From Glycomyces tenuis DSM 44171 (lineage in GTDB: Bacteria; Actinomycetota; Actinomycetes; Mycobacteriales; Micromonosporaceae): a DNA stretch of 64,000 nucleotides. Below the pieces are notes generated by a model that had not been told where the DNA came from, did not search any database, and saw only the letters and a program-made list of their open reading frames with translations. The stretch is from positions 124,001-188,000 of the forward strand of contig NZ_ATYW01000003.1 in the NCBI RefSeq assembly GCF_000427885.1, in the 5' to 3' direction. This document shows, piece by piece, positions 1 through 64,000 of this stretch (position 1 is the first letter of the stretch; each line of letters begins with the position of its first letter). Position numbers and translations under genes: made by a program.

Positions 1-1
1 C

Positions 2-247
2 CTGGCCATCGCGATCCGCTGGCACGTCGGCCCGGACGGGATCGAGTTCCTCACCTCGGCGAACTATGACTTCGCCATGGTCGGCGTCGAGCGGTACGAC
101 CCGAGAACGGGCGGGGAAGTGCAGCTCTTCGGCGCCGTGTGCATCGTCATGGGTCTGCCGCTGTCGTATCTCCCGCGCCTACGCCGCCGCCCGCACTCCT
201 TGTCTCCCACGGACTCGCCCACCACAGCGTCACAGCAGCAGCGCTGA
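2..247 (+). CDS. C-terminal part of an unknown, probably membrane-anchored protein (5' end outside window)
   Basis: The frame is open from the first bases and stops at TGA 245-247, giving 81 residues of a gene that begins upstream. Codon use is GC3-rich as in the neighbours. A hydrophobic stretch (about residues 46-58, VQLFGAVCIVMGLPL) is followed by the basic run RLRRR, which looks like one membrane segment with a cytoplasmic tail. I do not recognise the family. No partner gene is visible because the next gene is on the other strand. Confidence 0.5.
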   Translation: MAIAIRWHVGPDGIEFLTSANYDFAMVGVERYDPRTGGEVQLFGAVCIVMGLPLSYLPRLRRRPHSLSPTDSPTTASQQQR

Positions 248-351
248 CCTCCACCCCACCGGAACCCACAACCGGCAGCAACAGGCCGACGCTTTGACAC
301 CTGCTCTGAACGCTCCTCAGGTCCTTGCACCGGAGCAACACGGGACATCCT

Positions 352-729
352 TTAGGCGATGAGCAGGAGCGCGCTGATCACCACCATCACCGCGGCGGTG
401 GCGCCGTGCACGCCGTAGGCGGCCCACCTTGGCCCCTTGCTCCGCAGCACGGTCAGCGCGTCGCCGAACGGAATGAGGGCCGCGGCCAGCATGAACCAGC
501 CGAGCAACTGGGTCGATCCGCCCGCCATCACGATGAAGATGAGCAGTCCGGAGGCGATGTCGCGGAAGGCCTTCACCGACAGCCACGCCTGGAAGGTCGG
601 GTCTTCGGTCGGGGTGTCGGGAATGCCGAAGCCGGCCGCGCCCTGCGGCGCGAGCAGTCCGCGTATGCCGATGAAGATGATGCCCGCGCCGATGAGGCCG
701 GCAAGGACGTTGGCGATGATCGTGATCAT
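352..729 (-). CDS. DUF4267-like small membrane protein
   Basis: The 125-residue protein has about four hydrophobic segments (residues ~1-27, ~56-72, ~75-93, ~104-125) and the SVKAFRDIASGLL block typical of the DUF4267 family of integral membrane proteins, whose function is unknown. The ATG at 729 is preceded by AGAAGGAG at good spacing. The gene is divergent from a TetR regulator, and an operator lies inside its promoter, so it is probably the regulator's target. Family assignment is from remembered pattern only. Confidence 0.7.
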   Translation of the reverse strand: MITIIANVLAGLIGAGIIFIGIRGLLAPQGAAGFGIPDTPTEDPTFQAWLSVKAFRDIASGLLIFIVMAGGSTQLLGWFMLAAALIPFGDALTVLRSKGPRWAAYGVHGATAAVMVVISALLLIA

Positions 730-765
730 GGGGTGCTCTCCTTCTCGAAAGACCGGGACGTCAAG

Positions 766-793
766 AATCTAGCATTGCTAGTTCTGTGGTCAA
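766..793 (-). promoter_or_regulatory. Promoter of the DUF4267-like gene
   Basis: On the minus strand TTGACC (788-793) is separated by 16 nt from TAGATT (766-771), a good sigma-70-type match. The upstream palindrome 769-781 overlaps the -10 and spacer, so a bound repressor would block polymerase. Confidence 0.55.
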
Positions 794-833
794 CGATAGA
801 TTAAGCGATGGCAGAAAATCTAGTGCTGCTAGA
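769..833. promoter_or_regulatory. Pair of TetR-type operators in a divergent promoter region
   Basis: CTAGCATTGCTAG (769-781) is a perfect 6+1+6 palindrome. TCTAGTGCTGCTAGA (819-833) is an imperfect copy sharing the TGCTAG half-site. The centres are about 51 bp apart, roughly five helical turns, and they bracket the start regions of both divergent genes. The likely ligand is the adjacent TetR protein; this is inference. Confidence 0.6.
775..802 (+). promoter_or_regulatory. Candidate promoter of the TetR gene
   Basis: TTGCTA (775-780) and TAGATT (797-802) are 16 nt apart on the plus strand. An alternative is TAGAAT at 830-835, which would place the transcript start at the ATG at 842 and give a leaderless mRNA. 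Either promoter would be covered by one of the two operators. Confidence 0.35.
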
Positions 834-838
834 ATTCT

Positions 839-1426
839 GTGATGACCGCGACCGACCGCCGTGAACGCGAACGCGCCCGCCGCCATCGACTCATCATCAC
901 CGCCGCCCGCGAACTCGCGGAGGCCGAAGGCTGGGAGGCGGTGACCACTCGAAGGCTGGCCGAGCGCGTCGAATACAGCCAACCCGTGCTCTACGGCCAC
1001 TTCGCCAACAAGGACGCCATCCGGGACGCCGTCGCGCTCGAAGGCTTCGGCGAACTGGGGGAGATGATGCGCGAGGCGCGCCTGTCCGCCCCCGCGTCGG
1101 AGTCCATCCGCGCCACGTGCGGCGCGTACCTGGAGTTCGCTGCCATGCACCCGGCGGTCTACCAGGCCATGTTCATTCTCCCGACCGAGACGAAGTTCGC
1201 CAGTGCCGAGACGCCGGCCCCCTTGCGCGCCGCCTTCGGCGAACTGGTCGGCTCGTTCGGTCCGGACAACGAGCGGAACGCGGCACTCGCCGAGCTCATC
1301 TGGGGCTCACTGCACGGCCTGGCCGTGCTCTCGACGGGCGGGCGGATGCCCCCCGAGGCCCAGGGGCAACGACTCGACTTGCTGGTCGCACTGTTTTCGA
1401 ACGCTCCAACGCGCGAGGGCACCTGA
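839..1426 (+). CDS. TetR/AcrR family transcriptional regulator
   Basis: The 195-residue protein has an N-terminal TetR helix-turn-helix (residues ~16-60; TRRLAERVEYSQPVLYGHF is the recognition region) and an all-helical ligand-binding C-terminal domain resembling the WHG-type TetR C-terminus. The start is GTG at 839 or the adjacent ATG at 842; no ribosome binding site is visible. It is divergent from a DUF4267-like membrane protein with palindromes between them, so autoregulation plus control of that gene is the simplest reading. The ligand is unknown. Confidence 0.85.
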   Translation: MMTATDRRERERARRHRLIITAARELAEAEGWEAVTTRRLAERVEYSQPVLYGHFANKDAIRDAVALEGFGELGEMMREARLSAPASESIRATCGAYLEFAAMHPAVYQAMFILPTETKFASAETPAPLRAAFGELVGSFGPDNERNAALAELIWGSLHGLAVLSTGGRMPPEAQGQRLDLLVALFSNAPTREGT

Positions 1427-1475
1427 AGCGCGTGCCGAGGCCGCACAAGGCGCGGCCGGACGCGTGACCGGGCGC

Positions 1476-2345
1476 TCATGAGCCGAACGCGGTGAGTTCG
1501 CGCTTGACCCGCTCGATGCGGTCCTCGTCCCACACCACGTCCGGGTCCGGTTCGAAGAACTGCAAGATGACCGCGCCGGCCGTCAACGCGGGCAGCGTCC
1601 ACTCCGCCACCTCGCCGCCGAACGGCGCGCCTTGGACCCGCGCCTCCTCGATCATCGGGATCGTCGGCATCATCAACGCCGTCCCGCGCAGCGCCGCACT
1701 CGCCATCGCCGCCAACTGCTCGAAGCTCACCCCCGACCCGGGGCGGATCCGGTAGCCCAGCAAGCCGGTCAACTCGCGGTAGCTGTCCGAGATCCGCCGC
1801 ACGAAGCCCGCCTCCGCCTCCGACAGGGTCTCCCTGACCTCGTCGCGCAGCCGTCCCTCCTCCAGGCTCAGAAACGTCGCGTGCAGCGCCAGGTACGTCC
1901 GCCACGCGCTGGAGTGCTGCAACGTCTCGAAGTCCCTCGCGCCGCGGATGAGCTCGGCTCCGAGCCGCTCCCGCCCTTCGGGCGTCTCGACCAGGTCCGC
2001 GTGCTCGGCGGCGGCCTGCGCCATGCCGCGCTTCGACTCCAGCTCTCCGATGGCCGCCGCGTCGGTTCCGCGCGCCAGCTCGCGGAGCAGATCCGCGAAG
2101 AACAGGTCCTTGTACGGCCAACGCCGGTACACCGCGCTGCGCGCGACCCCGGCGGCGCGGATGACGTCCTCGAACCGCAGGTGCTCCAGACTGACGGTCA
2201 ACCCGGTCTCGTTGATCATCTCCACGGCCGTGGCCAGCATGCGCTCCTCGGTCTCGGTGTCCGAAATGCGCCGCCTGCGGCGGCCCAGGCCGGTCTCCAG
2301 GGGATCGGTCTCCCCGGGTTCGGTCTTCGCGGGCCGGTGTGCCAT
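1476..2345 (-). CDS. TetR family transcriptional regulator (long form)
   Basis: At 289 residues this is longer than most TetR proteins. The HTH is at residues ~56-90 (LRFEDVIRAAGVARSAVYRR), preceded by a basic arginine-rich leader (GRRRRRISD). The C-terminal half is helical and of unknown specificity. The gene is divergent from a two-membrane-segment protein, with a near-perfect 25-bp palindrome just upstream of its start, which argues for autoregulation and joint control. Confidence 0.85.
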   Translation of the reverse strand: MAHRPAKTEPGETDPLETGLGRRRRRISDTETEERMLATAVEMINETGLTVSLEHLRFEDVIRAAGVARSAVYRRWPYKDLFFADLLRELARGTDAAAIGELESKRGMAQAAAEHADLVETPEGRERLGAELIRGARDFETLQHSSAWRTYLALHATFLSLEEGRLRDEVRETLSEAEAGFVRRISDSYRELTGLLGYRIRPGSGVSFEQLAAMASAALRGTALMMPTIPMIEEARVQGAPFGGEVAEWTLPALTAGAVILQFFEPDPDVVWDEDRIERVKRELTAFGS

Positions 2346-2358
2346 AGCTCATCCTCTC

Positions 2359-2383
2359 AACTTGAAACATCATGTCTCAAGTT
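2359..2383. promoter_or_regulatory. Palindromic operator between the TetR gene and a membrane protein gene
   Basis: Two 12-nt arms, AACTTGAAACAT and its partner ATGTCTCAAGTT, match at 11 of 12 positions around a central C. The site begins 14 bp upstream of the TetR start at 2345, a natural place for autorepression. A nearby TTGAG at 2391-2395 may be a further half-site. Confidence 0.6.
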
Positions 2384-2476
2384 TGGTATCTTGAGTTCAG
2401 AATAGGAACCCACCCGAGGCTACCAGCGCAACACTGCCGCAACCTCGCCTCGACACCACTGAGAACGGAGACCCTC

Positions 2477-3151
2477 ATGGCACCGCGAGCGAACGCCCGC
2501 CGACCACGCCGCGCCCTCGCCCTCACCGGCGAGATCCTCCTCCTGCTGCTCGCCCTCATCGCCGTGTCCGTCGCGGGCACGCTCCAGTCCATGACCGACG
2601 ACCAAGGCCGCCTCCAGGTCGACGACGCCGACTTCTCGGCCGACACCTACGCCGTCGTCGGCGATTCCTGGGACGAGTCCATCTACTCCAACTTCGGGCT
2701 CACCGACACCGTCCACCTCGAGGTCACCTCGGACGAGGACCAGTTCGTCGGCTTCGCCGAGCCCGAGGAGGCCGCCGCGTTCCTCGACGGCGTCGAGCAC
2801 ACCGCCGTCCACCGCGCCACCGGCGCCGAGGGCCCCACCGAGGAGCACATCGACGGGGAAGCGCCGCAGACGCTCGGTGCCGAGGCCGACATCTGGGAGT
2901 TCACGCTCGAAGGCGCCGGCACCCGCACCTACGAATGGGACGTCGAGGGCTACACCGGCGAGGTCACGCCGATCGTCATGAACACCGACGGCTCGGCCGG
3001 AATCGACGGCCACGTCCGCATCGCCTACGAACTGCCCGCCCTCGGCGGCGTCACCGTCGGGCTCTGGATCGCGGGCCTCCTGTTGGCGGCCCTCGCGGTG
3101 TGGCTCATGGTCCGCACGATCAGGAAGGGCCGCAAGGCCGCCGCCGCATAG
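2477..3151 (+). CDS. Unknown protein with an extracellular domain held by two terminal membrane segments
   Basis: The 224-residue protein has a basic N-terminus, a first membrane segment (residues ~16-36), an acidic extracellular domain of about 150 residues, and a second membrane segment (~194-214) followed by a basic tail (RTIRKGRK). I chose the ATG at 2477 because it starts just before this signal-anchor and has GGAG upstream; the frame is open further upstream. No family is recognised. It is divergent from a TetR gene and shares its operator region. Its last 32 bp overlap the end of the convergent P450 gene. Confidence 0.7.
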   Translation: MAPRANARRPRRALALTGEILLLLLALIAVSVAGTLQSMTDDQGRLQVDDADFSADTYAVVGDSWDESIYSNFGLTDTVHLEVTSDEDQFVGFAEPEEAAAFLDGVEHTAVHRATGAEGPTEEHIDGEAPQTLGAEADIWEFTLEGAGTRTYEWDVEGYTGEVTPIVMNTDGSAGIDGHVRIAYELPALGGVTVGLWIAGLLLAALAVWLMVRTIRKGRKAAAA

Positions 3152-4262
3152 CGACGACCAGCGGGCCCGGCATTCTGAAGGAGAGGTTCTCGTCGCTCAC
3201 CGGCGGCGAGACCACTACGCAGCGGCGCAGCAGCGGCGCCAACTCGGACACCACCACCTCGGCCTCCATCCGCGAGAGCTGACTGCCGAGGCACCGGTGC
3301 GCCCCGGCGCCGAAGGCCAGATGGCGTCGTGAGCCCCGCTGGCCCGGCACCATTCGGTGCGGGCACTCGGCCACGCCCTCGTCCGCACCCGCCGCCGCCA
3401 GCCACACCAGAACCGACTCGCCTCCGCTCACCGGCAGACCGCCTATATCGGTGTCGTCGGCGGCCACCCGCCGCCACGACACCAGCGGCGGCAGCAGTCG
3501 CAACCCCTCCTCGACCACCGCCGCCGCGGGGAAGTCCAACAGGCCGGGCTGCTCGATCAGCCGGTGCAGCAGCAGCGTCAGGAACTGCGACGTCGTCTCC
3601 TGGCCCGCCACCAGCAGGAAGAACAGCGCCGCCGTCGCCGCGTCCTCGCCGTGCTCGTTCAGGACCCTCCTGGTGGCGCCGGTCGAACTCGCCGCCCACG
3701 AGCGCAGCACCGCGTGGTACGGGCCCACGATCCGCGCCAGTTCGAGCTGCCGATCGAGATCCGGCCTGCCCCAGAACAGTTCGAGGGCCGCCCGGCTGAA
3801 GCGCTTGACCTCCGCCGTCGCCCCCGGATCGAGGCCCAGCAGCCGCGCCAGCGCCGCCAGCGGCACCTCCGAGGACACCGCCCCGTCCAGGTCCACCGCC
3901 CCGCCCGCCCGCAGCCGCCCCGCCACGCCCAGCACCGCCCGCCTCGTCAGGCCCGTCAGCCACGGCCGCAGCGCCTCCACCCGAGGCGGCGCGAAGGCCT
4001 CCGCGAACGCCGCCCGGATCGACTCGTGCGTGCCGGTGTCGTTGTTCGCCAACGTCGCCGGGAGCCGGAACCGGTGCCGCGTCAACTCCCGCAGCACCGC
4101 CGCGGGCAGCGGCGTGACCGCGTCCAACGCGTTCGCCGGGGAGAACCGCCGCCCGTCGAGGAGGACCTCCTTCGCCAGCCGGTGCGAGGCCACCACGACC
4201 TGCCCATCCCCACGGAACACGGCAGCCCCGCCCGGGGAATGTTTCCACAGCTCGAACAGCAC
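3120..4262 (-). CDS. Cytochrome P450
   Basis: The 380-residue protein shows the P450 landmarks in order: the I-helix motif VAGQETTSQ, the K-helix EEGLR, and the heme-ligand loop FGAGAHRCLGSQL with the axial cysteine. It is a soluble bacterial monooxygenase that needs ferredoxin and reductase partners, none of which is adjacent. It is a little shorter than the usual ~400 residues, mainly at the N-terminus. The GTG start at 4262 follows TAGGCT by 6 nt with no SD, so the mRNA may be leaderless. It lies divergent from a flavin monooxygenase gene; a shared oxidative pathway is possible. The substrate is unknown. Confidence 0.9.
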   Translation of the reverse strand: MLFELWKHSPGGAAVFRGDGQVVVASHRLAKEVLLDGRRFSPANALDAVTPLPAAVLRELTRHRFRLPATLANNDTGTHESIRAAFAEAFAPPRVEALRPWLTGLTRRAVLGVAGRLRAGGAVDLDGAVSSEVPLAALARLLGLDPGATAEVKRFSRAALELFWGRPDLDRQLELARIVGPYHAVLRSWAASSTGATRRVLNEHGEDAATAALFFLLVAGQETTSQFLTLLLHRLIEQPGLLDFPAAAVVEEGLRLLPPLVSWRRVAADDTDIGGLPVSGGESVLVWLAAAGADEGVAECPHRMVPGQRGSRRHLAFGAGAHRCLGSQLSRMEAEVVVSELAPLLRRCVVVSPPVSDENLSFRMPGPLVVAMRRRPCGPS

Positions 4263-4268
4263 GCGCGC

Positions 4269-4274
4269 AGCCTA
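4269..4274 (-). promoter_or_regulatory. -10 element for the P450 gene
   Basis: TAGGCT on the minus strand ends 6 nt before the GTG start, the recurring leaderless arrangement of this window. No convincing -35 was seen. Confidence 0.4.
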
Positions 4275-4325
4275 CCTCCCCCGAACGTATGAACCCCGCT
4301 CACGGTAATCTGCTCTCAGCCTTCC

Positions 4326-4355
4326 GGCGCCTCCCGCCGCACGCGAAGAGGCGCC
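4326..4355. repeat. Inverted repeat upstream of the flavin monooxygenase gene
   Basis: GGCGCCTC (4326-4333) and GAGGCGCC (4348-4355) form perfect 8-bp arms with a 14-nt spacer, about 44 bp before the TTG start. It may be an operator or a 5' leader hairpin. A TAATCT hexamer at 4306-4311 is a candidate -10 just upstream. Confidence 0.4.
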
Positions 4356-4398
4356 GAGCCGGTCCCATCAGTCGCCCTCAGCAGAAGGAGCAAGCCCC

Positions 4399-5754
4399 TT
4401 GCAGGAGTACTCCTCCCAAGCCGCCTACGACAGAGGCGAGGCCGTCTGCGTCATAGGCGCCGGAGCCGCGGGCCTCATCGCGGTCAAGAACCTCCGCGAG
4501 AACGGCTTCGAAGTGGACTGCTACGAACGCGACACCGTCCTCGGCGGCCTGTGGAACCCCGAGAACCAGCACAGCCCGCTCTACCCCAACACCCACCTGG
4601 TGACCTCGCGCTCCCAGACCGAGATCCCCGACTTCCCCATGCCCGACGACTGGCCCGACTACCCCTCGGCCTCGCAGATGCTCGACTACCTCAAGCGCTA
4701 CGCCTCCCACTTCGGCCTGGCCGAGCACATCTGGTACGGCTCCGAGATCTCCCACGTCGAACCCGTCGAGGGCTCCCGCTTCGAGGTCGTCGTCAAGCCC
4801 GCCGCCGGCTCGGCCGCCCGCCGCCTGCGCTACGGCGCCGTCATCATCGCCACCGGCCACCACTGGGTCCCGAACCTGCCCTCCTACCCCGGGCAGGACG
4901 GCTTCCGCGGTACCGTCCTGCACTCCTCGCAGCTCAAGGACGGCTCCCGCCTGCGCGGCAAGAGCGTCCTCGTCGTCGGCGGCGGCAACTCCGGCATCGA
5001 CATCGCCTGCGAGGCCGCCGTCAACGCCGCCGAATGCGTCCACTCCGTGCGCCGCGGCTACTGGTACCTGCCGAAATACCTCGGCGGCGAACCGGCCGAC
5101 TACGCCCTCGCCAGGCTCCGGCGCCGCCCGAGCTGGCTCCGCGGCTTCCTGACCGACCGCCTCCTCAAGGGCCACCGCGAGCTCTCGGCCCGCATGGGCA
5201 TGGAGGCCCCCGACCACCGGCACACCGACGAGGAGCCCATCCGCAACGGCCGCTACCTCGAACACGTCGGCGACGGCTCCATCCGGCGCCGCCCCGACGT
5301 CGCCCGCTTCGACGGCGGCGAAGTGGCCTTCACCGACGGCACCACCGTCCGCCCCGACGTCGTCGTCCTCGCCACCGGCTACAAGCCCAAGATCGCCTGC
5401 TGCCCGCCCGGGCTCCTCGGCGTCGAAGGCGACTCCGCCCACCCCAAGCTCCTGGCCCGCATGTTCTCCCCGCGCGTGGAGACCCTCGCCGTCGCCGGCC
5501 TCGTCGAACCCGGCGTCGGCACGCTCCCCATCGTCCACTGGCAGACCCACGCGATCTCCCACTGGCTGCACATCCGCAAGGGCGATCCCGAGCGGGCCGC
5601 GAACTTCCGCCAGCAGGTCGTCAGCGAATCCGCCCAGTACGCCGTCGACTCGACCGGGATCTCCCCCCGCCACCAGCTGGCCGTCGACGCCGAGGAGTAC
5701 CTCGCCGGCCTCGGCCGCATCATCGACACACTCGAACAGGAGCCAGTGAAGTGA
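4399..5754 (+). CDS. Flavin-containing monooxygenase (FMO/BVMO-like)
   Basis: The 451-residue protein has an N-terminal FAD-binding Rossmann motif (VIGAGAAGLIAVKNL, residues ~16-30), an FMO-type FRGTVLHSSQL segment, a second, NADPH-binding Rossmann motif (VLVVGGGNSGIDIA, ~191-204) and the late VVLATGYKPK motif. It should add one oxygen atom to a soft nucleophile or a ketone using FAD, NADPH and O2. The TTG start at 4399 has AGAAGGAG 8 nt upstream. Its stop overlaps the GTG of the next gene, so the two are translationally coupled. Confidence 0.9.
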   Translation: MQEYSSQAAYDRGEAVCVIGAGAAGLIAVKNLRENGFEVDCYERDTVLGGLWNPENQHSPLYPNTHLVTSRSQTEIPDFPMPDDWPDYPSASQMLDYLKRYASHFGLAEHIWYGSEISHVEPVEGSRFEVVVKPAAGSAARRLRYGAVIIATGHHWVPNLPSYPGQDGFRGTVLHSSQLKDGSRLRGKSVLVVGGGNSGIDIACEAAVNAAECVHSVRRGYWYLPKYLGGEPADYALARLRRRPSWLRGFLTDRLLKGHRELSARMGMEAPDHRHTDEEPIRNGRYLEHVGDGSIRRRPDVARFDGGEVAFTDGTTVRPDVVVLATGYKPKIACCPPGLLGVEGDSAHPKLLARMFSPRVETLAVAGLVEPGVGTLPIVHWQTHAISHWLHIRKGDPERAANFRQQVVSESAQYAVDSTGISPRHQLAVDAEEYLAGLGRIIDTLEQEPVK

Positions 5755-6380
5755 GCCTGCAAGCCTGGGTCCGGCGCACCCGCGTCCCCGAGCCCGCCTC
5801 CGTGCGGCGCGAGATCGCCGTCGTCGAGCCCGCCGACCTCCTCGACGTCGAGGCCAAGGACGACCCCGAGGCCTCGCCGGTCCTGTGCTGCACCGGCGAG
5901 AGCGCCGGCGCCGCCGCCTTCAGCGCCCTGTGGCTCAAGCGCATCGCGGGCTCGGGCCGCTACGCCGCCGCCGTCAGCGTTCGCGGCCAAGGCAACACGC
6001 CCGCCGCCCCCGGCGGCGTCGAGGCCCGCGCTCACGACCTCGTCCAGGCCGCGATCGGCCTCCCGCGCCAGGCCGTCCTGGTCGGCCACGGCGCCGGAGC
6101 GGCCTGGGCCGCACTGGCCGCGGCCCGCTACCCGGCCGCCGCGCTCGTCCTCGTCGCCCCGCACAAGCTGCCGAAGCAGCCGCCGAAACCGGTCGGCGAT
6201 CCGAAAGTGCTCCTGGCCGTCGACGAGTCCGACGCCCAGTCGAAAGAGGCGCAGGCGATCACCGACGCCTACGGCGTCGCGCCCCTGACCTTCCCCGGCG
6301 TCTCCGGGGACGTCTTCACCGGCCCGGGCGCCGAAGGACTGCTCGACACGATCCTGTCCTGGCTGGGCCGCAGGGACTGA
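5751..6380 (+). CDS. Alpha/beta-hydrolase-fold protein lacking the catalytic triad
   Basis: The 209-residue protein has the overall pattern of an alpha/beta-hydrolase, with the nucleophile-elbow region LVGHGAGAAWAALAAARYP. The nucleophile is Gly where serine is expected (GHGAG instead of GxSxG), and the C-terminal region where the catalytic His normally sits reads GVSGDVFTG. It therefore looks like a non-catalytic member or a different activity. The GTG start overlaps the stop of the flavin monooxygenase gene (GTGA), so the products are made together and may interact. The 3' end overlaps the convergent gene by 65 bp. Confidence 0.8.
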   Translation: MSLQAWVRRTRVPEPASVRREIAVVEPADLLDVEAKDDPEASPVLCCTGESAGAAAFSALWLKRIAGSGRYAAAVSVRGQGNTPAAPGGVEARAHDLVQAAIGLPRQAVLVGHGAGAAWAALAAARYPAAALVLVAPHKLPKQPPKPVGDPKVLLAVDESDAQSKEAQAITDAYGVAPLTFPGVSGDVFTGPGAEGLLDTILSWLGRRD

Positions 6381-6840
6381 ACCGCCGCCCTAAGACGACG
6401 GCGCCGTCGTCCTTCTCGTCCTCCGCCGGGTCGTCCCTGAGCCTGCTGATGAGCAGCCACACGCCGCCCACGAACACCAGGAACCCGACCAGCCGCCCCG
6501 GGTTCGTCCCCAGCGGCGCGATGTCCGGCCGCACCAGCAGCAGCAGGCCGCCGAGCACGCACAGGACGCCGCCGATCGCGGGCAGGCTCGGCCACGGCAG
6601 CGGCGGAGGCTCGGGCGCGACGTACTCGTCCTCCTCGTCCTCGGGCAGCTCCGCGTCCCACAGCTCCAGCAGCGTCGGCTCGTCATCATCGGACGGCGGC
6701 GGCGCGGCCGGAGTCGTCGGCTCGGGGAGCCCGGCGGGATGGTCCTGATCGAGGTCGCGGATGAGCTCGTTGAACCGCCGGTCGACGTCCTCGGGGCGCA
6801 TCTCGCCGCCGGACTCGGGCTCCTCTTCTCGGTCAGTCAT
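6316..6840 (-). CDS. Small membrane protein with an acidic N-terminal region
   Basis: The protein has 174 residues. An acidic, proline-rich cytoplasmic-type region (residues 1-82) precedes two membrane segments (~85-107 and ~117-133). The last ~30 residues (GRRFSPCGPARTG onwards) lie antisense to the end of the pseudo-hydrolase gene and look non-conserved, so the functional protein may end near DDGAVV. The ATG at 6840 overlaps the stop of the esterase gene (ATGACTGA), which implies coupling with it. No function is recognised. Confidence 0.65.
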   Translation of the reverse strand: MTDREEEPESGGEMRPEDVDRRFNELIRDLDQDHPAGLPEPTTPAAPPPSDDDEPTLLELWDAELPEDEEDEYVAPEPPPLPWPSLPAIGGVLCVLGGLLLLVRPDIAPLGTNPGRLVGFLVFVGGVWLLISRLRDDPAEDEKDDGAVVLGRRFSPCGPARTGSCRAVLRRPGR

Positions 6841-7603
6841 GGGCACCTCGGGTCTTGGCCAACTGCCTGGTCATGAACTCGACGGTTCCGGAGAAGATCG
6901 TCTCCGCGTCGTAGTCGAGGGTGGCCACATGGTAGCTGCGCGGCAGGACCGTCGACTCGACGTCCTTGGAGCGCACCCCCGCCCTGACGACGGCGCTGTT
7001 GCGCGGGTGGACGACGTGGTCGACGGCGCTGGTGAAGATGCGGACCGGGACGGTGACGCGGGGCAGCTCGGCGCGGGTGACGTTCCACAGCTGTCGCACC
7101 GAGGCGAAGGCCGCCAGCGGCGTCCGGTCGCTGGCCTTCTCGCGCACGTCCGGCTTGGCCAGGTCGGAGCCGATGGCGGCGACGCTGGGCACGACGTAGC
7201 GCAGCAGCGGAGCGAGGAAGCCGTGCGGCTTGTCGTCGTAGATGGCCGGGTTCACCAGCACCAGCCCGCTGAGCTCGGCGCCGCGGTGCTCGGCCAGGCG
7301 CAGCGCCAGCGTGCCGCCCATCGACAGGCCCCCCGCGAAGACGGGGCGGCCGAAGCCGAGCGCCTCGTCCAGGCCCTCCTCGGCGGCGGCGTACCACTGG
7401 GGCCAGCGCGTCTTGGCCAGCTCCCGCCACGGCAGCGCGTGGCCGGGCAGGAGCATGCAGACGACGTTGTAGCCCGCGTCGCGCAGGTGTTCGCCCCACG
7501 GGCGCAGGCTCGACGGGTCTCCGGTGAAGCCGTGGCAGAGCAGCATCGTGGCCTCGGCGCCCGGGCCGGCGTCGAACGTGAACGCCTCGGATTCGGTTGA
7601 CAC
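6833..7603 (-). CDS. Alpha/beta-hydrolase: carboxylesterase / monoacylglycerol-lipase-like
   Basis: The 256-residue protein has the oxyanion segment LLCHGFTG, the nucleophile elbow GGLSMGG, an acid in SAVDHVVHP and a histidine in RSYHVATLDYD, a complete triad of the Est30/monoacylglycerol lipase type. It probably hydrolyses short or medium-chain carboxyl or glycerol esters in the cytoplasm. The GTG at 7603 is chosen because GGGAGG lies just upstream. It is the first gene of a coupled pair with the small membrane protein and is divergent from a PlsC acyltransferase, so a lipid-turnover role is plausible. Confidence 0.85.
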   Translation of the reverse strand: MSTESEAFTFDAGPGAEATMLLCHGFTGDPSSLRPWGEHLRDAGYNVVCMLLPGHALPWRELAKTRWPQWYAAAEEGLDEALGFGRPVFAGGLSMGGTLALRLAEHRGAELSGLVLVNPAIYDDKPHGFLAPLLRYVVPSVAAIGSDLAKPDVREKASDRTPLAAFASVRQLWNVTRAELPRVTVPVRIFTSAVDHVVHPRNSAVVRAGVRSKDVESTVLPRSYHVATLDYDAETIFSGTVEFMTRQLAKTRGAHD

Positions 7604-7749
7604 GCCGCCTCCCAGCGTCTGGTCCCAATTCGTACCGCCCGCCCATTCTCGCACGGACCGGACAGGGGCGACCACTGTGAGGCGGCCACCGCGGGGACGG
7701 TGCGGGGCCCGCCGCGGGCACGGGTCGGCCTTCGATTGACCGGTACCTA

Positions 7750-7755
7750 TACGCT
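7750..7755 (+). promoter_or_regulatory. -10 element of the PlsC-like gene
   Basis: TACGCT ends 7 nt before the GTG at 7763 with no SD between them, consistent with a leaderless transcript. The same hexamer precedes the fchA start. Confidence 0.4.
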
Positions 7756-7762
7756 TGGGTCC

Positions 7763-8449
7763 GTGATCTACCGGGTGTTGAAGGCGGTGCTGGGGCCGAT
7801 CCTGTGGGCGATCTGGCGTCCGCAGGTCGAAGGGCTCGACCACGTGCCCGAAACGGGCCCCGCCATCCTGGCGAGCAACCACCTGGCGGTGTTCGACTCC
7901 GTCTTCCTGCCCCTGGTGGTCAAACGCCACATCACCTTCATCGCGAAGTCGGACTACTTCACCGGCACGGGCGCCAAGGGCTGGATGACGCGCACCTTCA
8001 TGGGCATGGTCGGCGCGATCCCGGTCGACCGCGCGGGCGGCGACGCGGCCGCGGCCTCGCTCGGCACCGGGAAACGGGTCCTGTCGGAAGGGCAGCTGTT
8101 CGGGATCTACCCGGAGGGGACGCGCTCGCCGGACGGGCGGCTGTACCGCGGCAAGACCGGGGTGGCGCGCCTGGCGCTGGAGACCGGATCGCCGGTGGTG
8201 CCGGTGGCGATGATGAACACCGGTGAGCTGCAACCGATCGGGAAGCGGCTGCCGAGCCGCGGGCGGCCGCGCATCAGGATCGGGCCGCCGCTGGACTTCG
8301 GCCGCTACTCGGGGCTCGTCGGCGACCGCACCGTCGAGCGGGCGGTGACCGACGAGATCATGGACGCGCTCAGGGAGCTCTCGGGCCAGGACTACGTCGA
8401 CGAGTACGCCGCGAAGATCAAGGACAAGAAGAAGGACCAGGACGCCTGA
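7763..8449 (+). CDS. plsC: 1-acyl-sn-glycerol-3-phosphate acyltransferase (PlsC family)
   Basis: The 228-residue protein has the acyltransferase motif NHLAVFD (NHxxxxD) and the glycerophosphate-binding motif YPEGTRSPDG. It should transfer an acyl group to lysophosphatidic acid at the inner face of the membrane during phospholipid synthesis. The tail is lysine-rich (KIKDKKKDQ). I chose the GTG at 7763 because the first strand and amphipathic helix of the family begin here and a TACGCT -10 sits 7 nt upstream. Upstream in-frame codons are proline/arginine-rich and unlike the family. Confidence 0.88.
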   Translation: MIYRVLKAVLGPILWAIWRPQVEGLDHVPETGPAILASNHLAVFDSVFLPLVVKRHITFIAKSDYFTGTGAKGWMTRTFMGMVGAIPVDRAGGDAAAASLGTGKRVLSEGQLFGIYPEGTRSPDGRLYRGKTGVARLALETGSPVVPVAMMNTGELQPIGKRLPSRGRPRIRIGPPLDFGRYSGLVGDRTVERAVTDEIMDALRELSGQDYVDEYAAKIKDKKKDQDA

Positions 8450-8523
8450 CCCTTCGGCTCCGCCTCCGTGCTCTACCCTCCTGCTCCGCCCCTGTCTTCA
8501 TTTTTCGGCCTCGCCCCTGTGCT

Positions 8524-9216
8524 TCATCCTTCGGCTCCTCCGAAACCCGCCCTGCGGCGCAGCGCCGGGAGGTCGACGACGACGATCTTGCGGCCCTCGG
8601 TTCGCAGCCAGCCGCGGTTGGCGAAGATCCCTATCGCCTGGTTGACGCTCTGCCGCGAACCGCCCGCCATCTCCGCCAACTGGGTCTGGTTCAACTCGAT
8701 GGTCGTCATGGGGGAGGAGTGCTGCTCGGCCAGGCGCACCAGCGTCTTCGCCACCCGCCCGGGGAGATCGAGGAAGACGTGGTCCGAGGACTGCTCGGTG
8801 AGGCGGCGGACGATCATGCCCATCGACCGCAGCACCGCGTCCAGCATCTTGGGGCTGCCGTGGACCAGCTCCAGGAAGCTCGACCGCGCCAGCGCCAGCG
8901 CCGTGGTGTCCTCGAGGGCCTCGGCCGAGGCCGAACGGGGGGAGCCGTCCAGCAGCGACACCTCGCCGAGGACTTCGGGTGCCCGCGCGACGTGGAGCAT
9001 CGCCCGCTCACCGGTTGCGGCGGTGCGGAAGACGCTCACCGCCCCGGACCGGATCATGATCAAAGACTCGCCTGCCTCGCCTTCGAAGAACAGCAGACGC
9101 CCTCGACGGTAGTGGCGGGGTACCGCCACGTCGGCGATCTTGCGCCGGGCCTGCGGGTCGAGGCCGGCGAACATGGCGACGCCTGCTAGCGGGTCTTCAG
9201 ATGGGCTGACACCCAT
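8524..9216 (-). CDS. Crp/Fnr family regulator with a cyclic-nucleotide-binding domain
   Basis: The 230-residue protein has an N-terminal cNMP-binding beta-barrel (~residues 12-120) with a phosphate-binding cassette GEVSLLDGSPRSA, then a C-terminal winged helix (QLAEMAGGSRQSVNQAI is the recognition region). The cassette keeps the Arg-Ser pair used to bind cAMP in Crp/GlxR. The ATG at 9216 has a GAAGGGGGAAG ribosome site. It is divergent from RNase AS. It is probably a global regulator, but it may not be the GlxR orthologue. Confidence 0.88.
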   Translation of the reverse strand: MGVSPSEDPLAGVAMFAGLDPQARRKIADVAVPRHYRRGRLLFFEGEAGESLIMIRSGAVSVFRTAATGERAMLHVARAPEVLGEVSLLDGSPRSASAEALEDTTALALARSSFLELVHGSPKMLDAVLRSMGMIVRRLTEQSSDHVFLDLPGRVAKTLVRLAEQHSSPMTTIELNQTQLAEMAGGSRQSVNQAIGIFANRGWLRTEGRKIVVVDLPALRRRAGFGGAEG

Positions 9217-9542
9217 AGTTCTTCCCCCTTCGGTGGGACCGCTCCGCGGGTTCCCTCCGATGATCGCTGTCTTTTCCGTCGTTGTACAGGGCCTGGTGTC
9301 GGAAACTTCACGCTCCGTTGGGTCATGTGTTCAGAGTGCGCAGTTGTCGCTCGGCCGAGTGTACGATCAAGTCTACGTATTTTATCGCGTAATGTCCGGT
9401 ATCGCGATTCTCACATGCAGAATGCGAGGTCAGGTACCGGCCACCAGATCGTATGGCGTAGCGTCGACTCCAGCCAGGCGACATACGGGCGCAGGCCGGA
9501 AGGGCCGGAGACGCGGCCCGCGATCATACGAAAGGCCGATGT
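9217..9542. other. Divergent intergenic region between the Crp-like gene and RNase AS
   Basis: These 326 bp hold no convincing gene. A locally AT-rich patch (9360-9420) with hexamers such as TACGAT (9362-9367) probably carries promoters for one or both neighbours. I could not fix a -35/-10 pair or a Crp-type TGTGA-N6-TCACA site. Confidence 0.4.
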
Positions 9543-10085
9543 GTGGCGTACCGATACTTCTACGACTGCGAGTTCATCGAGGACGGTCGCACGATCGACC
9601 TGGTCTCCATCGGCGTCGTGGATGAACTCGGTCGCGAATACTACGCCGTCTCAACGGAATTCGATCCGTCCAGGGCCATAGAGTGGGTGCGGCGCAACGT
9701 ACTCGACAAGCTCCCGGGCCCGGCCAGCCCGCTGTGGAAGGACCGCGCGACCATCCGCGACGAGCTATACGACTTCCTGGTCACCCCGGTGCGCAAGAAG
9801 ACCGGAACGCATCCGGGCGAGCGCATCGAACTGTGGGCCTGGTACGGCGCCTACGACCACGTGGCGTTCGCGCAGCTGTGGGGCTCCATGCCGGAGCTGC
9901 CGCGAGCGCTGCCGCGGATGACCAAGGACCTGCGCCAGCGCTGGGACGACCTGGGCCGCCCGGAACTGCCGGTCGCGCCCGACGCCGACCTCCACGACGC
10001 GCTGACCGACGCCAAGCTCAACCTCGCCCGCTGGGAGTCCCTCGAAGCCGCCCGCAGGGACCGCGCCGCACTCGGGCAACACTGA
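9543..10085 (+). CDS. RNase AS: polyadenylate-specific 3'-exoribonuclease (DEDD family)
   Basis: The 180-residue protein starts with the strand YFYDCEFIEDG carrying the first Asp and Glu of the DEDD nuclease core, and ends with DADLHDALTDAKLNLARW supplying later acidic residues. It matches my memory of mycobacterial RNase AS (Rv2179c), a homodimeric, metal-dependent exonuclease with preference for poly(A) tails. The GTG start at 9543 follows a weak AAAGG. It stands alone on its strand before the phosphofructokinase gene. Confidence 0.82.
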   Translation: MAYRYFYDCEFIEDGRTIDLVSIGVVDELGREYYAVSTEFDPSRAIEWVRRNVLDKLPGPASPLWKDRATIRDELYDFLVTPVRKKTGTHPGERIELWAWYGAYDHVAFAQLWGSMPELPRALPRMTKDLRQRWDDLGRPELPVAPDADLHDALTDAKLNLARWESLEAARRDRAALGQH

Positions 10086-10377
10086 ACCGGCCCAGCGCCG
10101 CCACCCCCTCGCCGCCCTCCGGCCTCCCGCTCGGAACCGCCGCCCCGCCCACTCGGCGCAGCTGAACCCTTGTCGTCGGCCTTCGCCTCCCCGCCCCGCT
10201 CGGTGCCGCGCGCCGCTTCCCGCCGGCCCCGCCCTGGGGCCGCCGACCTTTCCGCCCGAACGGCCCTTTCCGGCTTCGCAACCCCTCACCACCGCTCCGA
10301 AGTGCCGAGATAGGCTGAGCGAAGTTTCGGCAATGAAGCCGCCCAGTTAACAGATCTCACTCTAGGGAGTACGACGC
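10086..10377 (+). promoter_or_regulatory. Intergenic region with the pfkA promoter
   Basis: No gene is seen in these 292 bp. The first 200 bp are C-rich without structure I can name. TAGGCT at 10311-10316 is a -10 candidate about 60 bp before the start, and AGGGAG at 10364-10369 is the ribosome site with 8-nt spacing to the ATG at 10378. Unlike many neighbours, this gene has a normal leader. Confidence 0.45.
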
Positions 10378-11403
10378 ATGCGCATTGGCGTGCTCACCGG
10401 CGGCGGTGACTGCCCCGGTCTCAACGCGGTCATCCGTGCCGCGGTCCGCAAAGGCACCAAGGAATACGGCCACGAGTTCGTGGGCTTCCGCTACGGCTGG
10501 AAGGGCCCGATCGAGGGCATCACGCAGCCTCTGGACTGGGACACCGTCGAGGGCATCCTCGACCAGGGCGGCACGATCCTCCACTCCTCCCGCACCAACC
10601 CCTACAAGATCGAGGGCGGCGTCGAGGCGATCAAGAAGAACATGGCCGCGCTCGGCATCGACGCGCTGATCGCCATCGGCGGCGAGGACACCCTGGGCGT
10701 CGCCACGAAGCTGACCGCCGACGGCGTCAACTGCGTGGGCGTCCCGAAGACCATCGACAACGACCTCTCGGGCACCGACTACACCTTCGGCTTCGACACC
10801 GCCGTCAACATCGCCACCGAGGCGATCGACCGGCTGTGGACCACCGCCGAGTCGCACGACCGCTGCATCGTCGTCGAGATCATGGGCCGCCACGCCGGAT
10901 GGATGACGCTCCACGCCGGCATCGCGGGCGGCGCGAACGTCGTGCTCATCCCCGAGGTCGCCTTCGACATCGAGAAGGTCGCGAACTTCGTCAAGGAGCG
11001 CATGGACGCCGGCAAGTCCACCATCGTCGCGGTCTCCGAGGGCGCGCACGCCGAAACCGGCATGGTCCTCAAGGACGGCGAGGTCGACGCGTTCGGGCAC
11101 GTCAAGCTCGGCGGCGTCGGCGACTGGGTCGCCGAGCAGATCAAGGAGCGCACCGGCTCCGAGACCCGCGCGATCATCCTCGGCCACCTCCAGCGCGGCG
11201 GCACCCCCACCGCCTTCGACCGGGTCCTGGCGACCCGCCTCGGCATCGAGGCCGCCGACGCGGTCGAAGAGGGCGACTTCGGCAAGATGATGGCCCTCCA
11301 GGGCACCGACGTCGTCCGCATCCCGATCCACGAGGGCACCGACGTCCTCAAGACCGTCCCGGTCGAGCGCTACCAGGACGCCGAGGTCTTCTTCGGCGCC
11401 TAA
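10378..11403 (+). CDS. pfkA: 6-phosphofructokinase with pyrophosphate-type active-site residues
   Basis: The 341-residue protein has the PFK landmarks LTGGGDCPGLNAVIRAAV, PKTIDNDLSGTDYTFG, EIMGRHAGWM and GHLQRGGTPTAFDR. At the phosphoryl-donor site it reads GGEDT (Glu103-Asp104) and VPKTIDND (Lys124). In ATP enzymes residue 104 is Gly, whereas Asp104 with Lys124 is the pattern of PPi-dependent PFKs such as that of Amycolatopsis methanolica. I therefore predict reversible, pyrophosphate-using fructose-6-phosphate phosphorylation in the cytoplasm. It is monocistronic with a strong terminator. Confidence 0.9.
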   Translation: MRIGVLTGGGDCPGLNAVIRAAVRKGTKEYGHEFVGFRYGWKGPIEGITQPLDWDTVEGILDQGGTILHSSRTNPYKIEGGVEAIKKNMAALGIDALIAIGGEDTLGVATKLTADGVNCVGVPKTIDNDLSGTDYTFGFDTAVNIATEAIDRLWTTAESHDRCIVVEIMGRHAGWMTLHAGIAGGANVVLIPEVAFDIEKVANFVKERMDAGKSTIVAVSEGAHAETGMVLKDGEVDAFGHVKLGGVGDWVAEQIKERTGSETRAIILGHLQRGGTPTAFDRVLATRLGIEAADAVEEGDFGKMMALQGTDVVRIPIHEGTDVLKTVPVERYQDAEVFFGA

Positions 11404-11531
11404 GCGCCGACGACTCCGGTCCACCGCGACCGGGTGCGGCCGCGACGAGCGACTCCTCGGGCGGCCGCGGAAATCCGGCCCCACGGGGCCGGAGCGGCCG
11501 GTCCGCGTGATCGGCCGCACTGAAGACACAA

Positions 11532-11572
11532 CCACTGGCACGTCCGGTTCGTTAGACCGGACGTGCCAGTGG
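11532..11572 (+). terminator. Strong hairpin terminator after pfkA
   Basis: Perfect 17-bp arms (11532-11548 and 11556-11572) enclose the 7-nt loop TCGTTAG, followed by CTTTCTC. It lies 128 bp after the pfkA stop. The first codon of the next candidate ORF lies inside the right arm. Confidence 0.8.
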
Positions 11573-12018
11573 CTTTCTCAGGGGATACCGGCGAGCTCCC
11601 GCAGCTCACCGATTTCACGTTTCACAAGACTCTGCGCGACGTCGACTTCGACGGCGTCCCGATCGCGGGGCTCGACGCCGACTTCTACCGGCGGCCGGTG
11701 GCGGGCCGGCTGCTCAGCGTCGGCGTATACCGTTTCGCGGGCGCCGAGACCCACCGGGCCTGGGGCTGGGTCGGCGAGGAGCACTGCTCGTGGCACGCCT
11801 ACCGTGATCCCGCCTCCGGCGGCTTCGACGGCCCCTTCCGAGGCTGCCCCGAGCTGCGAGTGCTCACCGCCGACGAGGGCCCCTACGGCTTCGAGCTAGG
11901 CGCCGGCGACCTCTGCCGCCGCTTTCTTCTCGGCCCGCGCGGCGCGCCTGGTGTAGACGATCGCGGCGACGCTGATCGCCAGGCCGAGCGCGAGACCGGC
12001 GCCCTTGAGGGCGTGTGA
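11563..12018 (+). CDS. Hypothetical protein, uncertain
   Basis: The 151-residue frame has coding-like GC3 and protein-like composition for its first ~110 residues (for example SVGVYRFAGAETHRAWGW). Its only early start (GTG 11563) sits inside the pfkA terminator hairpin. The last 123 bp run antisense to a more convincing membrane-protein gene and encode an arginine/aspartate-rich tail. It may be a real gene whose original stop was lost, a decayed gene, or spurious. No family is recognised. Confidence 0.4.
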   Translation: MPVAFSGDTGELPQLTDFTFHKTLRDVDFDGVPIAGLDADFYRRPVAGRLLSVGVYRFAGAETHRAWGWVGEEHCSWHAYRDPASGGFDGPFRGCPELRVLTADEGPYGFELGAGDLCRRFLLGPRGAPGVDDRGDADRQAERETGALEGV

Positions 12019-12276
12019 GGCCTCGGGCACGAACGCCAGGACCGCCACCGGCACCTGCACGACGCCGACGACCGCGGCGAGGAGCCACTTGCTGCGGCCC
12101 GAGCCCCACAGCAGGGCCGTCCAGACGGGGGCGACGACGATCGCGATGCTCGCGATGTCGAGGAACGCGTGGAGCACCGGGTTGTGGACCCGGTCGTGTT
12201 GGAACGCCATGGCGGGGCTCGCGACGGCGACGAGCATGCCCGCGACGGTCGCCACGAAGACGAGACGACGTGTCAT
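11896..12276 (-). CDS. Small multi-pass membrane protein with a signal peptide
   Basis: The 126-residue protein begins with a signal peptide (cleavage near SPAMAFQ, residues ~20-25), followed by about three membrane segments (~37-60, ~64-83, ~91-109) and a lysine/alanine-rich cytoplasmic tail. The ATG at 12276 has AGGAGG at correct spacing. A short His-containing region (FQHDRVHNPVLHAF) follows the signal peptide. The function is unknown. The 3' end overlaps the opposing hypothetical ORF by 123 bp. Confidence 0.72.
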   Translation of the reverse strand: MTRRLVFVATVAGMLVAVASPAMAFQHDRVHNPVLHAFLDIASIAIVVAPVWTALLWGSGRSKWLLAAVVGVVQVPVAVLAFVPEASHALKGAGLALGLAISVAAIVYTRRAARAEKKAAAEVAGA

Positions 12277-12370
12277 ACCAGACCTCCTACGGTAACGAAT
12301 ACCTGACGTTACGCGCAGTAGTCGGTGTTGTCTGTCGGGAATCCGCCACTTTGACCCCCGGCTGAAGACC

Positions 12371-13219
12371 CTAAGGGTGCTCCAGCGCCAGCCGGGCCGC
12401 CTCGACCGTGTTGCGGAGCAGCAGCATCGTCGTCACCGGCCCCACGCCGCCCGGAACCGGGGTGATGGCGCTGGCGAGCGGGGCCACCGCCTCGTAGTCG
12501 ACGTCGCCGACCAGGCCGCCGTCCGGCGTCGGGTTCGTGCCGACGTCGATCACGACCGCGCCGGGCTTGACGAACTCGGCGCCGATCATCCGCGGCCGGC
12601 CCACCGCCGCCACCAGCACGTCCGCCTCCCGGCAGACCGCGGCGAGCTCCTTGGTCCGCGAGTGGCACACCGTCACCGTCGCCGACTCGTTCACCAGCAG
12701 CAGCGCGGCCGGCTTGCCGACCACCGTCGAGCGCCCCACCACGACCGCCCGCGCGCCCTCGAGACGCACGCCCTCGTGCCGGAGCAGTTCGAGCACCGCC
12801 GCGCTCGTCGCCGGGGCGAAGGTGCGCCGCCCCTGCGCCAGCCGGCCCAGGCTCTCCGAGTTCGCGCCGTCGACATCCTTGAACGGGCTGATGTACCAGC
12901 CCACCTCCGCGAGGCTCACGCCCTCCGGCAGGGGCGTCTGGCAGATGACCCCGTGGACCTCCGGGTCGGCCGAGAGCTCCTGGAGCTTCGCGACGATCTC
13001 GTCGCGGCCCGGCTCCTCCAACTGCACGACCCGGCAGTCCAGGCCGAGCTTCCCGGCGGTCTTCGCGATCGACCGCACGTACCAGGCCGTGCCCTCGTCG
13101 TCGGTCGGCACGACCACCGCCAGCGTCGGCACCGTGCCGCCCTCGCGCAGCCGCTCGGCCGCGGCGGCCACTTCCTCGCGCAGCGCCTTCGCGACCGCGC
13201 GCCCGTCGATGTCCTTCAT
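12371..13219 (-). CDS. folD: FolD-family methylenetetrahydrofolate dehydrogenase, predicted cyclohydrolase-deficient
   Basis: The 282-residue protein has the FolD Rossmann part (VVVGRSTVVGKPAALLL), the KDVDGANSESLGRL motif with the conserved Asp, CQTPLP with the conserved Gln, and the C-terminal PVPGGVGPVT. The catalytic lysine four residues after the conserved Tyr (Lys56 in the human enzyme) is Ile51 here: WYVRSIAK. Mutating that lysine in known enzymes abolishes cyclohydrolase activity while dehydrogenase can persist. The ATG overlaps the stop of an FchA-type cyclohydrolase gene (ATGA), which could supply the missing step in one-carbon metabolism. Confidence 0.9.
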   Translation of the reverse strand: MKDIDGRAVAKALREEVAAAAERLREGGTVPTLAVVVPTDDEGTAWYVRSIAKTAGKLGLDCRVVQLEEPGRDEIVAKLQELSADPEVHGVICQTPLPEGVSLAEVGWYISPFKDVDGANSESLGRLAQGRRTFAPATSAAVLELLRHEGVRLEGARAVVVGRSTVVGKPAALLLVNESATVTVCHSRTKELAAVCREADVLVAAVGRPRMIGAEFVKPGAVVIDVGTNPTPDGGLVGDVDYEAVAPLASAITPVPGGVGPVTTMLLLRNTVEAARLALEHP

Positions 13220-13839
13220 GCTCTGATCCTCTTCGCCACGGCCTGCATGATCGCCTCGGCCTGCACCTTCGCCTGGAGTGACTCGTTGAGCGCGCTCGCC
13301 AGACGCTCGCGCACCTCCGCGTCCTTGATCGACCCCAGGTTGATGTCGACGTTCAGCGCCGCCGACTCCAGGGCCGACTTCGCGCTCGACGCGGCCACGG
13401 CCACATCCGAGAGCACGTTCGGGTTCGAGCCGTCCAGGATCTTCCCCGAGAGACGGATGACCTGCGCCGACACCTTCGCCACCGCGAGCGGCACCTCGGC
13501 GGCCTCGGCCAGCCCGGACTGGATCGCCGCGGTGCGGGCCGCCTTCTCCTCGGCGGTGGCCTTCGGCAGCTTGTAGGCCGCCATCACGCCGGAGAACGCC
13601 TCGGCGTCGTCCTCGGCCAGCCGGAGCGCCTCGGCGCGGAGCCGCTCGGCCTCGGCCAGCGCCTCGCGCATGACCGCTTCGTGTTCGGCGAACTTCGGCT
13701 TCCCGATGGTCAGGTTGCACACCATCGACACCAGGGCCGCCCCGGTCGCCGCGTTCATTCCCGCCGCCGCGCCGCCACCGGGCGCGGGGAGCTCCGACGC
13801 GAGGTCGGTCAGCCAGTCTTCAATCGTCGTCTTGCGCAC
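13216..13839 (-). CDS. fchA: Cyclodeaminase/cyclohydrolase-family protein (FchA-like methenyl-THF cyclohydrolase)
   Basis: The 207-residue helical protein has the family signature APGGGAAAGMNAATGAALVS near its N-terminus and SNPNVLSDVAVA in the middle, as in bacterial methenyltetrahydrofolate cyclohydrolase FchA and the cyclodeaminase domain of FTCD. No formiminotransferase domain or histidine-degradation gene is nearby, so cyclohydrolase is the better reading. The GTG at 13839 follows TACGCT by 6 nt, suggesting a leaderless mRNA. The stop overlaps the folD start, so the two proteins are produced together. Confidence 0.85.
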   Translation of the reverse strand: MRKTTIEDWLTDLASELPAPGGGAAAGMNAATGAALVSMVCNLTIGKPKFAEHEAVMREALAEAERLRAEALRLAEDDAEAFSGVMAAYKLPKATAEEKAARTAAIQSGLAEAAEVPLAVAKVSAQVIRLSGKILDGSNPNVLSDVAVAASSAKSALESAALNVDINLGSIKDAEVRERLASALNESLQAKVQAEAIMQAVAKRIRA

Positions 13840-13845
13840 CAGACC

Positions 13846-13851
13846 AGCGTA
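13846..13851 (-). promoter_or_regulatory. -10 element of the fchA-folD operon
   Basis: TACGCT on the minus strand lies exactly 6 nt before the GTG start of fchA. There is no SD, so the operon mRNA is probably leaderless. Confidence 0.45.
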
Positions 13852-13989
13852 GACGCGTCCCGAAAGACGGGATGTCCGCGCTCGTCCGTTTGTGGCGTGT
13901 CGGTACGCCGCGCGGCCGGAGACCGCGCGGATGTGTCGGTGTTCACGCGAATCCGGGAGGACTCGCGCACTGGGAAGGGCGAATCGGCG

Positions 13990-15408
<1,419 letters not shown>

Positions 15409-15420
15409 CGAAGCGAGCGA

Positions 15421-15443
15421 GGGCGCCCCTTCGGGAGGCGCCC
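15421..15443. terminator. Bidirectional hairpin between DAHP synthase and the C39-like gene
   Basis: GGGCGCC (15421-15427) and GGCGCCC (15437-15443) form a 7-bp stem with a short loop, followed by TTCGT. It serves convergent genes ending at 15408 and 15448. Confidence 0.6.
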
Positions 15444-15447
15444 TTCG

Positions 15448-16377
15448 TCATGCCCGCCGCTCCTCCCGCAGCCGGGACGCGAGCTCGCCGTACGTCGGCC
15501 CCAGCGCGCGCAGCGCCGCGGCGGCCCGCTCGGTCCGCCCGGTCGTCACCTCGTACTGGAGGCTCCCGACGAGCTCGGACTGCCGCGCGGCGAGCGCGGC
15601 CGACGACGACAGCCCGATGCCCGACAGGCACACCGCGGCGTCGGCGAGCCGCCGCGCCCCGACGTGGATCGCGAAGTGCGCCAGGTGGCCGTGCGTCTCC
15701 TCGGGCAGGCCCTCCTCGACCATCGCGGCCAGTCGCTCGGCGGCCTCCCGGTTCCGCAGCGTCCCCGGCCGCACCGGATGGACGTGCTCGCCGGTGAGCC
15801 ACGCGATCGCGGTGCCGATGGTGCTCTCGATCGCCTCGGCGGGCTCGACCTCGCGCGCCCTCGTGAAAGCGGTCCTCGCGGTGTACGACTCGCCGTAGTC
15901 GAGGGTGTCGGTGCGCCAGGCGTCCAGGAACCGCTCGATCGGCAGCGTCGCGAACGGGTGCCCGGCGGGGTCGTGGAAGCGGACCATGTCGTCGGCGACG
16001 CCGAGCGCCACCACGTAGTGGTCGCCGCCGATCGGCTCGCCGAAACCGGGCCGGTGCTCGTGCAGGCCGATCTCGACCGGGCCGACCAGGACCGGGTCGG
16101 CGGTGCGCGCGGCGCGCAGCAGCCGCTCGGCCTCGTCGCGGTCGCCCGAGGTGCGGCGGCACTCCCAGCCGAGCGCCGTGACGGCCTCGTTCAGCCCGAT
16201 GCCGCCGTCCCACCCGGCGGGGTCGAAGAACGGCGCGGTCCCTCCGAGCAACTGCATGCCGAACGGCGAGCCGGTCAGCACCTCGATCACGGCCGGGCCG
16301 GGCGAATCGTCCCCCAGGACCATCGCGAGTGAGTCGGCGTAGCAGTAGGAGCCGGACCCGGTATAGGGAAAGAGCAT
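15448..16377 (-). CDS. BtrH/C39-like cysteine-protease-fold protein
   Basis: The 309-residue protein begins YTGSGSYCYADSLAMVLG, an early Cys in a helix, followed by GEPIGGDHYVVALGV and MVRFHDPAG, the spacing of a papain-like Cys-His-Asp fold. This resembles the BtrH N-terminal/C39-like domain of acyltransferases and cysteine peptidases in natural-product pathways. The C-terminal ~140 residues are helical. The ATG at 16377 has GGAGG upstream. No peptide substrate gene is adjacent, so peptidase versus acyltransferase activity cannot be decided. Confidence 0.6.
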   Translation of the reverse strand: MLFPYTGSGSYCYADSLAMVLGDDSPGPAVIEVLTGSPFGMQLLGGTAPFFDPAGWDGGIGLNEAVTALGWECRRTSGDRDEAERLLRAARTADPVLVGPVEIGLHEHRPGFGEPIGGDHYVVALGVADDMVRFHDPAGHPFATLPIERFLDAWRTDTLDYGESYTARTAFTRAREVEPAEAIESTIGTAIAWLTGEHVHPVRPGTLRNREAAERLAAMVEEGLPEETHGHLAHFAIHVGARRLADAAVCLSGIGLSSSAALAARQSELVGSLQYEVTTGRTERAAAALRALGPTYGELASRLREERRA

Positions 16378-16515
16378 GGTGCCTCCGTTGACGCTTGTCC
16401 GCCACGGCCCGGTATGGAACCGTTGGGGATCACCGGGCGCCGCGGCGGCGGCCCTGGATCTGGACAGACGGTACAATTTTGAATTTTCCGCCGCAAGTTT
16501 CCTGGAGCACCGCTC

Positions 16516-17562
16516 ATGACCGCACATGACCTGTTCCTGCTCGGCGGCGTCTTCCCCGGCGCGGCCCCCGGCGGGACCCTGCGCGAACTCGTCGGCTACG
16601 CGAAGGCCGCCGAGGACGAGGGCCTCGACGGCGTGTGGGTCGCCGAGCACCACTTCATCGAGTACGGCGCCAACCCTTCGGCGACGCTCATGGCCGCGCA
16701 CCTGCTCGCCGCCACCGAGCGGATCCAGGTCGGGACGGCGGTCGCGATCCTGTCGAACCGGCACCCGGTGGCGCTGGGGGAGGAGGCCGCCACGCTGGAG
16801 GCGCTGGCGCCCGGCCGCTTCCGCCTCGGCGTCGGCCGCGGCGGCCCGTGGGTCGACCTCGACGTCTTCGGCACCGGCCTGGACCGCTTCGAGCACGGCT
16901 TCGAGGAGGGGCTGCGGCTGCTGGTGCGCTGGCTGTCCGGGGAGGACGAGATCGCCCACGCCGGGGAGTTCTTCGACGTGCTGCCGGTGCGGGTCATGCC
17001 GCCGGGGAGCGGGAGGCCGGTGTGGATGGCGGCGACGAGCGAGGGCACGGCCCGCCTGGCGGCCCGGCTCGGGTTGCCGCTGCTGCTCGGCATGCACGCC
17101 GCCGACGAGGACCACGCAGCCCTCATCGGCGCGTGGCGGCACGAGGCCGAGGCGCACGGCTTCGACCCCGACCGGGCCGAGCACGTCTCGACGCACCTGG
17201 CGCAGATCGGCGGCCCGGCGGAGGCGGAGCGGCTGCGCGGCTCCCTGACCGAGCTGCTGACGCGCGGGGTCGGCCAGTACGTGAGCCTCCGGCCGGGCCG
17301 CGCCGAACGCGACCACGCGGCCTATGTGGACTGGATGATCGGCCGGCACGCCGTCGGCCCGCCCGAGCACGTCGCCGAGCGGCTGGCCGCCTCCGCCGAG
17401 AAGACCGGCGTGGCGAGGCAGCTCCTGCTCGTCGAGGGTCTCGGCGAGCCCGAAGCGGTGCGCGAGAACATCGCCGCGCTCGGCGAGGCGCTCAGTACGG
17501 CGGCGCCACCGGCGGGTACACCGGCCGGTGCCGCGGCCACGGGTCCCGCCCGCCCTGCCTGA
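16516..17562 (+). CDS. LLM-class flavin-dependent oxidoreductase (bacterial luciferase family)
   Basis: The 348-residue TIM-barrel protein shows the family features GVWVAEHHFIEYG, GTAVAILSNRHPVALGEEAATLE and RFRLGVGRGGPW. It should use FMNH2 or F420H2 to oxidise or reduce an unknown small substrate. The ATG at 16516 has GGAG upstream, and TACAAT at 16472-16477 is a -10 candidate. The last ~25 residues are Ala/Pro/Gly-rich and lie antisense to the next gene (71-bp overlap), so they are probably not part of the fold. Confidence 0.85.
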   Translation: MTAHDLFLLGGVFPGAAPGGTLRELVGYAKAAEDEGLDGVWVAEHHFIEYGANPSATLMAAHLLAATERIQVGTAVAILSNRHPVALGEEAATLEALAPGRFRLGVGRGGPWVDLDVFGTGLDRFEHGFEEGLRLLVRWLSGEDEIAHAGEFFDVLPVRVMPPGSGRPVWMAATSEGTARLAARLGLPLLLGMHAADEDHAALIGAWRHEAEAHGFDPDRAEHVSTHLAQIGGPAEAERLRGSLTELLTRGVGQYVSLRPGRAERDHAAYVDWMIGRHAVGPPEHVAERLAASAEKTGVARQLLLVEGLGEPEAVRENIAALGEALSTAAPPAGTPAGAAATGPARPA

Positions 17563-18049
17563 ACCACTGGTTCGCCGAGCCGGTGCACAGGCACAGCAGC
17601 GTCACGATCGGCAGGGCCAGGGCCAGCAGCGTCCCCACCACCTCGGAGCCGTCCACGGGCGAGCCCACGTACTCCTCCAGCTCGAATTGCGTGTAGAGGC
17701 CGACGAAGCCGAAGACGATGGTCCCGAGCATGACGACGATCGTCATGATCTGCGCCGAGCGCCGCCCCGCCCCGAGCTTCGCGGCGAGCACGCCGAACAG
17801 GACCGCGACGGCCGCGACGCCGAGGAGCACGGCGACCGTCAGGACCAGCAGGTTCTCGGCGCCTTCGAGCAGGTCCTCGTCGAAGCCGAGCTCGCCGACG
17901 ATGCCGGTCATGAACAAGGTCACGAACGCCGTGCCGAAGCCGCAGCAGATGACGAACGAGAACTGGATCCACATGAGCGTCTGCGCCGCGGTGACGGTGC
18001 CGGGCTTGCGGTACAGCACTTCCGGGCCGTCGGCGGTCGGGGATGTCAC
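17492..18049 (-). CDS. Small membrane protein of unknown function
   Basis: The 185-residue protein has four membrane segments (about residues 23-48, 63-88, 97-117 and 131-154) and a proline-rich C-terminus (RPVYPPVAPPY). The GTG at 18049 is preferred to one 15 bp upstream because GGAAGGAG lies just before it. This layout of four segments and a Pro/Tyr tail is common among uncharacterised actinobacterial envelope proteins. Its end overlaps the convergent oxidoreductase gene. Confidence 0.68.
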   Translation of the reverse strand: MTSPTADGPEVLYRKPGTVTAAQTLMWIQFSFVICCGFGTAFVTLFMTGIVGELGFDEDLLEGAENLLVLTVAVLLGVAAVAVLFGVLAAKLGAGRRSAQIMTIVVMLGTIVFGFVGLYTQFELEEYVGSPVDGSEVVGTLLALALPIVTLLCLCTGSANQWFRQGGRDPWPRHRPVYPPVAPPY

Positions 18050-18106
18050 GGGCGCTCCTTCCACGGCCGGGCGAACGCCCCAGTGTATCGGTCCGCCGCC
18101 ACTCGG

Positions 18107-18985
18107 TCAGTGGCCGAGCGACCACTCCAAGGCGTCCAGGACGGTGCTGTCCTTGTACTCGAAGCCCTTGGCCTCCAAGACGGCCGGGCGGACGTCGGCA
18201 CCGCGCAGCATCTCGACCGCGGCCTCGCCGGCGACCAGTCTCGCCGCCCAGCCGGGGATGATCCACGGCGCGGGCCGGTGCAGGACCGCGCCGAGCGCCT
18301 TGGTGAACTCCCGGTTCCTCGTCGGCGTCGGGCCGACCATGTTGACCGGCCCGTCCACGTCCGAATCGAGCAGCAGCTCGACGGCGCTCACCCAGTCGCG
18401 CAGGGAGATCCACGGGACGAACTGCCGGCCGCTGCCGAACCGGCCGCCGAGGAAGAACTTGTAGGTCGGTATCAGCCTGGCCAGCAGCTCGCTGCCCGGG
18501 CCCAGGACGTGGCCGGTGCGGAGCCTGATCACCCGTGACCCCGCCTCCTGCGCGGGGGCCGTGGCCTGCTCCCAGGCCAGGGCCGTCGTGCCGAGGTAGT
18601 CGGCCGCGGCCGGGGTGCGCTCGTCGACCGGCACGTCGGCGCGGTCGCCGTACCAGCCGGCCGCCGAGGCGTTGACCAGGAGCGGCACCTCGGCTCGGGC
18701 GACGGCCTCGGACAGGACCCCGGTGGGGACGACGCGGCTGGCGCGGATGTGCCGCTTGTAGGCCGCGTTCCAGCGCCGCCCGCCGATGGAGGCGCCGCCC
18801 AGGTTCACCACGGCGTCGACGCCATCCAAGATGGAGGGATCGAGCGGATCCCTGTAGGGGTCCCACTGGATCTCGTCGTCGTCGCGCGGGGTTCGGCGCA
18901 CCAGCCTGACGATGTCGTTGCCTTCCAGCGCGCGTCGCAGCGCGCCGCCGAGGTAGCCGCTCGATCCGGCCATGACGATCCGCAT
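18107..18985 (-). CDS. NAD(P)-dependent epimerase, TIGR01777/SDR39 (YfcH/SulA-like) family
   Basis: The 292-residue protein has an N-terminal Rossmann motif MAGSSGYLGGALRRAL, VVNLGGASIGG, VNASAAGWYG and VIRLRTGHVLGPGSE, the typical TIGR01777 pattern, and a C-terminal substrate domain. The cellular role of the family is not well known. The ATG at 18985 is 6 nt after TAAGGT on the minus strand, so it may have its own leaderless transcript although it follows the Rrf2 gene by only 9 bp. Confidence 0.85.
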   Translation of the reverse strand: MRIVMAGSSGYLGGALRRALEGNDIVRLVRRTPRDDDEIQWDPYRDPLDPSILDGVDAVVNLGGASIGGRRWNAAYKRHIRASRVVPTGVLSEAVARAEVPLLVNASAAGWYGDRADVPVDERTPAAADYLGTTALAWEQATAPAQEAGSRVIRLRTGHVLGPGSELLARLIPTYKFFLGGRFGSGRQFVPWISLRDWVSAVELLLDSDVDGPVNMVGPTPTRNREFTKALGAVLHRPAPWIIPGWAARLVAGEAAVEMLRGADVRPAVLEAKGFEYKDSTVLDALEWSLGH

Positions 18986-18991
18986 GAGTCC

Positions 18992-18997
18992 ACCTTA
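18992..18997 (-). promoter_or_regulatory. Candidate -10 of the epimerase gene
   Basis: TAAGGT on the minus strand ends 6 nt before the ATG at 18985. It could equally act as a weak SD (AAGGTGG), so this is a soft call. Confidence 0.3.
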
Positions 18998-19495
18998 TGG
19001 GGTGCGCGGCGGGTAATGCTCGGCATACCATTCCTGGACCTGCCTGCGCAGGTAGGGGGCCTGGAGTTCGGCGTCGGCCTGGACGGAGGCCAGTGTCTTG
19101 GAGGCGAGGGCGCGGCGCCATTCCAGCTCGGCCGCCCGCATGGCGGTGTCGACGGCGCACGGGGCGCGGAAGGCCGACTCCGGCAGCTCGGCCCAGACGC
19201 CGTTCTTGCGGATCTCGTCGCACTGGAAGGCCTCGTCGGGGCCCTCGATGGCGGCGAGGACGTCCATGAGCGTGATGTCCTCCAGGCTTCTGGCGAGCCG
19301 GAAGCCGCCGCGCTTGCCAGGGGTGGAGGCGAGGACGCCGGCGCGGACGAGCGGCTGCAACTGCTTGTTGAGGTAGGCGGGCGGCAAGCCGTATCCCGCG
19401 GCGAGCCGCGCGGTGGCCACCGGTTCGTCCACGCCCATCCAGTCCAGCAGCAGGCAGCAGTGCGCGGCCCATTCGACGCCTTCGCTGATACGCAT
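18995..19495 (-). CDS. Rrf2-family transcriptional regulator
   Basis: The 166-residue protein has an N-terminal winged helix (ATARLAAGYGLPPAYLNKQL) and the Rrf2 wing TPGKRGGFRLARSLEDITLMDVLAAIEG. It has only two cysteines in the cluster region (FQC, APC), whereas IscR/NsrR carry three, so a stable [Fe-S] cluster is doubtful. The ATG at 19495 is chosen because TAGACT lies 7 nt upstream. It is divergent from a cupin gene and probably controls that region and itself. Confidence 0.82.
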   Translation of the reverse strand: MRISEGVEWAAHCCLLLDWMGVDEPVATARLAAGYGLPPAYLNKQLQPLVRAGVLASTPGKRGGFRLARSLEDITLMDVLAAIEGPDEAFQCDEIRKNGVWAELPESAFRAPCAVDTAMRAAELEWRRALASKTLASVQADAELQAPYLRRQVQEWYAEHYPPRTP

Positions 19496-19502
19496 GACCG
19501 AG

Positions 19503-19508
19503 AGTCTA
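19503..19508 (-). promoter_or_regulatory. -10 element of the Rrf2 gene
   Basis: TAGACT on the minus strand is 7 nt from the ATG at 19495. No SD is visible, so a leaderless mRNA is predicted. Confidence 0.4.
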
Positions 19509-19580
19509 TACATCCCGATTCGATGGCATCGCCAATCGTTGTGAGGCTCGTCAAGCCACTGGCGGAATCATTCCCGGACA

Positions 19581-19595
19581 TATAATATCTAGATA
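19581..19595 (+). promoter_or_regulatory. -10 element and palindrome upstream of the cupin gene
   Basis: TATAAT (19581-19586), a perfect -10, runs into the palindrome TATCTAGATA (19586-19595). This AT-rich site, ~90 bp from the Rrf2 start and 33 bp from the cupin start, is the best candidate operator for the Rrf2 protein. Confidence 0.5.
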
Positions 19596-19627
19596 AGAAA
19601 CATCCAGGAATGACAGGAGCGATCCGA

Positions 19628-20119
19628 ATGAACACGCAAGCCGCCCCCCGGCCGCTCGTCACCCGCGCCGCCTCCGCCGAGCGGCTCGACCACGCCCAGC
19701 GCTCGGTCATGACGCTGCTGGCCGACTCCTCGCAGACCGCCGGGGCGCTGTCGGTCACCCGCTCGACCTTCCCCGACGGCGGCGACGGCGCGCCGCCGCA
19801 CTTCCACGGCGGCGCGAGCGAGTCGCTGTTCGTCATCGACGGCGCGCTGCAAGTCCTCGCGGGCGAGGAGGTCGTCGTCCTCGAAGTGGGCGACTTCATC
19901 AGCCTCCCGCCGGGACTGCCCCACGCCTTCGGCGCCGCCGCCGGGGCGGACGCCGACGTCCTGGCGGTCTTCACTCCGGCCGCCGACCGCTTCGACTACT
20001 ACCGGCTGCTCGCCCGAGTGGCGGCGGGCGAGGCCGACCCCGCCGAGATCGCCGCCTCGGGCGACCGCTTCGACAACCACTACGTCGACAGCCCCGCCTG
20101 GCGGAAGGCCAGGTCGTAA
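19628..20119 (+). CDS. Cupin-domain protein
   Basis: The 163-residue protein has one cupin barrel with motif 1 APPHFHGGASESLFVIDG (His-x-His and Glu) and motif 2 GDFISLPPGLPHAFG, giving a metal site of three His and one Glu. It may be a small dioxygenase or isomerase or a sensor; the substrate is unknown. The ATG at 19628 is preferred because AGGAG lies 8 nt upstream. It is divergent from an Rrf2 regulator and is its likely target. Confidence 0.82.
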   Translation: MNTQAAPRPLVTRAASAERLDHAQRSVMTLLADSSQTAGALSVTRSTFPDGGDGAPPHFHGGASESLFVIDGALQVLAGEEVVVLEVGDFISLPPGLPHAFGAAAGADADVLAVFTPAADRFDYYRLLARVAAGEADPAEIAASGDRFDNHYVDSPAWRKARS

Positions 20120-20133
20120 CCGCCCGGCCGGGT

Positions 20134-21060
20134 TCACGGGCCGAGTCGCTCCAGGTTCAACCCGCCCAGGCGGGTCTGGAAGGCGACGCCGGCCTTGAGC
20201 CCGGCCATCACCGACTTCTGGAGCGTGTTCGCAGTCGGCAGCTCCTCCATCGGCGTGTCCGGCGTCCTGGCGAACACGAAACGCCAGATGTCGTCGTGCC
20301 CGCCCGCGTTCACGTACGTCGCCGGGCCCACCAGGTCGAACAGCTCGCCGAACTTGAGGATGTTGGACCGCTCGGGCAGCCAGTCGCGCAGCTGCGGGTC
20401 GAGCAGCCACGACGAGCACATGAACGACATCGGCTCATCCGGCCCGAACAGCTCGGGGAACCGCGCCGGGAAGAACTCGAGCGCCTGCGCCACCGAGGAC
20501 CGGACCGCCTCGGGGGTGAGCGGGCCGCCCTCGCCGCGGATGTGCAGGCCCATCCGCGGCGCCGCGGCCGTCCCCTCTATGCAGAACTGGAGCCGTCCGA
20601 GCTGGTAGATCGTGCCCCGCACGTGCGCGGTGAACCAGAACGCCACGTCGAGTCCGGGACGGCCGTACATCGTCCGGTTGAGCCGCAGCTTCTCGCCGAC
20701 GTCGTGGAGCAGGATCCGGGAGTAGGCCTCGCCGACGCCGATGCCGCGGTGGAAGTCGAGCATGAGCGGCACGGCCTCCAGCACCGCGTACAGCCCGAGG
20801 AAGCGCTCGGGACCGCTGCCGTCGGCCGCCGGCTTCGGCCAGCGCAGCCACAGCCGCCCGCCCATGTCGTCGGCGATCGAGCGGTGCATCCGGCCCGCCA
20901 GCGCGAGCATCTCGTCGTCGAGGCCGCGGGCGGCCTCGGCCGCCGCGAAGGCGTCCTCGGGGTCGGCGTTGCACCATTCGAGCAGGAGTTCCCGCACCCT
21001 GTCCGGGTCGGGCTTCGGCAGGGGAGGGACGGTTCCGGCCGGAGGAAGATCATCGGTCAC
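20134..21060 (-). CDS. Acyltransferase-domain protein (NAT_N/GNAT_C-like, actinobacterial)
   Basis: The 308-residue protein resembles actinobacterial proteins annotated as acyltransferase domain-containing with a GNAT-like C-terminal domain: a helical N-terminal part and a later SSWLLDPQLRDWLPERSNILKF segment. I base this on remembered pattern and cannot point to a confirmed active site. The GTG at 21060 is the first start in frame. It is convergent with the cupin gene and divergent from two small membrane proteins. Confidence 0.55.
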   Translation of the reverse strand: MTDDLPPAGTVPPLPKPDPDRVRELLLEWCNADPEDAFAAAEAARGLDDEMLALAGRMHRSIADDMGGRLWLRWPKPAADGSGPERFLGLYAVLEAVPLMLDFHRGIGVGEAYSRILLHDVGEKLRLNRTMYGRPGLDVAFWFTAHVRGTIYQLGRLQFCIEGTAAAPRMGLHIRGEGGPLTPEAVRSSVAQALEFFPARFPELFGPDEPMSFMCSSWLLDPQLRDWLPERSNILKFGELFDLVGPATYVNAGGHDDIWRFVFARTPDTPMEELPTANTLQKSVMAGLKAGVAFQTRLGGLNLERLGP

Positions 21061-21113
21061 CGGCCTATGTCACCACGGGCCGCCCCCGCGCGGCAACTCC
21101 GGGTCGGCCGCCA

Positions 21114-21119
21114 TAGTCT
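21114..21119 (+). promoter_or_regulatory. -10 element of the two small membrane protein genes
   Basis: TAGTCT ends 6 nt before the GTG at 21126, matching the leaderless pattern of the window. Confidence 0.4.
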
Positions 21120-21125
21120 GGCCGT

Positions 21126-21452
21126 GTGCGACGGTTGTTGACGCCCCCATGGCTCGTCCTCCACTTCTTCGCCGTGGTGCTGACGACCGGGTTCGGGCTG
21201 CTCGGCTGGTGGCAGCTGACCCGCGCCCAGAACGGGAACGCCATCAGCTGGGGCTACGCCTTCGAGTGGCCGCTGTTCGCGCTGTTCACCGTCGCGCTGT
21301 GGGTGCGCCAGATGCGCCTGGAGCTGCGCAAGGACCAGCCCGAGAAGCAGCGCCGCCGCGAGGAGCCGCCGCCGATGACCTCGCCGTTCGAGTCTTCGAT
21401 CCTGAAGGCCAGGCGGACCGAATCCGACCCGAAGCAGGGGAGCACCGCATGA
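21126..21452 (+). CDS. Small two-segment membrane protein
   Basis: The 108-residue protein has two membrane segments (about residues 9-28 and 43-60) with GLLGWWQLTRAQNG between them, then a charged cytoplasmic tail. Similar proteins sit beside DUF3817 genes in other actinobacteria and have no known function. The short GxWQxxR-like part is reminiscent of SURF1 but far too short to assign. The stop overlaps the next ATG (ATGA), so the two are coupled. Confidence 0.75.
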   Translation: MRRLLTPPWLVLHFFAVVLTTGFGLLGWWQLTRAQNGNAISWGYAFEWPLFALFTVALWVRQMRLELRKDQPEKQRRREEPPPMTSPFESSILKARRTESDPKQGSTA

Positions 21453-21790
21453 ATGCCGCGCTGAAGCGATTCCGCATCGTCGCCTGGATCGTCGGCACCT
21501 TCCTCATCGCGCTCATGTTCGTGGCCATGCCGATGAAGTACTTCGCGGACAACGACGTGCTCGTGACGGTCATCAGCCCCATCCACGGCCTGTTCTACAT
21601 GGTCTACCTGGTGCTCGGCTTCCACCTGGCCCAGCAGGCCGGCTGGAAGTTCTGGCCGCAGACCGTGGGCCTGCTGCTGGGCGGCACCGTCCCGGTCGGC
21701 TCGTTCTTCGTCGAGCGCTGGGCGCACAGGCGGATCCTCGAGGAGCATCCGCAGGCGGCGGATCCGAAGACCCGCGAGCCCGTGCACTGA
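21449..21790 (+). CDS. DUF3817-domain membrane protein
   Basis: The 113-residue protein has the DUF3817 pattern: a first membrane segment (residues ~10-28), KYFADNDVLVTVISPIHGLFY, a segment ending LGFHLAQQAGW, and a third segment GLLLGGTVPVGSFFVERW. The family often lies near heme or cytochrome-oxidase functions, but its role is unknown. It begins inside the previous stop codon and so forms a co-translated pair. A MITE-like element starts 10 bp after its stop. Confidence 0.85.
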   Translation: MNAALKRFRIVAWIVGTFLIALMFVAMPMKYFADNDVLVTVISPIHGLFYMVYLVLGFHLAQQAGWKFWPQTVGLLLGGTVPVGSFFVERWAHRRILEEHPQAADPKTREPVH

Positions 21791-21800
21791 GCCGAGGGGG

Positions 21801-21999
21801 TAGGGCCTGTCCTGTGAATCAGACCGGGCGTTATCCGGCCCATTTGCCCGCTCGCTGCGTTGTCGGGGCGCCCAGATCCAACACCGGGATCTGGGCGCCC
21901 CTTCGCCCTCTTGGCGACGCTTGCGAGCCATATCTTGGCACTGCGAGCGAACAAATGGACTCGGATACCGCCTCGCCCTGATTCACAGGACAGGCCCTA
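21801..21999. mobile_element. MITE-like palindromic element, 199 bp, with TA-ended 22-bp terminal inverted repeats
   Basis: The left end 21801-21822 (TAGGGCCTGTCCTGTGAATC then AG) is the exact reverse complement of the right end 21978-21999. The similarity continues inward imperfectly (TATCCG, CCATTTG and CGCTCGC recur in inverted order), so most of the element can fold on itself. A central stem GGGGCGCCCAGATCC / GGATCTGGGCGCCCC has 15-bp arms. There is no ORF. Flanking TA at both ends fits an IS630- or IS5-type target duplication. Its last three bases form the stop codon of the L,D-transpeptidase gene. Confidence 0.75.
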
Positions 22000-23217
22000 G
22001 CCGCCCTCGCCTTCGGCGGTCCGCTCGAGGTAGGAGCCGGCGACGAGGGTCTCCCAGTCGAGGTCCCACGTGGTGAAGCCGTCGCCCGGCGGCAGCGCGC
22101 GGCCGGTGTTCAGCACCACCACCGGGTCGCCCCAGCGCACGAACTCGAAGAGCCACTGCCCCATCTCGTCGGTGACGTTGATGCAGCCGTGGGAGATGTT
22201 CGAGTTGCCGAGCGCGTCCGCGGCCCACGGCGCGCCGTGGATGAACTGGCCGCTGAAGGTCAGCCGCATCGCCCACTTGACGTCGGTCTCGTAGTCGTAG
22301 AGGTCGGAGACGAACGTCGACTCCTCCTCGCGGCTCATGATGATCATCTGGCCCTCGAACGAGCGCGCGTCGTGGCCGTCGATCTCGTCGGCGCCCAGCG
22401 AGATCGGGATCGTCTGCACGATCGAGCCGTCCTGGTAGGCGCGCAGCTGCTTGGTCTCGTTGTCGGCCTCGAGCATGCGGGCCTCGGAGTCGGTGCTGAA
22501 GACCGTCTCCGCGTCGAACTCGCCGTACCTGTCCTCCCCGATCGGCAGGCCGCCGATCGCGAGCCGCACGCTGACCTGCGTGTTCGGCTGCCAGTACTCC
22601 TTGGGCCGGTACTCGAGCGCGCGGCCGGTGATCCAGTGCCACGAGCCCTCCTGGGCCGGCTCGGAGCTGACGAACAGGCGCCGCTCGACGGACTGGCGCA
22701 GGTCCTCGGGGATCTCGTAGTCGACGAAGCGGAAGGCCAGCACCGCCGCCTGGCCGACGGTGGAGTCTTGCCCGGGCAGGTAGTTCTCGATGGAGACGCG
22801 GTTGCCCGGCGAGGCGATCGTGGTGAACGTCGACTCGACGGTGACGGGGATCCCGGCCTCGTCCTCGGCGGTGACCGAGGCGGTGTAGGTGCCCTCCCAT
22901 TCGAGCGGGGCGGCCGGAACCCACGTGGTCCCGTCGGGGTGCATGTCGCCCTCGACCGCGTCGCCCGCGGCGTCGGTCAGCTTGAACTCGGTGAAGGCGC
23001 CGTTCTCGACGGTCCAGGCGATCTCGGAGGCGGCCGTGGCGTCGGCGGCGCCGTCGGCGGGGGTGATGGTGACGCTCGCGGCGCTGGTGGGCTCCTCTTC
23101 GGGCTCGTCGCCCGAGCCGATGGTGCCGGTGTCGTCCGAGCAGGCGGCCAGGCCGACTGCGGCGATCCCGGCGGTCAGGGCGCCGCGCCGGGTCATGGAG
23201 GAGCGTCCGATCGTCAT
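21997..23217 (-). CDS. L,D-transpeptidase lipoprotein
   Basis: The 406-residue protein has a lipoprotein signal (GIAAVGLAAC, lipid-anchored Cys near residue 26), an Ala/Thr-rich region with immunoglobulin-like domains, and a C-terminal YkuD catalytic domain with FIHGAPWAADALGNSNISHG followed by the nucleophile Cys. It should make 3-3 cross-links in peptidoglycan outside the membrane, as LdtMt enzymes do. The ATG at 23217 follows TACTGT by 6 nt. The stop TAG lies in the end of the MITE, so the native C-terminus may have changed by a few residues. Confidence 0.93.
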   Translation of the reverse strand: MTIGRSSMTRRGALTAGIAAVGLAACSDDTGTIGSGDEPEEEPTSAASVTITPADGAADATAASEIAWTVENGAFTEFKLTDAAGDAVEGDMHPDGTTWVPAAPLEWEGTYTASVTAEDEAGIPVTVESTFTTIASPGNRVSIENYLPGQDSTVGQAAVLAFRFVDYEIPEDLRQSVERRLFVSSEPAQEGSWHWITGRALEYRPKEYWQPNTQVSVRLAIGGLPIGEDRYGEFDAETVFSTDSEARMLEADNETKQLRAYQDGSIVQTIPISLGADEIDGHDARSFEGQMIIMSREEESTFVSDLYDYETDVKWAMRLTFSGQFIHGAPWAADALGNSNISHGCINVTDEMGQWLFEFVRWGDPVVVLNTGRALPPGDGFTTWDLDWETLVAGSYLERTAEGEGG

Positions 23218-23223
23218 GCAACC

Positions 23224-23229
23224 ACAGTA
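23224..23229 (-). promoter_or_regulatory. -10 element of the L,D-transpeptidase gene
   Basis: TACTGT on the minus strand is 6 nt from the ATG at 23217, with no SD, consistent with a leaderless transcript. Confidence 0.4.
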
Positions 23230-23275
23230 CACAGTACGTGCGAGGCGCCTTCGCACTTGCCGTGTGAGCGGAGAC

Positions 23276-24292
23276 TCAGCGAATGCTCAAGTGGACGTGG
23301 TTGGTGTGGTCCGAGGACGGGTCGCCGTAGGCGCCGGAGTAGGACCGCCACCCCGAGGAGGGGAACCAGATCTGGCGGTACCAGATGACGTACTGCACGC
23401 CCAGCTCGCTGGCGTTCTCGGTGAGCCAGGCGGCGAGGTTGTCGCCGTAGTCGTAGTCGTCGCCGCCCGCGTCGCCGCCGAAGCCGCCCGCCTGGGCGGA
23501 GAAGTCGCAGGCGCGGCCCTTGGGGTGCTCGCCCGAGCCGCCGGACCGGTAGCAGTTGACGAAGCGGGTGAAGCCGGCGATCTGGGCCTGCTCCAGCGCG
23601 TGGAGCGTGCGCGGGGTGATGCAGCCGCCGGTCGTGGGGTCGTCCTCGGTGCAGCCCTCGTACGGCAGCGTCCCGTCGGAGTTGCGGGGCGCGGACTCGG
23701 CCGCGGGGGCGTCGCTGGCGCTGGGGCCGGTGGTCGCGTCGCCGCCGGAGGCCGCCATCTCGCGGGCGGCCTCGTCGCGGGCCGCCTCCATCTCCTCGGT
23801 GAGGTTCTCCTGCTCGGCGATGTTGTCCTCGAGGGTCTGCTGCGTGGCCTCGATCTCGGCGAGGCGGTCGATGAGCTCGTTCAGCCTGTCGGCGCGCGAT
23901 TCGCCGAGGAACTCGAGCATGGTCATCGCGTTGAGCGATTCGGACGGGTCGCCCGAGGCGATGAGCGCCGCCGTGGACTGGAAGTCGGAGGTGGTGTACG
24001 CGATGTAGGCGTACTCGTCGAGCTCGGCGTTGAGCGTCTCGATCTCGGCGGCCGAATCGGCCAGCTCCTGCTCGAGGTCCTCCTGCTCCTGCTGGAGGGA
24101 GGCCAGTTCGTCCTGCGCGTTGAGGTAGTCCTCGATGGCCTGGCTCAGGTTGTCCGAGGCCCCTTCCTCCTGCGCGCTGGACTGCGAGGCCGGGGCGACC
24201 AGCAGGACCACGGCGGCGATGGCGACGACGGGGAAGGAGAGAAGGCGTCGGGCCGAGTCGATCACGGCGGGGCGTGCGGCGGTACCGTTCAA
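23276..24292 (-). CDS. Secreted coiled-coil protein with an M15-like (VanY/ARB_07466-type) peptidoglycan-hydrolase domain
   Basis: The 338-residue protein has a signal peptide (cleavage after ~SSAQ, residue 41), two long coiled coils (~residues 48-95 and ~130-180; for example LASLQQEQEDLEQELADS), an Ala/Ser linker and a C-terminal domain with SGEHPKGRACDF and DHTNHVHLS, a plausible zinc site of His, Asp and His. The coiled coil resembles the autoinhibitory or FtsX-binding part of PcsB/RipC. A TTG start at 24292 is used; a GTG nine codons later is possible. A role in septal wall cleavage is inferred. Confidence 0.7.
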   Translation of the reverse strand: MNGTAARPAVIDSARRLLSFPVVAIAAVVLLVAPASQSSAQEEGASDNLSQAIEDYLNAQDELASLQQEQEDLEQELADSAAEIETLNAELDEYAYIAYTTSDFQSTAALIASGDPSESLNAMTMLEFLGESRADRLNELIDRLAEIEATQQTLEDNIAEQENLTEEMEAARDEAAREMAASGGDATTGPSASDAPAAESAPRNSDGTLPYEGCTEDDPTTGGCITPRTLHALEQAQIAGFTRFVNCYRSGGSGEHPKGRACDFSAQAGGFGGDAGGDDYDYGDNLAAWLTENASELGVQYVIWYRQIWFPSSGWRSYSGAYGDPSSDHTNHVHLSIR

Positions 24293-24531
24293 AGCGGGAG
24301 GTCCTTCGGGTGCTCGAGGCCGAGTGGACGTGTCGGCGTACAGCGTAGAACGCGAATTCTGCTCGATTCATGGGGGGTCTTGAGCGCGTTCCGGTGTTCA
24401 CGCACCGTAAAGGACGTGAATAGGTCTCGCTCGCCGTGGCGCCCCGGTGCGATCGGCCCCGCCCGTCGCCCCGGCCCCGGCAGTGGTATGGCCTGGGTAA
24501 CTCGAGCCCGCTCGCGGTGCGTACCGCGAGG
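24293..24531. other. Divergent intergenic region upstream of the coiled-coil hydrolase and MarR genes
   Basis: No gene is seen. A perfect hairpin CTCGCGGTGCGTACCGCGAG (24511-24530) lies just before the MarR promoter. Because peptidoglycan-hydrolase genes of actinobacteria often carry a c-di-AMP (ydaO) riboswitch, I looked for its conserved blocks on the minus strand and did not find them. Confidence 0.4.
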
Positions 24532-24553
24532 TAGGATGGTTCGAAATTGAACC
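24532..24553 (+). promoter_or_regulatory. -10 element and operator of the MarR gene
   Basis: TAGGAT (24532-24537) is followed at once by GGTTCGAAATTGAACC (24538-24553), an interrupted palindrome with 5-bp outer arms that would cover the transcription start. This placement suits autorepression by the MarR protein. Confidence 0.5.
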
Positions 24554-24607
24554 GCTCGCGATCCGCCCGGGCCGCCGGGCCGTGACAGGGACGAAAGGGG
24601 GTCGGGA

Positions 24608-25099
24608 ATGAGCGCCGGAGACTTCGAGAGCCGCTGGCTGTCTCCTGAGGTGAACGCCGTCTGGACGCAGTTCCTGACCGTCACCCACCGGCTGGAGCAG
24701 CGGATCGAGCGCCGCCTTCAGGAGCACCACGGCATCTCCCACACCCAGTACGAGATCATGGTCCGCCTCGCCGACGCCGACGGGGACCACCTGCGCATGA
24801 GCGAGCTGGCCGAGCGCATCGTCACCGCCAAGAGCGCCGTCACCTACCAGGCCAAGCGGCTCGCCGACATGGGCCTGGTCGAGACCCACAAATGCGACCA
24901 TGACAACCGCGCCACCTGGGTCACCCTCACCGCCGCCGGGCGCGGGCGCCTGGAAGAGGCCGGGCCGTGCATCCTCTCGCTCGTGCGCGAGGTCTTCCTC
25001 GACTCCCTCGACTGCGACCAGGCCACCGCGCTCACCAAGATCCTCGGCACGCTCTCGGCCAACCTCGACGACGCCGAACGGCCGGTCAAGACGCAGTGA
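24608..25099 (+). CDS. MarR family transcriptional regulator
   Basis: The 163-residue protein has the MarR fold: helices H1-H2 (EQRIERRLQEHHGISHTQYE), the recognition region MSELAERIVTAKSAVTYQAKRL, the wing CDHDNRATWVTLTAAGRG and C-terminal dimer helices. The ATG at 24608 follows AAAGGGGG. It lies between the cell-wall hydrolase and the dcw cluster, 37 bp before murE, but murE has its own -10 element. Whether it controls wall genes is unknown. Confidence 0.88.
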   Translation: MSAGDFESRWLSPEVNAVWTQFLTVTHRLEQRIERRLQEHHGISHTQYEIMVRLADADGDHLRMSELAERIVTAKSAVTYQAKRLADMGLVETHKCDHDNRATWVTLTAAGRGRLEEAGPCILSLVREVFLDSLDCDQATALTKILGTLSANLDDAERPVKTQ

Positions 25100-25124
25100 T
25101 CATTTCCCGGCCCGTCCTGCGGTG

Positions 25125-25130
25125 TAGGGT
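25125..25130 (+). promoter_or_regulatory. -10 element of the dcw operon (murE)
   Basis: TAGGGT ends 6 nt before the GTG at 25137, so the main dcw transcript is predicted to be leaderless and to begin at murE. Confidence 0.45.
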
Positions 25131-25136
25131 CAGGCC

Positions 25137-26630
25137 GTGTCAACCTTTCCGAGGCCCGAGGACACCAGGCCCTACCGGGTCGCCGACCTCGCCGACCTGA
25201 TTCCCGCAGCCGAGGACTCCGAGCTCACCGTCACCGGCGTGAGCCTCGCGGCCGCGCTCGTCGAACCCGGCGACCTGTTCGCGGCGCTGCCCGGCTCCAG
25301 GCGCCACGGCGCCGAGTTCACCGAGCAGGCCGCCGACCGCGGCGCGGTGTGCGTCCTCACCGACGCCCGAGGCGCCGAGCTCGTCGCCGGACGCCTGCCG
25401 GTCCTGGTCGCCGACGAGCCCCGAGAGCTCACCGGCGGCATCGCCGCCCGCGTCTGGGGCGACCCGTCCCGGCACCTCAACCTCATCGGCATCACCGGCA
25501 CCAACGGCAAGACCTCCACGGCCTACCTCGTCGAGGCCGGCCTCACCCGCGCCGGGCGCACCACCGGCATCATCGGCACCGTCGAGACCCGCATCGCCGA
25601 CCAGGTCATCCGCTCCGAGCGCACCACCCCCGAGGCCCCCGAACTCCAGGCGCTCCTGGCCGTCGCGCTCGAACGCGGCGTCACCGACGTGGTCATGGAG
25701 GTCTCCAGCCACGCCCTCGCGCTCGGCAGGGTCGCCGGCTGCCGCTTCGCCGCCGCCGGGTACACCATGTTCGGCACCGACCACCTCGACTTCCACGCCG
25801 ACCTCGACGACTACTTCAACGCCAAGGCCAAGCTGTTCGACGGGCGCGCCGAGACCGAGATCCTCAACGCCGACGACGAGCGCGTCGCCATCCTCGCGGG
25901 CCGGGGAACCCTCCTGTTCTCCCTGCGCGACCCCGAAGCCGACTACTACGCCCACGACATCGCCGCCGACGGCTTCACACAGACGTTCCAACTGCGCGGC
26001 CCCCACGGCGAGGCCAAGGGCCGGGTCAACATGCCCGGCCGCCACAACGTCGCCAACGCCGCCCTCGCCGCCGCCCTCCTCGAAGCGGCCGGCGTCGACC
26101 TCGCCGACGGACTCGCCGGGATCGCCTCCTGCCGCGGCGTGCCCGGCCGCATGGAACTCGTCTCCGGCTCGGCCCCGGTGCGCGGCGTCGTCGACTACGC
26201 CCACAAGCCCGAGGCGATCACCGCCGTCCTCGACTCCCTGCGGGAGTCGACCCCCGGCAAGGTCATCGCGATCCTCGGCGCCGGCGGCGACCGCGACCGG
26301 TCCAAGCGCCCGCTCATGGGCGCCGCGGCGGCCCGGGGAGCCGACCTCGTCGTCGTCACCGACGACAACCCGCGCACCGAAGACCCCGCGCGCATCCGCG
26401 ACGAGGTGGCCGCCGCCGTGCGAGGCGTGCCCTGCCGTAATATTCCGGGGCGGGAACTCGCCGTGCGCGAAGCCGCGAACGCGGCCGCTCCCGGCGACAC
26501 CATCGCCTTGCTGGGCAAGGGCCACGAGACGGTCATCGAGACCGCCGAAGGCCCGGTGGAGAGCGACGACCGCGAGCTCCTCGCCAGAGCGCTGCGCGAA
26601 GTCGGCTGGGCCGCATCCGCGCCCGCATAG
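25137..26630 (+). CDS. murE: UDP-N-acetylmuramoyl-L-alanyl-D-glutamate--2,6-diaminopimelate ligase
   Basis: The 497-residue Mur ligase has the ATP loop GITGTNGKTST, the carbamylated-lysine region (DYFNAKAKLFDG) and the DNPRTEDP motif, which selects meso-diaminopimelate over lysine. It adds the third residue of the peptidoglycan stem in the cytoplasm. It is the first gene of a seven-gene run to murC. In most actinobacteria ftsI would precede it; here a MarR gene does. Confidence 0.97.
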   Translation: MSTFPRPEDTRPYRVADLADLIPAAEDSELTVTGVSLAAALVEPGDLFAALPGSRRHGAEFTEQAADRGAVCVLTDARGAELVAGRLPVLVADEPRELTGGIAARVWGDPSRHLNLIGITGTNGKTSTAYLVEAGLTRAGRTTGIIGTVETRIADQVIRSERTTPEAPELQALLAVALERGVTDVVMEVSSHALALGRVAGCRFAAAGYTMFGTDHLDFHADLDDYFNAKAKLFDGRAETEILNADDERVAILAGRGTLLFSLRDPEADYYAHDIAADGFTQTFQLRGPHGEAKGRVNMPGRHNVANAALAAALLEAAGVDLADGLAGIASCRGVPGRMELVSGSAPVRGVVDYAHKPEAITAVLDSLRESTPGKVIAILGAGGDRDRSKRPLMGAAAARGADLVVVTDDNPRTEDPARIRDEVAAAVRGVPCRNIPGRELAVREAANAAAPGDTIALLGKGHETVIETAEGPVESDDRELLARALREVGWAASAPA

Positions 26631-26662
26631 CACTCACCGAATCGAACAGGAGGAGCCGCCGC

Positions 26663-28069
26663 GTGATCCCCATGAGCCTGGCCGAGATCGCCACCGCCGC
26701 CGAAGGCAGACTGAGCGAGACGGCGGACCCGGAGGCGGTCGTCACCGGCGGGATCGAGCACGACTCCCGCAAAGTCGGACCGGGCGGCCTGTTCCTGGCC
26801 CTCCCCGGCGAGAAGGTCGACGGGCACGACTTCGCTCCCAAGGCCGAGGCCCAGGGCGCGGTGGCGACCATCGCCACCCGCCCGATCGACTCCCCGGCCG
26901 TCTACGTCGACGAAGGCCTGCGCGCCCTCGCCGGCATCGCCCGCGAAACCGCCCGCCGCAGCGAGGCCACCGTCGTGGGCGTCACCGGCTCCAACGGCAA
27001 GACCTCCACCAAGGACCTCATCGGACACCTGTGCGCGAGCCTCGGGCCCACCGTCGCCACCGAAGGCAACTTCAACAACGAACTGGGCCACCCCTACACC
27101 GTCTGCCGCCTCGCGCCCGACACCCGCTACCTCGTACTCGAACTCGCCGCGCGCGGCATCGGACACATCACCGAGCTGTGCGAGATCGCCCCGCCGCACA
27201 TCGGGGCCGTGCTCAACGTCGGCATCTCCCACCTCGACGGCTTCGGCTCCATCGAGACCACCGCCGAGGCCAAGAGCGAACTGCCGCGCTTCCTCGCCCC
27301 CGAGGGCACCGCCGTCCTCAACGCCGACGACCCCCGCGTCGCGGCCATGGCCGAGCGGACCCGCGCGCAGGTGCTCACCTTCGGCGTCCAGAACCCCGCC
27401 GACATCGCCGCCGCCGACGTCGAAGCCGGCGACGGCCGCCACCGCTTCACCCTGCGCACCCCCGACGGCGACGCCCCCGTCCGGCTGCGGCTGTGGGGCG
27501 GCCACCACGTCCACAACGCGCTCGCCGCCGCCGCCGTCGCCTGGCGGCTCGGCGCGAGCCCCGACCACATCGCCGAGCAACTCTCCGAAGCCGGACGCAA
27601 GTCCGAGCGCCGGATGGACGTCTTCACCCTCCCCGACGGCACCACCGTCATCGACGACTCCTACAACGCCAACCCCGCCTCGATGGGCGCCGCCATCCGC
27701 GCCCTCGGCCAGCTCCCCACGGCCGGGCGCCGCATCGCGGTCCTCGGCCTCATGGCCGACCTCGAGGAACTCAGCGACGAATGCCACCGCCGCGCGGGGG
27801 AGCAGGCCGCTGAAGCCGGCGTCGACGAACTCATCGCGATCGGCGACGGCACCGAACCGATCGTTGAAGGCGCAGCCGGAAACGATCATGAGCACAGCAT
27901 CGACGGCGCCAACGGAGTCGTCGCAACCCACGTACCCGACCAGACCGCGGCGATCGAACTGCTGCGGACCCGGCTGCGCTCCGGCGACAGCGTCCTGGTG
28001 AAAGGCTCCCGCCACCGCACCTGGGACGTCGCCGATCATCTGCGCGCCAAGGAGGACAACGACCAGTGA
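26663..28069 (+). CDS. murF: UDP-MurNAc-tripeptide--D-alanyl-D-alanine ligase
   Basis: The 468-residue Mur ligase has the ATP loop [24 protein letters not shown] and [11 protein letters not shown], which are MurF signatures. It attaches D-Ala-D-Ala to the UDP-MurNAc tripeptide. The GTG at 26663 has AGGAGGAG upstream. Its stop overlaps the GTG of mraY (GTGA), so the two are translationally coupled. Confidence 0.96.
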
Positions 28070-29196
28070 GAGCCGTAATCATCGCCGCGTTCGTGGCGTT
28101 CGCGCTCACCATGGCGCTCACCCCTGTCGCGGCCAGGGCCTTCCGCAGGCTCAAGGCCGGACAGCCCATCCGAACCGACGGCCCCCAGACCCACCTCACC
28201 AAGGCCGGCACCCCCACCATGGGCGGCGTCGTCTTCATCTTCACCACCGTCGTCGCCTACATCGTCGGCCACCTCGTCCTCATGGCGCTCCCCGAGGCCG
28301 ACACCGAGGCGTTCTCCCGGCCGACCAACTTCACCGCCACCGGACTCGTCCTCATCGGACTGTTCGTGACCTGCGGTTTCGTCGGCTTCATCGACGACTG
28401 GCTCAAGATCCGCAAGAAGCACTCCGGCGGCATCTCCGGCAAGATGAAGATGCTCGGCCTCACCATCGCCGCCGCCATCTTCGGCGTCATCGCCCTCTAC
28501 TACACCGGCTCGGTCGACGACCCCGCCATATCCGACACCGTCGCCACCCCGTACCTGTCCTTCACCCAGGACATCGACTGGCTGCCGCTGACCAACATCG
28601 GCGCCGTCGTCCTCTTCGTCTTCGTCGTCAACGCCACCGCCAACGGCGTCAACCTCACCGACGGCCTCGACGGCCTCGCCACCGGCGCGTCCATGATGGC
28701 CTTCGCCGCCTACCTCATCATCGGCTTCTGGCAGTACCGCCACTGGTGCGGCGGCGCCGGAGAGGCGCTCTCCGCGAACTACTGCTACGACGTCCGCGAC
28801 CCCCTCGAGATCGCGCTCATCGCGGGAGCCGCCGCCGGAGCCATGTTCGGCTTCCTGTGGTGGAACACCTCGCCGGCGAAGATCTTCATGGGCGACTCCG
28901 GGGCCCTCGGCCTCGGCGGCCTCATCGGCGGACTCGCGCTCGCCTCCAAGACGATCCTGCTGCTGCCGATCATCGGCGCCCTGTTCGTCATCATCACCTT
29001 CAGCGTCATGGTCCAGATCACCTCGTTCAAGCTGACCGGCCGCCGCGTCTTCCGCATGGCGCCGCTCCAGCACCACTTCGAACTCGCCGGATGGTCCGAG
29101 GTCAACATCGTCGTCCGCTTCTGGATCATCGCCGGCATCGGCATGGGCATCGGCCTGGGCTTCTTCTTCGCCGACTTCCTCAGAGTCGCCGGGTAG
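28066..29196 (+). CDS. mraY: Phospho-N-acetylmuramoyl-pentapeptide transferase
   Basis: The 376-residue polytopic membrane protein has about ten segments and the MraY motifs [12 protein letters not shown] (catalytic Asp pair), [12 protein letters not shown] and [12 protein letters not shown]. It joins phospho-MurNAc-pentapeptide to undecaprenyl phosphate, giving lipid I at the inner face of the membrane. It starts inside the murF stop codon and is followed by murD after a few bases. Confidence 0.97.
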
Positions 29197-29206
29197 GGGG
29201 ATGGAG

Positions 29207-30613
29207 ATGGCCGACCGATTCCTCGTCGCCGGAGCACGGGTCGCCGGGACCGCCTGCGCCGAGGCCCTCCTCGCGCAGGGCAAGGCCGTCACCGTCTACG
29301 ACCGCGACGACTCCGAGCGGCTCGCCGCGCTCGCCGCGCTCGGCGCCCGGACCGTCGCCGCCGAGGACTTCGACCCCGCGCTGCTCGACGACGTCGACGA
29401 GGTCGTGCTCTCGCCGGGCTTTCCGCCCCACCACCCGGTCGCCGTCGCCGCCCGCGAACGCGGGCTCGAGACCTACTCCGAGCCCGAGCTCGCCTGGCGG
29501 CTGCGCGAACCGGGCGCCCCGCGCTGGCTGGCCGTCACCGGCACCAACGGCAAGACCACGACCACCACCATGCTCGCGGCGATGCTCAGGGCCGGCGGGC
29601 TGCGCAGCGCCGCCCTCGGCAACATCGGCGAACCGCTCGTGTTCGCCGCGAACGGTCCCTACGACGTCCTCGCCGTCGAGCTGTCCAGCCAGCAGCTCCA
29701 CTGGTCGAAGCTGCTGGCCCCCGAGGCCGGGGCGATCCTCAACCTCGCCGCCGACCACCTCTCCTGGCACGGCGGCTACGACGCCTACGCCGAAGCGAAG
29801 ACCGCGATCTGGCGCGGCGGCACCGCGATCGTCAACCTCGACGACCCCCACGTCACCGCCCTCGCCGAGCAGTCCACCGCCGAGACGATCGGCTTCACCC
29901 TCGCCGAGCCCGAACCGGGCCAGTTCGGCGTAGTCGCAGACAAGCCGAACCGAGGGCGCAGCGGCGTCGCCCTCGGCCACCTCGTCGACTACACCGGCGG
30001 CCGCCCGGTGCGGATCTGCCGGGCCGACGAGGTGCGGCCCGCCGGGGACCACAACGTCGCCAACGCCCTCGCCGCCGCCGCGCTGGCCTCGCGGGTGGGC
30101 GTCGGCCCCGAGGACATCGCCCGCGCGATCCGCGAATACGAGCCCGAACCGCACCGCAACGTCACCGTCGCCGCTTCCGGCGGCATCACCTGGGTGGACG
30201 ACTCCAAGGCCACCAACCCGCACGCCGCCGCCGCCGCGCTCGCCGCCTACGACTCCGTCGTCTGGATCGCCGGAGGCCAGCTCAAAGGCGTCGACATCGA
30301 CGAGCTCGTCGCCCGCTTCGCCACGAAACTGCGCGGCGCGATCCTCATCGGCCAGGACCGGGCCCAGATCGCCGACGCGCTGGCGCGACACGCCCCCGGC
30401 CTCCCCGTCACCGTCCTCGACGGCGGGGACGATGCGGTCATGACCGACGTCGCGGCCCGCGCGGCCGAACTCGCCGAAGCCGGAGACACCGTCCTGCTGT
30501 CCCCGGCCGCGGCCTCCTACGACATGTTCGGCTCCTACGCCCACCGCGGGGACGCCTTCACCGCCGCCGTCAGGCAGACTCTCGGTATGGACGACCCGAG
30601 CGAGACCTCGTGA
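29207..30613 (+). CDS. murD: UDP-N-acetylmuramoyl-L-alanine--D-glutamate ligase
   Basis: The Mur ligase (468 residues from this start) has the ATP loop GTNGKTTTTTML, the lid GNIGEPL, ELSSQQL, ADHLSWHGGYDAYAEAK with the lysine to be carbamylated, and WVDDSKATNPHAA. I prefer the ATG at 29207 because GGGGG lies 6 nt upstream; the ATG at 29201 in the same frame sits directly on that sequence. Its stop overlaps the GTG of ftsW. Unlike ftsW, murG and murC, its motifs are entirely standard. Confidence 0.95.
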   Translation: MADRFLVAGARVAGTACAEALLAQGKAVTVYDRDDSERLAALAALGARTVAAEDFDPALLDDVDEVVLSPGFPPHHPVAVAARERGLETYSEPELAWRLREPGAPRWLAVTGTNGKTTTTTMLAAMLRAGGLRSAALGNIGEPLVFAANGPYDVLAVELSSQQLHWSKLLAPEAGAILNLAADHLSWHGGYDAYAEAKTAIWRGGTAIVNLDDPHVTALAEQSTAETIGFTLAEPEPGQFGVVADKPNRGRSGVALGHLVDYTGGRPVRICRADEVRPAGDHNVANALAAAALASRVGVGPEDIARAIREYEPEPHRNVTVAASGGITWVDDSKATNPHAAAAALAAYDSVVWIAGGQLKGVDIDELVARFATKLRGAILIGQDRAQIADALARHAPGLPVTVLDGGDDAVMTDVAARAAELAEAGDTVLLSPAAASYDMFGSYAHRGDAFTAAVRQTLGMDDPSETS

Positions 30614-31878
30614 GGTCCGGCTTCACCGAGACGCTCCGAGGCCTGCTCGACCGACCGCTGGCCTCGTACTACCTGCTGCTGTCCTCCAGCGCGCTCCTGC
30701 TCACCATCGGCCTGGTCATGGTCTTCTCCGCGACCATGGTCGAGTCCTACTCCGAGAACGGCGACGCCTTCGCCATCGTCGTCCGGCAGGCCACGTGGGC
30801 GCTGGTCGGCCTGGTCGGCTTCTGGATCGCCCAGCGCCTCCCGGCCCGCACCTACCGCAGCGTCTCCCGGCCGCTGCTCGTCTTCTCGGTGATCCTCGGC
30901 CTGATCTTGCTCGCCCCGAACTTCGGGAACTCGGTCGTCGGCACCGACGACCTGTGGATCCACCTCGGGCCCGTCCAGTTCCAGCCCGGCGAGCTCGCCA
31001 AGTTCGCGCTGCTGCTGTGGGTGGCCGACTCGCTGGTGCGCCTCGGCCCGCGCATCGCCTCCTGGCGGGACCTCGCCGTCCCGCTGTTCCCCATCGCGGG
31101 CCTGTCGATGATCATCATCGGCTACTCCGACTTGGGCACCATGCTCATCATCGTCGCCATGTTCATCGGCCTGCTGTGGTCGGCCGGGGTGCCGATGCGC
31201 ATCCTCGGCACCCTCTTCGCCATCGCCCTCGCCGGATCGGCCCTCCTCATCGCCTTCGAGGGCTACCGCATGGAGCGCATCGTCTCCTTCAACCGCCCCG
31301 AGGACTTCGCCGACGGCTGGGGCTACCAGGCCATCCAGGGCTACTACGCGATCGCCGACGGCGGCTGGTTCGGCGTCGGCCTCGGCGAGAGCCGCCAGAA
31401 GTGGGAATGGCTCCCCAACGGCCACAACGACTTCATCTTCGCGCTCATCGCCGAGGAACTCGGCGTCGTCGGCTGCCTGGTGATCCTGGCGCTGTTCGGC
31501 GTCCTCGTCTACACCGGCTTCCGCATCGCGCGCCGCTCGGCGGACCCGTTCCGCAAGCTCGTGGCGGCCGGCGTCACGATGTGGCTGGCCGGCCAGGCGT
31601 TCATCAACATCGGCGGCGTCCTCGGCCTCATCCCCATCACCGGGGTCCCGCTGCCGTTCATCTCCGACGGCGGCACGGCGCTGGTCGTCGTGCTCGCCGC
31701 CGTCGGGATGCTCGCCGGCTTCGCGCGTGCCGAACCCGACGCCGCCGTGGCACTGCGGGCGCGCAATCCGTCCCGTCTCGTACGATTCCTGTGGGCACCC
31801 CTGCCTCCAGCGCCCGCCGGCGCCGAGAGCGGCTCCTCGTCCAAGCAGACCAGCGGGAGCAGGACTCCCTCCGGCTGA
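30610..31878 (+). CDS. ftsW: FtsW-type SEDS lipid II polymerase
   Basis: The 422-residue protein has about ten membrane segments and a SEDS fold. The conserved acidic residue region is present (GPVQFQPGELAKFALLLW), but the usual QPSE reads QPGE, GARRWI is replaced by GTDDLWIHL, and the late GVPLPFISDGGTAL has Asp where most SEDS proteins have Tyr or Ala. It should polymerise lipid II with a class B PBP at the septum; no ftsI is in this cluster. The GTG overlaps the murD stop. The C-terminal tail after residue ~385 is Pro/Ser-rich. Confidence 0.93.
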   Translation: MRSGFTETLRGLLDRPLASYYLLLSSSALLLTIGLVMVFSATMVESYSENGDAFAIVVRQATWALVGLVGFWIAQRLPARTYRSVSRPLLVFSVILGLILLAPNFGNSVVGTDDLWIHLGPVQFQPGELAKFALLLWVADSLVRLGPRIASWRDLAVPLFPIAGLSMIIIGYSDLGTMLIIVAMFIGLLWSAGVPMRILGTLFAIALAGSALLIAFEGYRMERIVSFNRPEDFADGWGYQAIQGYYAIADGGWFGVGLGESRQKWEWLPNGHNDFIFALIAEELGVVGCLVILALFGVLVYTGFRIARRSADPFRKLVAAGVTMWLAGQAFINIGGVLGLIPITGVPLPFISDGGTALVVVLAAVGMLAGFARAEPDAAVALRARNPSRLVRFLWAPLPPAPAGAESGSSSKQTSGSRTPSG

Positions 31879-31926
31879 TCGGGCGAGCAACCCCGAGTCC
31901 GACACCGTCCCTTCGACCAGAAAGCC

Positions 31927-33042
31927 TTGAAGTTGCCTCAGCTACGATCGGCCGTCCTCGCCGGAGGCGGCACCGGCGGCCACATCTACCCGCTCCTGGC
32001 GTACGCCGACTGCCTGCGCCGCCACGACCCCGGCATCCGCATCACCTGCCTCGGCACCGAGAAGGGCCTGGAGAACGAGCTCATCCCCAAGGCCGGCTAC
32101 GAGCTGCGCAACGTCCCCGCGCACCAGCTGCCGCGCAAGGTCAACGTCGACCTGCTGCTGACCGCGCCGCGCATGCTCAAGGCCATGAAGGCGACCCGTG
32201 CGATCCTCGACGAGGTGCAGGCCGACGTCGTGGTCGGTTTCGGCGGCTACGTCGCCGTCCCCGCCTACCTCGCCGCCTGGCGCCGCAAGACCCCCATGGT
32301 CATCTTCGAGTTCAACGACCCGCCCGGGGTCGCCAACAAGCTCGCCTTGAAGTTCAGCGACAACCTCGCGCTCGGCTTCCCGCACCTGCCGCAGACGTCG
32401 CCGCTGCTGGCCGACGGCACCATCACCGGCGTGCCGCTGCGCCCGGCGATCTCCCGGCTCGACCGGGCCGCCCGCCGCGCCGAGGCCTGCGCCCGCTTCG
32501 GGCTCGACCCGAACCGGCCCGTCCTGTTCGTGTACGGCGGCTCCCAGGGCGCGAACTCCATCAACCAGGCCGTCTCGGGGGCCGCCCACGCGCTCACCCA
32601 CCGCGGCATCCAGGTCCTGCACATCATCGGCGCCCGCCGCGAGGAACCGGTCCACGTGCCGGACGGCCTGCCGGTCGCCTACCGGACGCTGCCCTATCTC
32701 AACGAGATGGAGCTCGGCTACGCCGCCGCCGACATGGTCATGGGCCGCGGCGGCTCCATGACCGTCGCCGAGGTGACCGCGCTGGGCCTGCCGACCGTGT
32801 TCGTGCCGATGCCGTGGGGCAACAAGGAGCAGTACCGCACCGCCGGGCCCGTCGTGGCCGCCGGCGGCGCGATCTTCTGCGACGACGAGAACCTCAACCC
32901 CTCGTGGATCGAGGCCAACCTCGTCCCGCTCATCACCGACCGTGCGAGACTGGCGGCGATGGCCCAAGCCTCCGCGGGCTTCGGACGCCGCGACGGCGAC
33001 GAGGCCCTGAGGCAGTTCACTCTGAAAGCCGTGAACGTATGA
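31927..33042 (+). CDS. murG: UDP-GlcNAc:lipid I N-acetylglucosaminyltransferase (divergent)
   Basis: The 371-residue GT28 protein has AVLAGGGTGGHIYPLLA, VGFGGYVAVPAYLAAW and FVYGGSQGANSIN. Normally conserved blocks differ: FEFNDPPGVANKL in place of HEQN/HEAN, GRGGSMTVAE in place of SRAGAxTxxE, and NKEQYRTAG in place of the DxQxxNA type. It should complete lipid II at the inner membrane face. A TTG start at 31927 is used, with a weak ribosome site. The last codons (FTLKAVNV) are the first copy of the 32-bp repeat that forms the downstream micro-ORFs. Confidence 0.92.
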   Translation: MKLPQLRSAVLAGGGTGGHIYPLLAYADCLRRHDPGIRITCLGTEKGLENELIPKAGYELRNVPAHQLPRKVNVDLLLTAPRMLKAMKATRAILDEVQADVVVGFGGYVAVPAYLAAWRRKTPMVIFEFNDPPGVANKLALKFSDNLALGFPHLPQTSPLLADGTITGVPLRPAISRLDRAARRAEACARFGLDPNRPVLFVYGGSQGANSINQAVSGAAHALTHRGIQVLHIIGARREEPVHVPDGLPVAYRTLPYLNEMELGYAAADMVMGRGGSMTVAEVTALGLPTVFVPMPWGNKEQYRTAGPVVAAGGAIFCDDENLNPSWIEANLVPLITDRARLAAMAQASAGFGRRDGDEALRQFTLKAVNV

Positions 33043-33074
33043 AGCACAGCACTCTGAAAGCCATGAACCCATGA
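33039..33074 (+). CDS. Micro-ORF 1 of the murG-murC ladder (11 aa)
   Basis: It encodes MKHSTLKAMNP. The ATG overlaps the murG stop (ATGA) and its own TGA overlaps the next ATG. GAAAG lies 10 nt before the start. This copy has Met where the others have Val in TLKAV. Too short for a normal domain; it may act through translation itself. Confidence 0.55.
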   Translation: MKHSTLKAMNP

Positions 33075-33106
33075 AGCACAGCACTCTGAAAGCCGTGAAC
33101 TCATGA
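33071..33106 (+). CDS. Micro-ORF 2 of the murG-murC ladder (11 aa)
   Basis: It encodes MKHSTLKAVNS, with ATGA overlaps at both ends and the same GAAAG 10 nt before its ATG. Its TLKAV codons are identical to those ending murG. Confidence 0.55.
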   Translation: MKHSTLKAVNS

Positions 33107-33138
33107 AGCACAGCACGTTGAAGGCCGTGGGCGCATGA
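33103..33138 (+). CDS. Micro-ORF 3 of the murG-murC ladder (11 aa)
   Basis: It encodes MKHSTLKAVGA, with ATGA overlaps at both ends. Relative to copy 2, Thr, Leu and Lys codons differ silently (ACG TTG AAG against ACT CTG AAA), while the two residues before the stop have changed. Confidence 0.55.
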   Translation: MKHSTLKAVGA

Positions 33139-33169
33139 GCGGGCAGAGCACGTTGAAGGCGGTTGCGCG

Positions 33170-33173
<4 letters not shown>
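33135..33173 (+). CDS. Micro-ORF 4 of the murG-murC ladder (12 aa)
   Basis: It encodes MSGQSTLKAVAR. TLKAV is kept with all five codons different from copy 2 (ACG TTG AAG GCG GTT), while the N-terminal residues have changed. Its TGA overlaps the ATG of murC. GAAGG lies 10 nt before that ATG, at the same spacing as in the earlier copies. Confidence 0.55.
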
Positions 33174-34582
<1,409 letters not shown>

Positions 34583-34587
34583 GCCGC

Positions 34588-34622
34588 CCCGGGCCGCGAC
34601 CGGTCTCCGGTCACGGCCCGGG
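34588..34622 (+). terminator. Terminator of the murE-murC operon
   Basis: Arms of 16 bp with one mismatch (34588-34603 and 34607-34622; CCCGGGCCG...CGGCCCGGG) close a 3-nt loop six bases after the murC stop. It separates the Mur genes from ftsQ-ftsZ. Confidence 0.7.
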
Positions 34623-34687
34623 CACGTCTCCGTCGCAATACCGCTGTGCGGGCGTCGCTCGGCACCGCACCGGGGTTCACTGGGAGT

Positions 34688-35182
34688 ATGCGCACGCTTC
34701 TGATCACGCTCCTGGCGGTGTCCGCCGCCGCGGCGCTCGCCGGATGCAGTCCGGAAGACGTGGGTGACGTCGGCGTCGGCGTGAACGCCCAAGGCGATCC
34801 GGTTCTGGTGATGGCCTCGTGCGAAGGGCCCGCCGACAGGATCGAGATCAGCTCCGCGAGCGCCGCCGAGCCCGGGCCGGAGGGCCGGAACTGGGCCACC
34901 GAGCGGGAACTGGAGAACCCCGAACCGAGCTACGCCGATCCGGCGGCCGTCTCCCTGGCCGAACCGGATCCCCGCTGGGAGGACGACGGCGGTCGGCCGG
35001 TGGGCTTCGAGGACGACCGGATCTACCGGGTGCGGGCCTTGCCCGAAGGGGCCGGCACGCTCGGCTCGGTCTCCTTCGAGATGGCCGACCTCGCTGGTCT
35101 GGAGCCCGGCGAGGTCTTGTCGGATCGCGGCATCGCCTCGGTCTCCGAGTTCATCGACCGGGCGCACGAGGCATGCGGCTGA
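34688..35182 (+). CDS. Small lipoprotein of unknown function
   Basis: The 164-residue protein has a lipoprotein signal peptide with lipobox LAGC (lipidated Cys20), then an acidic extracellular domain of ~145 residues with two cysteines (MASC, HEACG) that could form a disulfide. The ATG at 34688 is chosen to place the signal peptide at the N-terminus; the frame is open for 14 codons upstream. No family is recognised. It sits between murC and ftsQ, where actinobacteria do not usually have such a gene. Confidence 0.7.
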   Translation: MRTLLITLLAVSAAAALAGCSPEDVGDVGVGVNAQGDPVLVMASCEGPADRIEISSASAAEPGPEGRNWATERELENPEPSYADPAAVSLAEPDPRWEDDGGRPVGFEDDRIYRVRALPEGAGTLGSVSFEMADLAGLEPGEVLSDRGIASVSEFIDRAHEACG

Positions 35183-35270
35183 GCGGCCGGATGCGTGCCC
35201 GCCCCGGCTCGCCTATAGTTGGCATAGGTCAACACGGTGATCACCACTCGAACCAGCCGAGGAGGCGACG

Positions 35271-35879
35271 ATGGTCATGACCCTCCAGAAACCGGACAAT
35301 GAGGCATGCTCCTATGATGAACGGAGCGAAGACTTCGGTTACATGGTGGAGACTGCCAGTGAACTGGATCTTCCGGATGGATTCAGTGCCGAGGTGTTCG
35401 GGGGGAATATCGTCGTGTCGCCGTGGTCGCGGGGCTCCTATTTCAGGCCGATGAACTCGTTGCTGAACCAACTCGAACCGCATGCACCTGAGAGTCATGT
35501 GACCAGTGGGGCTCCGTTCAAGTTCGTCTTCCCGAACCATGCGGCGGCGGTGGGCCCCGACGTGTGGGTGGCCGACGAGGACATGATCGAGATCGATTCG
35601 TCGAAACTCCCGGGGGAAGCGCTGTCGCTCGTGGCCGAATTGACCTCGCCTTCGACGCGAGGACGTGATCTGACCACGAAGGCCGACCTCTACGGACACG
35701 CCGGCGTGCCCGTCTACCTCCTGTTCGATATGAAGGAGCAGCGGTGCACCGTCTACTCCGAACCGTCGTCTCGATACGGTTATCAGAGCCTGGTTGCAGT
35801 GGAGTTCGGCAAACCGGTGCAGGTGCCCGAACCGTTCGGTTTCGAGCTCGACACCTCGGCGTTCAAACGGCAGCGTTAG
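35271..35879 (+). CDS. Uma2-family putative restriction-endonuclease-fold protein
   Basis: The 202-residue protein matches the Uma2/DUF820 pattern: GPDVWVADEDM (Asp) and VAELTSPSTRGRDLTTKADLYG (Glu and Lys), then GVPVYLLFDM, a PD-(D/E)xK-like core. The family's biological role is unknown; members occur singly in many actinobacteria and cyanobacteria. Codon use has clearly more A and T than its neighbours (for example aat, gat, tat and cat codons near the start), suggesting acquisition. GAGGAGG precedes the ATG. Its stop shares bases with that of the convergent siderophore-interacting gene. Confidence 0.75.
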   Translation: MVMTLQKPDNEACSYDERSEDFGYMVETASELDLPDGFSAEVFGGNIVVSPWSRGSYFRPMNSLLNQLEPHAPESHVTSGAPFKFVFPNHAAAVGPDVWVADEDMIEIDSSKLPGEALSLVAELTSPSTRGRDLTTKADLYGHAGVPVYLLFDMKEQRCTVYSEPSSRYGYQSLVAVEFGKPVQVPEPFGFELDTSAFKRQR

Positions 35880-36799
35880 TCGGCGTCGCGGCCGTTCCTC
35901 CAGTAGCCCATGAAGGCGCCGCAGTCCTTCGGCAGGCCCAGGTCCTGTCGGATGGTGCGCCGCAGAGTCTTCACCACGCCCGCTTCGGCCGCGATCCACA
36001 CGTACGACTCGCACACCCCGGCCTCCCCCGGCGCGTCCCACAGCGTCTCGGTGTCGACGTCGACGTCCTCGAGCTCCTCCAGCGTCGCCCGGATCTTCAG
36101 ACCCGCGGCGGCCTCGGTGACGGCCGGGACGAGCTGTGAGCCCCATTCGGCGCCGTCGCGCGGCAGCCAGTGCACCTCGACCTCCGGCGGCGCGTCCAGC
36201 TCCAGGGCGTCGGCGGTCCCGGGCACCTCGATGAAGACCTTGCCGTGCGCGGTGATCGGCAGGCGCTCCAGGATCGCGGCGATGGCCGGCGCGGCCGTCT
36301 CGTCGCCGCCGATGAGCACTTCGGCGTTCTCCGGCGCGTGGAAGTCAAGGCCGCCGTGCGGGCCGTCGTAGCGCGCGTCCGGCCCGAGCAGCACGAGCTC
36401 ACTGCCGACCTCGGCGGCCAGGGCCCACCGCACGGCGGGGGACTCGTGGCCCGCCTCCGGTTCGTGGACGACCATGTCCACGTCGACCTCGCCGGTCTCG
36501 GGGCGCACCGCGCGGACGGTGTAGGTCCGCACCCGGCACTGCTCCTCGTCGGGCAGCGCCCGCATCTCGGAGTACCACCGGTCGCCGTCGGGGAACTTCT
36601 CGAAGCCGCACGCCGGAGCCGGGAAGATGAGCTTGAACCGCTGGTCGTAGCCGTTGTCGGCGAAATACCGCAGCTCGTCCGAGGCGAAGGTGACGCGCAG
36701 GAACGACGGGCTGAGCCGCCGCAGCGCCTTGACGGCGCCGCGGAAGGCCCGCCACGGCCGGACGGTGTCGAGGGTGAGATCCACGGTCTGCGTCGTCAC
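35876..36799 (-). CDS. Siderophore-interacting protein (FAD-dependent ferric-siderophore reductase family)
   Basis: The 307-residue protein has an N-terminal FAD-binding domain with RVRTYTVRAV (RxYTxR) and a C-terminal NAD(P)H-binding SIP domain (EVLIGGDETAAPAIAAILERL). It reduces Fe(III)-siderophores in the cytoplasm to release iron. The GTG at 36799 has GGAGGAG upstream. An iron box covers its promoter region, so expression should rise in low iron. Its partner importer is encoded 21-25 kb away at 57961-61880. Confidence 0.9.
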   Translation of the reverse strand: MTTQTVDLTLDTVRPWRAFRGAVKALRRLSPSFLRVTFASDELRYFADNGYDQRFKLIFPAPACGFEKFPDGDRWYSEMRALPDEEQCRVRTYTVRAVRPETGEVDVDMVVHEPEAGHESPAVRWALAAEVGSELVLLGPDARYDGPHGGLDFHAPENAEVLIGGDETAAPAIAAILERLPITAHGKVFIEVPGTADALELDAPPEVEVHWLPRDGAEWGSQLVPAVTEAAAGLKIRATLEELEDVDVDTETLWDAPGEAGVCESYVWIAAEAGVVKTLRRTIRQDLGLPKDCGAFMGYWRNGRDAD

Positions 36800-36819
36800 G
36801 CGCTGCTCCTCCTAGAAGA

Positions 36820-36840
36820 ATAAGGTTTGCCTTACCTTAT
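36820..36840. promoter_or_regulatory. DtxR/IdeR-type iron box upstream of the siderophore-interacting protein gene
   Basis: ATAAGGTTTGCCTTACCTTAT is a 21-bp near-palindrome. Its central 19 bp match 15 of 19 positions of the IdeR consensus TTAGGTTAGGCTAACCTAA as I remember it. It begins 20 bp before the start codon, suited to repression by Fe2+-bound IdeR. Confidence 0.7.
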
Positions 36841-36897
36841 ATGAGTCGACTGGCATGTCGCCACTCCCGTCGGGCCTCGACGTGGCATCATCGAGCG

Positions 36898-37626
36898 ATG
36901 CGCGCTCGACGCGAAGACCAGGGCCCGTGGCGACTCGTCCACCTCGTGCGCCGCCGCGTGCCGGGCCGCCGCCTGTGGCCGTGGGGCCTCGCCGTGGTGG
37001 CCGTCGTGTCGCTCGCGTTCGGAACCGTCTGGGCCACACCGCTGTTCGCCGTCAAGGAGGTCCGCGTCTCCGGGACCAGCGTCCTGGACCCGGCCGAAGT
37101 GGCCTCGGCCGCAGACGATTACCTCGATCAGTCGATCCTCCGAGCCGACCTCGACGCGATCGCCGCCGAAGTCGCCTCGTCGCCCCCAGTGAAATCGGTC
37201 GATGTATCGCGCTCGTGGCCCACTGCGATCCTCATCGAGGTGACCGAGCGCGAGCCATATCTCGCCGTGCCCTCGGGCGAAGAGACTTTTCTCATGATCG
37301 ATTCCGAAGGCGTCGTCTTCGACGAAGTCGCCGAAATCCCCGAGTCCATTTGGAACGTCGAACTCGACGCCCCGGGGCCCGGCGACCTGGCGACCACCGA
37401 GACCATCGCGGTCCTCCGCTCACTGCCATCGGCCCTGGCCGACGCGGTGGAACGGGTCGAGACGCCGTCACCCGCGGCGGTGACGCTGTACCTCGAAGGT
37501 GGACGGACGCTCAAGTGGGGCGACGGCTCGGCGAACGAAGAGAAAGCCCGCGTCGCGCTTCGATTGCTGGAGAGCGGGTACGAACATGTCGATGTCAGCG
37601 CACCAGATGCACCCTCTGTGAGTTAG
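36898..37626 (+). CDS. ftsQ: Cell division protein FtsQ (DivIB family)
   Basis: The 242-residue protein has a basic cytoplasmic N-terminus, one membrane segment (residues ~25-45), a POTRA domain beginning [18 protein letters not shown], and an FtsQ domain with [21 protein letters not shown]. It links early and late divisome parts at the septum. The ATG at 36898 is preferred because it starts directly before the basic region; a CATCAT hexamer 6 nt upstream may serve as a -10. The codons before it have no similarity to the family. Confidence 0.9.
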
Positions 37627-37703
37627 CGTTAGGGGAGAACGGGCGTGTTCGCACCTCCCGTTTGTCGCATCATGGGGCCGGTCAGGGAAGGAAGGCAGCA
37701 GCG

Positions 37704-38825
37704 ATGACACCACCGCACAACTACCTCGCCGTCATCAAAGTCGTTGGAGTCGGAGGCGGCGGCGTCAATGCTGTCAATCGGATGATCGAGGCGGGACTCA
37801 AAGGCGTCGAGTTCATCGCCATCAACACCGACGCGCAGGCATTGCTGATGAGCGACGCCGACGTCAAGCTCGACGTCGGCCGCGAGCTCACTCGCGGCCT
37901 CGGCGCCGGGGCCAACCCGGAGGTCGGCGCGAAGGCCTGCGAGGATCACCGCGACGAGATCGAAGAGGTCCTCAAGGGCGCCGACATGGTGTTCGTCACC
38001 TGCGGCGAAGGCGGCGGCACCGGCACCGGCGGCGCGCCCGTCATCGCCAACATCGCCCGCAAGCTCGGCGCGCTGACCATCGGCGTCGTCACCCGTCCGT
38101 TCGCCTTCGAAGGCAAGCGGCGCCAGACGCAGGCGGTCTCCGGAATAGAGGATCTCCGCAACGAGTGCGACACGCTCATCGTCATCCCCAACGACCGGCT
38201 GCTCCACCTCGGCGACCGCACCATCTCCATGATGGACGCCTTCCGTCTCGCCGACCAGGTGCTGCTCTCCGGTGTCCAGGGGATCACCGACCTGATCACG
38301 ACGCCCGGACTGATCAACCTCGACTTCGCGGACGTCAAGAGCGTCATGAGCGGCGCCGGCTCGGCCCTGATGGGCATAGGCTCGGCCCGCGGTGAGAACC
38401 GCGCCGTCGAGGCCGCCCGCGCCGCGATCGAGTCGCCGCTGCTGGAGCAGAGCATGGAGGGGGCCCGCGGGGTGCTCCTGTCCATCGCCGGCGGCTCCGA
38501 CCTCGGCCTGTTCGAGATCAACGACGCCGCCGAGCTCGTCTCCGACTGCGCCCACACCGACGCCAACATCATCTTCGGCGCGGTGATCGACGACGCTCTC
38601 GGCGAAGAGGCCCGCGTGACGGTCATCGCCGCCGGCTTCGACACCAACGAGTCCGAGTTCGAGCTGGCCCAGCCCAGCCGGATCTCCAGCGGCGTCCCCG
38701 AGCCCGAGCACCGGCCCGAGCCGGCCGCCGAGCCCGAGCCGCAGCGGGAGAGCTCGGTCCCCGAACCGCGCAAGGTCCTGTTCGACGACGTGGACGTCCC
38801 GGACTTCCTCAAGCATGGTTCCTGA
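37704..38825 (+). CDS. ftsZ: Cell division GTPase FtsZ
   Basis: The 373-residue protein is a full Fts[17 protein letters not shown], the tubulin signature [18 protein letters not shown], a variable Glu/Pro-rich linker (residues ~325-355) and the C-terminal peptide [12 protein letters not shown], which binds SepF and FtsW. It polymerises with GTP into the Z-ring. GGAAGGAAGG precedes the ATG at 37704. Its last 11 bp overlap the start of yggS. Confidence 0.98.
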
Positions 38826-39516
38826 GGGGAGCCGACGAGCGCAGCTGCGGGACAATCTGACCCGCACCCGCGAGGCCGTGGCCGCGGCCTGCCGCGAGGC
38901 GGGACGTGAACCGGACTCGGTGCGGCTCATCGTGGTCACCAAGAACTTCCCGGCCGCCGACGCCGCGACGCTCGTCGAACTGAGCCAGTCCGATCTGGGG
39001 GAGAACCGCGACCAGGAGGCCGCCCCGAAGGCCGCCGAACTCGCCGAGCGGGGCCTGGACGCCACGTGGCACTTCGTGGGCCGGTTGCAGCGCAACAAGG
39101 CCCGCTCGGTCGCCAGGTACGCCGGCTGGGTCCACTCGGTCGACCGGCCCCGGCTCGTCGAGGCCCTCGACAGGGCCGCCGAGCGCCCGATCGACGTGCT
39201 GCTCCAGGTCAGTCTCGACGACGACACCTCGCGCGGCGGCGCCTCGATCGGCGACCTCCCGCTCCTGGCGGAGGCGGCCGCCGGGGCGGCATCGCTGCGG
39301 CTGCGCGGCGTCATGGCCGTCGCTCCGCTCGGGTGGGAGCCGGTCAAAGCCTTTGAACTGCTTGCGAAATGCTCCGAGACGGTGCGGGCCGTGGAGCCCG
39401 CGGCCGCCGAGATATCGGCGGGCATGAGCGGCGACTTCGCCGCGGCCGTCGCCTGTGGGGCCACAATGGTCAGACTGGGGAGAAACGTCCTCGGCGAACG
39501 TGAGCCGATGGCGTAA
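38815..39516 (+). CDS. yggS: Pyridoxal-phosphate homeostasis protein (YggS/COG0325)
   Basis: The 233-residue TIM-barrel protein carries the PLP-lysine region [10 protein letters not shown] near residue 43, [24 protein letters not shown] and the late [13 protein letters not shown]. It binds PLP without a known catalytic role and helps maintain B6 and amino acid balance. Its position directly after ftsZ is standard in actinobacteria and firmicutes. It starts within the 3' end of ftsZ. Confidence 0.95.
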
Positions 39517-39540
39517 GGTATGTGGCAATTGATGTCGATC

Positions 39541-39588
39541 CGGCGCCGTCCGCGCGGCGCCGCGGGATCTTTTGCCGCCTCCGGCGGC
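39541..39588 (+). terminator. Two consecutive hairpins between yggS and sepF
   Basis: CGGCGCC/GGCGCCG (39541-39547, 39556-39562) is followed by a T-rich run, and GCCGCC TCC GGCGGC (39574-39588) is followed by an A-rich run. They probably attenuate transcription from ftsZ-yggS. TAGGAT at 39628-39633 is a candidate -10 for sepF. Confidence 0.5.
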
Positions 39589-39684
39589 TGGCTGGATCAA
39601 AAACACATCCGTGTAAGGAGTCGGCGCTAGGATGAGACCGCGTACCTGACTCAACAGGGGCGGCCCGAGGAGGGAGCACGATCG

Positions 39685-40251
39685 ATGGGCGCGATGCGGA
39701 AGGCAGGCGTGTGGCTCGGCCTCATCGAAGACGAGGAGGACCGCGGCTACAACGCGTACGACGACAATGACGAGTTCGCTGACGAACCCGCGGCGCAGAG
39801 CCGCCACACCCAGCGCACCACCGGGCGGCTCGGCCGCGCCGGCGACGACCGCGGCACCGTCCGGCAGCTCAACCGCAGCTCCGGCTCGGTCACTCCGCTG
39901 ACCCGCGACAACCTCGCGCTGGCCGATCCCGCGCCGGTGCGACCCGTCCCGGCCGAGGAGGAGTCCCCCACGAACTACCGGATCACCACCCTGCACCCCA
40001 CGACGTACAACGAGGCGCGCACCATCGGCGAGCGCTACCGGGACGGCACTCCGGTCATCATGAACCTCTCGGAGATGGAGGAGGCGGACGCCAAGCGGCT
40101 CGTCGACTTCGCCGCCGGGCTGATCTTCGGCACCAGGGGCTCCTTCGAGCGGGTCACGAACCGCGTGTTCCTGCTCTCGCCCCCCCATGTGCAGGTGACG
40201 GCCGAGGACAAGGCGAAGATCGCCGAGGGCGGATTTTTCAACCAGTCGTGA
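39685..40251 (+). CDS. sepF: Cell division protein SepF
   Basis: The 188-residue protein has an N-terminal amphipathic membrane-binding helix ([18 protein letters not shown]), an Arg/Gln-rich linker and the C-terminal SepF domain ([49 protein letters not shown]). It anchors FtsZ to the membrane, which is important in actinobacteria lacking FtsA. GAGGAGGGAG precedes the ATG. Confidence 0.96.
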
Positions 40252-40270
40252 TTGAGGGATACTGGCGACC

Positions 40271-40564
40271 GTGAACCTCGCACTGCAGCTGATCTATCTG
40301 GCGCTCTTCGCCTTCTACCTGTTCCTCCTGGCGCGGCTGGTGGGCAGCGTGGTGGTCCAGTTCTCCCGCAGATGGCAACCCGGCCCCAAGGCGGCCGCCT
40401 TGCTGGAAACCGTGTTCAGCGTCACCGACCCTCCCCTGAAAGGGTTGAGGAAGGTCATACCGCCCCTGCGGCTTGGTACTGTATCGATTGATCTGGCGTT
40501 CCTGGCGCTGCTCTTGATCGTGTGGATCCTGATGGACTTCGTCGTCGGGGAAGCGATCGCGTAG
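40271..40564 (+). CDS. yggT: YggT-family membrane protein
   Basis: The 97-residue protein has two membrane segments (~residues 4-28 and ~73-92) separated by the family motif [20 protein letters not shown]. The family always travels with sepF and divIVA and is linked to cell division and osmotic or K+ balance, without a known mechanism. A GTG start is used 19 bp after sepF. Confidence 0.9.
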
Positions 40565-40647
40565 CGGCGACGGGGGTGTGGTGCGAGACCCGGTTATGGT
40601 GTCGAGTGGCCCCGGCCGCCAGGCGAATAGCTGAGAAGGAGTTTCGA

Positions 40648-41592
40648 ATGCCGCTGACCCCAGCAGACGTTCACAACGTCACGTTCAAGAAACCCATGCT
40701 CGGAAAGCGCGGATACGACGAGGACGAGGTCGACGGTTTCCTCGACGAGGTGGAGCGTGAACTCGCCCGCCTCAGCGACGAGAACGGCGAACTTCGCGCT
40801 CAGATCGAAAGCCTCCGCGCCGGCGCTCCCCCCGGGGCCGCCGACCACGCCGAGATGGCCGCCGCGCTCGACCGAGTGCAGCGGGAGAAGCACGCCGCAG
40901 AGCAGCAGATGCAGGAGCTCGAGGCCGAGCTGCACGCGACCCACCAGCAGATGGTGGCCGCCCAGCAGCAGACCCAGCAGCTCGAGCAGCAGCTCCAGCA
41001 GGCCGCGCAGCGCGCGCCGCAGCAGAACGCCCCCGAAGGCATGGGCCAGGGCGGCGAGCAGGAGGCGCTGCGGCTGCTCATGGTCGCGCAGCGCACCGCC
41101 GACGAGCACCTGGAGGACTCCCGCCGGGAGGCCGACACCCTGGTGAGCGAGGCGCAGCGCGAGGCCCAGTCGATGATGACCGAGGCGCAGCACGAGTCCA
41201 AGACGATGGTCACCGAGGCGCAGCGCGAGGCCGAGACGATGGTCACCGAGGCCCGCACGCAGGCCGAAGACCTGGTGGGACAGGCCCGCGACAAGGCCGA
41301 GCGGCTCGAGATCGAGGCCGAGCAGGAGCGCCAGAAGGTCATGGGCGCCCTGGAGAACAAGCGCGCCTCGCTGCTCAAGCACATCGACGAGCTCAAGACC
41401 TTCGAGCGCGAGTACCGCACCCGCCTCAAGCTCTACCTCGAGAGCCAGCTGCGCGACCTCAACGGTCAGCAGGGCCCCGAGGAGGCCGAAGAGGTGGTGG
41501 CGCAGCAGCAGCCGGTCGAGCACGAGCGGACCGGCAAGGGCACTCCCGCCAGAGCCGGCGGCTTCGCCGGCCTCCCCGGCGCGCGCGGATAG
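40648..41592 (+). CDS. divIVA: DivIVA/Wag31 polar growth protein
   Basis: The 314-residue protein has the N-terminal DivIVA lipid-binding domain ([20 protein letters not shown]), a Gln-rich coiled coil (residues ~70-130) and a second coiled coil made of five 11-residue repeats around residues 165-220 ([33 protein letters not shown] and similar). It marks negatively curved membrane and recruits wall synthesis to poles or tips. GAGAAGGAG precedes the ATG at 40648. Length is within the range for mycelial actinobacteria. Confidence 0.95.
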
Positions 41593-41662
41593 TCCTCCCG
41601 CTCTTCTCCTCCGCATAGCCCGCCCCCAGGCCATAACCTGAACGGGCATCGTCTCGTTAGAC

Positions 41663-42430
41663 ATGAGTGAGCAGGTGAGGGCGCCAGACGGTGTTCGGCT
41701 CGCGAGCCGCGCCGAGGCGCCCTCACCGCTACGCATGCGTTCACCAACTGCGGCCCGGCCGCACGGGACTGCGCGGGGGCGGAGAGCTCCCGTGCCTGGG
41801 AGGGGACTCGTCGTGATCGTCGGCAGCCTGCTGATCCTCGTCACCGCGGCGGTCTTGTTGACCATCGGCCTGATCACCGGCAACGACCACCTGCTGACCT
41901 CGTCGATCGCGACGAGCCTCGCGGCCGGTGTCGCCCTGTACGTCGGCGCCCGCCGCGGCGCGCCGCGGCGGCCCTCCGCCGCCCGCCGTCCGGCCGTCGA
42001 CGACACCCAGGAGCTCACCCGGATCGGCCTGGACGACACCCCGACCACCGAGATCCCCATCGTCGCCGGGCGTGTCTTCGAACCCACCGACTACGCCGTC
42101 GACCGCGAACCCGAGATCAGGTTCGAGACTCCGCCGCGGCGCCGCGGCGGCGGCCGCGCGGCCCACGCCGCCGAAGAGCCGCCGGGCGCGGGTGACGAAC
42201 CCGCTCAGCAACCCATGAGCAGCGTCGACGCCGCCGCTCTCATGCGGCTGGACGCCGAGGTCGCCGTCGTCGACGGCCGCCCCCGCTTCCACCACGCGAG
42301 CTGCGTCCACCTGGTCGGCCGCGACCACGAGCCGCTCGCCGTCGCCGAGGCCCTCGAACTGGGATTCTCCCCGTGCGCCCTCTGCGAACCGGCCTCCCGC
42401 CTGCTCATGGCCCCGATGGCCGGTCGCTGA
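41663..42430 (+). CDS. Membrane protein with a C-terminal Cys/His metal-binding-like motif
   Basis: The 255-residue protein has a basic N-terminus, two membrane segments (residues ~49-70 and ~75-95), a charged linker and a conserved-looking end: RPRFHHASCVHLVGR, then about 20 residues, then FSPCALCEP. The spacing His-x3-Cys ... Cys-x2-Cys suggests one zinc site. Such proteins lie downstream of divIVA in several actinobacteria as I remember, with no known function. The start is uncertain; an ATG 24 codons later is also possible. Confidence 0.65.
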   Translation: MSEQVRAPDGVRLASRAEAPSPLRMRSPTAARPHGTARGRRAPVPGRGLVVIVGSLLILVTAAVLLTIGLITGNDHLLTSSIATSLAAGVALYVGARRGAPRRPSAARRPAVDDTQELTRIGLDDTPTTEIPIVAGRVFEPTDYAVDREPEIRFETPPRRRGGGRAAHAAEEPPGAGDEPAQQPMSSVDAAALMRLDAEVAVVDGRPRFHHASCVHLVGRDHEPLAVAEALELGFSPCALCEPASRLLMAPMAGR

Positions 42431-42467
42431 CCTGCACGCACAGTCCGGACACAAGTTCCCGAAGTAA

Positions 42468-42496
42468 TTGACCTAGTTGCGGGTCTTGCGTATCCT
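42468..42496 (+). promoter_or_regulatory. Promoter upstream of the 37-aa ORF and the DksA/TraR-like gene
   Basis: TTGACC (42468-42473) and TATCCT (42491-42496) are separated by 17 nt, a near-ideal vegetative promoter. It gives a ~90-nt leader that includes the hairpin CCTCGTCTTGACGAGG (42549-42564). Confidence 0.6.
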
Positions 42497-42594
42497 GTGT
42501 GCTTAATTGCGCGGCGTGCGTCCACTCGAAGGGCCCACCGCGCATTGTCCTCGTCTTGACGAGGTGTCAGAGGTACGCGAATTGGGGAGCCACG

Positions 42595-42708
42595 ATGCCG
42601 AACGCCACCGCTGCGAGCACGGCGGGAGAGGACCTGCGTACGGACATGCGGGCTGCCCTGCGCCGACCGGAACCGAATCCGACACACCCCTCCAGAGGCC
42701 CGTCATGA
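42595..42708 (+). CDS. 37-residue small ORF coupled to the DksA/TraR-like gene
   Basis: It encodes MPNATAASTAGEDLRTDMRA and 17 more residues rich in Arg and Pro. GGGGAG precedes the ATG at proper spacing, better than the site of the following gene, and its TGA overlaps the next ATG (ATGA). It may be a leader peptide that delivers ribosomes to the downstream gene. No homologue is recognised. Confidence 0.5.
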   Translation: MPNATAASTAGEDLRTDMRAALRRPEPNPTHPSRGPS

Positions 42709-43334
42709 GTGCAGCCAGGAAGACCCAGCAGAAGGCCGCGAAGAAGGCGACCGAGAAAGCGGTGAAGAAGACCGCCGCGAAGCGGACGGCCGCCGAGCAG
42801 AGCGCCTCCGAGAGCGCCGCGAAGCAGGCCGCGGTCAAGAAGACCGCCAAAAAGGCTGCCAAGAAGACGGCGAAGAAGACCGCCGAGCACCTCCCCGCGA
42901 AGAAAGCCGCGAAGAAGACCGTGAAGCAGACGACCCCGGCCACCGCCGCCGAAGCCGCCGACCATCCGGTCCGCACCGACTCCGAGCAGGCCGAACTGCG
43001 CGCCGCCCTCAAAGAGCGCCTCGACGAACTCGTCGAGGAGCAGCAGCGCTTCGTCGACTCCATCGCCGTCGCGCAGCGCGAACGCCTCTCCGACACCGCC
43101 GGAGACGACCAGATCGACTCCGGCTCCAAGACCGTCGAGCACGAGCACGAAGTGACGGTCGCGAACGCCATCTCCGAGCGCATCCGGCAGGTCAGCCACG
43201 CGCTCGACCGCGTCGACGCCGGCGACTACGGCATCTGTGAGCGGTGCGGTAAACCCATCCCCGCGGCTCGTCTCGCCGCCTTCCCGTCGGCTACCCTCTG
43301 CGTCAGTTGCAAACAGCTGGAGGAGCGACGCTGA
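42705..43334 (+). CDS. DksA/TraR-type zinc-finger protein with a lysine/alanine-rich N-terminal tail
   Basis: The 209-residue protein has a histone-H1-like tail (residues ~5-75, repeated AAKKTAKK-type units), a coiled-coil region (~90-150) and a C4 zinc finger CERCGKPIPAARLAAFPSAT then LCVSC. The C-terminal half resembles DksA/TraR, which bind RNA polymerase; the tail resembles the DNA- or RNA-binding tails of HupB and AlgP. It probably associates with nucleic acid or polymerase. Its start overlaps a 37-aa ORF and lspA follows at once. Confidence 0.8.
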   Translation: MSAARKTQQKAAKKATEKAVKKTAAKRTAAEQSASESAAKQAAVKKTAKKAAKKTAKKTAEHLPAKKAAKKTVKQTTPATAAEAADHPVRTDSEQAELRAALKERLDELVEEQQRFVDSIAVAQRERLSDTAGDDQIDSGSKTVEHEHEVTVANAISERIRQVSHALDRVDAGDYGICERCGKPIPAARLAAFPSATLCVSCKQLEERR

Positions 43335-43960
43335 GCGAGGACACGCAGCCCGACACCGACATGGCCGGTAACCCGGAGCGAGACGACGAGACCCCGAAGC
43401 GCAGACCGGGCCTGATGCTGGCCTGCTACCTGATCGCGGCCGCCGCCATCGGCCTCGACCAGCTCACGAAGGTCCTCGTCCTCGACAACATCGACCAAGG
43501 CGAGCCGGTCCGCATCCTCGGCGGCCTGGTGTACCTGAGCCTGACGTTCAACTCGGGCGCGGCGTTCAGCATGTTCACCGACTACACGTGGGTCCTGGCG
43601 ATCGTCGCCACCTGCGTCGTGGTCTTCCTGATCTTCCTGGCCCGCAGGATCGTCTACCCCGCGTGGTCGATCGCGCTGGGCCTGGTCCTCGGCGGCGCCG
43701 CCGGGAACCTCGTGGACCGGTACCTCCGCGCCCCCTCGAACCCCGGCGATCCGCTCGACGGCGACTTCGCCCAAGGCCACGTCGTCGACTTCATCAGCGT
43801 GTTCAAACCGCACGGCGAGGTCTTCGCGATCTTCAACCTCGCCGACTCCGCCCTGGTGTGCGGTGTGATCCTGATCGTGCTGCTCGAGCTGACCGGGCGC
43901 GGCTTCTCGCCGCAGTCCCGCAGCCCCAGACCGGAGCCCGAGCCGGAGCCGGGAAAGTGA
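43331..43960 (+). CDS. lspA: Lipoprotein signal peptidase
   Basis: The protein has four membrane segments and the LspA blocks [12 protein letters not shown] and [12 protein letters not shown] carrying the catalytic aspartates. It cleaves prolipoprotein signal peptides after lipidation. The start is odd: GGAGGAG lies 5 nt before CTG at 43331, which overlaps the previous stop (CTGA). The first ATG in frame (43361) has no ribosome site. I therefore propose a CTG start with 209 residues. The tail is Pro/Glu-rich. Confidence 0.9.
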
Positions 43961-44916
43961 ACGCCGGTTCCATGACCCCGATGCGCCAGACGCGGTCACT
44001 GCCGATCCCCGAAGGCTTCGAAGGCCAGCGCGTCGACCAGGTCGTCTCGCGGCTGCTGGGACTCTCGCGCACCGTCGCGGCCGAGCTCGTCACCTCCGGC
44101 GACGTCCTCGTCGACGGCCGCGCCTGCGCGAGCAAGTCCGAGCGCGTCAGCGCCGGCGCCTGGCTCGAAGTGCTCCTGCCGCCCCCGCCCGAGGACGTCC
44201 GCGCCGCTCCCGCCGAACCGGTCGAAGGGCTCGGCGTGATCCACTCCGACGACGACATCGTCGTGGTCGACAAGCCCGTCGGCGTCGCCGCCCACCCCAG
44301 CCCCGGCTGGACCGGCCCGACCGTCACCGGCGGCCTCGCCGCCGCCGGGTACCGCGTCTCCAGCCACGGCCCCGAAGAGCGCCAGGGCATCGTGCACCGC
44401 CTCGACGTCGGCACCTCCGGCCTGATGGTCGTCGCCAAGAGCGAACACGCCTACTCCGAACTCAAGCGGGCCTTCAAGGAGCGCCTCGTCGACAAGCGCT
44501 ACCGCGCCATCGCCCAAGGGCACCCCGACCCGCTCTCGGGCACCGTCGACGCGCCGATCGGACGCCACCCCCGCCACGACTACAAGTGGGCCGTCGTCGC
44601 CGGAGGCAAGCCCAGCGTCACCCACTACGACACGATCGAGGTCTTCCCCGGGGCCTCCCTGATGGACGTCGGCCTGGAGACCGGCCGCACCCACCAGATC
44701 CGCGTCCACTTCTCCGCGCTCGGGCATCCGCTCGTCGGCGACGCCACCTACGGCGCCGACCCCACCATGACCGAGAAACTCGGCCTGACCAGGCAATGGC
44801 TGCACGCCTACCGGCTCGAGTTCGCCCACCCCGGCACCGGCCGGCCGGTTACCTTCGAGAGTGAATACCCCGAGGACCTCGAATCCGCCCTGGCACGGTT
44901 GAGGGCCGAGCAATGA
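43957..44916 (+). CDS. rluD: RluD-family 23S rRNA pseudouridine synthase
   Basis: The 319-residue protein has an N-terminal S4 RNA-binding domain ([20 protein letters not shown]) and a RluA-type catalytic domain with [15 protein letters not shown], containing the catalytic Asp, and [13 protein letters not shown]. It isomerises uridines in rRNA. The GTG overlaps the lspA stop (GTGA), the common lspA-rluD arrangement. A hairpin follows the stop by 26 bp. Confidence 0.95.
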
Positions 44917-44942
44917 GGAGCCACTAGACTGCACTCGTACGA

Positions 44943-44970
44943 CCGCCCGGCGCAACGACGCACCGGGCGG
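44943..44970 (+). terminator. Hairpin terminator after rluD
   Basis: CCGCCCGGCGC (44943-44953) and GCACCGGGCGG (44960-44970) pair at 10 of 11 positions around a 6-nt loop. It has no T-run, so termination strength is uncertain. The rest of the 257-bp gap to the next gene holds no gene that I can see; TAAT-rich bases near 45122-45128 may belong to a promoter. Confidence 0.5.
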
Positions 44971-45173
44971 CGGCGGGCGTCCAGGGCTCTGAACCGGACC
45001 CGGGCGGCCCCGGCCGACGTCCGCCGAACCGGTCGACGCACCGGCGAAGGAGTAACGCACGTCTCCCCGAGCCGGTCCGCGCGCCCGCGATTCACGACGG
45101 AGCCCCGAGGAATCGTTGTGTTCTAATAGTCGCGGGTGGTAGTTGGCAGGCCGGGAAGGCGCGGCTGTTCAGC

Positions 45174-46289
45174 ATGGCCGAGAGGAGGTTGCGCGTGGGC
45201 TCACCCGAAGCTTGGAGTGAACGCCCCGACGCAGGGTCGCGGTGGCGGAACCTGCTCGGGCGAGGGCGCGGCCGGGGCGGAGCACAGCAGACGCCCACGC
45301 CGCCGCCGCGCGAGACCTACGCCTCCCCGCCCGTGGCGCCCTCGGCGCCGCCGCCGCAGCGGAACTCCGTGCCGTCGGCCGGACGCCGCCCCGTGCCCCA
45401 GCAGCTCCCTCCGCAGACACCCCCGCAGACACCGCGGGGACTCCCGCCGGCCTCGGTCAGGCACCAGCCGCCCCCGCCGCCCGCCGCCGGACCGAACCCG
45501 GCGACGATGCAGCGGCTGCGCCGCGACCTCGGCCGCAGCCAGGTCATCGCGTTCATCAACCCCAAGGGCGGGGTCCACAAGACCACCGCCACGGTCCTCT
45601 CGGCGGCGGCCATGGGCACCGCCCGCGACGGCGGCGTCATCGCCTGGGACGACAACGAACTGCGCGGCACGCTCGGCCTGCGCGCCGGATCGGCCCGGCA
45701 CGGGCGCACCATCCGCCACCTCGTCGAGCACCTGAACGACGTGGAAGCGGCCGGCGTGCACCTGCCCGAGCACCTCGACGAGTTCCTCCGCCACTCCGCC
45801 GACGGCTCCTTCGACGTCCTCGCCGGCGACGAGGACCCCAAGCTCCAGCGCCAGCTCGACCCGACCACGGTCCTGCGGGTGCTCGACATCCTCACCCGCA
45901 CCCACCAGATCGTCTGCATCGACACCGGCAACAACGTCGAGTCAGCGAACTGGCGCACCGTCGTCTCCTCGGTCGACCGCCTCGTCGTCACCACCGTCCC
46001 CCGCGAGGACGCCGCGTTCTCCGCCGACTGGATGCTCGACCTGCTCGAGGACAACGGCTACGGACACCTCGTCCAGAACGCCGTGACGCTCCTGTCGATG
46101 CCCACGCCGAACGCCGGTCCGCTCCTGGAGGACCTGCGCAAGCACTTCGCCTCCCGCACCCGCGCCGTCGCCGTCGTGCCCTACGACCCCGCCCTGGAGC
46201 CGGGCGCCAAGATCGAGTTCTCCGCGCTGCGGCCCGCCACGCGCACCGCCTGGTTCGAGGCCGCCGCCACCATCGTCGACGGGCTCTGA
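45174..46289 (+). CDS. MinD/ParA-like P-loop ATPase with a proline-rich N-terminal region
   Basis: The 371-residue protein has ~110 residues rich in Pro, Gln and Arg (for example PPPPPAAGPNPATM) followed by a deviant-Walker ATPase domain: FINPKGGVHKTT, CIDTGNN (Walker B) and LVVTTVPREDAAFSADWML. The layout resembles the EspI/MinD-like ATPases linked to type VII secretion in actinobacteria, but no ESX gene is in the window. It may act in protein positioning or secretion control. ATG 45174 is the first start in frame; no strong SD is seen. Confidence 0.82.
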   Translation: MAERRLRVGSPEAWSERPDAGSRWRNLLGRGRGRGGAQQTPTPPPRETYASPPVAPSAPPPQRNSVPSAGRRPVPQQLPPQTPPQTPRGLPPASVRHQPPPPPAAGPNPATMQRLRRDLGRSQVIAFINPKGGVHKTTATVLSAAAMGTARDGGVIAWDDNELRGTLGLRAGSARHGRTIRHLVEHLNDVEAAGVHLPEHLDEFLRHSADGSFDVLAGDEDPKLQRQLDPTTVLRVLDILTRTHQIVCIDTGNNVESANWRTVVSSVDRLVVTTVPREDAAFSADWMLDLLEDNGYGHLVQNAVTLLSMPTPNAGPLLEDLRKHFASRTRAVAVVPYDPALEPGAKIEFSALRPATRTAWFEAAATIVDGL

Positions 46290-46346
46290 GCCTCCACCTC
46301 GCCTCGGCACGGCGAGCCGCCCGGACACTGTGGCAGGATCGTCGGC

Positions 46347-47060
46347 GTGACAGACGACGCCGAACGCACCGCCGAACTCCGGCCCGCCGAGGCCCTCCCC
46401 GACGACGCGCCCGAGACCGACCCCGGCCTGCCCGGGGCCGCCGTCGCCGAGCCCTCCCCGCAGGACCGCCCGGCCGACCGCACCCTCGGCCGCGACCTGC
46501 TCGCCGCCGGAGCCCTCGCCGTGCTCCTCACCGCGCTCGGATTCCCCTTCGCGATGCTGTGGCAGGTCATCACCCCCAGAGTCGAATACGTCACCGTCGA
46601 GGGCGGCTGGTACTCCGTCGAGACCTACCCCGACGGCTACGTCCAGGCCGACCTGTACTTCTCCGGCATGGGCCTGCTCCTCGGCGTCATCGCGGCCATC
46701 GTCGCCTGGTACGCCATGCGCGGGCGGCGCGGGCCGACCGTCCTCCTCGGCCTCGTCGTCGGCTCCATCGGCTGCCAGGTCCTGGCCTGGCGGATCGGCG
46801 CCGCCGAATGGGACGCCTTCTGGACCGCCGTCGCGGCCGCCCCGCCCGGCATGCACATGTGGCGCCCGCCGTCGGTCCTGTTCGTCGCGCTCGACCCCGC
46901 CGCGGCCTGGGACGCGCTCAAGGTCGGGCACGTCACAACCGCGCTCGAGTCGTTCCAGCTGGGTGCCCTCGGCGTGATGGCCCTCGCCGCGGTCTTCACT
47001 TACACCGTCTGCGCAGGTTGGTCACGTCGGCCCAGTCTTCGGTCGGACGTTCCCGAATAG
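46347..47060 (+). CDS. DUF2567-like membrane protein
   Basis: The 237-residue protein has an acidic N-terminus (residues 1-48) and four membrane segments (~50-75, ~104-124, ~130-150, ~205-225) with an extracellular loop YVTVEGGWYSVETYPDGYVQ. It resembles the DUF2567 proteins of actinobacteria found upstream of hisD; the function is unknown. The GTG at 46347 is used; CAGGAT lies 7 nt upstream and could be a -10. Confidence 0.75.
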   Translation: MTDDAERTAELRPAEALPDDAPETDPGLPGAAVAEPSPQDRPADRTLGRDLLAAGALAVLLTALGFPFAMLWQVITPRVEYVTVEGGWYSVETYPDGYVQADLYFSGMGLLLGVIAAIVAWYAMRGRRGPTVLLGLVVGSIGCQVLAWRIGAAEWDAFWTAVAAAPPGMHMWRPPSVLFVALDPAAAWDALKVGHVTTALESFQLGALGVMALAAVFTYTVCAGWSRRPSLRSDVPE

Positions 47061-47093
47061 CGGTATGCCTTTCGCGCCCCGAAGACCGCCAAC

Positions 47094-47099
47094 TACCCT
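47094..47099 (+). promoter_or_regulatory. -10 element of the histidine operon
   Basis: TACCCT ends 6 nt before the GTG of hisD at 47106. There is no SD, so the his mRNA is predicted to be leaderless, which would also rule out a classical leader-peptide attenuator. Confidence 0.45.
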
Positions 47100-47105
47100 T
47101 GTAGC

Positions 47106-48413
47106 GTGCTCAGACGCATCGACCTTTCAGGAGAAGTAGCCGATCAGCCGGCCCGCGCCCTGCGCGGCCTGCTGCCGCGCCCCGCCTTCGACGTGAACGC
47201 GGCCCTGCGGCAGATCCAGCCGCTCCTCGACGACATCGCCGACCGCGGCAAGCCCGCCGTCGTCGAGACCGTCGAGCGCTTCGACGGCGTGCATCTGGAG
47301 CACCTGCGCGTCCCCGAGTCGGCGATCAAGGCCGCCGCAGGCGGCCTCGACGCCGAGCTGCGCCGCGCCTACCTGGCCTCCATCGACCGCGTCCGCACCG
47401 CCCACCGGGCCCAGCGCCTCCCCGAGGTCGCCACCGAGGTCGCCCCGGGCGGCGTCGTCACCGAACGCTACGTGCCGGTCGGCCGGGTCGGCCTGTACGC
47501 GCCCGGCGGGCTCGCCGTGCTCGCCTCCAGCGTCATCATGAACGCCGTCCCCGCCCAGATCGCGGGCGTCGAGTCCATCGCGCTGGCCTCACCGGCCCAG
47601 AAGACCAACGGCGGCCTGCCCGACCAGGGCATCCTCGCCGTCGCCGGACTCCTCGGCCTCGACGAGGCCTACGCCGTCGGCGGCCCGGCGGCCATCGGCA
47701 TGTTCGCCTACGGCGCCGGCGAGTGCGAACCGGTCGACATGATCACCGGCCCCGGCAACATCTACGTCACCGCCGCCAAGCGGGCCGTCAAAGGCCTGGT
47801 CGGCATCGACGCCGAGGCCGGCACCACCGAGATCGCCGTCATCGCCGACGACGGCGCCGACCCGGTCCACGTCGCGGTCGACCTCATCAGCCAGGCCGAG
47901 CACGACCCAGCCGCCGCCTCGGTCCTCATCACGACCTCGGCCGCCCTGGCGGACGCCGTCGACGCCGAGCTCGCCGCCCGCGTCCCCGCCACGCGCCACT
48001 CCGGGCGCATCGCCACCGCGCTCGCGGGGGAGCAGTCCGGGACGATCCTCGTCGCCGACGTCGACGAGGCGGTCGCCGTCGCCGACGCCTACGCCGCCGA
48101 GCACCTCGAGATCCAGTGCGCCGACGCCCGCGCCGTGGCGGGACGCGTCCGCAACGCCGGGGCGATCTTCGTCGGCGCCTACTCGCCGGTCTCGCTCGGC
48201 GACTACTGCGCCGGATCGAACCACGTGCTGCCGACCGGCGGGTGCGCGCGCCACTCGGCCGGGCTGAGCGTCCACACCTTCCTGCGCGGCGTCCACATCG
48301 TCGACTACTCGCGCGAGGCCCTGGAGGCCGTCGCGGCCGACGTGGTGGCCTTCGCGAACTCCGAGGACCTCCCCGGCCACGGCGAGGCCGTCCGCGCGAG
48401 GTTCGAGTCATGA
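47106..48413 (+). CDS. hisD: Histidinol dehydrogenase
   Basis: The 435-residue protein has [34 protein letters not shown] and the late [20 protein letters not shown], with zinc and catalytic histidines. It catalyses the last two steps of histidine synthesis, oxidising histidinol to histidine with NAD+. It heads the operon. The stop overlaps the ATG of hisC. Confidence 0.97.
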
Positions 48414-49513
48414 GCGAGCTCGAACGTCTGCTGCGCCCCGAGCTGCGCGGCAAGACGCCCTACGGCGCGCCGCAGCTCGAAGTGCCGGTGCAGCTGAACA
48501 CCAACGAGAACGCCTACGCGATTCCCGAGGACGTCGCAGCCATCGTCGAGCGGTACCTGTCGCGGGAGGTCCGGGGCCTCAACCGCTACCCCGACCGCGA
48601 CGCCCTCGCGCTGCGGACCGACCTCGCCGCCTACCTCGGGCACGGCCTGACCGCCGACCACGTGTGGGCCGCCAACGGCTCCAACGAGATCCTCCAGCAG
48701 CTGCTCCAGGCCTTCGGCGGGCCGGGCCGCACGGTGCTCGGCTTCATGCCGTCGTACTCGATGCACCCGCTGCTGGCGCGCGGCACCGGCACCGCATTCG
48801 TCGACGCCGGACGCGAGGACGACTACACGCTCAGCGCCGGCCATGTGCGGGCCGCGATCGCCGAGCACGACCCCGACCTGGTCTTCCTCGTCAGCCCGAA
48901 CAACCCGACCGGGACCGCGCTCGGAGCCGACGTCATCGAGGCCGCCTACGGGGCCGCCCGCGGCATCGTCGTCATCGACGAGGCCTACGCCGAGTTCGCC
49001 CGCGACCCCGAGTCGACCGCCCTGAACCGCCTGGCAGGCAGGAAGCGCCTCGTCGTCACCCGCACGTTGAGCAAGGCCTTCGCGTTCGCCGGGGCCCGCG
49101 TCGGCTACCTCGCGGCCGATCCCGAACTGGTCGAGAAGCTGCTGCTGGTGCGCCTGCCGTACCACCTGTCGAGCCTGACCCAGGCCGCCGCCCGCGGCGC
49201 CCTCGCCTGCGCCGCGCGGCTCCAGGCCGAGGTCGACGAGCTCAAGCACCAGCGGGACCGCATCGTCAAGAACCTGCGCGCCAAGGGCCTGCCGGTGGCC
49301 GACTCGGACGCCAACTTCGTGCTCGTCGGCGGCCTGGCCGACGCCGCCGCGGTCTGGCGGGCCGTCCTCGAGCAGGGCGTCCTCATCCGCGACGTCGGTC
49401 TGCCCGGGCGCCTGCGCGTCACCGCCGGCACCGAGGAGGAGACCACCGCCTTCCTCGCCGCCTTCGAGACCGTCATGGATCGGCACCCGGACCTCTTCGG
49501 AACCGGTTCATGA
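48410..49513 (+). CDS. hisC: Histidinol-phosphate aminotransferase
   Basis: The 367-residue fold-type I PLP enzyme has [33 protein letters not shown] and [17 protein letters not shown] with the PLP lysine. It transaminates imidazole acetol phosphate with glutamate. The ATG lies inside the hisD stop. Its own stop overlaps an in-frame ATG (49510) that is an alternative start for hisB. Confidence 0.96.
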
Positions 49514-49542
49514 CCCGCAAGCCTCGCCAAGAAGGAGAACAA

Positions 49543-50151
49543 GTGAGCCGCACTGCTCGCATCACCCGCACCACAGGTGAGACCAGCGTCGACGTGTACG
49601 TCGACCTGGACGGCACCGAGAAGACCGTGGAGATCGCCACCGGCGTCGGCTTCTACGACCACATGCTCCACCAGCTCGGCAAGCACGGCGGCTTCGACCT
49701 CAAGATCGACGTCAAGGGCGACCTGCACATCGACTCCCACCACACCATGGAGGACACCGCCATCGCCCTCGGCCAGGCCTTCGCCGAGGCCCTGGGCGAC
49801 AAGGCCGGCGTGGTCCGCTTCGCCGACGCGTCCGTGCCGCTCGACGAGGTGCTCGCCCGCGCCGTCGTCGACCTGTCCGGGCGGCCCTACATGGTGCACG
49901 AGGAGCCGGTCGACATCGCCCCGATGATCAGCACCGACTACCCGACCTCGATGACCCGCCACATCCTCGAGTCCTTCGCCTACCACGCGAGGATCTGCCT
50001 GCACGTCACCGTGCTGCGCGCCTCGAACCCCGGCCAGAAGCCCGACGCGCACCACGTCATCGAGGCCCAGTTCAAGGCCCTCGCCCGCGCGCTCAAGGCC
50101 GCGACGCGCATCGACGGGGACGACATCCCCTCCACCAAGGGCGTGCTGTGA
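49543..50151 (+). CDS. hisB: Imidazoleglycerol-phosphate dehydratase
   Basis: The 202-residue protein has the two IGPD repeats with metal histidines: GFYDHMLHQLGKHGG and DLHIDSHHTMEDTAI, later DVKGDLHI-type and HARICLHV segments. It is the monofunctional form, without a phosphatase domain. The GTG at 49543 is preferred because GAAGGAG lies just before it and the family begins at this point; ATG 49510 is the alternative. Confidence 0.95.
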   Translation: MSRTARITRTTGETSVDVYVDLDGTEKTVEIATGVGFYDHMLHQLGKHGGFDLKIDVKGDLHIDSHHTMEDTAIALGQAFAEALGDKAGVVRFADASVPLDEVLARAVVDLSGRPYMVHEEPVDIAPMISTDYPTSMTRHILESFAYHARICLHVTVLRASNPGQKPDAHHVIEAQFKALARALKAATRIDGDDIPSTKGVL

Positions 50152-50309
50152 ACGAGTACGTCGGACCCATCCTGCTCATGGCGCTCGCCGGGATCCTCCT
50201 CGGCGGCGCCAAGAGCCTGCACGGCAACGAGAAGCGCGCCGCCGCGATCGTCTGCGCGATCATCGCCGCCATGGCGTTCGCCGGCGGCGTCTACCTCATC
50301 TACGGCTAG
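50148..50309 (+). CDS. 53-residue membrane protein between hisB and hisH
   Basis: It encodes [19 protein letters not shown] (first segment), the charged loop [13 protein letters not shown], and a second segment ending GGVYLIYG. The GTG overlaps the hisB stop (GTGA), and the hisH start follows after 7 bp with its ribosome site AGGAGG overlapping the TAG. Similar tiny proteins occur here in Streptomyces as I remember. The function is unknown. Confidence 0.8.
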
Positions 50310-50316
50310 GAGGCCC

Positions 50317-50937
50317 GTGGTGTCCAAACCCGCAGTGGCCCTGTTCGACTACGGCTCGGGCAACCTCCGCTCCGCCCACCGCGCGCTGGAGCGGGCCGGC
50401 GGCGACGTCGAGCTCACCAGCGACCTCGACACCGCCCGAAGCGCCGACGGCCTCGTCGTGCCCGGCGTCGGCGCCTTCGCCGCCTGCATGGCCGGGATCG
50501 TCGAGCACGGCCTCGACGCGGTCGTGCGCGAACGCGCCTCGGCCGGAGCGCCCGTGCTCGGCATCTGCGTCGGCGAGCAGATCCTCTTCACCCGCGGCGT
50601 CGAGCACGGCGTCGAGACCGCGGGGATCGGTGTCTTCGAAGGCAGCGTCGAGCGCCTCGAGGCCGACCGCGTCCCCCACATGGGCTGGAACACCGTCGAG
50701 GCGCCCGCCGAGATGCGCCTGTTCGCCGGGATCGACCCCGCCGAGCGGTTCTACTTCGTCCACTCCTACGCCGCCAAGACCGCCCCGCCCGGAACGCTGG
50801 TCGCCACCGCCGACCACGGTGAGCCGTTCGTCGCCGCCGTCGAGCGCGGCCCGGTGGCGGCCACCCAGTTCCACCCGGAGAAGTCCGGCGACGCCGGATA
50901 CGCGCTGCTGTCCAACTGGATCAAAGGATTGAAATGA
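50317..50937 (+). CDS. hisH: Imidazole glycerol phosphate synthase, glutaminase subunit
   Basis: The 206-residue class I amidotransferase has [12 protein letters not shown] (oxyanion region), the nucleophile elbow [11 protein letters not shown], and [13 protein letters not shown] with catalytic His and Glu. The elbow reads GEQ where GMQ is common. It feeds ammonia to HisF, which is not in the window. The GTG at 50317 is followed by a second GTG. The stop overlaps the ATG of the next gene. Confidence 0.95.
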
Positions 50938-51662
50938 CAACGCTTCAGCTCCTGCCCGCCGTCGACGTCACCGGCGGCAAGGCCGTCCAGCTCGTCCAAG
51001 GGATCGCCGGCTCCGGGAAGCAGTACGGCGACCCGCTCGAGGCGGCCCTCGAATGGCAGCGCCAGGGCTCGGAGTGGCTCCACCTGGTCGACCTCGACGC
51101 GGCCTTCGGGCGCGGCAGCAACCACGAGCTGCTCGCCGGGGTCGTGGCCCAGGTCGACATGCAGGTCGAGATCTCCGGCGGCATCAGGGACGACGAGACG
51201 CTGAAGCGGGCCCTGGACTCGGGGGCCCGGCGCGTCAACATCGGCACCGCGGCGCTCGAGAACCCCGACTGGTGCGACCGGATCTGCTCGGAGTACGGCG
51301 ACCGCGTCGCCATCGGCCTGGACGTCAAGGGCGGGCGTCTGGCCGCCCGGGGGTGGACCAGGGAGGGCGGCGAGCTGTTCGAGACCCTGGAGCGCCTCGA
51401 GCGGGCCGGATGCGCCCGCTACGTCGTCACCGACGTCAAGAGCGACGGGATGCTCTCAGGGCCGAACCTGGACCTGCTGCGCGGCGTCTGCGAGGCCACC
51501 GACAAGCCGGTCATCGCCTCCGGCGGGGTCTCCTCGCTGGACGACCTGCGCGCGCTGGCGGGCCTGACGGAGGTCGGTGTGGAAGGCGCGATCGTAGGAA
51601 CGGCGCTGTACGAGCGTAACTTCACGGTCGCTGAAGCGTTGAACCTCCTGAAGGAGCTCTAG
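50934..51662 (+). CDS. priA: PriA: bifunctional HisA/TrpF isomerase
   Basis: The 242-residue TIM barrel has [18 protein letters not shown] with the first catalytic Asp, [43 protein letters not shown] and [12 protein letters not shown]. In actinobacteria this protein serves both histidine (HisA) and tryptophan (TrpF) synthesis; the sequence fits that class, though dual function cannot be proved here. It is the last gene of the his run; hisF is absent. Confidence 0.92.
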
Positions 51663-51679
51663 CCACTCGGGAGGCATCT

Positions 51680-52342
51680 ATGGCTCTGGTGAAACGCGTC
51701 GAGGAATCAGGGCCATGGGCGCAGTTGTACGGCTACTCGCGTGCGGTGGCGGTGGGGCCGCTGGTGGTCACCAGCGCCTGCACCGCCGACGTCGAAAGCC
51801 GCCCTGAGCTGCTCGACGATGCGGGAGCGCAGGCGAAGGAGGCGTTCCGCACCGCGCTGGACGCGATGGTCCACGCCGGGGCGAGCGTGGCGGACGTGGT
51901 GCGCTCGCGGCTGTACGTGACCGACCCGGCCCACGCCGACGCGGTGGGCCGCGTCCACGGCGAGTTCTTCGGCGTGGTGAAGCCCACGGCCACGGTCGTG
52001 ACCGTCGCGCGGCTGTTCCATCCCGGCCAGCTCGTCGCCGTCGAACTCGAGGCGTTCCGGGCTTGGCGAGATTTACGGCTCGCGAGCATCGCCGTGGGGG
52101 CGGGATTTACGGCTCGCGAGCGTCGCCGTGGGGGCGGGATTTACGGCTCGCGAGCGTCGCCGTGGGTGCGAGATTTACGGCTCGCGAGCGTCGCCGTGAG
52201 CACGGGACTTACAGCCCGCAAGCGCTCCGCGGTGGCGGGACTTACGGCTCCCGGACCCCGCCGCGAGTGCGAGACTGGTGGACGGCGATCGCCGCCGGGA
52301 TCGGGAGCAACCGACCTGAACGAGCGTTCAGTTGCGCCGTAG
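51680..52342 (+). CDS. RidA/YjgF-family protein with a repeat-derived C-terminal extension
   Basis: Residues 1-127 form a normal RidA domain (YSRAVAVGPLVVTSACTAD, DVVRSRLYVTDP, VEAFRAW-type end AVELEAFRAW). RidA proteins hydrolyse reactive enamines or imines. Instead of stopping there, the frame runs through six 34-bp tandem repeats, adding ~93 low-complexity residues (LRLASIAVGAGFTARERRR and variants) and ending inside the next gene's promoter. The native stop was probably lost when the repeats arose. GGGAGG precedes the ATG. Confidence 0.8.
   Translation: MALVKRVEESGPWAQLYGYSRAVAVGPLVVTSACTADVESRPELLDDAGAQAKEAFRTALDAMVHAGASVADVVRSRLYVTDPAHADAVGRVHGEFFGVVKPTATVVTVARLFHPGQLVAVELEAFRAWRDLRLASIAVGAGFTARERRRGGGIYGSRASPWVRDLRLASVAVSTGLTARKRSAVAGLTAPGPRRECETGGRRSPPGSGATDLNERSVAP
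52070..52271 (+). repeat. Tandem array of six 33-34-bp repeats
   Basis: Copies begin at 52070, 52104, 52138, 52172, 52206 and 52239, with a decayed start of a seventh at 52272. The unit contains GATTTACGGCTCGCGAGC; GCTCGCGAGC is a perfect palindrome, so each copy can fold. Copies 1-4 are nearly identical and copies 5-6 have diverged. There are no unique spacers, so it is not a CRISPR. Confidence 0.9.
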
Positions 52343-52345
52343 TAT
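52316..52345 (+). promoter_or_regulatory. Promoter and TetR-type operator of the acyl-CoA mutase gene
   Basis: CTGAACGAGCGTTCAG (52316-52331) is a perfect 7+2+7 palindrome of the kind bound by TetR-family regulators of acyl-CoA metabolism. It overlaps the -35 position for TAGTAT (52340-52345). No TetR gene is adjacent, so the regulator is encoded elsewhere. Confidence 0.55.
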
Positions 52346-52400
52346 TGGGCAGGACGACAGGCGCGGCCCACAAGGCCGCGCCGGGACGGAAGGTGTCGAC

Positions 52401-54134
52401 GTGGACCCTGAGGAGATCGCCCGAGCCCGCGAGCGCTGGGAGAAGCGGTACGCGGCCGCGGCCAAGCGCGAGGCCGACTTCACGACGCTGTCGGGGATGG
52501 AGGTCGAACCGGCCTACGGCCCGCCGGAAGGGGCCGCCGACCCCCGCATGGAGCGCATCGGCTGGCCCGGAGAGTACCCCTACACCCGAGGGCTCTACCC
52601 GACCGGCTACCGCGGCCGGGCATGGACGATCCGGCAGTTCTCCGGCTTCGGCAACGCCGAGCAGACCAACGAGCGCTACAAGATGCTCCTCGGCGCCGGC
52701 GGCGGCGGCCTCAGCGTCGCCTTCGACATGCCCACGCTCATGGGCCGCGACTCCGACGAGCCCGCCGCGGCCGGCGAGGTCGGCCACTGCGGCGTCGCCG
52801 TCGACTCCACCGCCGACATGGACGTCCTCTTCGACGGCATCGACCTCGGGTCGACCACGACGTCGATGACCATCTCGGGGCCGGCGGTCCCGATCTTCTG
52901 CATGTACCTCGCCGCCGCCGAACGGCAGGGCGTCGACCTGTCCACCCTGGACGGCACGCTCCAGACCGACATCCACAAGGAGTACATCGCGCAGAAGGAG
53001 TGGCTGTTCCCGCCCGAGCCGCACCTGCGGCTCATCGGCGACCTCATGACCTACTGCGAGGCCAACATCCCCCGCTACAAGCCGCTGTCGGTCTCGGGCT
53101 ACCACATCCGCGAGGCGGGCTCGACCGCCGCGCAGGAGCTCGCCTTCACGCTCGCCGACGGCTTCTCGTACGTCGAGCTGGGGCTCTCGCGCGGGCTCGA
53201 CGTCGACCGCTTCGCACCGGGCCTGTCGTTCTTCTTCGACGCCCACATCGACTTCTTCGAGGAGATCGCGAAGTTCCGCGCCGCCCGGCGCATCTGGGCC
53301 AAGTGGATGCGCACCGTCTACGGCGCCCAGACCGAGCGCGCCCAGTGGCTCCGGTTCCACACCCAGACCGCCGGCGTCTCGCTGACGGCGCAGCAGCCGT
53401 ACAACAACGTGGTGCGCACCGCCGTCGAGGCGCTCGCCGCCGTCCTCGGCGGCACGAACTCCCTGCACACCAACGCCCTCGACGAGACTCTGGCCCTGCC
53501 GACCGACCAGGCCGCCGAGATCGCCCTGCGCACCCAGGCGGTGCTGCGCGACGAGACCGGCGTGACGAACGTGGCCGACCCGCTCGGCGGCTCCTGGTAC
53601 GTCGAGGCGCTCACCGACGAGATCGAGGCCGCCGCCGAGGACCTGTTCGTCCAGATCCTCGCCCTCGGCGGCGAAGCGGGGGAGGACCCCGCTGCGACCG
53701 CCAAGGCGGCCATGGGGGGCGGCCGCCACCCCGTCGGGCCGGTCACGAGCGGGATCCTGCGCGGCATCGAGGAGGGCTGGTTCAACGCGGAGATCGCCGA
53801 GGCCGCCTTCGCCTACCAGCGGCAGCTGGAGGAGGGCGCCAAGCACGTCGTGGGCGTCACCGAGCTGACCGAGACCGTCACACCCGAGCTCGAGATCCTG
53901 CGGATCTCCGACGAGGTCGAGCACGAGCAGCGCGCGGCACTCGAGCGCCGCCGCGCGGGGCGCGACGACGCGGCCGTGCGGCGGGCGCTCCAGGAGGTCG
54001 TCACCGCCGCTCGCGGCACGGCGAACCTCATCGAGCCGATCCTGGACGCCGCGCGAGCCGAGGCGACGCTCGGCGAGATCTGCGGGGCGCTGCGCGAGGA
54101 GTGGGGCGAATACCGCGAGCCGGCCCGGATCTGA
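52401..54134 (+). CDS. Acyl-CoA mutase large subunit, isobutyryl-CoA-mutase-like
   Basis: The 577-residue protein is the substrate-binding barrel of a B12-dependent acyl-CoA mutase, without the cobalamin domain, so it needs a separate small subunit not found here. Specificity residues point away from methylmalonyl-CoA: TIRQFSGF has Phe where MCM has Tyr89, and AQKEWLFPPEP has Gln where MCM has Arg207. Phe/Gln is the isobutyryl-CoA mutase (IcmA) pair. It would interconvert isobutyryl- and n-butyryl-CoA. The GTG at 52401 has GGAAGG upstream. Confidence 0.85.
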   Translation: MDPEEIARARERWEKRYAAAAKREADFTTLSGMEVEPAYGPPEGAADPRMERIGWPGEYPYTRGLYPTGYRGRAWTIRQFSGFGNAEQTNERYKMLLGAGGGGLSVAFDMPTLMGRDSDEPAAAGEVGHCGVAVDSTADMDVLFDGIDLGSTTTSMTISGPAVPIFCMYLAAAERQGVDLSTLDGTLQTDIHKEYIAQKEWLFPPEPHLRLIGDLMTYCEANIPRYKPLSVSGYHIREAGSTAAQELAFTLADGFSYVELGLSRGLDVDRFAPGLSFFFDAHIDFFEEIAKFRAARRIWAKWMRTVYGAQTERAQWLRFHTQTAGVSLTAQQPYNNVVRTAVEALAAVLGGTNSLHTNALDETLALPTDQAAEIALRTQAVLRDETGVTNVADPLGGSWYVEALTDEIEAAAEDLFVQILALGGEAGEDPAATAKAAMGGGRHPVGPVTSGILRGIEEGWFNAEIAEAAFAYQRQLEEGAKHVVGVTELTETVTPELEILRISDEVEHEQRAALERRRAGRDDAAVRRALQEVVTAARGTANLIEPILDAARAEATLGEICGALREEWGEYREPARI

Positions 54135-54780
54135 GCCCCCCGCTTTCGACGGTCGAGGCCGGTGCTCTGCGGCGGCGTCTCGCGGGAATGGTGACGAATT
54201 GCCGCCCGCTTGCAAGCGCGTGCCTTCGGTGATGCCCCGAACAATAATTTTCATAGAGGCCGTGAATAGTTATTCGAATGCGCTGGATTAATATGTCGAA
54301 TGGCATTGAAATTGAGTGAGCAGTGGCGGCTGTGGGCATTTATTCGCCGGTTACTGCTGTGGCTGGAATAAACCAATGGGAGATATTGACCCTGTTTGCG
54401 GGCGTGAAATCACTGCTCAGACCCACTTCTATCCTCAGTGGAGTTTCTGACTGGATTGGTGCCGGAGTGGCGTCTCCGAAAAACCGCCCTTGAAACTGCT
54501 GACAGGATGATCTTGGTGTAGTAGTCTGACGAAGTCGACGTGAACATACTTGGCGAGTTGCATGCCACGGAGGTGGTCGATCGGCACGTGAATCGGGCGA
54601 TGCCCGCTCAGACGCCCCGAGAGGTGAAATCCTCAAGAGAAACGATTCACGAACTCGAGTCCGAGACCAGCCACAGTCCCCCGCATATCAGAACAAGGCC
54701 GCACGGCGGCGGAGCCCAGGAAGCACGAGCCGACCGAACCGTCGGCGCCATGCCGACACGACGGGCAGGATGGTATTCCC
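54135..54780. other. 646-bp AT-rich intergenic region upstream of the sigma factor gene
   Basis: From about 54230 to 54560 the sequence is much richer in A and T than the rest of the window (runs such as AACAATAATTTTCATA and GGATTAATATGTCGAATGG). Short frames are present but have no ribosome site or coding-like third positions. It probably holds the promoter(s) of the sigma gene (for example around GTGTAGTAGTCT, 54515-54526) or is the edge of acquired DNA. I could not identify an RNA or a terminator. Confidence 0.4.
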
Positions 54781-55578
54781 ATGGCGGACAGCAAGCAGAC
54801 CAAGGAAAAGAGAAGCGGCAACGAATATGCTCATCTTGCTCCGTTGTTCGAGGAGTTGGTGGGGTTGGCGGAGGGTGATCCGCGGCGGGCGGAGGTGCGT
54901 GAGGCGTTGGTGACGGGGTATCTGCCTCTGGCTGAGCATATTGCGCAGCGGTTTTCGGGGAAGGGGATCGCGCGTGATGATCTGGTGCAGGTGGCGTCGG
55001 TGGGTCTGATTCATGCGGTGGATCGGTTCGATCCGGGTCAGGGGGCGGATTTTCTGTCGTATGCGGTGCCGACGGTGATGGGGGAGGTGCGTCGGCATTT
55101 CCGGGATACGGCGTGGCCGATGCGGGTGCCGCGGCGGTTGCAGGAGTTGCGGTTGGCGATCAATCAGGGGAGTGCGGAGTTGGCGCAGGTGTTGGGTCGT
55201 CCGCCTTCGGATGGGGAGTTGGCTGAGCATTTGGGGGTGAGTGTGGCTGAGGTGGCGGAGGGTCTGGAGGCGCGGGCGGCGTATCGGGCGGTGTCGTTGG
55301 ATGAGGCGCCGTTCGAGGGTGCGGAGCGGGCGTCGTTGGCGGAGTCGGTGGGGGTCGAGGATGCGGGGTTGGCGTTGGTGGAGAATCATGAGTCCCTCGT
55401 TCCTCTGATTCAGGAGTTGCCCTCTCGTGAGCGGCGGATTTTGGCGTTGCGGTATTTCGGGGATATGACGCAGACGCAGATCGCCCAGGAGGTGGGGATC
55501 TCGCAGATGCATGTGTCGCGGTTGTTGAACCGGATGTTGGAGGAGTTGCGCGAGGGCCTCACCAACACCCCGGCATGA
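54781..55578 (+). CDS. SigB/SigF-type stress or sporulation sigma factor
   Basis: The 265-residue sigma-70 protein has region 2 (DDLVQVASVGLIHAVDRFDP, then VRRHFRDTAWPMRVPRR), region 3 (GRPPSDGELAEHLGVSVAEV) and region 4 (LPSRERRILALRYFGDMTQT then QEVGISQMHVSRLLNRML). It lacks region 1.1, as in the SigB/F group controlled by anti-sigma kinases. Codons ~16-250 end almost always in G or T (gtg, ttg, gcg, gat, ggg), whereas all neighbours prefer C; the first and last few codons are normal. This marks it as acquired or recombined. The convergent MEDS-ATPase/STAS genes are its probable control module. Confidence 0.9.
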   Translation: MADSKQTKEKRSGNEYAHLAPLFEELVGLAEGDPRRAEVREALVTGYLPLAEHIAQRFSGKGIARDDLVQVASVGLIHAVDRFDPGQGADFLSYAVPTVMGEVRRHFRDTAWPMRVPRRLQELRLAINQGSAELAQVLGRPPSDGELAEHLGVSVAEVAEGLEARAAYRAVSLDEAPFEGAERASLAESVGVEDAGLALVENHESLVPLIQELPSRERRILALRYFGDMTQTQIAQEVGISQMHVSRLLNRMLEELREGLTNTPA

Positions 55579-55589
55579 GCGCCCGAGCC

Positions 55590-56540
55590 TTACCGCTCGG
55601 GCAGCCGCAGGTAGATCCGCACGGTCGTCCCCTGCGGGCCGGTGTGCATGCGGACCAGGTCGGCGACCTGGTTGACCAGCAGCAGCCCCCGCCCGTAATG
55701 CTCCGAATCGTCGCTGGGGCGGCGCCCCACGAGCGGGTCGGTGATCTGCCCCGCGTCGTTGACCTCGCAGACCAGGTGCCCGCCGTCGGTCCACACGCGG
55801 AAGGTGCCGACCCCGCCGCCGTGGTGGATGCTGTTCGTGAGCAGCTCGGTCAGGGCGATCTCGAGGTCGATGAGCTGCATCGCCGACAGCCCGACCCTCC
55901 GCCCGTACGCCGTGGCGAACCAGCGCGCGTTGTCGAGCGTGGCGAGATCGGCGGCGCGCTCGATGGCCGACCGCGGCGGGAGCGCGAACGGCCGGTTGCA
56001 GTCGGCCAGGACGCGGTCCGGATCGTACCGGTCGCTGGGGCGACGGCCGGCGTGATCGATCAGAACGGGATGGGTGGCCTCGGCGTCGGTGATGATCCGC
56101 TGATCGAGCCCTTTGGCGTCGTAAGGGCACAGCTTGGTGACGGGGCGGCCGTTGAACGCGAGGTTGAGCAGCGCCTCGTGCTGGACGCAGGCGGTGTACT
56201 CGTCCTCGCTGCGGCCGGGCCAGATCGGTTCGCCGATGATGCGCACCCGGCGGTCGGGGTGCGCGTCGGTGAAGGCGTGCAGCACCCCGGGGATGATCCG
56301 CCCCGGGTTGGCGCCCACCTCGCCCATGTCGACCAGGAGGACGCGTTCGGCGGTGCCGCCGAGTGCGCTCCGGATGGACTCCAGGTTGCGCTTCGGCACG
56401 GCGACCGCCACCGGCTCGTCGGCGGAGAGGCCCTTGTCGATGAACGGGATGGTGCCGTTCAAGTACTCGTCGTCACTGGAGTAGAACAGCGCCGGGTGCT
56501 CAAACGGTTCCTCTGCCTCGACTGGGGGCGCTGAGGTCAT
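55590..56540 (-). CDS. MEDS-domain and HATPase protein: RsbW-like anti-sigma kinase
   Basis: The 316-residue protein has an N-terminal MEDS sensory domain (ALFYSSDDEYLNGTIPFIDK) and a C-terminal GHKL ATPase with N box ELLTNSIHHGGG, VCEVNDAGQITDP and GRGLLLVNQVADLV. There is no phosphoacceptor histidine domain, so it is likely an anti-sigma factor/serine kinase. The ATG at 56540 overlaps the STAS gene stop (ATGA), with AAAGGAG before it. It is convergent with the sigma gene, 11 bp apart. Confidence 0.8.
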   Translation of the reverse strand: MTSAPPVEAEEPFEHPALFYSSDDEYLNGTIPFIDKGLSADEPVAVAVPKRNLESIRSALGGTAERVLLVDMGEVGANPGRIIPGVLHAFTDAHPDRRVRIIGEPIWPGRSEDEYTACVQHEALLNLAFNGRPVTKLCPYDAKGLDQRIITDAEATHPVLIDHAGRRPSDRYDPDRVLADCNRPFALPPRSAIERAADLATLDNARWFATAYGRRVGLSAMQLIDLEIALTELLTNSIHHGGGVGTFRVWTDGGHLVCEVNDAGQITDPLVGRRPSDDSEHYGRGLLLVNQVADLVRMHTGPQGTTVRIYLRLPER

Positions 56541-56947
56541 TGGTCTCCTTTGAAGATGATCGCGGAAGCGCCGTCGGGCCACAGGACCTGCATCACCCGG
56601 AGCAGAGCGGCCGGAGCGTTCTGCACCACGAACCGGCGCCCCTCGGGCAGCAGGGCCGCGACGTCCACCAGCAGCGCGGTGCCGCGGACGTCGATGAAGC
56701 TCAGCCCGGACAGGTCCAGCCGGATCTCGTCGCCGCGGCCCGACGCGCGCCGCAGCGCCCGCTCCCAGGCCTCGTGGCCGTTCAAGTCGATCTCACCGGC
56801 GACCCGCAGGCCGACGGCTCCTCGTTCGCCGTATTCAGTGATGCGCAACGGACGGTCCAAGTGTCGCTCCTCGGCTAGGGGTGGGTACGGCGTCCGCGTA
56901 CTGGGCACGCGAGTGTCCGACAGCTCGTCGACCGCGTGTTCTGCCAT
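56537..56947 (-). CDS. STAS-domain anti-anti-sigma-like protein without the phosphorylatable serine
   Basis: The 136-residue protein has a disordered N-terminus (~35 residues) and a STAS domain (GAVGLRVAGEIDLNGHEAWE, IRLDLSGLSFIDVRGTALLV). In SpoIIAA/RsbV the block reads DSSG, with the Ser phosphorylated by the anti-sigma kinase; here it is DVRG, so the switch cannot work by phosphorylation at that site. The ATG at 56947 follows GGAAGTGAAG. It is translated just before, and coupled to, the ATPase gene, forming a partner-switch pair. Confidence 0.8.
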   Translation of the reverse strand: MAEHAVDELSDTRVPSTRTPYPPLAEERHLDRPLRITEYGERGAVGLRVAGEIDLNGHEAWERALRRASGRGDEIRLDLSGLSFIDVRGTALLVDVAALLPEGRRFVVQNAPAALLRVMQVLWPDGASAIIFKGDQ

Positions 56948-57208
56948 CGCTTCACTTCCGTATGGCCGCTGCATCCTGGTGACGCTCTCGGAAGCCGACG
57001 CCTCCCTGTTCCCCGCGCGGCGGAGTGAGGAGGCCGACGCGCCAACGGCGCCCGCCTTACCGGTCCGGAGACCTCCGGCCGAAGGCAGAGGCGACCCGTT
57101 GCGACCTCGAATACTACCACCGGGTGCCGATACGGCACCATGCGCGCATGTCCGCCTCGACCGGGAGAGGCGGCCCGCCCGCCGCGCGAGCGGGCCCGCC
57201 GTCCGTGG

Positions 57209-57799
57209 TCAGAACACGTAGCCGGCGCAGCTGACGGAGACCTCTGCGAGCGCCGCGTCCTCTTCTTCCGAGCCGACCTCGGTGCCGTAGTAGGTCTGGA
57301 GGTCGTCGAGGCACGTCTGCATCGCCTCGATCTCGCCCACCTGCGACTCCAGGTCGCTCACCTGGCCTTCGAGCTCGGCGACCTGGTCTTCGGCCTCGGT
57401 GAGCTGGCTTTCGAGCTCCTCGGCGTCGGCGACCCGGCCTTCGAGATCGTCGATGGTCGAGGCCCGCTCGTCGGCCAGGTTCTCGGCGTCCTCGGTCTTC
57501 CCGTTCGCCTGGAACCACAGGATCCCGAACAGCACGGCGCCGACGAAGCACAGCGCCGAGGCGATGGCCAGCACCGGCAGGACCGGCGAGGACTTCGGCC
57601 CCCGCGGCGGGCCCGGCGGCAAGGGGCCCGGAGGCTGCGCCACCGGCTGCGTCGGCTGGTACGACGTCGTCGGCTGCGGCGGCTGGGGCTGCGGCGAGTA
57701 GCCGGGCGCGCCCGGCGACTGCGGTTGCTGATACGGCTGTTGCTGCTGGTTGTCGCCTGAGTCGCCGAAACTGTACTGGGGCGGCTGCGAATAGGCCAT
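57209..57799 (-). CDS. Single-pass membrane protein with Pro/Gln-rich N-terminus and extracellular coiled coil
   Basis: The 196-residue protein has ~70 residues rich in Pro, Gln and Tyr (QQQQPYQQPQSPGAPGYSPQ), one membrane segment (~residues 74-96), a coiled coil (~100-160; TIDDLEGRVADAEELESQL) and a C-terminal part with two cysteines (MQTC, SCAGYVF). The topology is N-in, coiled coil outside. The function is unknown. The ATG at 57799 is used. The 260-bp gap on its left (56948-57208) shows no gene. Confidence 0.7.
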   Translation of the reverse strand: MAYSQPPQYSFGDSGDNQQQQPYQQPQSPGAPGYSPQPQPPQPTTSYQPTQPVAQPPGPLPPGPPRGPKSSPVLPVLAIASALCFVGAVLFGILWFQANGKTEDAENLADERASTIDDLEGRVADAEELESQLTEAEDQVAELEGQVSDLESQVGEIEAMQTCLDDLQTYYGTEVGSEEEDAALAEVSVSCAGYVF

Positions 57800-57960
57800 G
57801 ATGAGGGCTCCAAACCTATGGGGGCACTGCAAGCCCATTTTAGTGCGGTTCTGCCAGTCCGACGCCGGGGAGGATCCCGCGGTTCCGTGTCACGGGGCGC
57901 CTTCGCCCGTGATGAGCTGCGGCCGCTCCGTCACTCGTCCCGAATCCGAGGCCCGGGCGG

Positions 57961-60054
57961 TCAGGCCGCGCGGGCGCGCCCGCGCCACAGCAGCCAGATG
58001 AAGTACGGCGTCCCGATCAGCGCGCACACCAGGCCGGCCGGGATCTGCGCCGGGGCGATCACCGTGCGGCCCAGAGTGTCCGCGACGCTCACCAGCAGCA
58101 CTCCCAAGAGGACCGACACCGGCAGCACCCGCGTGTGGCGCGAGCCCACGAGCCCCCTCGCCAGATGCGGCGCGACCAGGCCCACGAACGCGATCACCCC
58201 GACCACGGCCACGGCCGCCGCCGTCAGCACCGCCGCCGCGGCCAGCAGCAGCAAGCGGGTCCGCTCCAGGCGGACGCCGAGCACCCGAGGCGTGTCGTCG
58301 TCCAGCGACAGCAGGTCGATCTCGCGGCGGCGCGAGACCAGGAACGGCACGATCACCACCAGGGCCGCGGCCAGCGGGATGAGCCGGTCCGCGGTGCGCC
58401 CGTACGTGGTGCCCGACAGCCAGGTCATCGCCTTCGGCGTGTTCCACGGATCGGAGTACAGGATGATGAGCGTGACGACCGCCATGCCGAACGCGGCGGC
58501 GCCGATGCCGATGAGGACCAGCCTGGAGGTGTCCAGGCCCCCGCGCCACGCCAGCGAGTAGACGATCGCGAAGGCCCCGAGGCCGCCGACCGCCGCGAAC
58601 GCGGTGACCGTCCACGATCCGGCGTCCGGCGCGAGCGTGATGACCGCGACCGCGCCCACCCCGGCCCCGGCGGTGACGCCGATGATGCCCGGCTCGGCGA
58701 GCGGGTTGCGGCACACGCCCTGCGTGACCGCTCCGGCGGCGGCCAGGGCCGCGCCCGCGAGCACCGCCGCGAGCACGCGCGGGTAGCGCTGGTCGATGAT
58801 CCACGTGTAGGCCGAGCCGGTGCGGCCCTGCACCCAGTTCCAGATGTCGCCGCCCAAGAGCAGCTGATCGCCCATGAGCATCCCGGCGACCACCGCCGCG
58901 GCGGCGGCCGCCGACAGCCCGGCGACGATGAGGCCGAACGCGAGCCGGCCGCGGTTCGCCGCGCCGTGGAGCATCGCCGGGCGGTCCTCGCCGCCCGCGC
59001 CGGTCATCCGGCGCGCCAGCCACACCATGACGGTCACGCCGAGCAGCGTGGTCGCCACCCCGACCGGGATGAAGACGCCGCGTTCGGCGCCGACCGCCGC
59101 CCGCAGCGCCACGTCGGCGCCGACGATGACGACCGCCCCGCACAGGCCGCTGAACGGCAGCAGGACCCTGTGCGGCATGAGGCCGGGCACGCGCTGGGCG
59201 ACCAGGCGCGCCGCGACCGGCGCGGCCAGTCCGGCGAAGCCGATCGGGCCGGCCACGGTCACCGCGCACGCGGCCAGGAGCAGCGCGGCCACGACCGCGA
59301 GGAGCCGGGTGCGCCTGACGTGGACGCCGAGGCTGGAGGCGGTGTCGTCGCCCAGGCGCATGATGTCGAGCTTGGCGCCGATCGCGACGGCGCCTCCCAC
59401 GGCGAGGACCACCAGCGGCGCGGTCTGGAGGATCGGCGCGAAGCCGGTGAGCGTCAGGTTCCCCGAGCCCCACGCGAACAGGCCGATCGTCTCCTGCTGG
59501 AACAAGATGAGCAGGAGTGAGACCATGGCGTTCGCGGCCATCGCGGTCGCCGAGCCGGCGAGGATGAGCCTGGTGGTGGCCGAGCCGCCGCCCGATGCCA
59601 TGGCGAGCACGAGCGCCGCGGTGGCGATCGCGCCGAGGAAGGCCACGCCGACGCCCGAGAGCAGCGGCAGCGAGATGCCGAAGGCGGCGACGACGGTGAC
59701 GGCCAGGTACGCCCCGGCGTTCACCGCGAGCGTGTCGGGGCTGGCCAGGGGGTTGCGGGCGACCGACTGGAGCAGGCCGCCCGAGACGCCCAGGGCGATG
59801 CCGACGAGGACGCCCGCGGCCAGGCGCGGCAGGCGGGCCCCTGACAGGACGTTCCACACTCCCTGGTCGGCCGCGCCGACGAGCAGGCGCAGCAGGTCGC
59901 CGGTGTCGACCGCCGAGGTGCCCTGCGTGAGGTGGAGAGCCGCCAGCGCGACCAGGACCCCGGCGGTGACAGTGAACATCGTCGCCGTAGGAAGGAAGCG
60001 GGTGCTCGCGGCCGGGGTCTCCGGTCGCGCCGGCGGTGTCAGGGTGCGGCTCAA
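57961..60054 (-). CDS. Fused FecCD-type iron-siderophore ABC permease
   Basis: The 697-residue protein is two FecCD permeases in tandem, about 18-20 membrane segments, as in FhuB. Each half has the GxxLQxxxRNPLAxP motif (GLLQSVARNPLASPDTLAVN and AVTQGVCRNPLAEPGIIGV) and the ATPase-contact loop (GPIGFAGLAAP and GVIAFVGLVAPHLAR). It passes ferric siderophore through the membrane. The TTG at 60054 overlaps the stop of the binding-protein gene (TTGA), so the two are coupled. The separate-subunit form is more usual in this phylum. Confidence 0.93.
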   Translation of the reverse strand: MSRTLTPPARPETPAASTRFLPTATMFTVTAGVLVALAALHLTQGTSAVDTGDLLRLLVGAADQGVWNVLSGARLPRLAAGVLVGIALGVSGGLLQSVARNPLASPDTLAVNAGAYLAVTVVAAFGISLPLLSGVGVAFLGAIATAALVLAMASGGGSATTRLILAGSATAMAANAMVSLLLILFQQETIGLFAWGSGNLTLTGFAPILQTAPLVVLAVGGAVAIGAKLDIMRLGDDTASSLGVHVRRTRLLAVVAALLLAACAVTVAGPIGFAGLAAPVAARLVAQRVPGLMPHRVLLPFSGLCGAVVIVGADVALRAAVGAERGVFIPVGVATTLLGVTVMVWLARRMTGAGGEDRPAMLHGAANRGRLAFGLIVAGLSAAAAAAVVAGMLMGDQLLLGGDIWNWVQGRTGSAYTWIIDQRYPRVLAAVLAGAALAAAGAVTQGVCRNPLAEPGIIGVTAGAGVGAVAVITLAPDAGSWTVTAFAAVGGLGAFAIVYSLAWRGGLDTSRLVLIGIGAAAFGMAVVTLIILYSDPWNTPKAMTWLSGTTYGRTADRLIPLAAALVVIVPFLVSRRREIDLLSLDDDTPRVLGVRLERTRLLLLAAAAVLTAAAVAVVGVIAFVGLVAPHLARGLVGSRHTRVLPVSVLLGVLLVSVADTLGRTVIAPAQIPAGLVCALIGTPYFIWLLWRGRARAA

Positions 60055-61046
60055 CTCGCGTAGACCTCGGCGTAGAAGTCGAGGAAGAGCTCGCACGAGC
60101 GCGGGCCGCCGAACATCCAGGCGCCGTCGGGCACCTTGTACAGCTCGCCCTCCTCGACGAACGACAGGCCGTCCCAGATGGCGTTGCCCGCGAGCGTCTC
60201 GGTGAAGATGCCGTCCCCGGCCGAGTCGTTGTAGATGAACTTGAGCTCGGTCTCGGTGAACTGGGCCATGCCCTCGACGTCGGTGGCGCCCAGGCCCCAG
60301 AGCTCGTCGGTCTCGCCGGTCCAGGCGTTCGTCAGCCCGACGGCCCCGGCGAGCGCGCCGGGCATGGATCCGGCGCCGAAGGGCCGGATGGAGATCGTCG
60401 AGCCGTCGTCCCAGGCGTCGGCGAACAGGTACGGGGTCTCGCCGGTGCCGGCGGCCTCGATCGCGGAGGCGACCTCCTCGACCTTCGCGTCGAAGTCGGC
60501 TAGGAGCGCCTCGGCCTCGTCGTTCCTGCCCAGCAGGTCGGCGATCATGGTGACGTCGGACTTCAGGCGGGCGACGTTGTCGGCCGCGTCCGAGCCCTGG
60601 ACGACCAGGACCGTGGTGAACTCCTCGAGCTGGGGGATGAGGGCCTCGTCGTCGGTCTCCATGATGACCAGGTCCGGGCTGAGCCCGGCGATGGAGTCGA
60701 CGGACGGCTCCTGGCGGGTGCCGACTTCGGCGACGGTGTCGTCGAGCGGCACGGCCGTGCCGACCCAGGTCCGGTAGCCCTCGACGTCGGCGGCGCCGGC
60801 GGGCATGAGGCCGAGGCTGGCGACGATCTCGGTCTCGGCCCATTCGAGGGTCACGACGGTCTCGGCGGGCGCTTCGAGCTCGACGGTCTCGCCGCGGGCG
60901 TCCACGGTGGAGACCGGCCCGGCCGCGGCGGCGGTCTCGTCGTCGCCTCCGCCGGTCTCCTCGGTGGTGCCGCAGGCGGCGGTGGCGAGGAGGGCCGCCG
61001 CGGCGAGTGCCGCGGGCACGGCGGCGCGCAGGTGGTGGTTCGTCAT
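60051..61046 (-). CDS. Iron-siderophore ABC transporter substrate-binding lipoprotein
   Basis: The 331-residue class III binding protein has a lipoprotein signal ending ALLATAAC (lipidated Cys25), a first lobe with VVTLEWAETEIVASLGLMP, the linker helix region and a second lobe (EGMAQFTETELKFIYNDSAG). It captures ferric siderophore outside the membrane. It is the middle gene of an ATPase-binding protein-permease operon on the minus strand. Confidence 0.92.
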   Translation of the reverse strand: MTNHHLRAAVPAALAAAALLATAACGTTEETGGGDDETAAAAGPVSTVDARGETVELEAPAETVVTLEWAETEIVASLGLMPAGAADVEGYRTWVGTAVPLDDTVAEVGTRQEPSVDSIAGLSPDLVIMETDDEALIPQLEEFTTVLVVQGSDAADNVARLKSDVTMIADLLGRNDEAEALLADFDAKVEEVASAIEAAGTGETPYLFADAWDDGSTISIRPFGAGSMPGALAGAVGLTNAWTGETDELWGLGATDVEGMAQFTETELKFIYNDSAGDGIFTETLAGNAIWDGLSFVEEGELYKVPDGAWMFGGPRSCELFLDFYAEVYAS

Positions 61047-61058
61047 CGGGTTCCTTCG

Positions 61059-61880
61059 TTATTCGGCGGCGGCCACGAGCCGTCGGCTGTGCTTGCCGAT
61101 GGGGCGGGTCGTGAGCAGACCGGTGGTGGGATCGGTGTCGACCTCGATGTCGATGCCGTAGGCGGTGGTGAGGTTCGCGGGGGTGAGGACCTCGGCGGGC
61201 GTGCCGGCGGCCTTGACGCGGCCGTCGTGGAGCAGGACGGCGCGGTCGGCGACGGCGGCGGCCTGGTCGAGGTCGTGGAGGACGACGCCGACGGCGGTGC
61301 CGTGCTCGTCGGCCAGGTCGCGGATGAGGTCGAGGATCTCCACCTGGTAGCGCAGGTCGAGATAGGTGGTGGGCTCGTCGAGCAGGAGCGTGTCGGTGTC
61401 CTGGGCGAGGCAGGAGGCGAGCCAGACCCGCTGGCGCTCACCGCCGGAGAGCGTCTCGAGGCCGCGCTCGGCCATGTCGGCGACGCCGCAGATGTCCATG
61501 GCCCGGTCGACGGCGGCGGGGCCGTCCTCGTCGCCCGAGCGCCAGCGGCCCCGGTAGGGGTGGCGCCCGTAGCCGACGACGTCGACGACGCGGACACCGC
61601 CGGGCACGGGCCTGGACTGGGCGAGCAGGGAGACGCGCCGGGCGAAGTCCTTGGGGCCCAGAGCGGCGGCGAGCGTGCCGTCGGCGAAGGCGATCTCGCC
61701 GGCGCTCGGCCGGTGGAGCCGGGCCAGGGAGCGCAGCAGGGTGGACTTGCCGCTGCCGTTGGGGCCGAGGAGGGCGGTGACCTCGCCGCCGCGCAGTTCG
61801 ATGTCGGCGCCGTGCACGACGGTCTCGCCGAAGTAGGCGAGTTCCAGGGCGCGGCCGCTCAGTCCGGCGTCGTCAAGCAT
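61059..61880 (-). CDS. Iron-siderophore ABC transporter ATPase (FecE/FhuC-like)
   Basis: The 273-residue ATPase has Walker A GPNGSGKST, the Q-loop LLAQSRPVPGG, signature LSGGERQRV, Walker B TLLLDEPTTYLDL and the switch His in VVLHDLDQ. It powers the fused permease. It is the first gene of the operon, and an IdeR-like box lies directly before its ATG, so the transcript leader must be only a few bases long. Low iron should induce the whole operon. Confidence 0.94.
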   Translation of the reverse strand: MLDDAGLSGRALELAYFGETVVHGADIELRGGEVTALLGPNGSGKSTLLRSLARLHRPSAGEIAFADGTLAAALGPKDFARRVSLLAQSRPVPGGVRVVDVVGYGRHPYRGRWRSGDEDGPAAVDRAMDICGVADMAERGLETLSGGERQRVWLASCLAQDTDTLLLDEPTTYLDLRYQVEILDLIRDLADEHGTAVGVVLHDLDQAAAVADRAVLLHDGRVKAAGTPAEVLTPANLTTAYGIDIEVDTDPTTGLLTTRPIGKHSRRLVAAAE

Positions 61881-61899
61881 GTAGGTAAGGCTAGCCTAT
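61881..61899. promoter_or_regulatory. DtxR/IdeR-type iron box of the ABC importer operon
   Basis: GTAGGTAAGGCTAGCCTAT matches 15 of 19 positions of TTAGGTTAGGCTAACCTAA. It abuts the ATPase start codon and contains a possible -10 (TAGGCT on the minus strand, 61893-61898), so bound repressor would cover the transcription start. Confidence 0.7.
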
Positions 61900-62029
61900 C
61901 TTTTCGGCTCGGCGAAAGAGGGCGGCCGCCGCAGAGGCGAAGATGACACGCGAGCGGGTGAATCCCGTGCCGCGCTATGGACTTGCCGTGACATATCGGG
62001 TCGACTGGTTCTGGACGGCGGTGTGCCGG

Positions 62030-62055
62030 CGCACCCCGTGCCGGTGCGGGGTGCG
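62030..62055 (+). repeat. Hairpin in the leader of the excisionase-like gene
   Basis: CGCACCCCG (62030-62038) and CGGGGTGCG (62047-62055) form a perfect 9-bp stem with an 8-nt loop, 41 bp before the ATG. It may be a terminator protecting the small gene from upstream transcription or a translation control. Confidence 0.45.
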
Positions 62056-62096
62056 GCTTCGCGGCCCGAGGGACCGCCGTAGAGGAAAGGACGAGC

Positions 62097-62345
62097 ATGA
62101 CACCGGATGTGAAGGTGGAGCCTTCGAGTGTCGCCATGGACGAGATCTGGACCGTCGAGCGCGTCAAGGCGCTCGGGGTCATGACGAACGTCGAGACGGC
62201 CGCGCAGATCCTCGGGATCGGGCGGACGGTCGCCTACCGGCTGGCCAAGGACGGCGAGTTCCCCGTCCAGGTCCTCAGGATCGGGCACAGCTACCGGGTT
62301 CCGGTACTGCGCCTGCTCGAACTGCTCGGCGCCGAGGAGGGGTAG
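62097..62345 (+). CDS. Small excisionase/AlpA-like helix-turn-helix protein
   Basis: The 82-residue protein has a MerR/HTH_17-type winged helix: MTNVETAAQILGIGRTVAYR, then LAKDGEFPVQVLRIGHSYRV. Such domains occur in excisionases and in small actinobacterial regulators. No integrase, att-like repeat or other mobile gene is nearby, so it is probably a stand-alone DNA-binding protein. GAAAGGA precedes the ATG at 62097. Confidence 0.82.
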   Translation: MTPDVKVEPSSVAMDEIWTVERVKALGVMTNVETAAQILGIGRTVAYRLAKDGEFPVQVLRIGHSYRVPVLRLLELLGAEEG

Positions 62346-62383
62346 GCGCCGCCGGTGCCGCGAGGGGGCGCGGCACCGGGCGG

Positions 62384-62650
62384 TCACCGCCGCTTCTTGT
62401 GCTTGAAGTGCACGAACAGGCGGCCGAAGTTCTTGGAGTCCTTGTCGACGCGGTGGTAGAGCGCCTTGACGTCCTTCTGGTCGAGGAACCGCAGCACCTT
62501 CTTCTTGAGCTGCCCCGAGCCCTTGCCGGGGATGATCTCGACGGTGTCGATCCTCTTCGCGATCGCCTCGTCGATGACGTCCCGCAGCGCGCGGTCGATC
62601 TGGTCGCCCTTGTTGTAGATGTCGTGCAGGTCCAGCACCAGTTTCGCCAT
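62384..62650 (-). CDS. Smr-domain protein (MutS2 C-terminal-like), stand-alone
   Basis: The 88-residue protein is almost only an Smr domain: LVLDLHDIYNKGDQIDRAL with the LDLHG-type start, VEIIPGKGSGQLKKKV with the HGKG-like loop, and a basic C-terminus HFKHKKRR. Smr domains nick or bind DNA or RNA. The catalytic-type LDLH Asp-His is present; the second loop reads PGKGSG, where HGKG is typical. The ATG at 62650 lies 32 bp after the transporter gene on the same strand. Confidence 0.75.
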   Translation of the reverse strand: MAKLVLDLHDIYNKGDQIDRALRDVIDEAIAKRIDTVEIIPGKGSGQLKKKVLRFLDQKDVKALYHRVDKDSKNFGRLFVHFKHKKRR

Positions 62651-62682
62651 GCGTCGAGCTTGCCAGAACCGGCGGTGGGCCG

Positions 62683-63603
62683 CTACTCCGCGCTCTCCCG
62701 CCGCAGGTCCGGCTCCAGGTAGATCCTCGTCGCGATCGGCACGGCCGCGCGGATACGGTCCTCGGCGGCGTTGATCTCGGCGGCGATCTGCTCGCCGCTC
62801 TCGGAGTTCTGCACGCCGATCTTCGCGGCCACCAGCAGCTCGTCGGGCCCGATGTGCAGCGTCTTGAGGTGGATGATGTCGGTGATCTCCTCGCCTTCGA
62901 GGATTGCGGCCTCGATCGCCTTGATGTGCTCCAAGGTGGCCGACTCGCCGAGGAGCAGGCTCTTGGTCTCGATGGCCAGCACGACCGCGATCACGACGAG
63001 CAGCACGCCGATGACGATGGTGCCGAGGGCGTCGAAGATCGGCTCGCCGGTGATGACGGCCAGGCCCACGCCGAGCAGCGCCGCGATCAGGCCGACGAGC
63101 GCGCCGATGTCCTCCAGCAGGACCACGGGCAGCTCGGGCGACTTCGCGCCGCGCACGAACTGGACCCACGACTTCCGCCCGCGCACCGCGTTCGACTCCT
63201 GGACGGCCGTGCGCAGCGAGAAGATCTCCAGGACGATCGCGATGACGAGCACGACGATCGCGACCATCGGCGACTCGAGTTCGTGCGGATCGGACAGCTT
63301 GTGGTAGCCCTCGTAGAGCGCGTACAGGCCGCCGACGCTGAACAGCACGATCGCGACGATGAAGGAGTAGATGTACCGCTCGCGCCCGTACCCGAACGGG
63401 TGGGCTGGGCTCGCCTCGCGCTTGGCCCGCTTGCCGCCGAGCAGCAGCAGCCCCTGGTTGGAGGCGTCGGCCACCGAGTGGACGCCCTCGGCCAGCATCG
63501 ACGCCGAGCCGGTGATCCCGGCGGCGACGAATTTGCTGATCGCGATGCCCGTGTTCGCCAAGAGGGCCGCCATGACCGCCTTGGTGCCGCCTTCTGTCGC
63601 CAT
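62683..63603 (-). CDS. Cation diffusion facilitator (CDF) transporter
   Basis: The 306-residue protein has six membrane segments and the CDF pattern: TGSASMLAEGVHSVADASNQ with the HxxxD metal pair in TM2 and PVVLLEDIGALVGLIAALL in TM5, where ED replaces the usual HxxxD or DxxxD. A cytoplasmic C-terminal domain follows (ILEGEEITDIIHLKTLHIGP). It should export a divalent metal such as Zn2+ or Mn2+ in exchange for H+; the altered TM5 site leaves the metal open. ATG 63603 has GAAAGGA 11 nt upstream. Confidence 0.85.
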   Translation of the reverse strand: MATEGGTKAVMAALLANTGIAISKFVAAGITGSASMLAEGVHSVADASNQGLLLLGGKRAKREASPAHPFGYGRERYIYSFIVAIVLFSVGGLYALYEGYHKLSDPHELESPMVAIVVLVIAIVLEIFSLRTAVQESNAVRGRKSWVQFVRGAKSPELPVVLLEDIGALVGLIAALLGVGLAVITGEPIFDALGTIVIGVLLVVIAVVLAIETKSLLLGESATLEHIKAIEAAILEGEEITDIIHLKTLHIGPDELLVAAKIGVQNSESGEQIAAEINAAEDRIRAAVPIATRIYLEPDLRRESAE

Positions 63604-63954
63604 GTGCTCGCCATTCCTTTCGTCGGGGTGCGAGAACGAGTGTGGCATGACCTCGCCACACGCCTGCGACGAGTCCGCGCCGGGCCGCCTGGCGGGACGG
63701 CCGCGACCGGGCCGGGAACCGGGCCGCGGTGCTAATCTCGAAGGAGCGGCCACGCCCCGGGTGCTTCGGCGTCCGGACAGGGCGACGGCCCTGCGCACCG
63801 CCAGGGGACGGGCGACGTCCGTCCCGGCCGAGGCGAACTCGGCCCCTGCGCAGACCCCGCCCGCGTCGCCGCCGCACGGACCGAGTGGTGGACCGGTTCC
63901 GGCATAGAAGACCCAGCCGGGTCGTGCCGAGAACCGAGACCGAAAGGCCGTGCC
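63604..63954. other. Divergent intergenic region at the right edge
   Basis: These 351 bp show no gene with a credible start, ribosome site and domain. The region is C/G-rich with no hairpin worth naming. It presumably holds promoters for the CDF gene and for the gene beginning at 63955. Confidence 0.35.
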
Positions 63955-64000
63955 GTGACCGTCCTCGAACGCGTCCGCCCCACCCACTCCACCGTCCAGC
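63955..64000 (+). CDS. Start of an unidentified gene, cut by the window end
   Basis: GTG at 63955 has GAAAGG 8 nt upstream and opens a GC3-rich frame encoding VTVLERVRPTHSTVQ to the window edge. Too short to assign. Confidence 0.4.
   Translation, partial: MTVLERVRPTHSTVQ

Follow-up and report, generated by a model that had tools for sequence, protein, structure and literature searches.

Termination-reinitiation pairs join genes at −4 (NTGA) or −1 (TGATG, TAATG) (PMC6728339, PMC10666635), and a review describes short ORFs through which ribosomes reach a gene, as well as mycobacterial MIRUs, which go in at start codons and bring a −4-coupled ORF with them (PMC12548453). Studies quoted in two sources disagree on whether a ribosome that has terminated must find an overlapping start or can reach one by scanning over tens to hundreds of bases (PMC10666635, PMC12548453). 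In E. coli and Haloferax reporters coupling was nearly abolished once the gap reached about 20 nt, and contrasting studies quoted in the same paper report coupling over longer distances (PMC10666635); the review likewise refers to studies in which coupling was seen from +25 to +40 nt and at greater distances (PMC12548453). Among single short frames, the PPE2 uORF of M. tuberculosis shows AUGA coupling with demonstrated reinitiation (PMC11260477), and mgtQ, an intercistronic small ORF before Salmonella mgtB, is described as using alternative stem-loops and acidic residues to favour translation of the gene that follows (PMC8092293). For Bordetella, it has been proposed that MurG acts as the scaffold of a complex of Mur enzymes, binding having been demonstrated for MurE-MurF (PMC6420597). 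Our limited literature search found no paper on murG and murC with translational coupling and none on an intergenic minicistron with translational coupling; for tandem duplication, micro-ORF and translational coupling together, none was relevant by title and start of abstract.

In the 64-kb window (the whole stretch of DNA analysed here), the 127 nt between murG and murC are spanned by four micro-ORFs of 11, 11, 11 and 12 codons, whose starts overlap the preceding stops as ATGA. The features are as follows.

31927..33042, + strand: murG, read from its translation, with a TTG start and Pfam domains Glyco_transf_28 and Glyco_tran_28_C
33018..33129, + strand: 32-bp tandem repeat array (TRF, 3.5 copies, 90% matches, score 175), units in register
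33024..33028, + strand: GAAAG before micro-ORF 1, at 10-nt spacing, duplex −4.1 kcal/mol with an assumed 16S tail
33039..33074, + strand: micro-ORF 1, MKHSTLKAMNP, ATGA at both ends
33071..33106, + strand: micro-ORF 2, MKHSTLKAVNS, ATGA at both ends
33103..33138, + strand: micro-ORF 3, MKHSTLKAVGA, ATGA at both ends
33135..33173, + strand: micro-ORF 4, MSGQSTLKAVAR, period 35
33155..33159, + strand: GAAGG before murC, −7.4 kcal/mol, stronger than the other four Shine-Dalgarno matches
33170..34582, + strand: murC, with its ATG at 33170 in the last ATGA and Pfam domains Mur_ligase, Mur_ligase_M and Mur_ligase_C

The murG stop, read from the sequence, is the TGA at 33040-33042, and the last murG codons hold the Shine-Dalgarno-like GAAAG together with the first ATGA; murG would serve as the upstream donor of ribosomes and murC as the acceptor gene of a relay. 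GAAAG precedes three of the five starts and GAAGG the other two, in each case 10 nt upstream and inside the upstream frame, with duplex energies (computed against the assumed 16S tail) that are weak at micro-ORFs 1–3 (−4.1 kcal/mol each) and at micro-ORF 4 (−5.2 kcal/mol) and reach −7.4 kcal/mol at murC, the last within the range found in Glycomyces (−5.6 to −7.5 kcal/mol). A fourth, apparently older unit extends the ladder beyond the TRF array to 33173. The initial annotation had described exactly this arrangement, and its four coupled micro-ORFs are present letter for letter, as are the five ATGA junctions in 135 bp and the GAAAG or GAAGG exactly 10 nt before every start; its tandem-repeat origin likewise agrees with the TRF call and with the resemblance of the units to the adjacent murG 3' end.

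With ATG starts only, the forward strand of the window has no other run of at least two coupled micro-ORFs, and the reverse strand has none; the ladder was detected from two entry points, the second being an internal ATG of micro-ORF 1. A pattern of ATGA spacing searched over the whole genome gave 162 forward and 192 reverse matches, and its reversed form gave 13 and 11; these counts are uninformative, because coding DNA here is rich in ATGA and such a search takes no account of frame.

Every rung carries the junction motif of termination-reinitiation pairs, and the locus shares with them a Shine-Dalgarno inside the upstream frame and co-directional genes of one pathway; it differs from the pairs in the available descriptions in that its genes lie 127 nt apart and are joined by non-conserved micro-ORFs, so that distance alone would call murG-murC uncoupled. 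The closest known kind is the MIRU-like coupled ORFs of mycobacteria: both are small repeats with a coupled ORF beside a gene, possibly in tandem (PMC2734929), that keep, or in the window would keep, downstream translation, and the window units are coupled to the flanking gene at −4 as those ORFs are. Unlike MIRUs as described in the sources available, the array duplicates the 3' end of murG and sits at a single genomic site, and the bridges in relatives are unrelated in sequence and concentrated on murG-murC. The array itself was the only match below E 0.01 in its own genome (next best match 0.038), its units resemble the adjacent murG 3' end rather than a mobile insertion, and sister genomes carry one unit at the same place. 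Since scattered copies and mobility are both lacking, the array is not a MIRU, though it would work like one. The initial annotation's remark that no equivalent has been described thus stands for the dcw cluster within our limited search, with mycobacterial MIRUs as a described analogue elsewhere. The PPE2 uORF is likewise a short frame delivering ribosomes in a high-GC actinobacterium; it differs in being tied to a riboswitch and lying upstream of one gene, with no bridge between protein genes and no repeat mentioned in the available part of that paper (PMC11260477). The ladder shares with mgtQ, as far as that source goes, the position of a small ORF between cistrons and the proposed promotion of the next gene; its four peptides contain no Asp or Glu, and its fold is unremarkable (z +0.48).

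Searching 22 Glycomyces genomes, our own included, we found a direct −4 overlap of murG and murC in 19 of the 21 others (18 ATGA, one GTGA) and a single coupled 11-codon micro-ORF in the remaining two (L082 and L083, whose junctions are those of L002 and L001); the nearest named relative is G. arizonensis, with 90% identical MurC. The window, L001 and L002 formed one clade with support 99/99 in a tree of MurG plus MurC, and the simplest history has a single origin of one micro-ORF in this clade, followed by the addition of three units in the lineage of the window. The ladder is thus young and lineage-specific, the four-copy array being known from one assembly. Unit 4 looks like the older unit and the probable counterpart of the single micro-ORF in L001 and L002, because its last 19 letters match that micro-ORF save one base and the strongest Shine-Dalgarno match, the −7.4 kcal/mol one before murC, sits inside it. 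Unit 3 is a mosaic, in which ACGTTGAAGG matches unit 4 and much of the remainder matches units 1–2, as expected from unequal exchange. By simple arithmetic, a duplication across ATGA with a length of 2 mod 3 (32 or 35) rebuilds a separate coupled micro-ORF, and one with a length of 0 mod 3 gives one frame running through both copies. Random copy number in relatives, with frames and ATGA junctions destroyed, had been named in the initial annotation as the pattern that would contradict its reading; it was not seen, copy number in Glycomyces being 0, 1 or 4 and all units being intact in the three genomes that have any.

We then compared murG-murC junctions gathered from named loci and from further genomes of the family and class, where the family is one tool-assigned label (f1) that takes Glycomyces and Micromonosporaceae together, the labels of some genomes coming from the tool. 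Of 101 family genomes, 30 entered as loci and 60 of the other 71 were included; outside the family, 60 of 128 genomes with a match were included, L265 and L284 having no murG upstream and L260 (gap 596) being left out. In 19 of 192 sequences the two genes could not both be placed at first; of these, 12 were recovered, five had no murG upstream (L216, L220, L224, L225, L226) and two were excluded (L028, L045); L190, with an unclear start, was also left out. Identical junctions were collapsed before counting, and a junction was called bridged when a chain of stop/start-coupled micro-ORFs spanned murG stop to murC start. The murC starts are predicted, and the headline counts use homology-set starts, three of the 61 bridges (L061, L065, L068) depending on a start that was shifted to match the homologous one in relatives. 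In the hand-set version of the data, used for the Fitch counts below, twelve junctions were set to the −4 start and so counted as direct (L025, L030, L052, L059, L173, L202, L252, L259, L283, L291, L292, L295); the starts of L239 and L280 were chosen because they are bridged, and those two carry no evidential weight.

Among 137 distinct family junctions, 47 were direct (−4 or −1), four overlapped otherwise and 86 were gapped, and 61 of the 86 gapped junctions were bridged, over gaps of 21–310 nt. Fifty-five of these 61 bridges consist of one micro-ORF, four of two, one of three and one, that of the window, of four. Where NTGA stood at both ends of the gap, 52 of 55 junctions, at 24 distinct gap lengths, were bridged, vs 14.6 expected when gaps were shuffled and length mod 3 was randomised; picking starts purely by Shine-Dalgarno score gave 49 of 52 vs 13.0 expected. 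The three exceptions (L052, L173, L202) read in frame from the murG stop into MurC, so that a coupled start there would give a longer MurC. With a TAA or CTGA murG stop the link became TAATG (L056, L188) or TGATG (L034, L051, L060, L075, L204). Fitch counts on the MurG tree with hand-set starts gave at least 36 changes of gap length among bridged tips and at least 11 interchanges between direct and bridged; the count of 52 in 55 makes for a fairer test, because tips that lose the chain are excluded from the bridged set by definition. In L210 and L228 the gap is one base shorter than in the neighbouring L189 and L200, and two micro-ORFs bridge it instead of one. These comparisons strongly supported the translational relay put forward in the initial annotation, in that the overlaps and the frame were kept over many changes of gap length as sequence and length drifted. 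Nothing in them pointed specifically to the other roles suggested there, the setting of a MurC:MurG ratio or a ribosome-queue sensor.

A neutral reading of the same data is that slippage copied the murG 3' end, the frames being a passive result of repeat length and of the few stops in high-GC DNA, with murC initiating alone. It fits a recent, lineage-specific ladder with freely evolving micro-peptides, and it gains from the result that gaps shuffled at unchanged length still gave about 31 bridges among 77 gapped junctions (observed 56). In silico, moreover, 45% of 1-nt deletions in these gaps still leave a chain, so that keeping the frame at each event is less improbable than one in three; the junctions are also related by descent, and P values were not adjusted for kinship. 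However, passive frames would hardly give the excess of 52 bridged junctions over the 14.6 expected, and two further observations, on a control junction and on Shine-Dalgarno strength (both below), also speak against them, so that we regard the neutral reading as quite unlikely.

The control junctions came from the same 80 loci, with gaps of at least 12 nt. Bridges spanned none of 10 ftsW-murG gaps, two of 42 murC-ftsQ gaps and none of 64 ftsQ-ftsZ gaps, vs 32 of 39 murG-murC gaps (7.6 expected); among the junctions compared, bridging was thus concentrated on murG-murC. The strong control is ftsQ-ftsZ, where NTGA flanks 23 of the 64 gaps on both sides and no bridge occurs in these 23, vs 27 of 28 such murG-murC junctions bridged in the 80-locus subset (mechanical starts). 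The other two are weak controls, because gaps with NTGA at both ends number none of 10 for ftsW-murG and only two of 42, both bridged, for murC-ftsQ; several of the 42 murC-ftsQ gaps, in Glycomyces rows, exceed 1 kb. In the window about 2.2 kb with other ORFs (34583-36840) parts murC from ftsQ (ORF 36841-37626), the Glycomyces rows of the control set likewise having more than 1 kb; a Uma2 family protein (Pfam) lies in between at 35271-35879, and ftsZ follows ftsQ at about 37704.

A rough genome-wide count over 400 kb of one family genome gave two bridged among 87 gapped pairs (1.1 expected), and in the window two of 20 gapped pairs were bridged, namely murG-murC and sepF with its next gene, both counts using home-made gene calls. 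At 40248-40274 of the window the micro-ORF VIEGYWRP bridges sepF (Pfam SepF) to the next gene, which we take to be YggT-like. Where NTGA stood at both ends of this gap, 11 of 13 Glycomyces genomes were bridged (9 of 11 distinct), with gaps of only 19 and 22 nt, and the other genomes among the 21 read (L337 left out) had CTGA, another start or an in-frame stop. A second bridged junction that is partly kept in the genus is suggestive only. Elsewhere in the window, a 34-bp tandem repeat at 52065-52297 (5.5 copies, TRF score 260) overlaps the 3' part of ORF 51680-52342, with two of three forward frames open throughout.

The frame was kept and the peptide was not. We compared 18 sequence pairs whose gaps are equally long and whose murG identity exceeds 80%, no sequence entering two pairs; pN/pS was 0.93 for the micro-ORFs (171 nonsynonymous and 66 synonymous differences) and 0.22 for the last 100 codons of murG, and purifying selection on the micro-ORF peptides was not found in these pairs. 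Between genera the peptides differ in both length and sequence. These values bear on the possibility that the 11-mers act themselves or sense translation like leader peptides, for which it can be said that the four window units keep a recognisable peptide and that copies 2 and 4 retain TLKAV despite five silent changes. The initial annotation was right that all five TLKAV codons differ silently between these copies; they are nevertheless no sign of peptide selection, because in the sister species the same stretch of the unit corresponding to copy 4 is IVKAV and TSKAV. With a pN/pS of 0.93 and bridges of unrelated length and sequence in other genera, functional micro-peptides are close to refuted and highly improbable as an explanation, and the suggested family of micro-peptides was dropped. 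Equally remote is a DNA or RNA element, by which the region would act as a promoter, terminator, folded RNA or insulator. Repeats can bind regulators, and nothing specific was found: a sigma-70 consensus scan showed no promoter-like or terminator-like site in the ladder region, the fold there was not special against shuffles (z +0.48, as above), and no Rfam family was present in 30000-36000; moreover, unrelated sequences occupy the same place in relatives.

Shine-Dalgarno strength followed the junction type. The median duplex energy before murC was −8.1 kcal/mol at bridged, −7.5 at direct and −10.1 at unbridged junctions (bridged vs unbridged, Mann-Whitney P 1e-6, kinship ignored), and values of −10 kcal/mol or below occurred in 5 of 61 bridged, 7 of 47 direct and 16 of 25 unbridged junctions. 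Bridged junctions are thus closer to direct overlaps than unbridged ones are, which argues against murC initiating alone behind a passive bridge. Most unbridged junctions have a GTGG or ATGG start, a murG stop without NTGA and a strong Shine-Dalgarno, as expected if murC initiates alone there. Eight of the unbridged junctions are Catellatospora or Catellatospora-like. L073, L079 and L080 have a GTGA murC start with a middling Shine-Dalgarno; by eye L079 and L080 are near misses, and L073 is broken at the first link. By eye, the 108-nt gap of L073 (Actinoplanes couchii) seems to hold the murG 3' end once more in degenerate form, and after it a TGATG-linked micro-ORF that leads into murC; it may possibly be a decaying ladder. 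Outside the family, 45 of 57 junctions were direct and five of the 12 gapped ones were bridged (homology-set starts), three of them with gaps of only 4 nt. The features kept in these comparisons are the frame, the stop/start overlaps and a Shine-Dalgarno near the 3' end.

Bridges built from repeats recur. L201 has three identical 89-bp units and L078 two 62-bp units, and L248, in another family, has three 35-bp units, its congener L244 having a direct overlap; that such periods are 2 mod 3 is no extra evidence, because coupled units are spaced 2 mod 3 by definition. In L019, L063 and L162 the repeat copies are 0 mod 3 and read as a single longer micro-ORF, whose end is still at murC. A repeat encoding peptides that start with VSARSE or VSARSA fills several murG-murC gaps, is read in the coupling frame in L019, L044, L063, L078, L162 and L201, and may be a MIRU-like element. 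For the Micromonosporaceae GTGAGCGCGAGGAGTGAGC-type repeat, present in several murG-murC gaps, 400 kb of one genome held two copies within three mismatches; MIRU-like status is unproven, as neither begins at the stop of a convincing gene.

We consider it likely, given the junction comparisons, that selection keeps murC coupled to murG by termination-reinitiation, that micro-ORFs carry ribosomes over insertions, and that the ladder is an over-extended case of this arrangement. Ribosomes finishing murG would reinitiate at the overlapping murC start (ATGA). A duplication or insertion would part the genes, and if coupling is lost at about 20 nt, such a gap would cut off or weaken murC unless a micro-ORF carries the ribosome across; the hand-over would survive only if a micro-ORF spans murG stop to murC start. 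A tandem duplication across ATGA with a length of 2 mod 3 would build such a micro-ORF at once, leaving both proteins intact and copying the internal Shine-Dalgarno along with ATGA. An old event of this kind would have made unit 4, and later 32-bp events would have added units 1–3, giving a four-step relay. The comparisons show the architecture, the order of events in the genus, a frame conserved without its peptide, and the concentration on murG-murC among the junctions compared; reinitiation by ribosomes at every rung, and coupling as the property under selection, are inferred.

Copy number could in addition act as a tuning dial, compatible with the relay, if each reinitiation step loses ribosomes and the number of rungs sets the MurC:MurG ratio and changes fast by slippage. 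The sister species differ in copy number (1, 1, 4), repeat-built ladders recur at murG-murC, and in M. tuberculosis the repeat length upstream of fpg1 is reported, in the available text, to track mRNA level (PMC2734929). However, 55 of 61 family bridges are single, with no sign of higher counts being kept, and the weak Shine-Dalgarno matches of the added rungs are as expected for relaxed copies, so that we think such a dial unlikely; most likely copy number itself is close to neutral and alters MurC output modestly if at all. Also rather unlikely is a combined proposal in which bridging micro-ORFs would be a general safeguard of coupling, a sequence-free relay in which only the frame is kept and NTGA is self-resetting, and the Glycomyces ladder, built on that principle, would set MurC supply as a dial that can be counted and that evolves rapidly.

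For the dispute over scanning, the murG-murC junction looks like an oft-repeated natural experiment, in which a reading frame, and not much more, bridges gaps of 21–310 nt. Should the relay be real, scanning by itself would be insufficient here, surveys based on intergenic distance would undercount coupled pairs, and gene finders would gain a signature that is independent of peptide conservation. The pattern points to a constraint on the dosage or co-assembly of MurG and MurC in actinobacteria.
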